This document shows positions 1-55,128 of a DNA stretch of 55,128 nt, in pieces. How positions within the stretch are numbered: position 1 is the first letter of the stretch; every line of letters starts with the position of its first letter. Made by a program: the position numbers and the translations under genes. The notes below the pieces were generated by a model, which was given only the letters and a program-made list of their open reading frames with translations, did not search any database and had not been told where the DNA came from. Source of the stretch: Saccoglossus kowalevskii (Eukaryota > Hemichordata > Enteropneusta > Harrimaniidae); NCBI RefSeq assembly GCF_000003605.2, contig NW_003107089.1, positions 554,658 through 609,785 on the forward strand, written 5' to 3'.

Positions 1-589
1 TTTTTGGATGTTGCAATGGCAGTGGTGGGCCAGGATTTTTTTCCAATTAGTGACGGCACGACCTACTTGTGAAGTATGAACAAAACCAGCGAGCCGTTGC
101 TGGTGAAAAGTTACCCCAAATTTGGGGTTAAATGTCTCGGTAATGAAAACAGATATCAAAAATTCAAATAGTAACTTTGTGCCCACACTCAAGCTGAGTA
201 GAATGAGCTATGTCTGAAGTGTTTTATCCCAAATTTGTAGGAGGAGACACATTTGGCGCGAAGCTATCCAAAAATCAGTTTTTTTGGGCTGTTGCTATGG
301 CAACGGTGGACCAAAAATTTTTTCCAGATTTTTCCTAATAACTAGGGTGAAGGTGTGACCTACCTGCTAAGTTTGAACGAAATCGGCCAAGCCAAAAAAA
401 TCACAGAAGAAATAATACGTGAAAACACTGGAAATGTACACACACAGACACACAAAACGACAAAAGTGATTATAAGGGCAATCCTAGCGGAGCGGATCGC
501 CAACAAAAGTGATTATAAGGGCAATCCTAGCGGAGCGGATCGCCAACAAAAGTGATTATAAGGGCAATCCTAGCGGAGCGGATCGCCAA
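1..589. repeat. Dispersed repeat with two diverged long monomers and a tripled hairpin tail
   Basis: Two related blocks can be seen, 1-110 and about 277-400. Both run through a T-rich stretch, a GTTGC-ATGGCA-GGTGG core, a TTTTTTCCA tract and a GACCTAC motif. They are followed by an ACACACAGACACAC microsatellite (439-456) and then three perfect 43-bp copies starting at 461, 504 and 547. Each 43-bp unit contains a stem of 8 (GGCAATCC against GGATCGCC, one mismatch) at 477-501, 520-544 and 563-587. Internal tandem monomers, a microsatellite and a terminal hairpin are the layout of Helitron/Helentron-derived non-autonomous elements. The family assignment is inference; the repeats are seen directly. 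Confidence 0.6.
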
Positions 590-713
590 TACTAGTACTA
601 CGTTAAATCGTGCAGACAAGCCTCAAATAAGGTGGTAGTGTAAAAGTTCCCTATGTAAACATACTATAAAAGTCAACAATAGCACGTCACAAAACACGTA
701 CAAGGTGTGCATG

Positions 714-833
714 TGACCTGGTTTGACCCCACTTGGATGACTCATCGTTGTGTGATTTGTGTGGTGCTATAAAAGCCCTGATCTCATTACGAATCAGTCA
801 CTTGCAGTTATTACTACACCAACAGCCTTACAG
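714..833 (+). promoter_or_regulatory. Promoter and untranslated first exon of P450 copy 1
   Basis: A TATAAAAG box sits at 768-775. An AP-1-type TGACTCA lies 24 bp upstream of it (738-744). A direct repeat of nuclear-receptor half sites spaced by three (TGACCT-ggt-TTGACC) lies at 714-728. Transcription would start near 796, giving an untranslated exon that ends CCTTACAG before a GTACG donor at 834. The matching acceptor is CTCTACAG at 2161-2168, so the rest of the 5'UTR is 2169-2206. The same block precedes copies 2 and 3, which is the main evidence that it is the real promoter. Factor identities are inferred from motif shape only. Confidence 0.65.
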
Positions 834-2168
834 GTACGTTTTATGAGTTATGATATGCTCTATAAGTGGTGGAATGTTGTATATACGATAATTCATGATA
901 TGTTATGTCAAACACACTTTGAATTGCGATAACATTCAGTTTATAGCACGTACCTACAGTGGGACAGTAGTTAGTTGTGAGTGTACTCATGAGTTGTGCA
1001 ACAAGGTGTATGGTTAGGTTCACATAAAACACGTAATACTGTACTGAGCGTGGTTACCGTGCTAGACTATATACATCTAACAACTGTCTGTGTATAAACA
1101 GCAACGACTGTACAGCGGATGGACAACACATCTGCCGTACAGGCGTGACCTACAAACGGTGACAAATTGACAATGGGGTCTGATTCAAATTTAACTGTTA
1201 CACTGACATCGGTTTTGCCACTTTCTCTTTCTGACCCTCAGTAACTAAGAAGTTTAATAACTTTCAAACTATAGGGCAGTGGTCGTCGCGCTGCGCATGT
1301 GCGACCTTGAAAAACATTGATTTTCCCACAATCCAAAGCGTTCTTCTAATAGAAATCACAAGAACGAGCTTTGACCTGGGCGCGAATTCTACTGATTTTC
1401 GTCAATACCTTCCAATCACCTAAAATACATAATTAAAGCTCGGTAACGTCTTAGTTTATACTCGTTGATCTGCCCAAAAAACAATGTCGCCATCTTTGTT
1501 TATATGATATCCATATATCTCGCGCCCTTTAATAGTTCCGGTTAACCCGCAACAAAATATTCACACGCCGTTGAACTATTGTTTAGAATCAACAACTTGC
1601 ATGTTTCAGGTGAAGATTTTAAACAATTACATATATAACAGGAATTTGATAAATAGGTTGTTTACTTATTGTATTTAGTAATGGAAACTTTGCAAGACTT
1701 TAACCGTGAGACATATCCCTGGTAATCACGTGATCGTGTCAACGACTGCAGCGATTGGCTGATCACATATTTACTCCGCCACACCTTAGTGTTTTGACTT
1801 TGAATATAGAGAGTTTGTAACCTTAGTGAGGGGGAGAACGAGAGAGCGGTACAGCAAGTGGTTACCTCAGCTGACTGCTTGTGTGAATAAAGCTGGAACT
1901 ATCTGTAATGAACTTATGTGTATTCATTTGGGTCGAATCTGGTATCTCTACGTGTAAGTGACATCAGGTAAGCGAGAGGAAGTTCCCCGATCCCTGAACA
2001 CAACGCTTGTGTTCACAGCAATCATGGTTACTAACCGTGCATCAATATACTCGACTGAGAGCTAGTCTATTCAACAATGAAATGAGTGAATTTTTCTACA
2101 AGGTAAATAGTCCATATTTAATCACCATGTGTAGTTGTGCTGACGATTTGATTTTGTTTTCTCTACAG
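834..2168 (+). other. 5'UTR intron of P450 copy 1, with a copy-specific insert
   Basis: The first 330 bases (834-1163) match the 5'UTR introns of the other two copies. From about 1170 to 2000 the sequence is unrelated to the corresponding part of copies 2 and 3. It contains an AATAAA-bearing stretch (about 1887-1892) followed by GTCGAATCTGG-type sequence and TGACATCAGG, which resembles the end of an LTR. No reverse transcriptase or second LTR is visible, so a solo LTR is only a suggestion. The last 100 bases before the acceptor again match the other copies. Confidence 0.4.
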
Positions 2169-2206
2169 ACTCGCATTAAAGTATATTGACAATCCACACT
2201 GTAATC

Positions 2207-5200
2207 ATGTTGCTGGAAAGCATATAATCTGTTAGTCTGACGTATAAATTGATAGCGGTTGTCGTAATCCTATTGGTTGCTCTAATGATATGGAGCATCC
2301 ATCGACCATCTGGTATGCCCCCTGGACCACGTGGTTTTCCAATTATCGGCAGTATGCTATGTAAGTATCATGACACTTGTTTCAATATACATGAAGTGCC
2401 AGATTAATTATAATAAGTAGTGTAGCGCATGAATACTAATTAAAACAAAACTGTGTCGGATTTAATTTAGAACTCTAATGACTTTCAGTAAAAGTAATTT
2501 ATTATACCATTTATAGTATAGTTTTAATAATCGTTGATTGAAAATGCACACGTCAAGCTGAACAATTTGTTGGCCAAATGTTTAGCAGAAACTTTAATTC
2601 AATCAAAATATTGGTGATTGTGCCTATATTGAATTAGTTTGCCCACATTTCCCCTTTAAATTGTTTCGGGAAAAAAACTGCAGCACTCTATTCATCTATA
2701 CTTTACAGCTTTGACTGACAATTTACACCTGGACTTTTTGCAAATGGCTAAGGAGTACGGAGACATATTCACCATCAAGATAGGCAGTCACCAAGTGGTA
2801 ATCGTGAATAGCTATGAACTGATCAAAGAAACATTGGTAAAAAAGTCGACTGATTTCGCCGGGAGACCGCAGACGTTTACGGGTAGGTTGTAAGAATCAA
2901 ATCTAATAGAGATTGATGTATTGACGACAAACATTTACTGAATGTTTGCTCGTCCCAATGCAATTTTATATATATGATGATTCGGATCGATTCAAACTTG
3001 TATTACATTTATATCGAACATAACTTTCATTATCAAGGCCATCCATTTGTGTGCATTCCTGATGTTTAAATAACATTTTTGGTTTTTCTTACAAATTCAG
3101 CATTCTGTTATATAAGATTTCCCTGCAGATTAAAGGGGGTTTTACGCATTTTGAACACATTTCTAATACGAAAAATCAAGTAAAAATATGAATGTAAGTG
3201 CTGGTAAACGTCTGCAATTATGTTTTCATAAATATATTCATAACCGATTGATTGTGAGTATTCAAATTGGTTGAAAGAGCTTTGAGTCATCTGCTATTCA
3301 CACACTGATTAATACAATACAGGAAATGTGGGATCTGAGGGATTTAAAGACATAGCCTTCAGTGATTATAGTCCTTCATGGAAACTGCATAGAAAGATCG
3401 CACACCAAGCAATAAGGTATCCACAATTCTCTTGCTATGATTTGAATTACAAGATTTATTTGTCTGGTATACTGGTACGACTTCCCGAACGAGCTCCCTA
3501 GACCTTTACAAAACGTGTAGGTCCACAACGCTTGTTTGGTAAATTTATCGAAGGTCACTCTATACATTCAACATATATCTACTTAAATTGGTGAACATAA
3601 TAATGAGGCATTGTAGATATATGTAGATAGGTTTTAGGTTAATATAGACTTGTTTGACGACGACTGTATAATAGTGCTGATCAGTCTTATAATGATTGTT
3701 GATTGTCTATGGCAATCTCAGTTGAGCTTGCATATGCATATAAATTACAGAGACGATTCTGGTTTATATAAAGTCCCTGGGACAGCTGCTCATGCCACAG
3801 CCACACAACTCTACATAATGGTTTATAAATGAAGTAAAATCAAAATAAAAGCATTTTATATCTATTTAATATTTGATATCGTCTTACATATTGATGACAT
3901 ACCACATAATTGAAATTAACTTTGTTTGTCATGTTTGCTTTTCTGATTTTCAAATACGTTTCCTACAATTTGAAAAACAAACTAGCACTGTTTGTTTCCC
4001 CGTCATGAAGTTCCCAAACAGTCGTGATATAACTCTCATGACATTTTATTTTCAGAAATTATGCCAGTGGCGATAAACTAGAAGACATGATGCGCAAAGA
4101 CGCAATTCCTTTACTGACACAGATACTGGAAGACAATGAAGGAAAAGTTATTGCCCCAAGACCTCTTTTATTTTTAACTGTTAACAACATCGTTGCTCAA
4201 TTCTGCTTTGGTCAAAAGTAAGTGTACTTAAATGTTTCAATTTTATCGTCTTTGCTATGTATGAATCTTATACAGACGAAAGTGTGCTCCAATTATCATG
4301 AATTATCACGGCATGTTATAATTTTCAAAAGGTTTCAAAATTAACACATACAATAACGTGTCACATCTGACACATACACGTGTCGTCAAATTTGAAATAC
4401 ATGATAAAATTATATGACAAATTTCATGAAATGAAATAACATTTTTACGTGATTTATTTTCTACATTTTGGAGGGACATATTTAACCCGATTGATCTAGG
4501 GTTTGTGAAGAAACTGATAAGATATTGTATATGTAAATCAGTATAGCAGTAGTCGATTCATTAATGTCCATTCTAGGTATACACTTGATGATCCAGAGCT
4601 TAAAGCCTTCATGGACCTTATAGACGAGTTTGCAAATGTGATTGGAAAAGGTCTAGTGGCAGATGTGATTCCATGGGCGGCCATATTTCCAACTTCAGCT
4701 GCTCGGAAAATGGACAAAGTCAATAACAAATATCTTGGTATGATTTACAAGAAGTTTTACGAGCATAGGCAGAGATTTGATGAAGGTATTTGCAATGTTC
4801 TTGTATAATTGCATAGGTTAAATGCTCTTGTTTGTATTAAATCGAGAAAAAATTCCGTTAGATAAATTATTATTTGAAAGGATTATTATTTTCTATGGAT
4901 AATTTTGGAGCATTGTATGTACTCGTAATCAGGAATGGTATTCGAAAATATATAAAAACAGGAATGCGACAATCTAATTGGTCGAGACGAATTTGATGGA
5001 TTGTATTACTTAAATAAACATGTGTTCACTATATATATATGCATGCAGATTGTATTGCACTTAACTTTTCATGTATTTCTAGATAATTTGAATGACCTCA
5101 TTGACTATTTACTCGATGCTCAACGCCAAGCCAAGGAAGAAAATGCTGACAACATTAATAGTCTGACAGATACACATTTGGTGCAAACAGTTTCTGACAT

Positions 5201-6256
5201 TTTTGGAGGTTGGTCGATAAATGCCACACATTTTCCGAATTGTAAATGCATAAATGGTATATTTTTCATTATTATTATTAAGTTATTTACTTAATATTGT
5301 AACATCTATATTTTACTACAGCTGGTATTGATACGACCACCCATACAATGGATTGGTCAATCATCTTCCTCACCCGATACCCGGATGTACAGGCTAAAGT
5401 TGCTAGGGAAATCCATGAAGTAATTGGAAGAGACAGGCTGCCCTTAATATCAGACCGACCCAATCTACCATACTGTGATGCGGTTATCCACGAACTGATG
5501 AGAATACGTACTGTTGTACCGATGTCTGTTCCACACAAAGCATTGGTGGACTCAAGTATTGGTAATATATTATATTCTATTATATTATATTCTATTGCAA
5601 TAACAATAATATATAAAACTAAAACTGACAATTTTGGAACAATATAATCAAATTCTGTTTATTGTTAGGTGGATATCTGATCCCAAAGAATACATGGGTA
5701 ATGGTTAATTTATGGGCTGTACAGATGGATGAAAAACACTGGGATAACCCGCAAGAGTTTAGACCAGGTATGTTTACCGAGTAATGAAATGGTGAGGGGT
5801 TGTTGCTTAACATTGTATGAAGGTATTTGATCAGATATTTCTTACATGCAAAGTGTTTATTTTCTTTATAATCATAACAAACATGACTGTTATATTTTAA
5901 ACTTAAATATTAATTTTACAAAATCCATGAAAAACTAAATATTAATGAAAAGTAAATTTATTGTATCACATAAATTATATAACAATATCTATCTGTATAT
6001 TTCAGAGAGATTCATAGATAAAGACGGCTCACTCAAAGCAAAACAGGACAACTTCATTCCATTCTCAGCGGGTCGTCGTGTCTGTCTTGGGGAGTCCCTA
6101 GCTAAGCCAGAGATATTTCTGATGTTCACTTCTTTGTATCAAAGTTTCGCGTTTTCACAAGTGCCTGGTAAAGCCTTACCAAGTCTCAAAGGAAATGTTG
6201 CTTCGCTTGTTCTTAGAGCGCCTGAATATGAAGTAGTAGTTAAAAAAAGAATATAG
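2207..6256 (+). CDS. CYP17-like cytochrome P450, copy 1, with a nonsense codon at position 7
   Basis: Microsomal heme-thiolate monooxygenase of the CYP17/CYP1-like clade. Nine exons: 2207-2360, 2709-2882, 3323-3416, 4056-4217, 4577-4785, 5083-5208, 5322-5561, 5669-5767, 6006-6256. All have GT-AG borders and matching phases (503 codons with the stop; human CYP17A1 is 508 aa). Visible are the PPGP hinge (residues 38-41), the I-helix AGIDTT (307-312), ExxR (E364-R367), VPHKALVDSSIG, which closely resembles CYP17, PERF across exons 8/9, and the heme loop FSAGRRVCLG (439-448, Cys446). The oddity is TAA at 2225-2227 where copies 2 and 3 read TTA (Leu7). This truncates the N-terminal membrane anchor. 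The next in-frame ATG is 2285, after the anchor. Everything downstream is open, so this is a very recent pseudogene, a null allele, or a base-call error. Substrate is unknown; steroid chemistry should not be assumed from the resemblance. Confidence 0.85.
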
Positions 6257-7385
6257 TTTTAGCATTTACTTTAGTTCAACTTTATTATTATCATCATCAG
6301 AATGTATTTATCGATTAATAACGTGAACGATAAGATGTTGTAATAGCTAGTAATGAATATATAATAAGTAGCTAACTGTTGTGATGATGTGAAACCAATT
6401 TGCTGGTATGATAGTTAGAATAGATGTGCATTTACAGGAAATATAAGTGACGTTTTGCTTCTCATACAGGAAAACTTGATAAATAATGCAGTGGTGTGGT
6501 ATGTGTTATGATAGTTCAATACCACAACAAAAATATATATTTGTTAAACGTTTACATAATAAATAATGCTTTCGAAGACATACTTAAAATATTCTTTAAA
6601 ATAGAAAACAAATATTTGACCATAAAATCTATTGCATATGGCAAACTTCGCCAGTGTACGAAATAAATCGCAAAACAAAGTTATGTAAGACACAGGTTTC
6701 GAAATGACGGGCGCGAATACAGCCTACAGTATCGTAACACCGTACTTCTGTACTGTACTTTAAAGGAGATTGACAGAGGGTAGTTGATTCTTGCAACATA
6801 GTTACGGTACATTTAATTGCTACCTTATGATGAGGAACAAATAAAGATATATTACAGATCTAACTTATTTAGATTGTCAATCGACGGTTCAGTGTAATAG
6901 GGTGTTCGTAAATATTCTGTGCCATCTGTTTGAGAATTCATTTGGGATACCTTCACAGAAAACATACCAATAATACAGTAAATTCCTTTTAACAAATCCA
7001 AATTCATCTGAAATTAGATAAGGATTAACGCGATTTCAAACGAACCTTTCTACAACTGTATATAATCAGTATTGTATTTCTTTGTGGGTATTGCACATTT
7101 ACACTGTAAAATTATATTACTGGCTTAATTGAAACAAACTTGGAGAGATGTCGAAAATTACGTCATAAGTGCCGAAATATGTTAAAATTGCATGGAATTG
7201 ATTAATCAAATAAGAAAACAAGTTCAAGATAATTACTTCAAAATTTAAATAATAATTGTTAATTTATTTGCAGCATTTTTACAGTAGTAGAACGTACATA
7301 TATAAATGTATTATTTCACTAGTTCTAGTAATGTGTTGTGTCTCTGATTTTCTGATTTAAATATATATCACCCCCTCCTCAGTGG

Positions 7386-7470
7386 TACGTTTTCACTAGT
7401 GCATGGTAAAAGGTTTCCCCGGTCTTACAGGAATGCCGGTCATTTGTGCGTATGAAGGTAATAGTGAGGA
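7386..7470 (+). pseudogene. Relic of a P450 last exon
   Basis: The stretch aligns with the end of exon 9 of the neighbouring P450 genes (for example 14807-14895). It shares CGTTTTCAC-AGT-C, GGTAAA, CC-GGTCT, GGAATGC and GTATGAAG-TAATAGT in the same order. The section encoding the LRAPE region is deleted, and the frame is broken. No heme loop or upstream exon is recognisable nearby. It is most simply the remains of another array member between copies 1 and 2. Confidence 0.5.
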
Positions 7471-8160
7471 AATAATAAATAAATTTTTAATACATTCATA
7501 TATTTTCTATATAATACTAAATTTGTTGGTGCACACCAGGGATGTGAATATGGTATTCGTAACATTTTGAAAATTAAACCCCAAAATCGTATTACTTGCT
7601 ATCTTTTAAATGTAATATTACAAGAATTTATCAGCTATTTATACATATTACACTCATTTTAAACGATTAGCTTTTCTAGATCTTCCACATTTGGATGGTA
7701 TTTTTGATTAATAATATTGTTATAATTATAAGACACGTTTTTGTTTTGTTTTTCTTGGTCATACAAAAATCGTAATAAAAGTATTATTATTTCATGAATA
7801 TTATTTCTGGTTGGATGAGTTGGAGAATTTATGCAACGAGTCGGGAGCGTAGAATGACACTGGTTATCTCACGCTCCCAGCGGCCATAGATTCGAGATAC
7901 TCGTGTAGAAACGTCGTCTCGTTACCTTTACCTCCGTGTCTTAGTTCAATGGCGTTGACGTAGGAGAATGACATTTTACAATCTGAAGCGACAAGCCTTA
8001 TTTAGTGCCGTGACTTATGATTTAGTAACCCGACCAGATAATGCAAATCAATGGACTAGCCAGATAAAGCCCTTTTCTGTCACAGTATTTGGACGAACCT
8101 TGATATATGGCCTGATAAAGTTTGCATATTTTCGGCGCCCTGATCACGTGTGCATACAAA

Positions 8161-8219
8161 GCTGTTGCTGTTGTTGTTGTTGTTGTTGTTGTTGTTATTG
8201 TTATTGTTATTGTTATTGT
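8161..8219 (+). repeat. TGT/TAT trinucleotide microsatellite
   Basis: A run of TGT units changes into TATTGT units. It makes a spurious poly-cysteine and tyrosine/cysteine reading frame that should not be taken as protein. Confidence 0.9.
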
Positions 8220-8744
8220 AAAACAGCTGTTACGAGATCAATGTTTGTCCATACGTGGTAAGCGCCGATTGTAAAAAAGTTACATATTTGGTACAGACAT
8301 TAGTGTTGACCTTAATTAATGAAACTGCTAGAGAATCGTAAGTAGGATTTCATTACAAGGCGTACCATGTGTTTTTTTATTTTAGTTTTTTCATTACATT
8401 GCAATGTTTGTTATGAATGTTCTTTAAATGTATTTAACTGTAATTTTAATCTTATTTGTATTTTTTATTTAACTGTCATCTATTATGTTTCATACTGGCT
8501 TTGTTGTGAATATATTGTTTACATGAGTTAGAGTGCTTGAATCATGTTTTCTTTGATGACGTAAGAGAAAATACGTTACACCGTCGTGAATATGGCTGAG
8601 ACAACGTCGACGACCAAATTGCAAGAGCTGTTGTAAGCGTATTTGTGTCCCACACTGAATTTTAGAGATTAGCTCTCCATTCCAACACGTTTATATGTAT
8701 GTATATTATTATGACATTTTAGAATTTTTAAAAAAGTACATAAA

Positions 8745-9540
8745 CGAGGACAGAAGTGTATGGTCAGCCCAGGGTTAGTAACTATGGTTAGTTTAAACAT
8801 TGCCTATCTACAAGTCGGTGCCATCTAGTGGTCGTCATGTCAACGTCTCTTTTAGCATTGCTGGTGTAAAACTGAATCTCGTCCTTTTAACTACCGTGCC
8901 GAACTTACGTCGACGTAACATTTTCTAGAGAGAACACGGTATACAGTATAGCATAGAAACATAGATTATGAATTTTACGATTTATATAGATTGGTTTTAC
9001 ATATGCCTGTGACTTCTGCCTTACTGACCCGGTCGTATAATTTATTTCATGGGTATGGGACAGTGTATTTTATTTGTGTATATATGGGACAGTGTAGCTC
9101 CGTTGGTCGTCGCACGTAATTCTCTTAATTCACACATATTTATAATATCGCATGTTTTATATGGTCGCAATAAATTTAATACACTTTCACTTTTAGAATC
9201 TGTGGCAAAAAATGGCAACTTTACACATTACATTGAAAAACTAATTAATTGAATCGAATTTACACTCCGCTTACTTCTGTTTATACGAGTATACAGCCGC
9301 AATAAAAATACCCAATCAAGATGAACGGCGTACATCATGACCACGTGAGAATACGTCACTAACATTTTCATATACTAGTACTACGTTAAATCGTGCAGAC
9401 AAGCCTCAAATGAGGTGGTAGTGCAAAAGTTTGCTATGTAAACGTACAATGAAAGTCAACAATAGCACGTAACAAAACACGTACAAAGTGCCCATGTGGC
9501 CGGGCATGACCCCACTTGGATGACTCATCGTTGTATGATT
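8745..9540. repeat. Duplicated upstream flank of P450 copy 2
   Basis: 8745-8965 and 9030-9540 match 15190-15430 and 15550-16040 upstream of copy 3, base for base over long runs (GTATGGTCAGCCCA, CTAGAGAGAACACGG, CACGTGAGAAT). The left edge of the duplicated unit lies close to 8745 and 15185. The block contains a GACCACGTGAG E-box near 9339. No gene is seen in it. Confidence 0.7.
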
Positions 9541-9616
9541 TGTCTGGTGCTATAAAAGCCCTGATCTCATTACGAATCAGTCACTTGCGGTCATTACTAC
9601 ACCAACAGCCTTACAG
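9500..9616 (+). promoter_or_regulatory. Promoter and untranslated first exon of P450 copy 2
   Basis: TATAAAAG is at 9551-9558 and TGACTCA at 9521-9527. The untranslated exon ends TTACAG at 9616 before GTACG. The coding exon is reached through the acceptor at 10925-10926. The direct-repeat nuclear-receptor element present in copies 1 and 3 is altered here (TGGCCGGGCATGACC). The core promoter is conserved but one upstream element is not. Confidence 0.65.
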
Positions 9617-10926
9617 GTACGAGTTATGCGTTATGATATGCTCTATAAATGGTGGTATGTTGTAAATACGATAATTCATGATATGTTATGTCAAACACAC
9701 TTGAATTGTGCTAACATTCAGTTTATAGCACAGTGGGACACGTAGTTGGTTGTGAGTGTACTCACGAGTTGTGAAACAAGGTGTATGGTTAGATTCACAT
9801 AAAACGCGTAATACTGTGCTGAGCGTGGTTATCGCACTGTACCCTGCTAGACTATATACATCTAATGATTTGTGTGTGTTGTATTATTGTATGAACAGCA
9901 GCGAATGTGCTTTGGGTCGACGCCACCTCTTCCGTACAGACGTGGCCTACAAGCGGTGACAATGTACTTGTAAATAGGGTCGGGTTAAAATCGGTAGGTT
10001 CATGGGTTCACGTAGGCGTAGATGTCTAGATTACTATTGAAAGAATCAATCCGTGTATGGATAATCAAAGGTGTTAATCAATGACCATAGGCGGTCGTGT
10101 TTAAATTTGGTTCCCGGACACATGTATTTAATTGACTTGTGATTGTTCGGTCCCTTAAGTGAATTGTGCTTTTATTGTACATCGACCAGTTTCCGGTATA
10201 TCTCGGCTTCTAGTGATTATACAGAAGTAAATCGCACCACATTAGGGCAGAACATTGTTATAACAATCAGTGAAATCATGATATGAATCCAGTCTGTATA
10301 GGGTAAATCATAATTTGCAACCATGCACAGTTTTTGACTCCATATTTTGACCGTATTTGTTCTATTGTTTGCTCCTTATGATGTAATTATAGGAAAGTGT
10401 CCAGTTCACGCAAACTTCCCCTCCCCTGTGTTGTGCGTCATGCAAAGGGATAATGCTTCACTGTGTCGTACGTCTTGCCAAGTGAACGGGAATTTATTTA
10501 GAGAAACTCCAATTATGTTTTACTAGATAAACATATGTTATTCTATCCCAAGATCCATTTTTTGTAGTACCATTAATAATTTTTTTTCGAAACTACGATA
10601 ATTATTATCGCAACTGACGATTTAATAGTTACAATTCTATGACACCCCAACAATATACGTCGACTATTTACAATGTTGTTATTGCTCTATAATGTACGCA
10701 CACCCTCAATAATGTCAGTGTTTTACCAACCCTCAACTATTGTATAAGTAATAAGTTTCAACATGTTCGCCAAACTGTGAATAACAATAACTCTGGCTAA
10801 CTCGCAACAAGATACACTATAATACCCAACAATGATGAAATGAATGAATCACTCCGCAAAGCAAATGGTCCATATTTAATCACCATGTGTAGTTGTGCTG
10901 ACGATTTGATTTTGTTTTCTCTACAG
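9617..10926 (+). other. 5'UTR intron of P450 copy 2
   Basis: Non-coding. It aligns along nearly its whole length with the later part of the copy 3 5'UTR intron (17340-18574), with a few small indels. Its first 340 bases also match copy 1. Short open frames here are not conserved as protein between copies. Confidence 0.6.
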
Positions 10927-10964
10927 ACTCGCATTAAAGTATATTGACAATCCACACTGTAATC

Positions 10965-11341
10965 ATGTTGCTGGAAAGCATATTATCTGTTAGTCTGACT
11001 TATAAATTGATAGCGGTTGTCGTAATCCTATTGGTTGCTCTAATGATATGGAGCATCCATCGACCATCTGGTATGCCCCCTGGACCACGTGGTTTTCCAA
11101 TTATTGGTAGTATGCTATGTAAGTATCATGGTTTCAATAATTACGTTAATAAAAGTTGATATTAGTTTCTGTGTAGATGCATATGCCACAACGTTTTTGC
11201 AACTTGTAGCATTAGTAGTGTTCCTTGTCGTCTTTTGAGCAGATAAATATTGTACCTGATTTATGTTGGCAAATGGACTTGTTGTAAATAGGCATGAAGG
11301 GTCAGATTATTTAAGGATCACTTAATGCAATAAATAAATAA

Positions 11342-11429
<88 letters not shown>

Positions 11430-14400
11430 GTACTCCATCAATATAAATTTACATTGAATAATGTTAAACACATAGTTGGTCAACTGTCCTACATTTTTCC
11501 CATCATTTTCATATCTACCAATTTAAAACCAATTCATATTCTTTTATGCACAAATCACAAGTATATAATCAATGGATTTTACGAAATTAGATTGGACGTT
11601 ATTACCTATGTTTTGTGTACAGCTGAGTATAAATAGCGCCCGATGGAATAAACATTTCACTGCTTATTGCTTGTGTAGCTTCGTACATATATACATTGGA
11701 CTCTCTCGATGACGTCCCTGATTTATTCATCATGCATCCATATATGAATGGTAACAAATACTGGTGAATTTGCCTTTTTAAATACACACAATTCATCCAA
11801 AGTACCACACTTTACAGCTTTGACTGAGAACCTATACCTGGACTTTTTGCAATTGGCTAAGGAGTACGGAGATATATTTACCATTAAGATAGGCAGTCAC
11901 CACGTGGTAATAGTGAATAACTATGAACTGATCAAAGAAACATTGGTGAAAAAGTCAACTGATTTCGCCGGGAGACCACAAACTTTTACAGGTAAGGATC
12001 AAAGAATAATGTAAATTGGCAGAACATATCACAATCGTTTTGACATTTTGCTGTTCCACAAACATTTACTACTCACTCCATGTCAATTCAATAAATCAAT
12101 ATTTTGTGATTCAGTTCGATCAATAGAGGATCTCAAATGATGACCGTGTGTGTGATATCGTATTTATTAAACGAGTTTAGTGATCTTCATAAATTCCGAT
12201 CCTTTTGCGAGGAGCATATGTTAATAATTCACTGATAATGACTTCCTGAGATAATGTATAAGGCTAGATATACGAAAACAGGCGGATAAAACGATGTATA
12301 TAATTTATGTCTTCATGCAATTATTCATAATTGATGAACTGTGATTGCTCTGACTGTTTGAAAGCGATTTGAGTATGGTAACGCACTGCTAAATACAATA
12401 CAGGAAACATGGGATCTGAGGGATTCAAAGACATCATCTTGAGTGATTATAGTCCTTCTTGGAAGTTGCATAGAAAGATCGCACACCAAGCAATAAGGTA
12501 AACCCTTTGTCAGGTGTATATAACGTTGGTGTATGACATAGATGTAATGCCTTGAAATACTTGGTGATTTATCTGGTATCGTAGAACGACGTATCACAGC
12601 GTACACCCCCCCCCCAAAAAAAAACGTAGAATGAGAAGCTTGTCCGTGCAGTAGATCTAATCCATGAAAGGCAACTGCATACGTCAGGAGTAGATCATCT
12701 TTTGGGAAAATAATATAGGCATGTTGTAGATTTGTATAGTCATGTTTTATATTAAATGTAGATTCATATGAAAACTGTACATTAAATTAGGTTTGTTCAA
12801 ATACGAATGTGCGTTTGCATTGCCAGTAATGAAGACACTTATTGCAACTTCAAAATATAATACAGGAAACGTCTCTGCCACTAAAAATGTCTATGCAGCA
12901 TCAATGCATTATTTTAAATAGGTTTTCTACATTTTGCAAAAAAACTACTATGAATAGTAGAAGGATATTTCAGTCGTGATATAATTGTGATGAAATTCTA
13001 TTTTCAGAAATTATGCCAGTGGTGATAAACTAGAAAACATGATGCGTAAAGACGCAATTCCTTTACTGACACAGATACTGGAAGACAATGAAGGAAAAGT
13101 TATTGCCCCAAGACCTCTTTTATTTTTAACTGTTAACAACATCGTTGCTCAATTCTGCTTTGGTCAAAAGTAAGTGTAATCGAATGTTTCAATTGTATCA
13201 TTTTTGCTATGTATGAATCTTATACAGACAGAAAGTGTGCTCCAATTATCATGACAAGTTATAATGTCTGTGAAGAAATACAAATAATTATATCTAAAGC
13301 ATTTTATCAGTAGTCGTTTTATTAATGTCTAGGTATACACTCGATGACCCAGAGCTTAAAGCCTTCATGGACATTATAGACGATTTTGCCAAAATAGCTG
13401 GCAATGGCTTAGTAGCCGACGTGATTCCATGGACAGCAATTTTTCCAACTTCGGCTGCCCGGGAAATGGACAAAGTCAATAACAAATATCTTGGTATGAT
13501 TTACAAGAAGTTTTACGAACATAAGCAGAAATTTGATCAAGGTATTTGCAATTAACTTGTACTTTTTTAAACATGATTTTGTGTGTGTATTGAAATAACT
13601 ATTTGAAAGAATCAATGGAACATTCTGAGAAGCATTTTATAGATTGTATTACTTAAATAATTGTTCACAACATGTATATATATGAATGCATATTTTATTG
13701 CACTTAACGTTTTATGTATTTCTAGATAATTTGAATGACCTCATTGACTATTTACTCGATGCTCAACGCCAAGCCAAGGAAGAAAATGCCGACAACATTA
13801 GTAGCCTTACAGATACACATTTGGTGCAAACAGTTTCTGACATGTTTGGAGGTTGGTCAATAAATGCCCCACATTGTGTGAATTGTAAAATCATAAATGA
13901 TCTATTTTATCACATTATTATCATTTGATCTATATACAATGTACTAATACTTTATATACATATTATCCACAGCTGGTATTGATACGACTACACATACAAT
14001 GGATTGGTCAATCATCTTCCTCACTCGATACCCGGATGTACAGGCTAAGGTTGCTAGGGAAATCCATGACGTAATTGGAAGAGACAGGCTGCCCTTAATA
14101 TCAGACCGACCCAATCTACCATACTGCGATGCAGTTATCCACGAACTGATGAGAATACGTACTGTTGTACCGATGTCTGTTCCACACAAAGCATTGGTGG
14201 ACTCAAGTATTGGTAATATATTCTATTATAATAATTAATTATCACTATTAAATTGACAAATTTTGGACTTGCACAGCAATCAATATTTAACTGCAATTTA
14301 ACTGCGTTGTTGTTTGTTGACTTTAGGTGGATATGTGATACCTAAAGATACATGGGTAATGGTTAATCTATGGGCTGCGCAGATGGATGAAAAACACTGG

Positions 14401-14908
14401 GATAACCCGCAAGTGTTTAGACCAGGTATGTGCACTGTATAAGATAAATATGGGGTTGCTTCATATGCAAAGTTTATATTTTCATTCACACTGACTGTTA
14501 CATTTCATATTTTTATTAAATATTAATTTTACAATATCTATTCTATCTAGTATATATGGCGATGTTTACCACATAAAAAACAAATAAAATGTAGATCCAT
14601 TACCATTATTATTTATATCATATGAATTACTTAACGATATTTATCTGTACATTTCAGAGAGATTCATTGATAAAGACGGCTCACTCAAAGCAAAACAAGA
14701 CAACTTCATTCCATTCTCAGCGGGTCGTCGTGTCTGTCTTGGGGAGTCCCTAGCGAAGCCAGAGATATTTCTGATGTTCACTTCTTTGTATCAAAGTTTC
14801 GCGTTTTCACCAGTACCCGGTAAAGAACTGCCCAGTCTCGACGGAAATGCTGCGACGCTCGTTCTTAGAGCGCCTGAATATGAAGTAGTAGTTAAAAAGA
14901 GAATATAG
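10965..14908 (+). CDS. CYP17-like cytochrome P450, copy 2
   Basis: Intact paralogue of copy 1, 502 aa. Exons: 10965-11118, 11818-11991, 12404-12497, 13008-13169, 13333-13541, 13726-13851, 13973-14212, 14327-14425, 14658-14908. Phases are the same in all three copies. The start is the first ATG after the 5'UTR acceptor and gives MLLESIL followed by a hydrophobic anchor (about residues 5-27), so the enzyme should sit on the ER membrane. The PPGP hinge, AGIDTT oxygen-binding motif, ExxR, PERF and the Cys446 heme loop are all present. Amino-acid changes from copy 1 lie mainly in exon 3, exon 5 and the last 40 residues. An AATAAA at 15156-15161 may end the transcript. Closest known family by motif is CYP17, with CYP1 and CYP2 as alternatives; the reaction cannot be read from sequence. 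Confidence 0.92.
11328..11430 (+). repeat. AAAT tetranucleotide microsatellite in P450 copy 2 intron
   Basis: About 25 units of AAAT in the intron between exons 1 and 2. Copy 3 has only a short imperfect version at about 18823-18868, so the tract expanded after the duplication or was lost in copy 3. Confidence 0.9.
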
Positions 14909-15184
14909 TCGCAGCGTTTACTTTGGTTCAGTTTTATTATTATCAAAATAATACACGTGTTTATAGATTAATAACTTCTCGATTTATGAAAATATATGTA
15001 CATATCGGTGAATGGAAAGATGGTGTAATATATACAATGAACATATAAAAGCTGTTGACTGTTATGATAATATGAAACCAATTTGCTGTTATGGCATTTA
15101 GAATTTGTGTGCATTTACAGGCAATATAAGTAAAGATAATAAAATCTAAAAGGTGAATAAAGAACTATTACTGATCGAATGTTA

Positions 15185-16005
15185 AAAAAAATACCCAGAA
15201 GAAGACAGAAGTGTATGGTCAGCCCACGGTTAGTAACCATGGTTAGTTTAAACATTGCCTATCTACGAGTCGGTGCTATTGTGTGTATATCTAGTGGTCG
15301 TCATGTCAACGTCTCTTTTAGCATTGCTGGTGTAAAACTGAATCTCGTCCTTTTAACTACCGTGTCGAACTTACGTCGACGTAACATTTTCTAGAGAGAA
15401 CACGGTATACAGTATAGCATAGAAACATGGGCAGGAAATAAAAATATCGGCTTCGCCTATATAAGCACGTTGATCGAGGCAATGACCGCAGATCTGCTGA
15501 ACTAAATCTAGTACGCGCGATTGGTTTCCATATGCCTGTGACTTCTGCCATACTGACCCGGTCGTATAAATAATTTCCTGGCTATGAGACAGTGTAGAAA
15601 CGCTGGTCGTCGCACATAATTCTCACAATTCACACATATTTATAATATCGCATGTTTTATATGGTCGCAATAAATTTGATACATTTTCACCTTTAGAATC
15701 TGTGGCAAAAAAAAATGGCAGGTTTACACATTACATTGAAGAACTAATTAATTGAATCGAATTTACACTCCCCTTACTCCTGTTTATACTACTACTATAC
15801 AGCCACAATAAAAATACCCAATCAAGATGAACGGCGTACATCATGACCACGTGAGAATCCGTCACTAACATTTTCATATACTAGTACTACGTTAAATCGT
15901 GCAGACAAGACTCAAATGAGGCAGTAGTGCGAAGGTTTGCCATGTACCGTTAAAATAGCACGTCACAAAACAAATTCAAAGTGTGCATGTGACCTGGTTT
16001 GACCC
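15185..16005. repeat. Duplicated upstream flank of P450 copy 3
   Basis: This is the second copy of the block at 8745-9540. The junction with the 3' flank of copy 2 lies near 15165-15185 and marks the edge of the tandem duplication that made copies 2 and 3. It holds no gene. Confidence 0.65.
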
Positions 16006-16109
16006 CACTGGGATGACTCATCGTTGTATGATTTGTCTGGTGCTATAAAAGCCCTGATCTCATTACGAATCAGTCACTTGCCGTTATTACTACACCAACA
16101 GCCTTACAG
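15990..16109 (+). promoter_or_regulatory. Promoter and untranslated first exon of P450 copy 3
   Basis: TATAAAAG is at 16044-16051 and TGACTCA at 16014-16020. The direct repeat TGACCT-ggt-TTGACC is at 15990-16004, as in copy 1. The untranslated exon ends TTACAG at 16109 before GTACG. The next acceptor used is 18573-18574. Confidence 0.65.
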
Positions 16110-18574
16110 GTACGTGTTATGCGTTATGATATGCTCTATAAATGGTGGTATGTTGTAAATACGATAATTCATGATATGTTATGTGAAACACACTTGAATT
16201 GTGATAACATTCAGTTTATAGCACAGTGGGACACGTAGTTGGTTTTGAGTGTACTCATGAGTTGTGCAACAAGGTGTATGGTTAGATTCACATACAACAC
16301 GTAATACTGTACTGAGAGTGGTTATTGCACTGTACCGTGCTAGACTGTACACATCTAACAATTGTCTGTGTATAAACAGCAACGACTGTACAGCGGATGG
16401 ACAACACATCTGCCGTACAGGCGTGACCTACAAACGGTGACATTGTGCTTGTAAATAAGTTCATGGTTCATCTGTAAACGTAGTCGTCTAGATTGCTATT
16501 GAAAAAATCAATCCGTGTAGGGATAATCAAAGTTGTTAATCACTGACCATAGGAGGTCGTGTTTAAATTTCGTTTCCAAACACCTGTATTTAATTGACTT
16601 GTGATTGTTTGGTCCCTCAAGTGAATTGTGCTTTAATTGTACATCGACCAGTTTCTGGTATATCTCGGCTTCTAGTGAAGTAAGTCTCGCCAAATTAGGA
16701 CAGAATATTGGTGAAATCATGATATGAATCCAGTCTGTATAGGGTAATTCATAATTTGGCAACCATGAACAGTTGTTGAGATGAAAATAATCCCTTCATA
16801 CTTTGACAGTATTTGTTCTATTGTTGTCTCCTTGTAATTATATGAAAGTGTCCAGTTCTATGTTGTGCGTTGTGGGGGTATACAAACGTCAGACGTAGAC
16901 TAAGTTTAACCATTGTCACTCAACGTGTTGACTACAGTTTATTCAACATCGAACACTGGAACATACTATCAGGATACAAGCTGAAGAAATACATACTCTT
17001 CCTTGTCTGTTTTAAAATCGAACGTGAAAGGAAACACATGAAGTCTAAATAGCGCGGGAACTTCATATAATTAGTATATCTGTAGGCCAAATTACTATAC
17101 AATGATTGGTTAATTCTAAAACAATGCGTCGTTGTGAATGGCTCTATAATTGCCATGGTAACATGTATAAGTTATTTGATCTTCTGATTTCGGCAAAGAA
17201 TCAGACTGACGGGTATAAAAGGGAAGGTTCACTCCAAGTTTACATTATCGTGACAATCACCATGTGGTACGGACGTGCGCTTAGGCACATGGAATTTCAG
17301 TGAAATAAAAACGATAACGTTCTCGGACATGCGTCATGATCTACACATGGCGGTATGTTGTATATACGATAATTCATGATATGTTATGTCAAACACATTT
17401 GAATTGTGCTAACATTCAGTTTATAGCACAGTGGGACACGTAGTTGGTTGTGAGTGTACACGCGAGTTGTAAAACAAGGTGTATGGTTAGATTCACATAA
17501 AACACGCAATACTGTACTGAGCGTGGTTATCGCACTGTACCGTGCTAGACTATATACATCTAATGATTTGTGTGTGATGTATTATTGTATGAACAGCAGC
17601 GACTCTGCTTTGGGTCGACGCCACCTCTGTCGTACAGACGTGACCTACAAGCGGTGACAATGTACTTGTAAATAGGGTCGGGTTAAAATCGGTAGGTTCA
17701 TGGGTTCACGTAGGCGCAGTTGTCTAGATTACTATTGAAAGAATCAATCCGTGTACGGATAATCGAAGTTGTTAATCAGTGACCATAGGAGATCGTGTTT
17801 AAATTTGGTCCCCGGACACATGTATTTAATTTGATTTGTGATTGTTCGGTCCCTTAAGTGAATTGTGCTTTTATTGTACATCGACCAGTTTTCGGTATAT
17901 CTCTGCTTCTAGTAATTATACAGAAGTAAATCGCACCACGTTAGGGCAAAACATTGGTATAACAATCAGTGAAATCATGATATGAATCCAGTCTGTATAG
18001 GGTAAATCATAATTTGCAACCATGCACAGTTTTTGAGATGGAGATAATCACTCCATACTTTGACAGTATTTGTTCTATTGTTTGCTCATTACGATGTAAT
18101 TATATGCAAAGAGATAATGCTTCACTGTGGCGTACGTCTTGCCAAGGGAACGGGAATTTATTTAGAGAAGCTCAAATTATGTGTTACTCGATAAGCATGT
18201 TATTCTTTCCCATGATCTATTTTTAGTAGTACCATTAATCGTTTTTTTCGAAACTACGATATTTATTATCGCAACTGACGATTTAATAGTTACAATTCTA
18301 TGACACCCCAACAATATACGTTAACTATTTACAATGTGGTTATTGCTCTACAATGTAAGAACACCCTCAATAATTTCAGTGTTTCACCAACCCCAACTAT
18401 TGTATAAGTAATAAGTTTCAACATGTTCGCCAAACTAGCACTAACTCTGGCTAAATACACTATAATACTCAACCAATGATTGAATCACAGAATGAATCAC
18501 TCCGCAAAGCAAATGTCCCATATTTAATCACCATGTGTAGTTGTGCTGACGATTTGATTTTGTTTTCTCTACAG
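16110..18574 (+). other. 5'UTR intron of P450 copy 3, containing an internal duplication
   Basis: The intron holds two versions of the same block, at about 16130-16870 and 17340-18190. The first carries signatures of copy 1 (the GTACAGCGGATGG stretch near 16387). The second carries signatures of copy 2 (GGGTCGACGCCACCTCT near 17611). Between them is about 450 bases of unique sequence. The intron is therefore roughly twice as long as in the other copies. Confidence 0.6.
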
Positions 18575-18612
18575 ACTCGCATTAAAGTATATTGACAATC
18601 CACACTGTAATC

Positions 18613-21600
18613 ATGTTGCTGGAAAGCATATTATCTGTTAGTCTGACGTACAAATTGATAGCGGTTGTCGTAATCCTATTGGGTGCCCTAATGCTATGGA
18701 GCATCCATCGACCATCTGGTATGCCCCCTGGACCACGTGGTTTTCCAATTATTGGTAGTATGCTATGTAAGTATCATGGTTTCAATAATTAAGATAAAAG
18801 TTGATATCAGTTTCTGTGTAGAAATAAATAAAAATAAATAAAAATAAATAAATAAAATTAATTAATTATTTATTTAAAAGTACACACTTTACGTTGAATA
18901 ATGTTAAACACATAGTTGGTCAACTGTCCTACATTTTGTCCCCATCATTTTCGCATTTACAAAACCAATTCATATCCTTTTATGTACATGAGAAAATCAC
19001 AAGTATATAATCAATGAATTTTACGAAATTAGATTGGACGTTATTACCTATGTTTTGTGTACAGCTGAGTATAAATAGCGCCCCGATGGAATAAACATTT
19101 CACTGGTTATTGCTTGTGTAGCTTCGTACATATATACATTGGACTTTCTCGATGACGTGCCTGCTATATTCATCATGCATCCATATATGAATGGTAAAAA
19201 ACACTGGTGAATTTGCCTGTTTGAATACACTCAATTCATCCAAAGTACTAAACTTTACAGCTTTGACTGAGAACCTATACCTAGACTTTTTGCAATTGGC
19301 TAAGGAGTACGGAGATGTATTTACCATTAAGATAGGCAGTCGCCACGTGGTAATAGTGAATAACTATGAACTGATCAAAGAAACATTGTTGAAAAGGTCG
19401 ACTGATTTCGCCGGGAGACCACAAACTTTTACAGGTAAGAATAATGTAAATTGGCAGAACATACCACAATCGTTTTTGATATTTCGCTGTTCCACAAACT
19501 TTTACTGCTAACCCCATGCCAATTCAATAAATCAATATTTTGTGATTCACTTCGATCAATAGATGATCTAGAATGATGGCCGCGTGTGTGATATCGTATT
19601 TATTGAACGAGTTTAGTGATCGTCATAAATTCCGAGCTTTTGGCGAGGAGCATATGTTAATAATTCACTGACAATGACTTTCTGAGATAATGTATAAGGC
19701 CAGATAATACGAAAACAGGCGGATAAAACGATGTATATAATTCATGTTTTCATACAATTATTCATAATTGATGAACTGTGATTACTCCGACTGTTTGAAA
19801 GAAATTTGAGTCTACTAACGCACTGCTAAATACAATGCAGGAAACATGACATCTGAGGGATTCAAAGACATCGTCTTTAGTGATTATAGTCCTTCTTGGA
19901 AGTTGCACAGAAAGATCGCACACCAAGCAATAAGGTAACCATAAACCTTTTTTCGGGTGTATATGACTTTGGTGTATGACATAGGTGCAAAGCCGTGAAA
20001 TACAAAATTTATCTGTTATTTGGAACGACGTATCAAACAATACCCCCCCCCCAGAAAAAACGTGTAGAATAACAAGCTTCCCTATGAAAGGCAACTGTAT
20101 ACGTCAGCAGTAGATCATCTTTTGGGAATATACAATATGCATATTGTAGATTTGTGTTGTCATGTTTTATATTAAATGTAGATTCATATGAAGACTGTAG
20201 ATTAAGGTAGATCTGTACAAAGACGAATGTCTGTTTGAATTGCCAGTAATGAAGACACTTATTGCAACTTCAAAATATAATACAGGGCAATTTCAGATAG
20301 TTTCAAATAAGCCTCTGCCACGAAAAACTGCCTATGCAGCATTCAATGCATTTAAAAAAAATAAGTTTCCACCATTTTGCAAATAATCTACTATAGATTG
20401 TAGATGGATATTGCCATTTTATTTTCAGAAATTATGCCAGTGGCGATAAACTAGAAAACATGATGCGTAAAGACGCAATTCCTTTACTGACACAGATACT
20501 GGAAGACAATGAAGGCAAAGTTATTGCCCCAAGACCTCTTTTATTTTTAACTGTTAACAACATCGTTGCTCAATTCTGCTTTGGTCAAAAGTAAGTGTAC
20601 TCAAATGTTTGAATTGTATTGTCTTTGCTATATACGAATCTCATACAAACAGAAAGTGTGCTCCAATTATCATGACAAGTTATAATGTCTGTGAAGAAAT
20701 ACAAATAATTATATCTAAAGCATTTTATCAGTAGTCGTTTTATTAATGTCTAGGTATACACTCGATGACCCAGAGCTTAAAGCCTTCATGGACATTATAG
20801 ACGATTTTGCCAAAATAGCTGGCAATGGCTTAGTAGCCGACGTGATTCCATGGACAGCAATTCTTCCAACTTCGGCTGCCCGGGAAATGGACAAAGTCAA
20901 TAACAAATATCTTGGTATGATTTACAAGAAGTTTTACGAACATAAGCAGAAATTTGATCAAGGTATTTGCAATTAAATTGTACACTTTTATACATGATTT
21001 TGTGTGTGTATTGAAATAACTATTTGAAAGAATCAATGAAACATTCTGAGAAGCATTTTATAGATTGTATTACTTAAATAATTGTTCACGACATGTATAT
21101 ATATGAATGCATATTTTATTGCACTTAACGTTTTATGTATTTCTAGAAAATTTGAATGACCTCATTGACTATTTACTCGATGCTCAACGCCAAGCCAAGG
21201 AAGAAAATGCCGACAACATTAGTAGCCTTACAGATACACATTTGGTGCAAACAGTTTCTGACATGTTTGGAGGTTGGTCAATAAATGCCCCACATTGTGT
21301 GAATTGTAAAGTCATAAATGATCTATTTTATCACAATATTATCATTTGATCTATATACTAATACTTTATATACATATCATCCACAGCTGGTATTGATACG
21401 ACTACACATACAATGGACTGGTCAATCATCTTCCTCACTCGATACCCGGATGTACAGGCTAAGGTTGCTAGAGAAATCAATGACGTAATTGGAAGAGACA
21501 GACTGCCCTTAATATCAGACCGACCACATCTACCATACTGTGATGCGGTTATCCACGAACTGATGAGAATACGTACTGTTGTACCGATGTCTGTTCCACA

Positions 21601-22352
21601 CAAAGCATTGGTGGACTCAAGTATTGGTAATGCATTATATTATAATAATTAATTATCACCATTAAATTGACAACTTTTGGACTTGCACAGCAATCGATGT
21701 TTAACTGCAAATTAACTCCGTTATTTTTGTTGACTTTAGGGGGATATGTGATCCCTAAAGATACATGGGTAATGGTTAATCTATGGGCTGCGCAGATGGA
21801 TGAAAAACACTGGGATAATCCGCAAGAGTTTAGACCAGGTATGTACACTGTGTAAGATAAATATGGGGTTGTTTAACTCGGGATGCTATTGTATCAGATA
21901 TTGTTCATATACAAAGTTTATATTTTCATTCAGACTGACTGTTACATTTCACATTCTTATTAAATATTAATTTTACAATATCCATTCTATCTAGTATATA
22001 TGGTGATGTTTACCACATGAAAAACGATTAAAATGTAGATCTATTACCATTATTATCTGTATCACATGAATTACTTAACAATATTTATCTGTACATTTCA
22101 GAGAGATTCATAGATAAAGACGGCTCACTCAAAGCAAAACAGGACAACTTCATTCCATTCTCAGCGGGTCGTCGTGTCTGTCTTGGGGAGTCCCTAGCGA
22201 AGCCAGAGATATTTCTGATGTTCACTTCTTTGTATCAAAGTTTCGCGTTTTCACCAGTACCCGGTAAAGAACTACCCAGTCTCGATGGAAATGCTGCGAC
22301 GCTTGTTCTTAGAGCGCCTGAATATGAAGTAGTAGTTAAAAAGAGAATATAG
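18613..22352 (+). CDS. CYP17-like cytochrome P450, copy 3
   Basis: Intact, 502 aa. Exons: 18613-18766, 19261-19434, 19841-19934, 20429-20590, 20754-20962, 21147-21272, 21387-21626, 21740-21838, 22102-22352. It is closest to copy 2: exons 4 to 9 differ by only a few bases, and the intron sequences align too. Differences include exon 3 (NMTSEGFKDIVF against NMGSEGFKDIIL), Glu for Asp at the start of exon 6, and a few scattered substitutions. All P450 signature motifs are kept at the positions given for copy 1. The N-terminal anchor is intact. It probably encodes a functional microsomal monooxygenase with activity overlapping copy 2. Confidence 0.92.
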
Positions 22353-23929
22353 TTGCAGCGTTTACTTTGGTTCAGTTTTATTATTATCAAAATAATGCAC
22401 GTGTTTATAGATTAGTAACTTCTCTCATGAAAATATATGTACATATCGGTGAATGGAGAGATGGTGTAATAAATAACAATGAACATATAAAAGCTGTTGA
22501 CTGTTAAGATAATGGGAAACCAATTTGCTGTTATGGCATTTAGAATTAGTGTGCATTTACAGGCAATATAAGTAAAGATAATAGAATAAAAAAAATGTTT
22601 TTTCATCGTCCGAGAGAAATTTGAAAAAAAAATGGTACAGTGGTGCGGTTTTCTTGTTTTTGTATTAAAATTGTGCTCAGAAACAAGGTGTATCTTTTAA
22701 ACGTTTTTAGTAAATATTTTTTTCGAAGACATACTTAAAAGCGTGAATCATTAACGGTGGGTCAACAAAATATCCTCTGAAATATAACAAACAAAACATT
22801 TTGAGGTCTATCTTAATATATGACTCACTTTGCCGGTACGCGTGTTTGCAAAACACAATATATGAGATGTATGTTTCAAACATACGTGCGCGATAACGAA
22901 TACAATTATTGCTGTCAGAAACAAACTTACCCCTCGCTGACATACTAAAAGCTTGGGAAGTAGAGAAAGGAATTAGTTGTTGGTGTTTTTATAGCGGATA
23001 CAATATATTCTAATTAATGACCGACAACATTCCTTCAAGAAAGTGAACAAAGATCAAACTTTTTGAATTGTGACTGAAATAATATTTTTCATTTGCCCGT
23101 CTATATTAACAGTGGGCCTAAGCTTGTAGTATTCCAATGGAAAAACCATAATATTCGCTGTACAAACTAGATGTTATTTCGTATGAAACTTCCTTGTGTA
23201 CTTTCAGAATTGTGTACTTTCAACAGTAATGTTGTAACTATATTACATCTCTTTACTTACTGCGAATTTGTTAAAGTCCTACCGACAGCATTTATAAATC
23301 TGCGGTGAATATTTACATATTCCACCCAGGCTAACGGATAAGAAAAAAAAATGAAAATGTTAACATCTCATTACTACTTAAAATACACCATTTATGTATG
23401 TTGTTTTAAAGGCTGCCTCCCCACTTACTATACAGTTCGAATGAAAACAGAAAAATCTCAAGTAGAACTTTATATAGCAAAAAACATAACATGCTGGATA
23501 GAAAAATTTAAAAATTGGAGTTTACAAAACGTACTATAAAGGGTCCTACACCGTTGTTTCTCGCCAAAGATTGCATGCTCTACGATAGCGACTCCAGAGG
23601 AAATAAAAAAACCTAAAGCGGGTCAATGTTGAGTCAACATATACGTAATTAAAACTTAATTGGTGCATTCTAATTTGTTCATGCTCTATTGATTTATATT
23701 GCCATTCAGTAATGGGTGCGTCAATAGATTCATTTACATTTGTATTTTATATATTTGCATACTGATAACAACGATAATGATAAAGAATACAACTTATTAC
23801 AGATTTAGCTTCTTAGCTTCAGTTCGGATGCAGTCAGAAAACGGGCCGGGACTTACAGATTGATCGCCGTGAATCTATGCCTGTGTGCATATGTGCCCAC
23901 CTCTATCTCGGACATGCCTGGGCCAATCA

Positions 23930-24190
23930 CATTCAAACTTTACACATACAACACCATACATTTGGAATACATTTGTTTGACGATCAGATTCAAGATGGCT
24001 GAATTGCGGCCATTTCAAACTTAACATTTATCAGAATCAAGTATTTCTGACATTCCGGACCCAGATCTCGATTATACATGAACAGCTATTGACAATCTTG
24101 GTACATACAATGAACATATATATGTATGTAACGGGCCATATTTTTTCAGATCGGATTCAAAATGGCCGTATGCGAATGCTGTTCTAGAGC
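23930..24190. repeat. Dispersed AAGATGGC-type repeat, copy 1
   Basis: Contains GATTCAAGATGGCTGAATTG, CATTCCGGACCCAGATC and a second GGATTCAAAATGGCCG. The same ordered motifs recur at 35530-36110, in tandem, and in part near 34880-34990. It is a diverged interspersed repeat of unknown class with no coding capacity. Confidence 0.5.
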
Positions 24191-26065
24191 CACGACTCTG
24201 ACATACATTGACTGGTCGCAATAAAACTACATGCCATGAAATGTAAGCAAGAAATAGAAACTTGTATTTGTTCTTACTTGCAAAGGAAAATACTTACTCT
24301 CTTACTTCCTTACTCTCGTGTAATTTGTTTTATGATCTGAATCAAAATGGCTGACTCGTTTCTCTGTCATGTAATGGCATGACTTGTTTTTATTTGGTAA
24401 AGAACAAATTCATTATCAATGTGATACATAGTAGGTGTTAAACAAAAAACTGCCGTCCGGGAAAACGTGCATTTGCATCATAAAATGATATTACAAGCTT
24501 AATTTAAACGAACGGTCAATAATTTTCGGTCATTTTGGCTACGAGAGTATGAGTAGGAAGTACTGGTGAAAATAGAAAATAATCTAATAATTGTGATGCA
24601 TTCATACAGCCATCCCTGTCTAATTCTCGAATTGTAATATTATCTAAATTGATTTGAATATTTAAAATATTAATTCCTCTTTAAAACATATATCATATAA
24701 GTTTTATTTGTTATTTTTTTCTATGCCAGTGTTAAAACCATTAGTTGAAATATATTATCGTCACTTTACAAAAAAACCATCAATACTCATATTTACCAAA
24801 TTAACAGATTTGATTAATATTGTGGCGAAAAATTACAAATGGATAATTCTTACAGTGTTTCTGATGTGTGAATGAATTACACACACAGTTGTGTATTGAT
24901 ACTGTGGTCAGCCTCACGACACGTGTTTGTTTTCAGGTATAGGAGTAAAGTCACTGTGGCATGTGTCAGCATAATTTCGGAATCATACATCCTGGGCTGA
25001 GATTAGTGAAAACAACAAAGAAACAAACAAACAAACAAATTAATGTAGCTTCACATTATTTCATCATTATTTGGTCACTATTTCATAATTTTAACAGTGT
25101 TATGTCATGTGTTAGTCATTTGTACATGGTTTCAACATTTGTACTGTGTTATTAATAATATTATTATACGTCTGTCACCGTAACGCCATGAGTTACACCA
25201 TGTCGTAATTTTGCGGTATTGCGCTGGGTATTTTCATCCTACCATATTAGAAAACGCGCATTCCAAATATGGAACGATTACGCGTGGAAGCGTTCCCTAA
25301 TAAAAAACAAACATGATGGCTGCCCCAGGGTTTGACCTGACCCCACACAAATAAGTTCGCTAAATCAGTTCTAAACGCATTCTAATGATAAATTCCTGGG
25401 AGGAAAAGATGTATAATAATAACTGCGCATCTGTCGATACTCCGCTGTACTGTCCTCGTGCATAATTTGCTGTAACCTCGTAATAAACTCATACTATTAG
25501 AAAATACTACCCTGACATTCCATTCCAATATGCATAGCGCCATCTATGGCGATTTGTGTGAACCGGAAGAACGATAACAAGTTAAGTGCAGTTCAAATTG
25601 AGGAAGTGGCTCTGCGGTTTGTTGCGTGAACGTTGTGGCTCTAACCTCGCAGATTTCGTTGAAATGGTGGTAATTGGACCCTGGCGATAATATGGTATGA
25701 TATTGCAAGTAAGTATTCAACTAACTCTTCTATTGTCTGAGTACACTATCATGGCAACATCACAGTCAGTTTCCTGGCGTATGTGATCATAACAATTAAG
25801 AAATGTTGAATTGTTACGGAAATCGAGTAACGAACATCAAGTTGCCAAAAATGAGTTACAAAAATGACCACGCCCATAATCATCGAGCAGGTTACTATTC
25901 AGTTTCAGTGAAGTCATCGATGTCATGCTTGTTCGTTTTTAAAAAAAAATCTGTATATTACAGGTGGTTGTTACTTTAGTAGTTACTTACATTCGGTTCG
26001 AAGACATACGAGCCCATGACATCACCTGTATTATAGCGGGCGCAAGATATTTGCATACACTTAGG

Positions 26066-26507
26066 GACGACGTCAAAAGATCGATGTCGGATAAAAAACT
26101 TATTTCCTTTAGTTTGGGGGTGGGGGGTTTTGACCTAAAAAAGTTTCCATCCTACAAAAACGATTTTATTTTTTAATGAAGTCAAAAAAATCTTGGAGTA
26201 TTTGTAGTTCTATCCAATCATGGACAGAAATAACCGAAAAGGGGAAAAAATACAGAAAAATGGTTTGGTTCGAGTGTAAATCTGTGCGTCAAATGAGGTG
26301 CATTTGTAAACTCTTTTTACACTCACCCGACAACCAACTGCTATGCAATACTATTGTCCGATTATCAATTTGTATTTAATGGTGAATGTAGTCTGACGCC
26401 ATGACCAATATTTATCAATTAAGTTTCAGTGGGGGGTAGGGGGGTTTGGGAAAAAACTAAAGGAATTAAGTTTTTTATCCGACATCGATCTTTTGACGTC
26501 GTCCCTT
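26066..26507. repeat. Inverted repeat (possible fold-back element)
   Basis: The left arm at 26066-26134 reads GGGACGACGTCAAAAGATCG onward through ATGTCGGATAAAAAACTTA and TTCCTTTAG to a G-rich tract. The right arm at 26430-26507 is its reverse complement with very few mismatches. The spacer is about 295 bp. The arms end in G-rich/C-rich runs on the inner side. No transposase frame is present, so a non-autonomous fold-back or MITE-like element is the simplest reading. Confidence 0.6.
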
Positions 26508-28012
26508 AACTCCCGCACCCGGTAGTCAATAAATTCTTGCAATACATACCTGCTCACGTGACACTTAATCAAAACACCAGACGCGGTATTCCTTTGAAGT
26601 GTGGCAACAGGGGACAGAGGGTACTTGGAATATTCCATTGCTTTTTAGGTACAAAAATCATTGCTGTGTAACACTTGGGAGAAATATAATACGAACATTA
26701 AACTGGGAATAAATAATAACAAGCAATGATAAATGTAAATTGTTTTGATTGGTAGTTTGTTGAGATAATAATATTAGCGTTGTGAGTGTCGTTCGATTTC
26801 TGGCATAATGGATGGTCCAGTTTGCCAGAACAAGTCGTCCAGTCAATCTTTCCCTGGAATCTTCTACTTAGTTTCACCTCCACACCTCTTGTGCAACCTT
26901 CGGTCGACAACGGCCGCTACTCCTCTCGGAATGGATCCAACCGAAGTGACAGAAATGATGCATAATTCCTTGAACCGTGCGTTGCCCTCGCTAGTCCAAC
27001 TTTAACTAGGTTTATTATTTTCGCCAGAGTTGTGGAGGGACTGTGTTTTCGCGAAAGGTTCAAAATAAAATTTATTAAATGAACGAGCATATGTATGTAT
27101 GCATGAAATAATAAATTCCGATATTAAGAATGAGTAAAACTAGCTCCCCGAATGATCAGCGGAAGGAGGCCAACCTACAGGACTGTACTCAGGACTAGAG
27201 TAAAACATGATTGTTTGATGAATGTTTGACTGTGGACACTTACATGATGTAATAGTTGAATCCATCTGAAACCTTGGTCTGTTGTTTTAATTAACTGTCA
27301 CGTAGCGGGTATGTAATGTACGTCTACAACGATAACTGAATCGTCTAGAAAAATGAATGGATAGTCTATTCATATAACCAACGTTGCATGAAAATGGGGA
27401 AGGTTAAAAAACTGGTTTTCATGGGCTCTATTGAGATTCAGGGTTTGTTTTAGAAAAAAAATTAACAAGAGAGAGCACACACAGGCGAGGAAGCGGAGCG
27501 ACCAAGCCTGGGGGGGGGGGGTTACTATACTGACTATAGGGTGTGGAAAGTTTCGTAAGGTTTCAGCGCCGTTTTAACAGTAGGCTATCGCCATTGAAAT
27601 AGTTTTGGAGTAATTTCAGTGTATTTGGTGTCCATAAACATTGTCAGCTGGTGTTGCTGGGAATTTTTCACGGAGAAAAATATATTTGAGAAAGATTTCA
27701 TGTTGTACGGCAGCACGGAATTGCGTGGCTCAAGAAATATATTTATAACTTGAAAGTTCAATTGTCAATCCGGTAGAGGGCGCCAACCGAGAGTATGAGG
27801 CCGCTGTGCCCCTGTTCCCCGTTTAGAAAAAACCCTGGAGAAGACACGAGCCCCCCCCCCCCAAAAAAAAACACACACAACAACAACAACAAACGCCCTC
27901 TAGTGTTATATTTTTTTTAGTCCTTAATTCTTTGCAAATCCAATATGGAGTTAACACATTTCTCTCCTGCATTTGAGATTAAAATAGAACCAGTTTTCAT
28001 TTTTCTATTTAG

Positions 28013-31000
28013 AGTTACTACAATGTGCGAGACCAAAAACACTGTTTTGATTATTGGAACAAAATGGCTGCCAGGAAGTGGAGAGCTTACAGTCCCAGCA
28101 ATTCAAAAAGAAATTGGAATAATGTTTGTAAAGAATGGTAGAAAAGTGTTATGTACAGTACTGGATGCAACAGAAGAAGAGAAAAATGATGCTTTACATC
28201 ATGGAATTGATCTCCTTCTGCCGATTATAAAACATCGTTTAAAGTGCAAAAACCCTACCACAGACTGGCTTATTTTGCATGAATCATATTTTCCATCTCT
28301 TCAGAACCGATCCGATATAGGCTTAATTATTGGCCATGCCACTATCAATGGAACGGCAGATGCAGCAAGATGCATTCAGTCTGAAGTTTTCCCAGCATGC
28401 AAATTTGTCAATTTATTTTACACCATCCCAGAAGATACAAGAACGACACCCGAGATGGTTCAAGAAGCGGAGAAAGAAATGTTAGAGTGTGCAAAATATG
28501 CTGATCTTGCTGTTTCATTAGGTCCTCGAGTGTGGAGGCATTACAATAACAAGTTTCGGATTTTCAAAACTAAGGAACACATTCAGTATATTCCATTTGT
28601 TGATGATAATATAGCAAAGTTGGAAACCACTTGCTCAAGTCTAGAAAATGGAATTGAAATTTTGTCTGTTCATCCCAATGTAGATGAAAACTGCCTTTTG
28701 GGATATACCAGAGTGGCTCATGCTTTAGCGCAGGTTGCAAAATCTTACAAATATGATGTTGTCAAACCAGTCTGGAAATTTATAGGATACCAATCATCTG
28801 AATTGAACTGTGATCAGTGTATTAATTACTTGAAGTCAAGTTCAAGACCCATAGGTATCAATTTCTACCCACCCCTGGCTTCCCTTGAAGATCTCCGTAC
28901 TGATTTTCATCAATGTCAACTTGTTGTTTTTGCACCAGAATCTGACCCATTTGGTTTAATTGCATTAATGGCCAGCATTGCAGGTGTACCATTCCTAACT
29001 ACCAGTCATTGCGGTTTTGCAGATTTTCTTTTGATGAACTTTCCAGACATTGCTGATAACTTTATTGTACAGGTCGATAATAATGAAGTCGATGTTTGGG
29101 AAGGCAAATTGATGGGGGTTGTGAGAAGGTATCAGATTGCATATGACAAAAGCCAACGATTAAAGGGTATACTCATACAGAGTGCCACAAATGGAGTGAT
29201 TGCTGAATCACATGCACGCTTTCTGGAATGGTGTTGTTCGTATGTGTGTGAGGTTTCAAACACTACAAAAGGTAAACAACTTCTGTCAAAATACTGTAAA
29301 AATAAAGGAAATTACAAAAAAGTATATATCACTGCACCACCAAAAACAGGGACTTATGCACCTACAATGATTATATGTCTTATGCATACTTTGAGTAATT
29401 CACTTCAAACTTTATACATACAGTACCATATAGTATATGTAAGCACGAATGTTGTCACCATATTAAAAATGGCCAGCTGCTGATCATTTTAGTTGTAAAA
29501 ATACATTAAAATCATATATTTTGACATGTCGTGGTGCGAATTAGATGCCTAAATTTGAATTCAGCATGAACTTTCTTAGAGCTAGTATATATACATGTAT
29601 ACTAATAAATGTTATGTATATTTTATATTTCCCTTCATATCAAACAAAAGAATACTATATTTTTACAGTGTTTAACATCATAATTACACAATAAATACTG
29701 CATTGCAAAATGTTTGCTTTTTAACATCTCAAGTCTAGAAACACTTAGTTTTGTGTCTAACACTTGTGTACTTTTCAAGGGATCAGCTCACAAATGCAAG
29801 GAAATCCTCATCCAACCATTCAATCTGAATCCGAGCTGCAGCCACAACCGAAGAAGCGTAAAAGACAGCCAGGTAAATATACCTATGCCATATTTTGTGA
29901 GATGGTTAGGAAATGCTATTGCATTCTGCTAACTGATAGATGTCCTCTACCAGAGATAAAAACACAACATAATAAAACAATGGGCATGAGACAAAAAGTG
30001 TTATAACTTATTATAATTCTATGCAACAGGTGAGCTTGAAATTGAAGTGAATGTGGATTCATTTGAAGAGACGGAAGCTCAGAGAGTTAGACAGATCAAA
30101 GCACAGACATTATCTGATATTGCTCGCTGCCTCTTCAGTAAAGTCAAAACAATTGACGAGGTCCCAGCTATGAAGAAGCACCTTGATGACATTGGTGATA
30201 TCATCTGTAAACACATTGACCATAAATGTCTGGTTGTTGTCGTAGAATGCCTGTCATTATCAGCTCTGAAGCGACTGTGGCAGGACTACAAAGTGGAGAA
30301 AATCAATTCTATCCTTCAGGAGGACATTGTTTCAGAAGATGTTTTGAGAGAATGTGGTGCTTCTAAGATTGTTTTGACAACTACAATTGAGAGATGGCAA
30401 TATCGTAAATGTTGCTTGGAACTACAAGAAGGTAATAATATATTTTTTGAAAATTCTTACCTATGAATTATTTATCACTTACTGTAGAATACTTTATTTT
30501 TGCTTGGAATTTATTTTCGCTATTTTCGCTGAAGGGATGATTCCGTGAAAATAAAATCCAGCGAATATACTTTTTTTCCTATATTTCACATTAAACTCAT
30601 CAGAAATCAGTGAAAATGAATTCCATACAAAACGCCTAAAAAGCCTTTTCAGCGAAAATTAATTCAAGCGAAAATAAAGTATTCCACAGTATTCTAAGTT
30701 GTATGACATTTCTCTTTTTCTTTTTGGGCACAAGTACAGATTTGAGAACTAAAGCTTGATTGATTTATATCAAAATATAAAATAAAAATCGTTTGAGTTC
30801 TCAGAACCACAAGCAAGCATAATAACAACAACGTGAACAGAATACTTGCAATGATACTGTATCTTTCATTTCATTACTGCCAAGGCAATAATTACGATTG
30901 GACCTAGCAAATTCCTGGCCCCCACAAATTACATGATGTAAATAATAATATGTCTTGTGGTCGGCCTGATAGCTTTAATGATCATAAGCCATCTTGACTT

Positions 31001-34000
31001 TATATTAGCTACATCTGACAATAAATAAATGAAATGTATTTTGTTGTAGGTAAATTGTTGGGAGATGAGAGTACCGAGACATGTGGTATCTGTGGGTCAA
31101 AAAAGACGTCAACTCAACTGACAGATGTACTGGTAATTACAGCTTATTCATGACTATTATTGGAGATATATTTTTAGTCCCCGTCGAGTGTAATCCAAAA
31201 CAGTTACTTATGTTTTAAGCTCAATCTACCTGTCTGACTACATTTCTTTGACATGCCTGACTGAACGTCTTGACAAAATTAGCTTGACATATTCTTTCTT
31301 CTCCCTCAAATGTCAACTTGGCCAAACTTGGACTTTGACAATGACTTAAGTATTGCTTGAGCACTACCACACGTTATTTCCAATATTGGCTCTGAATTAC
31401 TCGAGAAAAACATTAATGTGTTCAAGTAGTTCGGGTCACAATCTGTGACAATGCGAATAGTATTACGATCCAGATCTTTGCTTTGAAATATGCAAATATT
31501 TGATGATGAATTCTGTTTAACATACAATTTTATTTTGTTAATTCACTGACCTAAAAATTGTTGAACTTAAACTTGTTATATCAATTTAGCTTTCTTGCCA
31601 AGTTTCAATCTGTGTAAAATTCAATTTTACTGTGCCCAATTCTGGAATATTTACAGTAGCTAGCTGAATTGTCCAAGACTTCATGTTGGCAATATTATCT
31701 CTGGATTTTGAGTATGTTTTGTTGATCATTAATATAATTTGACCCAGTGTAAAAAAATATTGGTTGTTGTGGATCAAAATAGGAAAATGATATCACAGTT
31801 GCTCATATGATAAGACCTGTTATATTTTCTGGTGATGGCCAAGATTGAATAAAGGCTTTTACAAATTTTCCCATTTCCTCAAATATACTCTTGTTTTTGA
31901 AGAACACTAATTGCATTTTTGAGGCAAATCAGTTGTTTAATTCAAAATTAATTAACAATGATAAAATTTGGCAAGAAATTGCTGTAATTTTGCTATGAAA
32001 GGGTTTAAGAAAGTTAGAACTTGCACTTGATACATTGAGTGCCATCAGTTTACCCGCAGTATGTTGGTGCTGCATGTTGTACATTTTTTTAATCTAATTG
32101 TTATTATTATATGATGCAGAAACTACATCAGTTCATGCAGAGACCGATAATGACAAAGACGATATTAACAAGTGAAACCCATAGTTCCTCTATAGTGAGA
32201 GAGGCACTGTGGGCAACATCAGGTACAAGTAAATAAACTACATGGACAAAGAAAATCTTGGTGGTACTGTGAATATTACCTTTTCTATACGTTGCATTCT
32301 GAAGGAGGGTGGTCGGTTGGTCGGTCGGCCTATCTGATGATGCTCTAGGACAGTGCACAGATTTGAATAGTTTTGAGTTAAAATCTGTGCATATTAATTA
32401 CCTGACTTGCATAATTTGTATTTTTCAACTTTTCTTCAGACTATTTACGTGGATTGCCTGGATAATTGACTACTTAATCAGAGAATACAGATCACAAAAC
32501 AAATTGCATATCAAGTGCCTGTCAATCATGTAGTAATGTAATAAGTTGGAAAGAATTTTTTGTCTGAAAAATGATGTTGGATGACACATGGATGGACTAA
32601 CAAAACTCGTATTAATAGACTCAAACTATTAGTCTTGTAGTTTACTGATAATAACAATTTTTTTCCAACAGGGCCTGACCCATCTTCTGTACATCCACGA
32701 AGAATTACTGGTGTGGACAGAATTGAACCGTGAGCATTATTATTCAGTGTTATTTATCAGATTACATTGTATTTGTGTTTGGTTGTTTGTTTGCCTTCAA
32801 ATAGGAAATAAAAATGTTTATTGTATTTTTATAATCTGACCAAAAAAAAGTCATTCTATTTTCAATGACCTAAATAACTTTTTATTTTACCTTTTTGATA
32901 ATTTTTTTACTTTTACTTTGTGTATATGCAACATTCTAAATTACATTATTATAATTATATACACCAGTAATACGCATACTGAAAAATTTTTGAATTAATT
33001 CTCATCAGTATTTTTCCAAGTTATAGAGGAAATCATTTTCTTAATTTTTCACAGTGGCTATGATGTTATACTTCACTCGGAATCCTTGTGGGTTGAATAT
33101 ATAGAGAATGAAAAGTGACATAAAAAATTGTGAATTGCATTCTTCTACATTTGTGGAACTCTTTCATTTAGATCATTATATTGTTTGCCCGGACTTCCCT
33201 TTAATTATTTATAATATATATTTTGACTTGTTCAATGATAGTATCACACACTGGCGTTTTCTCTAAGTTATTAGCTTGTTTTGATTTTCTTTTTTCAGTG
33301 AACTTTATGGAATAGGTGCAGAGCTGAGCAATATTGGTGATGATCTTTCCACATATCAGGTATCAGTAAGTGTGTACGTTGTGATGTTAGTACATGTATA
33401 TACATAAAGCATCATCATGTATATTTTTTTCTAGGGATGGTATTCTTAATATAATAAAAACAAAAATGGATTAATATACAATTGGTTTTTAAAATAAAAC
33501 AAAAACAGATCTCATAAACGAAAGTGGGTTTTAAAAATTTATTTCAGAATCAAAAATGGTTATTAAAAAATGAATTGTAAGAATTGTCTTATTAAACATC
33601 ATGTTGTGAGCCACCTCAGTTGCTGTACACACCCCTTGTCATTTATGTAAGCGTATGTGCAACTAAAAAACAAATACAGTATCCAATGATTAAGCATTGC
33701 ATAACATTTTTGGGTCAATCCCAAAATTGTCCCAAAAATGTGTGTTTTACAAATGCATATCCCTGACTGTAAAATCAATGTCTAGCATATATTGTTTTAA
33801 ATCAAGCTGCACGATGACTGACATTTTAAACAATTGAAGAAAGAATTTGGTGTCATAAGTCAAGCTGTATTACAAGAAACTGAATAATCAATTGCCACAC
33901 TTTGATATGTGACAAAATGCATTTATAATTTCAGGACCATCAACTCCATGAACTCATCAGAAATTTTGAGTCACGACCTGAGAACAACTATGAGACATTC

Positions 34001-35141
34001 AAGAGTTGTCTATGGACACTTTTTGATGATTCTAGTTCATGGAGAACAAGACTGCTTGTTCTTGTTCTATTTAGTACTGATGTAGCTACTAGTCTTTTCC
34101 ATCAGAACGCAGCAAACACCGCAGTAAGAATCTTGTATCCTGCGCAAACTATCATGGGTTGGATCGCATGGAAGCGAAAATGGGTGAGTATGATCATGGG
34201 AACAGTATTGCATATTCACTGTGTCTTAATTTCACGAATTTGTCAAGGAGACAACAAGTTTTATTGTTATTCTACATGTTCACATAGATTTAATTTAGTG
34301 AATTTTACTAATCAGCGAAAATGGCAAAATTAAAACCCAGTAAAAAATTAATGCAGTTACAGTATACATTTAATTTTTATTGAAGCAATTTACATAGAAT
34401 ATAGATAACTGATAATGACCACTAATAACAGGACAACATTACATTTGTCTTTGTGAAGGGATTTAAATGCATTTTAAGAATTTACTCCACTTCTTCATGT
34501 GAGAATTCAGCTTGTTTCTCCTGGGGGCAATAAAATGCAAACCTAAATTACAGCAGTGACATTTTAATCGTCCAAAAATCTATTTTTAGGCACTAGAAAT
34601 TGAAATATACTTAGTATGTTTTGATTAGAAATGTTCTAGAGGATTGTTCAAATTTGATCTCTGTCCCCTGACAACCTGTAACTCAGACCACAGTCCCTCT
34701 ATATAGTGATAGAAAGACTGTGCTCAGACATACATATTCATGAAACATCTTGGGAGATTTATGCACTCCATTTTTTTCACTAAAAAAACACCAAAATCAA
34801 GCACCACAACTGTATCTTAGTCGTATATGGATGGATGTCATTCAAATTTCAAATATATGTTGTTGAGTGTTTTAGAGATTGGATTTGAAAGGCTGACTTG
34901 CCATTTTGTTTTAATACATGCCTTGACCGATTGCAAACAAACTTTATAACATAACACATAAATGTGCAGTTGTTTCAAAATGGCCGACTTATTCAGTTCT
35001 TTTAACTATTGAACAATCATGACATGCCTTGTCTAAGCGAACATAACATTTAATTTTGTTTTTCACTTGCAGTATTGGCTTTTGGCCTTAGCCCAACCGT
35101 GGATGATGTATAGTGTGAACTTGCATTTCTGGATGATGTGA
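28013..35141 (+). CDS. GT4-like / TRADD-N-like / BAK-like (Bcl-2 fold) fusion protein
   Basis: Nine exons: 28013-29271, 29780-29872, 30030-30431, 31050-31132, 32120-32222, 32672-32729, 33299-33365, 33935-34183, 35073-35141. Every junction is GT-AG and phase-compatible. The frame is open for 790 codons from ATG 28023. I chose this start because TTTCTATTTAG at 28002-28012 is a good acceptor just before it; an in-frame ATG at 27945 is the alternative. Residues 1-415 form a GT-B, GT4-type domain (VLIIGTKWLPGSGE near the N-terminus; ESDPFGLIALMASIAG from 306). Residues 440-445 (PKKRKR) are NLS-like. Residues 450-580 resemble TRADD-N domains of marine-invertebrate immune proteins (CLVVVVECLSLSALKRLW, then IVLTTTIERWQYRKC). 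Residues 664-790 resemble BAK: BH3 ELSNIGDDLS (671-680), NNYETF then SWRTRLLVLVLFS (BH1, W721), and GWIAWKRKWYW (BH2). Exon joining is solid. Domain names are by eye: GT high, Bcl-2 good, TRADD-N moderate. Confidence 0.8.
29272..29779 (+). other. Intron 1 of the fusion gene, with a readable extension and a polyadenylation signal
   Basis: If the donor at 29272 is not used, the frame continues for about 70 codons to TGA at 29481-29483. AATAAA follows at about 29604 and 29691. This could yield a GT-domain-only product. The extension has no recognisable motif, so it may simply be chance open intron sequence. Confidence 0.35.
30482..30689. mobile_element. TA-flanked palindromic MITE, family 1 copy A
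   Basis: 208 bp with about 40-bp terminal inverted repeats (CTGTAGAATACTTTATTTT against CTGTGGAATACTTTATTTT), flanked by TA on both sides. A second copy of exactly the same length lies at 54840-55047. The TA target and short length suggest a Tc1/mariner-type non-autonomous element. It sits in intron 3 of the fusion gene. Confidence 0.75.
34219..34362. mobile_element. MITE-like repeat, family 2 copy A
   Basis: Shares AATTTGTCAAGGAGACAA, ATGTTCACATAGATTTAA and AATTAATGCAGTTACAGTA with a second copy at 35858-35975. The ends are weakly inverted (CTGTGTCTTAATTT against CTGTAACTGCATTAATT). It lies in the last intron of the fusion gene. Class is inferred. Confidence 0.45.
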
Positions 35142-36191
35142 ATGCTGTATGAATTGTTGGCATATCAGTTTAATATAGGGTCACATTATGCACTACGAGT
35201 TAATTTTGATCCACTGACTTTTTACACATTATATTTATACACAGAACTTGATACAAATTATTTCTTAATCACATATTTTAGTGAAATATCATTCAATCTT
35301 TGGAACAGCAGTAAATAACACAATTTGTGTTCGAAGTTATGAATGTAGAACATTGTGGCCAGATTCCCTTATGTTTGCTATGTAATTTTGACAAAATGCA
35401 CACCTTTGTGTTGTTCAATGGAATATAATCGTTGTCATTCACTTGAAGCGAGTCTCTCACTCTGTTCAGATGAAATTGGAAAACCTGTATCTTTGGCGAC
35501 ATTGTGCATGTCCATTTGTCTTGTGATCTTTAAGATGGCCAACTGGCAGCCATTTTTGTGCTAATAATTCATCAAAATCACGCATTTCTGCCATTCCGGA
35601 ACAGGATCTTGGTTGTGTATCGATGGATTTTGTTCAAATTTGGTTCAATACATTGTACATTTTAGATCAGATTCGAGATGACAACCATTTAAATTTAATG
35701 TTAAAAATTCATGAAAAACAGGCACTTCTGCCATTCTAGAACCGGATCCCAGTTGTGTATGGGACAGATTTTGTTCAAACTTGATGCAAACATTGGACAA
35801 TATTAGTGCATATTTATTCATTTGGTTATCTGATTCAAGATGGCTGAATTGTGGTTACTGTAAAACCATTTAATTTCAATATTTGTCAAGGAAACAATGA
35901 TTTTAAATGTTCACATAGATTTAACTTAGCGAATTTTACTTACCAGCAAAAATAACAGAATTAATGCATTTACATTATTTTAATGTAAAAATTCATCAAA
36001 ATAAAGCTTTCCTGCAATTCCAGGTCTTGGTCAAACTTGGTATGTACATTTCATTTTGTTTTAGAACCATATCCTGACATTCCTGACTATTCATGTTCAA
36101 ACTTGGAATACACAGAGACTATGTAATGCAATAACAAGTTTTTATTAGCTTCAAATAAAAGGACAAACATAAAAGTCAACTAATCTCATAT
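35142..36191. other. Region between the convergent fusion gene and UBL7
   Basis: It carries the 3'UTRs of both genes and repeats. An AAGATGGC-type repeat in tandem runs from about 35530 to 36110 (two or three diverged units, with CCATTCCGGAACAGGATC and CCATTCTAGAACCGGATC). A family 2 MITE copy lies at 35858-35975. A reverse AATAAA (TTTATT on the + strand) at 36141-36146 could end UBL7. I see no other gene. Confidence 0.5.
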
Positions 36192-39100
36192 TTAAACTGT
36201 GCCATCGAACAATAATTCCAACGCTGCCTGTACATTACCACCTGTTATCTGTAATGCTCGTATACATCTACTTTCATCTGTTATCCCCATCTCTCGTAAT
36301 TGGCGTAACTGAGACTGAAAAAAACAAAAAGGACATTTATTGTTACAGCTATTGAACTGGTATTGAAAAGTATTTTTATAAATAGCCTTGAGAAACATAT
36401 TTCCACCATTCAGTCATTGCAGGCCTTGTTCCCCTGACCTATGTAAACCATAGTGTATCTAGTATTTGAAACAGTGGACTTGATAAAGAGAGAGACTCTC
36501 TTGCTCCCAATGTTATCTTGGCAGCCATTTGGGTCTATTCAGCAGTAAAATATGAAGAATTCTGACAATCAATGATTGCTATGACTGGTGTACTTAATCA
36601 TTCTATATTTGTAGGCCCTGATACGGTAAATGTTTTGTACATTATAATATAATAACAATACATGTACATAGTTTATTGCATGAAGTGCTGGTAAACGTTG
36701 AAGAATACATGTACTAGTAGTGTCCCTTTGACGAAACAATTTATCTTTTTTAATTACTAGTATTAAATGTTTGAATACCTAGTTTGAATAAAGCTAATGG
36801 CTGTGCTCAGCAACCACATTTGAGGTGAATAGTAGTTATATTGCTTTTATCAGAGAACGAACCTGCAGTTCTGGTCTAGATGGCGATGGAGATGAAGTAG
36901 GTGGTGTGGTATTACTTGATGATGAACCGGACATTGCCTGTGCCATGGCTTGACTGAATAAATCTGCTGTGATTGCACTTTGGCTGCTATTACTACTGGT
37001 AGACGGCTGGCTTTGATCAGCAGAAGCTGCAGAAGGCGTTCTATTGCTACCACCGGGACTGTCACCGAGTGATGTGCCCACACCTGCAGCAGCTAGCGCT
37101 GCAGCAAGCTGAGCAGATGTGATTGGTTGCGTGGAGGATTGTTGTTGTCGGTTACCCTGTGCCTGCAATAAAAAGGTGTATACCTAAGCACATAATCTGC
37201 TGAAGGCCTTCATGGATAGTATATAAGAGCATCAGCAGGCAATGGTTTAATTTTGATTTGCAATGAAAATAAAATGCAATATTAAGTGTTGCCAGACACC
37301 ATTTGTTACTCAATTTTGTACGCTGCATTTTGATCAACATTGCTGATTTACATATAATTGAGACAAAAAGAAAAGTCATACAAGTTGTTGCCCAATTTAA
37401 AATAACCAGTGTCTTTATCACCTGACTAATGACATAATATTACGGATTACAGCTGCGTTACATTAATCATTACATTTAAAAGCAATTCATGATTCGACGT
37501 TTATTACAATTAATATGTGACAATAACTTACGGATTCAGAAACTTCCATTTCTTCATCAGGAAACCCTAAAAAGGAAGCTGCACATAAAACGATAAATAA
37601 ACATCAGTTCATATTATACAAGGTATAGCATTTCAGCTTGCAAGTTGTTTTTCCGGACATGCAAAAATATCTTGGGGAAATTAAAGCTCTGTTTACAGAA
37701 TTGAAGTAAATAGTCAGTGCTGGCTATCTAGGTGTATTAAAGGACAGAAGATATCATTAGAAAATGAACAAATCTGAGAGAGGTCTACCTGAGGTCCCTA
37801 CATGTATAGTATCAAAACAATCAGACTTGCTGTTTTCAACAAGAAGTCGAAAATATCACTTTTTACCAAAAATAACAAATATATTCATCAAAATTAAAAA
37901 AATTTAAATATCATCATGGAATGAACAAATCTGAGAGAGGTCTACCTGTAGTACCTATAGAAGCAAAGCAATTACACATTTTCACAAGAAGTCAAAAATA
38001 TCACTTTACACCAAAAATAACAAAAATATTCATCAAAATTAGATCTGAGAGATTCAGAGAGGTCTACCTAAGGTATATATACACCAAATATCAAAGCATT
38101 CAGGCTTGTAGTTTTCAAAAAGAATTCAAAAAAGTTGACACAGACGACTGATGATGGACACGGACAATCACTCATATGATAAGCTCCGCTCAACAAAGCA
38201 AAGCTAATAAAATACATACCTGCTCCTCTTGAAGTAGCACTCTCTTCATTGACGGCAGCTGCTAAATGAAGTGCTGCTTCACCTAAAGCAGGATGAGCCT
38301 TTACTATTCTGGAGTAGGAGGAGGGAAAAAAACAAATCTGTTAAAGTGTTGTGTATCATTGTGAATCATTATCAATCTAGTAATTCATTGCCTTCTTGAA
38401 TTGCTTATCATGGTCATTGAATTTAGTAGTGGTCAAAACAAAACTAATTGATCCATTACAATTTGTCAGCATGAAAGTCCAAAACTGGCTCAGTAACAAA
38501 GTCATTTTGAGCAGTACTCTTATCACAGTATTAAATACCTATACTTACTTATGTATCATATTGTTGTGTACCATTGTGAATCATTATCAATTTAGTAATT
38601 CATTGCTTTCTTGAATAGGGTGAATTGCTTATCATGATTATTAACAAGTATCCATTGAATTTAGTATTGGTGAAAACAAGACTAATTGATCCATTGCAAT
38701 TTATCAGCATGAAAGTCCAAAACTGGCTCAGTAACTAAGTCATTTTGAGCAGTACTTCTATCACAGTATTAAATATCTATACTTACTTATGTATCATATT
38801 AGGATCAGCCAGCTGTATAAGTAATTCTGGGTCTTGTAGCATAGCTTGGATAATAACAAATATGATAAGTTAATAGTGTGTGAATACAATCACCTTTAAA
38901 AACAGTAATTATGACAAATTCTCTCTCATCATCAACTTCATTATATGCTGTCAGTAAGTCAAGTGTCAATGTTACTAAGCATGAAAGGGCCATATACTGG
39001 AACACTGTTCCCCAAAGCCATCTCAAAACGTAATACCACCCAGTGCTCAGAACAAATAACATTCTCTAGCATTCTTATCATGATATATTGGAGATTTAGT

Positions 39101-41722
39101 TCATACTATCTATTTTCTAAAATCAACACGATTTTGTTGAAATTTCCTAGTGAAGTTAATCAACAGGAACTACACAACCTCAATGCATTAGAAGACAGTT
39201 ACTCACAAGAGTATGGATATAGAGTTTATACACTACATACATCAGAACACAAGAATTTGAACTGATGCATACTTTACACATATTAGTCAATTATAACATT
39301 ACCGGTAAATAGTACTAGTATAAGAGCCTTAAGAATAATTCAACTACATGTGTATCATGTTATTCATATCTCAATTTGTAAGGAAGTTATGAGACATGAC
39401 CAAACAAATATCTCTAACAAATCTCTTCATAATCAATTATCTCATTTGCCTATTGATTCATTGTCAACTAAACAGTTTACTATGATGAAAACAAATTTAC
39501 AGTTTTACTTGAATAGTGATGCAGAAATGTCACAATGTAAGAAGTACGTTGATGAAATAACGTGTACATACCTAAAGCAGTTGGATCAGCCTGCAGACAT
39601 GGTGTAGCTGCAATCACATTGTCCAACATCACTCGACTTGTCAGTATACGAATCACCTGACAACAAATGATTGATAAGAAGAATCATGTACTATTGAAAG
39701 GAATGTGCTCTCCAACTGAAAATATCTGTCTTACATGAAATCTATTAAAACAAATATTTTTCTGAATGATCTGATGAAGAAGTTATGAAACATAGACCTA
39801 TAAATACCATAACACTTCTATTACTAGTAGATGCACCATCCGATTTTGGTTAAAAACAATTTTTTTTTTATTTTTCTCTAGTAATAGTTCTTTATGAGGA
39901 TAACTTGAGAAGAATTATGGTTTTTTTTTTGGGGGGGGGGTCACATGATCATTTGCAAACACGTTCGATTTTGCCCTGAAAATACCCATAATTCTTTTTG
40001 ATAGAACAATTTGGTCGAATGTGACACTATTCTCAAAAAAGCCAACTCAACCATGTACTAATGATTTAGTTTGGGGCACTCTGGCAGGGAGGTGTTCGCT
40101 TTAGACATGCTTTCAGTTTACACAGAAGACAGTGTAGATATATACCATTTGCTGTGTGTACTTACAGTATGTCTCTGGGCTGGGTTCAATAATGCTGACT
40201 GCAGAGCTGTAAGTAATTGCTGAATTGCTGCTTCATCCATGGGTTCTGTCGACAAAGTGTACAAGAAACATTTGGTATTTTGGCTGAAAACAGAAAGATT
40301 CTCCTTTTATTTGTATTAATTTTCCTTTTTTAAAATGAACTCCAACTCACAAAGTACAATGTATTAATATTATATTGAGTTGATATTGCTCAGTTAGATT
40401 TGACAGCTGGAAACGTTTAGAGAATCATCTCAAGAGCAACTTCCCATGTAATCAAATTTAATTACAGTAATACTACATGTGTATAAAATTATTTTTGATG
40501 TACGGTTTATGTATGGGTGTTTTATAGTTTGTTTGCATTCCCTTGTCCATTACACTTACTGTAAAGCTAATTAATTTTCTTGAAACAACCTAGCACAAAA
40601 ATAGTGATAGTGAAATTCATGCAAAAATAAAGTAGTCCACTGTAATAATAACAATTATTTGAGAATGACTTACCAGCCTCCATGCCAGTTTCTGGTTCCT
40701 TTTTTCGGAGGGCATGCAACGTGACTCCAGGTTTAACACCATAACTTTGTACAGTATTCTCATTTCTCATATAACGACCACAGTAAATAAGATCTATTGA
40801 CAAAGTATTGAGATAAAGATATGTAATGTAACTACCCGTAGTGTTACAACAAAAATCTTATTTGAAATGATCACCAAAGCAACAATGTACATTCCTCTAT
40901 AAATCCTAACGCAACTGAAACTGAGCCTGAATCTGTGAAAATTTGGCTGCTCATTTTTTGTGTACTGGTATGTTTTTTTTTGCTTTTCTGATTAACTGAT
41001 TAAGGCAATATCCACATAAATCAAATCTCAGCTACATGTATATTACAACCTTATNNNNNNNNNNNNNNNNNNNNNNNNNNNNNNNNNNNNNNNNNNNNNN
41101 NNNNCACACTAATAAAACTGTCTGCAGTCACAAAATTCAGTGTCCTGAGGTCTGATCTCAACAATATGATCATAAAATTATAACGCAGGGTTGCGTATAA
41201 TCCATTGTACCCCCCCCCCATTTATTTGACTGCAACATTTCTAAAAACAACGTTTTTACTAATACAGGAAGTGAATCATTTTGCCTCAATACATTTGTCT
41301 AGAAGAGAAAGTATTTGTAAAATGATTGTATGGCAGTTTGGAGTATGAAAATAACTGGTGCATATAATTACACCCACTGCTTTTATATTTGTTCCACTTG
41401 AAGTTTAAATTAAAACTATTGGAAGACACTAAGCTGCGGTCAAATGTGAGCGACGCCGGGCATAGTGGACACTAGTGTCTTTGTTATCGTAATACCAGCT
41501 GTTCGCTGTAAATAAATAGCAATCCTCGCGCCGGGCGACACACCAGGCCAGAATGCAACTAAACTCAGGAATTCTATTCTCACCAAATTGAGACTCGGCC
41601 AATGAGATTTTATCTGCCACTTGCTTCTTCAGGCTCTGGACGCTTTCGGATAATTGGACACCTTCTACTTGAATTCGTCCGGTTTTTTCGGGAACTTTTA
41701 ACGAAACACTGCAAGTCGCCAT
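36192..41722 (-). CDS. UBL7: Ubiquitin-like protein 7 (UBL and UBA domains)
   Basis: Complete in nine exons, from 5' to 3': 41722-41584, 40793-40674, 40245-40166, 39656-39572, 38844-38787, 38308-38220, 37566-37532, 37162-36863, 36314-36192. All phases agree and sum to 343 codons (342 aa; human UBL7 is 380). Residues 1-86 are the ubiquitin-like domain, with LIYCGRYMRNENTVQSYGVK matching human DLIYCGRKLKDDQTLDFYGI. The middle keeps LADPNMIHKIVKAHPALG (human FADPNMLDTLVPAHPAL) and ITADLFSQAMAQAM (human ITNDLFSQALQHAL). The last 40 residues are a UBA domain (LREMGITDESRCIRALQIT). It is a likely shuttle or scaffold binding ubiquitin chains through UBA and the proteasome or partners through UBL. 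The start used is ATG 41722; an in-frame ATG at 41749 would add nine residues. Intron 1 contains the assembly gap. Confidence 0.95.
37740..38215. mobile_element. Tandem-monomer mobile repeat in a UBL7 intron (copy A)
   Basis: About three diverged monomers of roughly 150 bp (AAGATATCAT, GAACAAATCTGAGAGAGGT, GAAGTCGAAAATATCACTTT, CACCAAAATTAGA-like). They are followed by a tail at about 38158-38206 that includes CAATCACTCATATGATAAGC. The same monomers and tail are at 42205-42980. The structure resembles Helentron-associated interspersed elements known from molluscs, with central about 150-bp repeats and a terminal hairpin. The element borders the splice donor of the exon at 38220. Confidence 0.55.
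38348..38800 (-). repeat. Tandem duplication in a UBL7 intron that copied an exon end
   Basis: Unit 1 is 38348-38562 and unit 2 is 38563-38800. Unit 2 includes the last 14 bases of the real exon (38787-38844) with its GTAAGT donor. Unit 1 contains the same 14 bases and the same donor (38549-38562 plus CTTAC at 38544-38548). A decoy 5' splice site therefore sits about 240 bases into the intron. Confidence 0.8.
40557..40646. repeat. Short MITE-like fragment upstream of a UBL7 exon
   Basis: Begins TACTGTAAAGCTAATTAATT and ends AAATAAAGTAGTCCACTGTA, in the manner of the family 1 terminal repeats, but only 90 bases long and diverged. Confidence 0.3.
41055..41104. other. Assembly gap of 50 N
   Basis: Fifty unknown bases in intron 1 of UBL7. 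Fifty is a common placeholder, so true length may differ. No exon is missing, because the exons on either side join in phase and match human UBL7 continuously. Confidence 0.98.
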
Positions 41723-41749
41723 TTTTTTTCGAGTACAAACATGGACCAC

Positions 41750-44700
41750 CTAGGCACGTTATGTTTTTCATTCACCGCTTAAGTCAGTTGATTTTCTTGC
41801 TTGTAAACAACACGTAATGGTGATTTAGCACAATACACCCAATAATAAATAAACTTATGTGTACATATAATTTTCAAGACAGAAATCTGAACACGTAAAC
41901 CAAAACAAAAATTCGTCCAAAGAATAAAAATTCAGAATGGGCACAAACTAACGACCTGCTTTCTACGTTGTGCAATATTTATTAAAAATAATATATCTAA
42001 AAGGAATATTGAAAAGAAAATATTGGCTAAAATTTGGATGGAAACAATTCTAACCAAAAATGAAGAACCATAATTGGACCTATGATTCAACACCAATTTA
42101 CCGGTAGAACAAAACACCATTGAGGGACAGTGTTCAGGGCGGTGGAAGAAACAAACAAGCAGCCTGTCAGCTGAGATAGCTCCGCTATTATCAATGCACA
42201 TTTCAATTAAAGAACTGAAGATATCATTAGAAAATGAACAATATGTAGAGTATCAAAACAATCAGACTTGCGGTTTTCAACAAAAAGTCGAAAATATCAC
42301 TTTTTACCAAAAATTACAAAAATATTCACCAAAATTAGAGAATTGAAGATATCATCATGAAATGAACAAGTCTGAGTTAGAACCACATGTAGTACCTATA
42401 TATGTAATATCAAAGCAATTGGACTTGCGGTTTTCAACAAGAAGTCGAAAATATCACTTTTTACCAAAAATATTCACCAAAATTAGAGAATTAAAGATAT
42501 CATTACAAAATGAACAGATCTGAGAGAGGTCCACATGTAGTACCTATATATGTAATATCAAAGCAATTGGACTTGCGTTTTTTAACAAGAAGTTGAAAAT
42601 ATCACTTTTTACCAAAAATGACAAAAACATTCACCAAAATTAGAGAATTGAAGATATAACAAAATGAACAAATCTGAGAGAGGTTCACATGTAGTACCTA
42701 TATATGTAATATCAAAGCAATTGGATTTGCGGTTTTCAACAAGAAGTCGAAAATATCACTTTTTACCAAAAATGACAAATATTCACCAAAATTAGAGAAT
42801 TGAAGATATCATCATGAAATTAACAAATCTAAGAGAGGTCTACCCAAGGTACATATACACCAAGTATCAAAGCATTCAGGCTTGTAGTTTTCAAGAAGAA
42901 ATCTAAAAAGTAAAACATGACACGGACGACAATCACTCATATGATAGGCTCCGCTCGACAAAGTCGACAGCGAAGCTAAATATCACTACATGGCCAACCC
43001 CAACCACAGAGGTTTTAGAGGCATTGCTTGTCAGTGACGAGTATGGTTTGCTATAAAATACATGTAAAATTCAACAGTTTCATAGTGAGTGATTGTTTTA
43101 GCACACCTGATAAGCTCTGACCTGCCACCTTTTATTAGGCATGACTTGATCTGCAAGGGCAAAAACTGCTGACAATTCCAGATTTTAAGAATATTGACAA
43201 TCACATAGTGCATTACATAAGTATATTTTAGTATTAGTTTGAGTATGATATTTCTAGATTACATATATTATATGTAATGTTCTTACAACAACACACAATT
43301 TATTAAATTACAAATTACATGTATTTCAATACAGTGCTTTCAGAAAAAAAACCGTTTATGAATGCATGTCCAATCCAGTTGTTTCAATTTTATTTGAATG
43401 AAACGTTCGGTAAATATGTTATAAATTAGTGCAAAATCTTATGCAAACAGCTTTTCTGAAAATATGTACTGATTTGTCAAATCTTTTTTCTTTTTGTACA
43501 AGGAAATAATCAAAGCATGGTGGGTCATCATGCACTCTAGTATTTATGTAAATTATTAATTACTGAAACTTCAAAAAATTCTTCTCTTGTAATTTTTTTT
43601 CTAATTTTGTTCAGGACTGGTTGCTGAGGAACAGAAATAAAATAATTTATTCACCTTGACACAAAAAACCCAAACATAGATCAAGTAAATATACATATTT
43701 TATTTGGTTTAAAAACATATTTACAATGTTACCATCAGCTGCTTACATATCAAGTATTTTCAACACATTTAAAAAAAAAAATGTTGAATTATATTACTAT
43801 GTTTCATGGACAAAAAATTAGAACAAAGTCAAGACAGCCAATAATTTCTATTAAAGGTACATAATTTTATCTATGGATTCATTTTGAAAATATCACTAAG
43901 ACCAACATGTTTCTTTCTACATCGTTTTATATATTCAAGTTTAAAGTGAAGTGACTAGAAATAGTCTTTAGTTCAGACAGATTTTCAGTTACACTTAGTT
44001 TGGATCTAACAATTTTTTCTGTAATTACACAAAAATAAACCCTTACCCCTTGGGGGTAAGTTGGATATTCATGATTGATTCATGAACCTGTTTCACACTA
44101 CTACTACAATGTAAGTTAAATTAGGGACTTTCAGCAGAAACCACTAGTGTAATATTGAGTAGTCCCACGCAATATAAGTGAATTGTGATTATTCTTCGCA
44201 GCCGAATTTGCTTAAACTTGAGATAAAAATAAAATTCACTAAAACATAATTAAATTCAACATCTCGATTGTGTACATTATCCTCCAAATCACAGTATGAT
44301 TGTTTCTGTGGTGATATCTATGTGCAATCATTCAAGTTTGTCATATACTTTTCAGACAATAATTGTGCTCTAAAAATTTATATCGTATAGTCTTAAATAT
44401 TCAAAATCCTACAAATTGATCACAAAACCTATGGATTTTAACTCAATCATTGATTTTAAAAACACTACCGATATACAGTATTCGGAAATATAAAACATTG
44501 AAGGGTAAAATGTGCACATTGAAAAAAAAAAAAACGAAACACGAGTACATATCAAAATAAGATGTAAAACATGGTTAGAAAACAGCACAGAGGTGTTAAA
44601 AAACCGGAAGATCGAAATATTAATAATTAAATTTACTAAAAAAGTACAGCTCAATATCAACTGAAGACAGCGAGATTGATGAGGTTGGTATAAAAATATG

Positions 44701-45038
44701 AAATAAGTTACAGTTGAAATATAAAACAGAATAACTTGTCATGGGAAAACACAATTGTTGATAACTGGCAAACACATAGTACAGTACTACAAGTTACAGG
44801 TTAACCATCGACATAGTTGTAAGTTTTTCAATTTGTAAATATCTCATGTTAGTATGACAACGTGGTAGTGTTTACCTTTTCTCTATGTCGATTGCTGCTT
44901 TTTGTTTGCGGGTTGGGGAGCTGTCTCACAAATTCATGAAAAAGTTGAACATCATAAAAATTCTTATTTGACAATAAAAAATTAATATTGGAAACTTATA
45001 AAATAAGCTATCTGATTCAATTGTGCACCAATCTATGA
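41750..45038. other. Region between UBL7 and TP53BP1
   Basis: It should hold the UBL7 promoter next to 41750 (no clear TATA) and the 3'UTR of TP53BP1 below 45039. A tandem-monomer element occupies 42205-42980. The rest is AT-rich with A/T runs. No coding exon is convincing on either strand. Confidence 0.5.
42205..42980. mobile_element. Tandem-monomer mobile repeat (copy B)
   Basis: Five monomers, with GAATTGAAGATAT-like starts near 42215, 42340, 42488, 42645 and 42797 (period about 150). The tail at 42918-42980 contains CACTCATATGATAGGCTCCG followed by a stem-loop (GCTCCGCT-CGAC-AAA-GTCG-AC-AGCGAAGC). The tail hairpin and repeat core fit a Helitron/Helentron-derived non-autonomous element. 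No Rep/helicase is present. Confidence 0.55.
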
Positions 45039-48000
45039 TCATATTTTGGATGACTCCTGAAAGTTCCTGCGCTGTCCACATATCAGACTCTGGATTACCC
45101 ACTCGCACGACACAATTGGTATCCGCAGTTCTTTGGCTTTGTCTTCTAGATTTTGTGGAAGTGTGTGGTCGGCTACGATGATGTCGAAATTCAGTGATGT
45201 TCCTGGAAGAAAAAAATATCAGTAAAATTTGAGGCACTCTGCTATTTCAAGTAAAATGAGATGTTTGTTTGTTCGGAAATTCTCCAAATCATAACCTATA
45301 AACATGAGATGTTTGTTTGTTCGGAAATTCTCCAAATCATAACCTATAAACATGAGATGTTTGTTTGTTCGGAAATTCTCCAAATCATAACCTATAAACA
45401 TGAGATGTTTGTTTGTTCGGAAATTCTCCAAATCATAACCTATAAACATGAGATGTTTGTTTGTTCGGAAATTCTTCAAATCATAACCTATAAACATGAG
45501 ATGTTTGTTTGTTCGGAAATTCTCCAAATCATAACCTATAAACACGAGATGTTTGTTTGTTCGGAAATTCTCCAAATCATAACCTATAAACATGAGATGT
45601 TTGTTTGTTCGGAAATTCTCCAAATCATAACCTATAAACATGTATTAAACTATTCCTCAGAATAAATATTTAAATCTAATCTAACTGTTGAGAAAACATG
45701 TTACAGTCGCTAAATTATTAGTACATATATTCTCCTTCACAAACATACAGAAAACATGGTCAATGTACCCCGGTAGCTCCTTTTTATGCGATATTTTAGC
45801 CATGCAAACTTAGCATACTTACTGGGCTTCTTGGAAATGTCAAAATCCTGCGGCAGAATAACGACTTTCTTACATTTTGCTGCCACAAGTATAGAACGCC
45901 AAAGGTGTTCATACTCTGGATCTTTAGAATTCCTAGACAGTACCAAAAAGCGAATACCATCAAATATATTCTGAGTTTGTTGCCTTCAAAAATAAACAGA
46001 ATCAAGAAAATATTAGGAAAATCTTGAGTGATAAACATGAATGTATAGATAACCACAAGATAAAAGAATGCACCCCAAAGGAAATAACTGAGCATTCTTA
46101 TTTCATACCCCCTAAGCAGATGTTAAAAGTGAATAATTTAATACAATATATACTAAAGAAAGATTGTCAAAGTACTCTCTGAATTATTTATTTGTAATCA
46201 TTGTAATTGAAATATGCAATATTTGTTAATCATTTTATTCGCATCATTCAATACCCTAATATTCTTATCATATGTTTTAAAATATGATTCTGAAGTACAA
46301 CGACAGCAATTAGTATGAACATGATAGAAACAACCGCAGTGTGTTCTTTTGTTACAATTTTTATATTCAGCCACTTATAGGCATTCTCGCTAATTTCGTA
46401 CATGGCCAAGTTCATATTCATGTATATCAAGGGCATACTGCAAGTTTTGTTTCATTTTTACATTTTGTATCGTGTTGCAAGTCCCTGGATTGCCAGCAGG
46501 CACGTTTATTACAAATCATTGTGTACATAATCACAACGTATTGTCCCCCACATAAATATGATATTCACTTGGTTTTAAATTCACTGGATTGTTATTAAGT
46601 TCACCAGACATAACGTACAATATTGTAGTTTGTTCTAAAGAAAAAATACACTCTATGACTAATATAAGAGAAAGAGAAAATTAAATACAACTAATAATTA
46701 ATTCATATACAGTAAACTAAGTATTCACCCAAGATGCAACAAAATAAATAAGAGGCACACTTACAATTCCATAACTGTCTCTGTTTCAATGTTTTCACCA
46801 GCCGGTAATAAATAGGATGGAACATCAAGCACATTGTTCTACAGGTTACACATAGGTATATATAATTACTAGTATATATATTCGATGACAGGCAAGTTTT
46901 GTTTACTAGAAATAATGTCCCTTGCCTTACCACATTATAAAGCATTTATGATTTTCAACAAGTTACAAACAAATGCATTAAAGACTAAGGATTTGATTAA
47001 GTTACTGGAATAAAACTGGGTACTGTTGCATGTGACTGCTATATACGCTAACAGTGACACCTGAATTTCTGCTATATGTATGAAATGTATCGAAAAATGT
47101 AGCAATTTTAGTGTCAATCACACACTATGGGATACATTTCAAACATAAGAGAGAGCAATACCATTTACAATGGTGGTTTGAATTTAAGTAAATAATTTTA
47201 GCATTATAATGCACCTCACTTTCGTCTATAAATGAAAAGACTTTGACTGGGATCACTGTATACAGTGGTCACATGCAACAACAGTTGTAGAGTTGTCGTG
47301 CTGGATCTGTGGTCAGTAGGTTCCCGAGTCCAAATCCTACCTGGGGTTGAATATAAATTCACCTACCAGTTTACAACTGTAACTCAGCCACAAAAAGGAA
47401 ACACAAGGAATACCAGCTGCTAAACATTGGAAATACTTCTTTGTCCTGCAGTATGTGTTTGCCAGTAAATAGACCTTCAGCGACACGTCTGAAAATTTAA
47501 ATGCAAGAGAAGTAATTACTGTACCACTTCAAGTGTGCAGTGAGTGTAGATGTCAGTGTAAATTAGACAGAGGGTTTTCAACTCGCCTATTCACATAGTT
47601 CATACCCACCTACAGACTCCGGTCAGTCAAAATGATTATTTTGAACTGTAGGCATTAATCTGCGATTCAGCCAATGACGGAGAGAGAAATCTAGGTCATG
47701 TCACGAACCACGTGACTGAGGCAATGAGGCGGAGCCATATTGCCTCCCCAGTCACTTGTGGTTCTTTTTCTCCGCACGGAGGACTAAGCCAACGCTACGG
47801 AAAAGTGGGGTGGTCGGGATCTAAAAAGATCCTCCTCAATGAATTGGGTATCTCTTAGGTAGAAGTGATAAAGATATTTTGCGTTCTCGAGAAGCCTGCC
47901 CTCAGCACATGTTCGAGGGGGCACCAGACGCAAGAGCTAATGAGACCTCATGTGCTCGTACTTGGTGTCTCTGTAGACCCTGTGTCGAGAATGCCAAACA

Positions 48001-51000
48001 GTTATAAACCTTGAACACGGTTGCAGTGATCCACCTGACAATGGAAGTCGAGGAGGCTGGTCTATCCTGCTTACCCTGGGCATAACGCATAGACATGTGT
48101 TTGCTGCCATGCCTCGACTCCCTAGTACGGCTCTCGTGGCAACTCAGTGCTCAAAGCGGGCACAGAAGCAACTCCTCCTGATCCTTCTGGTCAACAATGT
48201 TGCCAGCGGGGGGATGATGATCGGTTGTGGATCGTGTCCTGGGATTTGATTCTTGGCGAGGAACCTGATTCGTGTCTTTAGCACGACCCTAGTTCAGACA
48301 GACGCCTACCTGAGGCGAGGGCTATTAGTAAGACTGTTTTCCACGTCAAATATTTGAGTGGTGCTGATCAGAGAGGCTCAAAGGGCGGTCTGTTTAGAGT
48401 GGACAACACAACCGACAAGTCTCAATTAGGTGGTTCCCTCGTTCGGGGTCTAGGCCTCTAATTAGGCAGTAAAGTCTCCTAAAAGTAGGAGTACCGGCTA
48501 GCCTTGTCCCCAGAGATTTCTCAATGGTGGGTGACAAGGCTGACCTATAGCCAACAATCGCTGAAAGGACAAGCTCATTACGTCAAACAGATGGATGAAA
48601 AGTCAGCTGCTTGGCCAACAGAGGGATGGCATGGATCAATCTCCCCTCCACTACACCAATCAGTGTATGCTCGCCATTTTGAGACGTAGGCTGTGTTGGT
48701 GGGATCCCTGTTTGCCATGGCCAGGACGTTGGCAGCCCACTCAGAAAAAACCTGAGCAAGACAAATAAGAGCCTTGATGCATGTAAGTGGTACACCGCTG
48801 GGCTCAGAGTCCGGAAGCCCCACTGATGTTTCGACTAACATTTCCAACAATAGTTGAAACCAGGCCTTGCTTGGCCTGTTGGGTGCCACCCGCGTCAAGT
48901 GCAGGTGCACTCCTGTCAAAGTTTCTTCAGTACCCAAAGAATACTGGGAAGGCGTACATGTCCATGTGGGTCCACGGGGTCGACAGAGTGTCCCTGGCTC
49001 CTGGAGTGTCGTGTGCGCCAGGAGCTTGGCATTCCGGGGTGTGGTGAATAGGTCTAACTTTAGGCCGTCCTATCGCTAAAACAGTCTGGAGGCTATCCCT
49101 TGGGGTATCTGGCACTCCACGTTCTGGAGATGGAGCCGCCGTGAGAGCGTCCGCTTGACTATTCCTCAACCCTGGAAGGTGGTGTGTGGTTAGCTCAACA
49201 TTGTATTCACATTGTAGTCTAGGGATCGGTTACGCGCTGCCTTCGAGCCGGAATACACCGGCGCAATCTGTGCGACAGATATGTGGGTTCAGCGGTTCTA
49301 TATCAGGGGTGATCTCTCCTCCGCCAAGGTGAGACCCTGCGAGGCCTGTAGAAGTCAATAGGTTCCTGCCGAACATATGCCCATCCCCCTTGCCGCAAGC
49401 AGAAGCACCAAACTTGCTTCCCCTGTGAGCTGGATAGGCGACCACCACCTGGTCCCTTCTTGGTCCCTTCTCCTGTCGCCACTTTCCCCTCCCTCGGAAG
49501 AGCCAGGAAGCTTTGATCGTCACATTTCCTTTGGGTCCTTTCCACTTGCCCTTGGCAGAAGCCAAACACACAGTCTCACTTGTACCAACCGGTTGGTGGG
49601 ATCCCGAATCACCAAGACTGCTCTTTACATCCTCAAAAGAAAGAGGGTGGGGTGGGGGTGGGGGGTGGTGGGGATTTCAGTCTGCATAACTAAGGTGGTG
49701 GAGCGCCCAGTGAAAACTAGCCAAAACAAGGGGGAGGACTCTCATGCTCATGCTACACCCCACTCACTCACGTTCACATTACTACACATGCGACTGCTGT
49801 GAACCAGAGTGACGCGGTGACTGTGAATTACAGCAATTTGCATGCGGCCTTGAAACGCATCCTATTCTCTAGGCAAAAACCAGAGCCCCATATACAGTCA
49901 AAACACAAATAGCATTTGCTATGTGGGTTGCAAGCTGGTAATTCCTGGTGGCAACTACCGTACAATCGCCCTGATCCTTGGGGCGACAAAAAAGAAGGTG
50001 AAGAGCCTCTGGCATGTTACCCTTTAGTTCTGTCCATTTCTAAAAACAACATTGATAAAAATGAACAAGACATGCATAAGAGGAACGAATTACAGTTGAA
50101 AGCTGACACAAAAAGAACCAACGACGTGGTCAAATTTGCGTCACCAAATTTTTTCGTTCTTGTAAGCAATGCACACAAAAATGCGAAACAGGGGTAACAA
50201 ATAAGAAAGGCTTATCCTACCAGCCACAACGTCAGCTGCTACGCAGATGACAGCTAGCCAGATCAAAAACTCGAGCAGGAAAAAAATCTGGATGACTGAA
50301 ATGCACCGAAGTGACTGGGGAGGCAATATGGTGCCGTCTCATTGCCTCGGTCACGTGGTTCGTGACATGAAGGAAAATCTTGAGGTTATGAGGCTTCCCC
50401 TGACCTAGATTTCTCTCTCTGTCATTGGCTGAATTGCAGATTAATGCCTACTGTTCAAAATAGTCATTTTGCCTGACCGGAGTGTAGATGTCAGTGCAAA
50501 GTATATGCCTTTTACATGTATGAAGACAAGTGAGTGTAGAAGTCAGTACAAAGTATATGTCTTGTACTTGTATGAAGTGAGTATAGATGTCAGTGGTAGT
50601 TGAGCACTTAGTATGCAGTGGAGGTGGGTGTTAGATATTGTATTTCTACACATGATTTTTAATGCAGTGAGTTCATAACTCTCAAAAACTATGTATGACC
50701 GAACATTTCTTACCACAGCTTCGTCAAAACTGTTGAGAACTTTTCCTCCACCATCTTTTATGAGTTTTTTAATAGCTTCCTTCTCGAAAGGAATATCTGG
50801 TTCTAGTGAAAGAAAACAAGATAAATCTTAAAGACAATCACGACACAACACATGAAGGCGCATCACTCAGTAATATACATCTGCATATGCTAATTTATTA
50901 TGAATATTCATGAGAAACTATGAAACAAGAAACAGGCTCACTACATCACAGGTGAGTGAAGTGAAGCAGTCAACGATGAAATCAAAAACCGAAAAACCTA

Positions 51001-54000
51001 GGTAAAAGGCAAAAGCACATCTTTGTATCCATGAAAACCATTATAGTAAAGATGAATATAGTAACCTTCATCTGCAACACTTTCATCAGTAGACTCTCCT
51101 GGGGAAGTTATTGGCTTTACAAATTTTTTCTTTTCTCCACAGGTCAAGAGAAAAGCATATGCACTAAATAAATTTTTCGATGCCGAGATAGTGTCCATCA
51201 CTTTTGTTGTTTGACTCATTCTTGCTGGAGATGAGAATCGTAAAGCTCTTGTTGGCTCTGCCTTTGATGGTCCTGGCAGCTCTTGAATCTGAGTCACACT
51301 TTTTAATGGCGAGACACGTGCAGGTGATGGCATATTTGTTTTTCTAGGAGACCTTCTAAGAGATGTGACTGATGGACTTTGAGGTGCAGCAACTGATGGA
51401 ATTGTGGCTTCACCAGCCACAACTGGAATTTCTGAAAGAAGAAAGACAAAGTCTCAGTTCTTATTTCAAAACAAACCACAATTTTAAATGAACTGTTCCA
51501 GAGATATAAAAATAAAGATTTATATAATATATTTTGACAAAAAAAAACATAACAATTACAAAAATTCAATTATTCAATTATAGAGATCAACACACTTGTT
51601 TTCGGGGGTTTCCCTCTTTTCTTTGGAGTATCTTTTTCTGCATCATCTGTAACGTCGTCAAGTTTTCGTTTCACTGACTCTTGAACCTTTTCAGGTGTTT
51701 TGATATTTGTTGTCCTGTTAGTTTTTCTTATTCGTCTTCTAGTTGGAATGTAACTGCCACTTCTACTCCTTTTGCCAATTACTAAATTATCTAAAAAGAT
51801 GAGAAAATATATGTATTGAGTTTTCTTGGTGAAACACTGTAGCCTGTACTAATTTGGATCCACAGTGAATAGCTGTCAAATATGTTGCATATTTCAATTA
51901 TTATTAACTTATTGACCTTTAACCTTTCAAACCCAAACTAACTTTGGCACTTTTCACAAAATAACCTAGTGTTAGTTTTTCCAGATTTTTGCAAACATTT
52001 TGATGAAGACTGGAAGCCAATGGGACAGTACATTCATTTGTTCGAAAATTTAAAAAAATATCTACAGATAAACACATAAAAACGTGGTATCAAAATTTTA
52101 GCGAGAAAAAAATATGTCATTCAAATGCAAATTTAAGTCAATTAAATTTATCACATTATAAAGAGTAACACAGATTATTATTTAAACCCTCATACACCTT
52201 GAGACAATCAGGTTAATTATTGTCATGACGTCAGTTTTTCCAGTAAGCAGAAAAGTACGAATTTTCACTTCTAAAAGTAAGAACCTTCACTTCTACCTGC
52301 CCTCAATGTGTAAAAACACAACATGATTATCAATTTAATTTAGGCCAAAAATTATATTTTTATTTCCAACTAGTGTATTTGCTCTACTAGAAGTGAATGT
52401 AAATGACAGAAGTGATAGTAACTATGATCTACCGGTATATAAGTCTTAGTTCAATGATACAGCATACAATAAATTTAATTTTTGGTTAAAAACTTTCTGT
52501 TGTGTCTTTGTTGGCGATGTGATAAAAGCCAGTATCCTATTAAAATACCCAGATACTGAGAAAAATGTTTGTGGCCATAACCTAATGATATTAAATTCTT
52601 ACCTAAACTGACAGAGGCTGATGTCTTACTTGGAGTACTGAGCTTGTTGGCAATGTAACTGTGTGCTTGGTCAGCAGTCAGAATAACTTTTTTTCTTGGG
52701 TACCTGAAAAAAAAGAGGAATCAATCTTCATGGGCTATAGTCAAATAACAAGTCCTACAAAAACAAGCGAGGGGAGGCATAACCCATTTAGTGATGTTAA
52801 AATGCAGTTATCCTGATATTGATATTGTACAACAGACAAATTTTGTATCATATAACTTCAAGTGCCTGAATCAAAACAATTCTGATTGAAGACTGTAGAC
52901 ATAATGGCACCTGATACAAACACCTTATTTTGTCATGTGACAAATCTTGTTTTACCTTTTTGTATGACCTTCATCTTTCTCGACGACATAGCCTTCTTCA
53001 TCTGTGTCCTTATCTTTATAATAACCAACAACTATACCTATTAGAAAAAAGACCAACATTTATTAAAAGAGATAATCTCAGGGGTAAAGCATCAAATCAA
53101 ATTAAGAAATGGGGGATGGGACATATATCTTATACAAATTTACAAGATTTTGCAAATACCACATTTAGCAAAATATTGATAGAAAATCTGGGACACTTTA
53201 AAGTTATAATTAATTAGCCTACAATTATTACTGTAGAACCATTAAATTTCTGTGGTACTTTTCAAACATTGCATAGTCCAGTTATGAGTACATGAATTGC
53301 TGTTGAGAGTCGCACATACCAGGTTCAGTGTAAGAAAGAAGGAATTCATTCTGGAGATACATCCAAATAGTTTTGATTTTAATTACTGTAAAATAATTTA
53401 TTTTCCATAGAAATATTTGTTTTCCCAATATTTTACATTCATCTCATCAAAAATTAGTGAAAATACACTTTGTACAAAATGTCTTTTGTTCTTGACAAAA
53501 TTAATATTCCAGCTAAAATAACGTATTTTACAGTAGTCGGATGTAAAACTGCAAAATATAATATTGCTGAAAATACATGTACAAAATCATGAAATGAACA
53601 TTTCCACAGTATTTTGAAATACCTGGTTCAAAGTATTCTTCATCAGAAGACATCGCCATCACGCTTTGATGTTTATCCAACCATTCTTTGATAAATATGT
53701 TTTTTTCAGAGACTGGTCTTGTATCGCCATCGTCAAACTTTACAATAAATCTGTAAAATCAAAAAGATCAAAAAGTTTAAGACTGCAGGTTTTAATTAAT
53801 TTGAAGAATATTATCTAAATCAAGTGAATTTACTGAAATTAATTCAATTACTCACTTTCACCCACCCATTCATTTAACTAAAACACAAACTCAAAACATT
53901 TCAGCCCCCTAAAATCGTTTTTGCTCCCAGTCCCATGGAAAAATATAAAATAATACAGCATTAATTATTCAATCTACCACAACAAGAAAGTACAAGATGT

Positions 54001-54401
54001 TCAAGATTTAACATTTACTAAATAATGTTTTTGAATACATGTAGCAAAGGTTGATTTGTATTTAAAAATTTCCTGTCAGACATTTCTCCATTCTACTGTA
54101 TGTGGTGTATCAGACTAAAACATTTCAAAATAATAAATGTGTGAGGCGCAATGTTTCAAACTAATGTGCACAATAACTAGAAACAACTTTTTGGGTTCTT
54201 ACCTGCCATTTTTATCATCCTTCTTCACCACAATGCCTGGATAGTAATATCCATCTGGCCACCTTGTAAACACCCTAACTCCAGCCACTAAGTCGGGAAG
54301 ACAATCTTCAGTCTGTGTGCGCTCTGTAGAATGTGGTAATGCCTCAGACGCCATACTCGTTGATGCGCTGTCTTTCCGGGATAACCCCATGACTACTTCC
54401 C
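45039..54401 (-). CDS. TP53BP1: TP53-binding protein 1, C-terminal part (tandem Tudor, linker, two BRCT)
   Basis: Eleven exons, 5' to 3': 54401-54203, 53750-53623, 53037-52956, 52703-52603, 51790-51596, 51431-51066, 50802-50714, 47488-47367, 46838-46765, 45983-45823, 45202-45039 (stop). The first exon starts mid-codon after an acceptor, so the long N-terminal region lies beyond 55128. Tandem Tudor: VAGVRVFTRWPDGYYYPG and VKFDDGD, then MAMSSDEEYFEPG. The linker DNLVIGKRSRSGS matches human DNLVEGKRKRRS and continues into a basic TPKKRGKPP segment. Then come NLFSAYAFLLT (human TLFLGYAFLLT), BRCT1 (YCRTKKYFQCLAAGIPCVS) and BRCT2 (FDIIVADHTLP, IPIVSCEWVIQSLICGQRR). In animals it binds H4K20me2/H2AK15ub nucleosomes at DNA breaks and favours end joining. 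The donor at 51066 is weak (GTTACT). The junction between the exons at 50714 and 47488 is out of phase as drawn. All other junctions agree. Confidence 0.93.
45256..45639. repeat. 48-bp minisatellite, eight copies, between BRCT2 exons
   Basis: Eight near-perfect head-to-tail copies start at 45256 and every 48 bases to 45592. Copy 5 has a CTC-to-CTT change; copy 7 has ATGAG changed to ACGAG. It lies in the intron 45203-45822 of TP53BP1. Because 48 is divisible by three it creates repeated open frames on both strands, which are artefacts. Confidence 0.97.
47283..47347 (+). repeat. Possible tRNA-derived SINE fragment
   Basis: AGAGTTGTCGTGCTGG followed by GGTTCCCGAGTCCAAATCC looks like a degraded A-box/B-box arrangement (compare GGTTCGAATCC). 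It lies just beside the TP53BP1 exon at 47367-47488. No cloverleaf can be drawn convincingly. Confidence 0.3.
47880..48940 (-). pseudogene. Degenerate DIRS tyrosine recombinase
   Basis: Reading the minus strand through frameshifts and stops, I see the N-terminal core-binding part (NTAYVSKWRAYTDWC near 48640-48680), then PPFEPL-stop-SAPLKYLTWKT, then LLIALASGRRLSEL (catalytic Arg box) near 48325, and finally QVRAHEVSLALASGAP (the H-x-x-R-like C-terminal box in DIRS enzymes, RAH) near 47925. The order matches DIRS recombinases. At least one stop and several frame changes make it inactive. Confidence 0.7.
49170..49571 (-). pseudogene. Remnant of DIRS gag and RNase H regions
   Basis: The minus strand gives an open stretch with a basic RGRGKWR segment typical of the end of DIRS ORF1. 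It runs straight into TSTGLAGSHLGGGEI and then, after a stop, into NVELTTHHLPGLRNSQADAL, which resembles the HxPGxxNxxADALS signature at the end of DIRS RNase H. The whole reverse transcriptase that should lie between them is absent. Confidence 0.5.
50482..50600 (+). repeat. Short tandem repeat flanking the DIRS insertion
   Basis: Imperfect units of AGTGTAGATGTCAGTGCAAA plus GTATATG-CTTGTACATGTATGAAG occur two to three times here. One related unit lies at 47537-47562 on the other side of the DIRS element, so the element inserted into this repeat. Confidence 0.5.
53386..53533. mobile_element. TA-flanked MITE, family 1, diverged short copy
   Basis: Begins CTGTAAAATAATTTATTTTC and ends TAAAATACG-like in inverted orientation (AAATAACGTATTTTACAG), with TA on both sides. 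Internal CATCTCATCAAAAATTAGTG matches the 208-bp copies. It lies in a TP53BP1 intron. Confidence 0.55.
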
Positions 54402-55128
54402 CTGCAAATTAACAAAATAACATACATCAAGTCATTCTGGGAGAGGGGAGGGTTTAGAAATACCAGTAGTGTTTTTAATAATAATGAGAACCCCAATGCA
54501 ACCTTGACTCAGATAAGATTGCTAATAAAATAAAAAATATGTACACATCAATGTGTACTCAATGTAGTTTTTCTTAGAGGCGAATACATATGGAATGGAA
54601 TGCATGTATCTCACTCGGTGCCACAGTGGTTATTGACTTACAAGTGAAAAACTGCAATGACTGACCCTGTTATTGTTATTAAGTCGAATCATAAAGTAAA
54701 ACGAATTGAATCTGTAACACAAATTTGTAGGATTTTTGCAAGTGTGACAGAAAATGTCACAGTTAAATGCAGATTAAAAATGGTTTTAATTAACAAAAGT
54801 AAATGTGAGTCAATCCAATAAGCGATTTGTGTATGTATACTGTAGAATACTTTATTTTCGCTTGGAATTTATTTTCGCTATTTTCGCTGAAGGGATGATT
54901 TCGTGAAAATAAAATCCAGTGAATATACCTGTTTTCCTATATTTAACATTAAGCTCATCAAAAATCAGTGAAAATAAATTCCATACAAAACGCCAAAACA
55001 GCCTTTTCAGCGAAAATTAATTCCAGCGAAAATAAAGTATTCCACAGTATTACATTTTTGTACAAACTTTAAACAGAAAGGATTCAATAAATTACATTGT
55101 CATTGACTACACACAAAAATCATAAGTT
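54402..55128 (-). other. TP53BP1 intron running off the window
   Basis: No exon of the N-terminal region is recognisable here. The stretch contains a 208-bp MITE at 54840-55047 and otherwise AT-rich sequence. Confidence 0.55.
54840..55047. mobile_element. TA-flanked palindromic MITE, family 1 copy B
   Basis: Same 208-bp length, ends and interior as 30482-30689, with only scattered substitutions and a TA flank on each side. Confidence 0.75.

Follow-up and report, generated by a model that had tools for sequence, protein, structure and literature searches.

The closest described relatives of the locus analysed here are proteins in which a GT4 domain is joined to a TRADD-N domain. According to the text of a 2021 study, these proteins occur in cephalochordates, hemichordates and cnidarians, have undergone lineage-specific expansion and continue with leucine-rich repeats (LRRs), and it was proposed that their GT4 domain acts as an effector on molecules of the invader or the host by modifying them (Kaur et al., eLife 2021, PMC8195603). 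The same text gives one sentence to fusions of TRADD-N with a Bcl2 domain, in which neither the species nor the presence of GT4 is stated, and presents TRADD and DEDD2 as death-signalling adaptors with TRADD-N homology (PMC8195603). As for the Bcl-2 family itself, the text of a 2022 survey of metazoan genes names Bax, Bak, Bcl-2R1L and Mcl-1L in Saccoglossus kowalevskii and reports no non-Bcl-2 proteins with a BH signature in the same organisms (PMC8998228).

In a 55,128-nucleotide stretch of S. kowalevskii DNA, here called the window, we analysed a predicted gene, LOC102807814, which resembles the published GT4-TRADD-N proteins, hemichordate members included, in carrying GT4 ahead of TRADD-N in one chain; however, where the published pattern has LRRs, this protein has a Bcl-2 domain and three of its siblings have ankyrin frames (PMC8195603). 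Pfam listed no LRR after its TRADD-N domain. With the TRADD-N-Bcl2 proteins it shares both domains in one protein, and it may be the very protein to which the 2021 text refers (PMC8195603). Like TRADD and DEDD2 it has TRADD-N homology, but it differs from them in having a Bcl-2 domain and no Death or DED domain listed by Pfam at E up to 10. A sequence-only reading of this DNA had taken the joining of these parts to be new, a claim that has to be narrowed, since TRADD-N-Bcl2 and hemichordate GT4-TRADD-N proteins were both reported in 2021; what stands is that none of the published texts consulted, the running text of PMC8195603 among them, describes GT4, TRADD-N and Bcl-2 in one chain. A protein search of 5.8 billion sequences returned LOC102807814 alone, a result that is mute on other species because none of the paralogs of the same genome, which are 35-40% identical, was among the returns.

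The gene lies on the forward strand of the window and comprises nine coding exons, all with GT-AG borders, that form a single open frame of 789 codons, running from the ATG at 28023 to the stop at 35139-35141 and encoding 788 amino acids; the nine in-phase exons of the sequence-only reading are thus borne out, and its count of 790 codons is corrected. The NCBI predicted protein is identical to this nine-exon product across 788/788 residues. Exon 1 (28013..29271) encodes residues 1-416 with an eroded GT4-conflict (GT-B) domain, and because it begins at an acceptor-like site 10 bases 5' of the ATG, a non-coding exon probably lies upstream. The GT4-conflict domain covers residues 9-385, TRADD-N about 468-580 (Pfam stretch 506-543) and Bcl-2 the part from about 663, so that Pfam, PDB and profile comparison place all three domains where they had been read from the letters. 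Exon 2 (29780..29872) encodes linker residues 417-447, in which a motif scan found PKKRKR at 440-445, which we take to be a nuclear localisation signal-like motif and which could direct the protein to the nucleus. Exon 4 (31050..31132; residues 582-609) contains CGIC and acts as an adapter from phase 1 to phase 0, while exon 6 (32672..32729) provides the linker preceding BH3; neither exon 2 nor exons 4-6 had convincing relatives among the loci compared.

The GT4-conflict model PF20706 matched the protein with an E of 1.5e-31 (2.5e-32 for exon 1 alone), its 110.2 bits passing the curated cut-off of 26. An active GT4 glycosyltransferase features an E-x7-E motif, an R...K pair and a GG loop. LOC102807814 departs from this pattern: the E-x7-E positions are occupied by D308 and M316, both glutamates being absent, the R...K positions by P and L, and one of the two loop glycines, the second, is replaced. 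The same two glutamates are absent in all seven TRADD-N-linked GT4 domains detected in the genome, LOC102807814 included, and this is a new observation. Among the other GT4 rows with readable motif columns, 14 of 26 keep both glutamates, and for none of these 14 was a TRADD-N exon detected at a distance of up to 3 kb; the 12 that lack at least one indicate that the erosion is not confined to TRADD-N-linked copies. The rows, linked or not, are related paralogs rather than independent samples. In prokaryotic GT4 relatives the second glutamate is kept in 25/25, this residue alone being a fair control since the scan pattern included the first. The published GT4 is a proposed modifying effector, whereas that of LOC102807814 is without its catalytic glutamates, and their loss in 7/7 linked copies argues that GT4 in TRADD-N fusions may be a binding module rather than the effector proposed in 2021 (PMC8195603). 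The suggestion, made from the sequence alone, that the GT-B domain is a sensor likewise gains support as a possible non-enzymatic role, since this copy has lost the R...K pair as well as both glutamates.

Exon 3 (30030..30431), with phase 1 at either end, scored 14.2 bits against the Pfam TRADD-N model PF20694 (E 0.04), below the curated cut-off of 23.7, and it was not among the 6 matches listed by a Pfam TRADD-like_N search of the genome; in the control genomes that search gave a below-cut-off match in 1/14. Searching the genome with exon 3 itself yielded 10 matches, itself included, and one of the nine paralogs, L034, passes the Pfam TRADD-like_N cut-off at 26.4 bits as the sole one to do so. 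Profile-profile comparison of A5 with A6, the profile that holds L034, gave a probability of 99.4 (E 1.9e-21), while the negative control gave 0.5. By way of its paralogs, our results show that exon 3 is predicted to encode a divergent TRADD-N domain. A match of exon 3 to Ig-like CFAP65, which was slightly better than that to TRADD-N though below cut-off (E 0.0065), was shared by 0/9 paralogs and is ascribed to chance. In the PDB, the TRADD-N sequence profile matched no TRADD structure, and its globin match (E 0.03) was taken as chance.

The best PDB match of the C-terminus was BAK (E 5.7e-6), with similarity to BAK/BAX spanning BH3 to helix 5. Against the C-terminal piece, PF00452 scored 25.2 bits (E 2.5e-5), under the Pfam cut-off of 31.4, and the NCBIfam Bcl-2 model scored 17.9 bits against a cut-off of 283 (E 0.0023); hhalign gave a probability of 93.8 (E 1.7e-7). 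Chance similarity is ruled out by a shuffle test, in which the C-terminus scored 33.2 bits versus a maximum of 6.8 (5000 shuffles, 3282 scored), and of 2308 ORFs compared with the canonical Bcl-2 profile, exon 8 alone gave a match (E 2.9e-6) when E values up to 0.5 were admitted. Thus, we conclude that the predicted C-terminus is homologous to Bcl-2 proteins. Since a genome-wide search with the Pfam Bcl-2 model misses this very domain, other divergent Bcl-2 domains were possibly missed as well.

Exon 5 (32120..32222) holds a possible helix 1, SSSIVREALW, which aligns weakly with the helix-1 region of two loci of the genome (L036 and L037). Exon 7 (33299..33359) carries the BH3 motif GIGAELSNIGDDL (667-679), complete with I668, L672, I675, G676, D677, D678 and L679, and its acceptor, before BH3, matches in position and phase those inferred for a BAK-like BH3 exon of S. 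kowalevskii (L041). Exon 8 (33935..34183) encodes helices 3-7, named by homology, with a degenerate BH1 and BH2. The consensus of these motifs, also visible in our alignments, is NWGR for BH1 and WIxxxGGW for BH2. Here they read SSSWRTR and WIAWKRKW, so that the NWGR and GG signatures are lost and little is kept beyond the BH1 tryptophan and both BH2 tryptophans, whose spacing of 40 residues compares with 44, 44 and 42 residues in the three canonical exons measured. Calling the domain multi-BH therefore calls for a qualification, BH3 being textbook and BH1 and BH2 largely reduced to their tryptophans. Exon 8 ends at the BH2 tryptophan, with a phase 0 splice donor immediately 3' of it (KRKW|gtgagt), as do 5/5 S. 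kowalevskii exons carrying BH2; the text of the 2022 survey describes this intron border as conserved in animal Bcl-2 genes (PMC8998228). Exon 9 (35073..35141) adds an aromatic tail of 22 residues before the stop, whose mean Kyte-Doolittle value of <=0.83 over 19 residues suggests a poor membrane anchor. LOC102807814 is hence like BAK/BAX in its BH3-to-helix-5 similarity, its BH3 motif and its donor, and unlike them in some 600 extra N-terminal residues, degenerate BH1/BH2 and a short, weakly hydrophobic tail.

At the sequence level, our results show that the predicted chain combines three domains recognised by homology, the GT4 glutamates being lost and BH3 intact, and that the predicted Bcl-2 domain occupies the place where three siblings have ankyrin frames. 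We consider the chances evenly balanced that LOC102807814, as a member of the hemichordate GT4-TRADD-N family, encodes a chimeric protein that serves intracellular defence and cell death. Its GT4 domain would bind a ligand, be it a nucleotide sugar, a glycan or an invader protein, with no sugar transfer; binding would cluster or open the protein via TRADD-N; and the BAK-like Bcl-2 domain might then act at mitochondria, where the BH3 helix could activate or join the animal's own BAK and BAX. Judging from the exon phases, the fusion probably arose when an ankyrin block that followed the phase-1 TRADD-N exon gave way to a Bcl-2 exon block. The sequence-only reading suggested that the chain may trigger death directly through its own Bcl-2 domain, a step that stays hypothetical in view of the degenerate BH1/BH2, the poor tail anchor and the nuclear localisation signal-like PKKRKR; pore formation, too, is hypothetical because of the first two.

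The complete BH3, the loss of most BH1/BH2 signature residues and the weakly hydrophobic tail would also fit a BID-like regulator, whose Bcl-2-fold domain makes no pores but, once clustered or cleaved, offers its BH3 helix to other members of the Bcl-2 family. We find this somewhat improbable, since the three tryptophans are kept at near-normal spacing, BAK is the best database match, and the one caspase-type pattern scanned, DxxD[GSAN], has no match between TRADD-N and BH3. The Bcl-2 family contains pro- as well as anti-apoptotic members, and at such divergence function is unreadable from sequence, so the degenerate domain might instead be a decoy or survival factor that blocks death by sequestering BH3 proteins or invader-encoded Bcl-2 proteins; with the closest match and the intron upstream of BH3 both BAK-like and the BH1 residues altered, this is very improbable.

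The single-chain model being a gene prediction rather than RNA, two adjacent genes might have been misjoined, a GT4-TRADD-N gene ending near exon 3/4 and a small Bcl-2 gene from exon 5, where a start at the first methionine would yield about 174 residues, in keeping with the size of small Bcl-2 proteins; the lack of a convincing relative of exon 4 among the loci compared points the same way. Against this, every exon phase agrees, the NCBI model is identical, the best donor of 10/10 TRADD-N exons, exon 3 included, is in phase 1 just past the domain, and ankyrin frames lie downstream on the same strand in 3/6 siblings (DNA fetched around the loci), so that misjoining seems quite unlikely. Accidental joining of unrelated exons is rejected in view of the phases, the identical NCBI model and the BH2 donor, and the matching gene predictions suggest that the GT4, TRADD-N and Bcl-2 exons form one transcript.

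The chimeric protein, if translated as predicted, would couple intracellular sensing, within a single chain, to the mitochondrial death machinery, so that a cell could answer the sensing of an invader with self-destruction and need no helper proteins for it. The gene is an apparent exception to the absence of a BH signature outside Bcl-2 proteins in the text of the 2022 survey (PMC8998228). A bolder version, which we regard as unlikely, is a cytosolic single-chain death receptor, in which a pseudo-glycosyltransferase senses invader sugars or sugar nucleotides, TRADD-N serves as a hinge and the BAK-like domain is driven into mitochondria, the C-terminal module, ankyrin or Bcl-2, being swapped by exon shuffling while pseudo-GT4-TRADD-N stays constant. 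If this were true, recognition, transduction and execution would all lie within one protein.

Splicing of the nine exons of LOC102807814 (window positions 28013-35141, + strand) gave a product identical over 788 of 788 residues to a single database entry, the S. kowalevskii LOC102807814 protein, listed by NCBI as "uncharacterized protein". Because NCBI's predicted protein is identical, the gene model no longer rests solely on the sequence-only reading, whose claim of a single nine-exon, in-phase gene was borne out at the level of a predicted gene model, and the three-domain chain stands confirmed as such a model. An HMM search also agreed with the proposed GT-B, GT4-type domain, since residues 9-385 matched Pfam GT4-conflict with an E value of 1.5e-31, far over the cut-off. 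With exon 1 as query, the genome yielded 37 matches, its own locus counted, and we aligned 34 rows comprising the window and 33 other loci; the matches on contig C4225 and at C3772:22264 were left out, and locus L053 contains two matches. Readable columns of the E-x7-E, R...K and GG motifs, whose residues presumably function in GT4 catalysis, were present in 33 of the 34 rows, the exception being L058, which had none. Both E-x7-E glutamates were kept in 14 of these (L006, L008-L019 and L049), and the remaining 19, including the window with D308 and M316 at these positions, were without the full pair. The second glutamate was kept in 25 of 25 prokaryotic GT4 relatives, and R and K vary even among the 14 glutamate-keeping rows, being deviant in, for example, L013 and L014.

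Counting a GT4 match as linked when a TRADD-N exon on its own strand follows it within 3 kb, we found seven linked copies, namely those in the window and on contigs C3614, C4098, C1342, C3421, C1053 and C2730, among which C3421 (in-frame stops) and C2730 (poor alignment) are weak cases. Both glutamates and the arginine of R...K were absent from all seven, the lysine was gone from six, and the GG doublet was broken in each of the six with a readable column, its first glycine being retained in the window. The copy that kept the lysine, L046 (C3421:90357-91783), carries five in-frame stops, with its TRADD-N exon 2.7 kb downstream, and is either a pseudogene or an intron-split copy. In a single genome search with the window's exon 3, no TRADD-N exon was found near the 12 other rows lacking at least one glutamate, in some of which one glutamate survives; thus, GT4 erosion extends beyond the TRADD-N-linked group. 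Two GT4 matches may yet be linked, as that on C4347 lies at the contig end and that on C466 reaches a retroelement-like stretch. Judged by these residues, the window's GT4 domain is read as a putative pseudo-enzyme.

Exon 3 alone matched Pfam TRADD-like_N weakly and under the cut-off (E 0.04), and an Ig-like CFAP65 model, also under cut-off, scored slightly better (E 0.0065). The genome contained nine further matches to exon 3 (E up to 0.1); four of these matched TRADD-like_N (E 6.1e-6, 0.0014, 0.062 and 0.15), with one, L034, over the curated cut-off, and five gave no match to that model. A profile of the window and the five non-matching paralogs aligned with a profile of the four matching ones at a probability of 99.4 and an E value of 1.9e-21, and a negative control comparison against Bcl-2 gave a probability of 0.5. 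Hence it is through its paralogs, but not by exon 3 alone, that the proposed TRADD-N domain was recovered. The best-scoring donor was in phase 1, directly past the domain, in all ten TRADD-N exons, the window's included.

The C-terminus had been described as a BAK-like multi-BH effector. When its last 207 residues were compared with PDB, BAK chains were best (E 5.7e-6), and 22 of the 29 sequences listed were BAK entries at E <0.01; the remaining matches were not significant (FAM118B at 0.066 and 0.12, a further BAK chain at 0.3, Bcl-2-like 4 (BAX) at 0.43, Mcl-1 at 0.88 and above). Pfam Bcl-2 gave an E value of 2.5e-5 but did not reach its cut-off. A profile built from three Bcl-2 exons of S. 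kowalevskii, the window excluded, gave the domain 33.2 bits versus a best of 6.8 bits in 5000 shuffles (3282 reported), and exon 8 was its sole match at E up to 0.5 among 2308 six-frame ORFs drawn from the window and seven sibling stretches. The similarity to BAK therefore stood, but most of the residues that mark BH1 and BH2 are lost; this erosion, together with a weakly hydrophobic post-BH2 tail of 22 residues (mean hydropathy at most 0.83), counts against an effector role. A divergent Bcl-2 exon elsewhere, L039 (C1344:212778-212996; E 0.097), has TSWRG as BH1, closer to the window's SSWRT than to NWGR, and is a possible relative of the fused domain. Two gene-structure marks, with donors and acceptors of the relatives inferred from sequence, are independent of residue similarity. 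Exon 8 ends directly past the second BH2 tryptophan in phase 0, and a phase 0 donor after the BH2 tryptophan was present in 5 of 5 BH2-bearing exons in the genome (L036, L037, L039, L040 and L042); the available text of PMC8998228 describes strong conservation of this border in pro-survival genes of the mouse, and its retention in the Bcl-2 genes of sponges and placozoans and in Bak analogs of sponges. Counted in full codons from the split one at the exon 7 acceptor, the BH3 glycine comes 13th, a position identical in the one comparable gene, the BAK-like BH3 exon L041, which is 54.5% identical to the BAK stretch. The same text names Bak for S. kowalevskii, yet its tree groups none of the species' proteins with Bak or Bok, and so "BAK-like" is a statement of similarity (PMC8998228).

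In the window, an adapter exon that shifts the phase from 1 to 0 follows TRADD-N, and exons 5-9, starting in phase 0, come next. Ankyrin-repeat frames follow the TRADD-N exon on the same strand in siblings C4098, C3614 and C1342, and a clear AG/GTA donor, in phase 0 each time, was seen in five of eight ankyrin exons inspected; neither ankyrin nor Bcl-2 frames were found within the 2.8-5.1 kb fetched for siblings C1053, C3421 and C2730. This arrangement would fit C-terminal exon blocks having been swapped behind a pseudo-GT4-TRADD-N front that stayed constant. Since the genome-wide lists of GT4-match and canonical Bcl-2-match contigs have none in common, no GT4-Bcl-2 neighbour pair other than the window's was seen in the genome. 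At L069 (C1053:292600-295370), a 209-codon charged frame, coiled-coil-like by eye and perhaps a further C-terminal module type, lies downstream of the GT4-TRADD-N pair. Upstream of LOC102807814, three similar cytochrome P450 last exons on the + strand (5939-6253, 14588-14905 and 22032-22349; Pfam p450 E 2.6e-16, 5.5e-17 and 5.1e-17) apparently form a tandem array. Elsewhere in the window, a minisatellite (45252-45642), in which a 48-base unit recurs 8.2 times with 98% matches, has an open frame on either strand, of 136 and 141 codons. By eye, - strand frames resemble a ubiquitin-like N-terminus (41429-41749, where a Pfam scan gave no match) and a UBA-type C-terminus (36200-37183), and open frames at 48578-49676 (-), two of which had no Pfam match, resemble retroelement remnants; on C466, a similar-looking stretch comes after the eroded GT4 exon (L072).

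Published GT4-TRADD-N proteins of hemichordates, cephalochordates and cnidarians are followed by LRRs, as far as the available text of PMC8195603 goes, whereas here a Bcl-2 domain, and in three siblings ankyrin frames, take that place. The novelty that had been claimed is reduced by a one-sentence mention of TRADD-N-Bcl2 domain fusions, but GT4, TRADD-N and Bcl-2 are not combined in one protein in that text (PMC8195603). The accessible, openly licensed literature on TRADD-N, GT4, Bcl-2 fusions and Saccoglossus Bcl-2/Bak yielded no description of the LOC102807814 protein. The proposed sense-and-kill function is partly supported: the lost GT4 glutamates favour sensing, and the eroded BH1/BH2 and the tail count against direct killing. 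Beyond domain identity we infer every step: most likely, the dead GT4 domain would bind a ligand, the chain would then cluster or open via TRADD-N, and the intact BH3 would let the Bcl-2 domain engage mitochondrial Bcl-2 proteins. A PKKRKR stretch at residues 440-445, if a working nuclear signal, would demand that the protein be released or shuttle; PMC8195603 describes the TRADD-N protein DEDD2 as nucleolar. What makes this protein distinctive is its triple domain combination, together with the consistent loss of GT4 glutamates in TRADD-N-linked copies.
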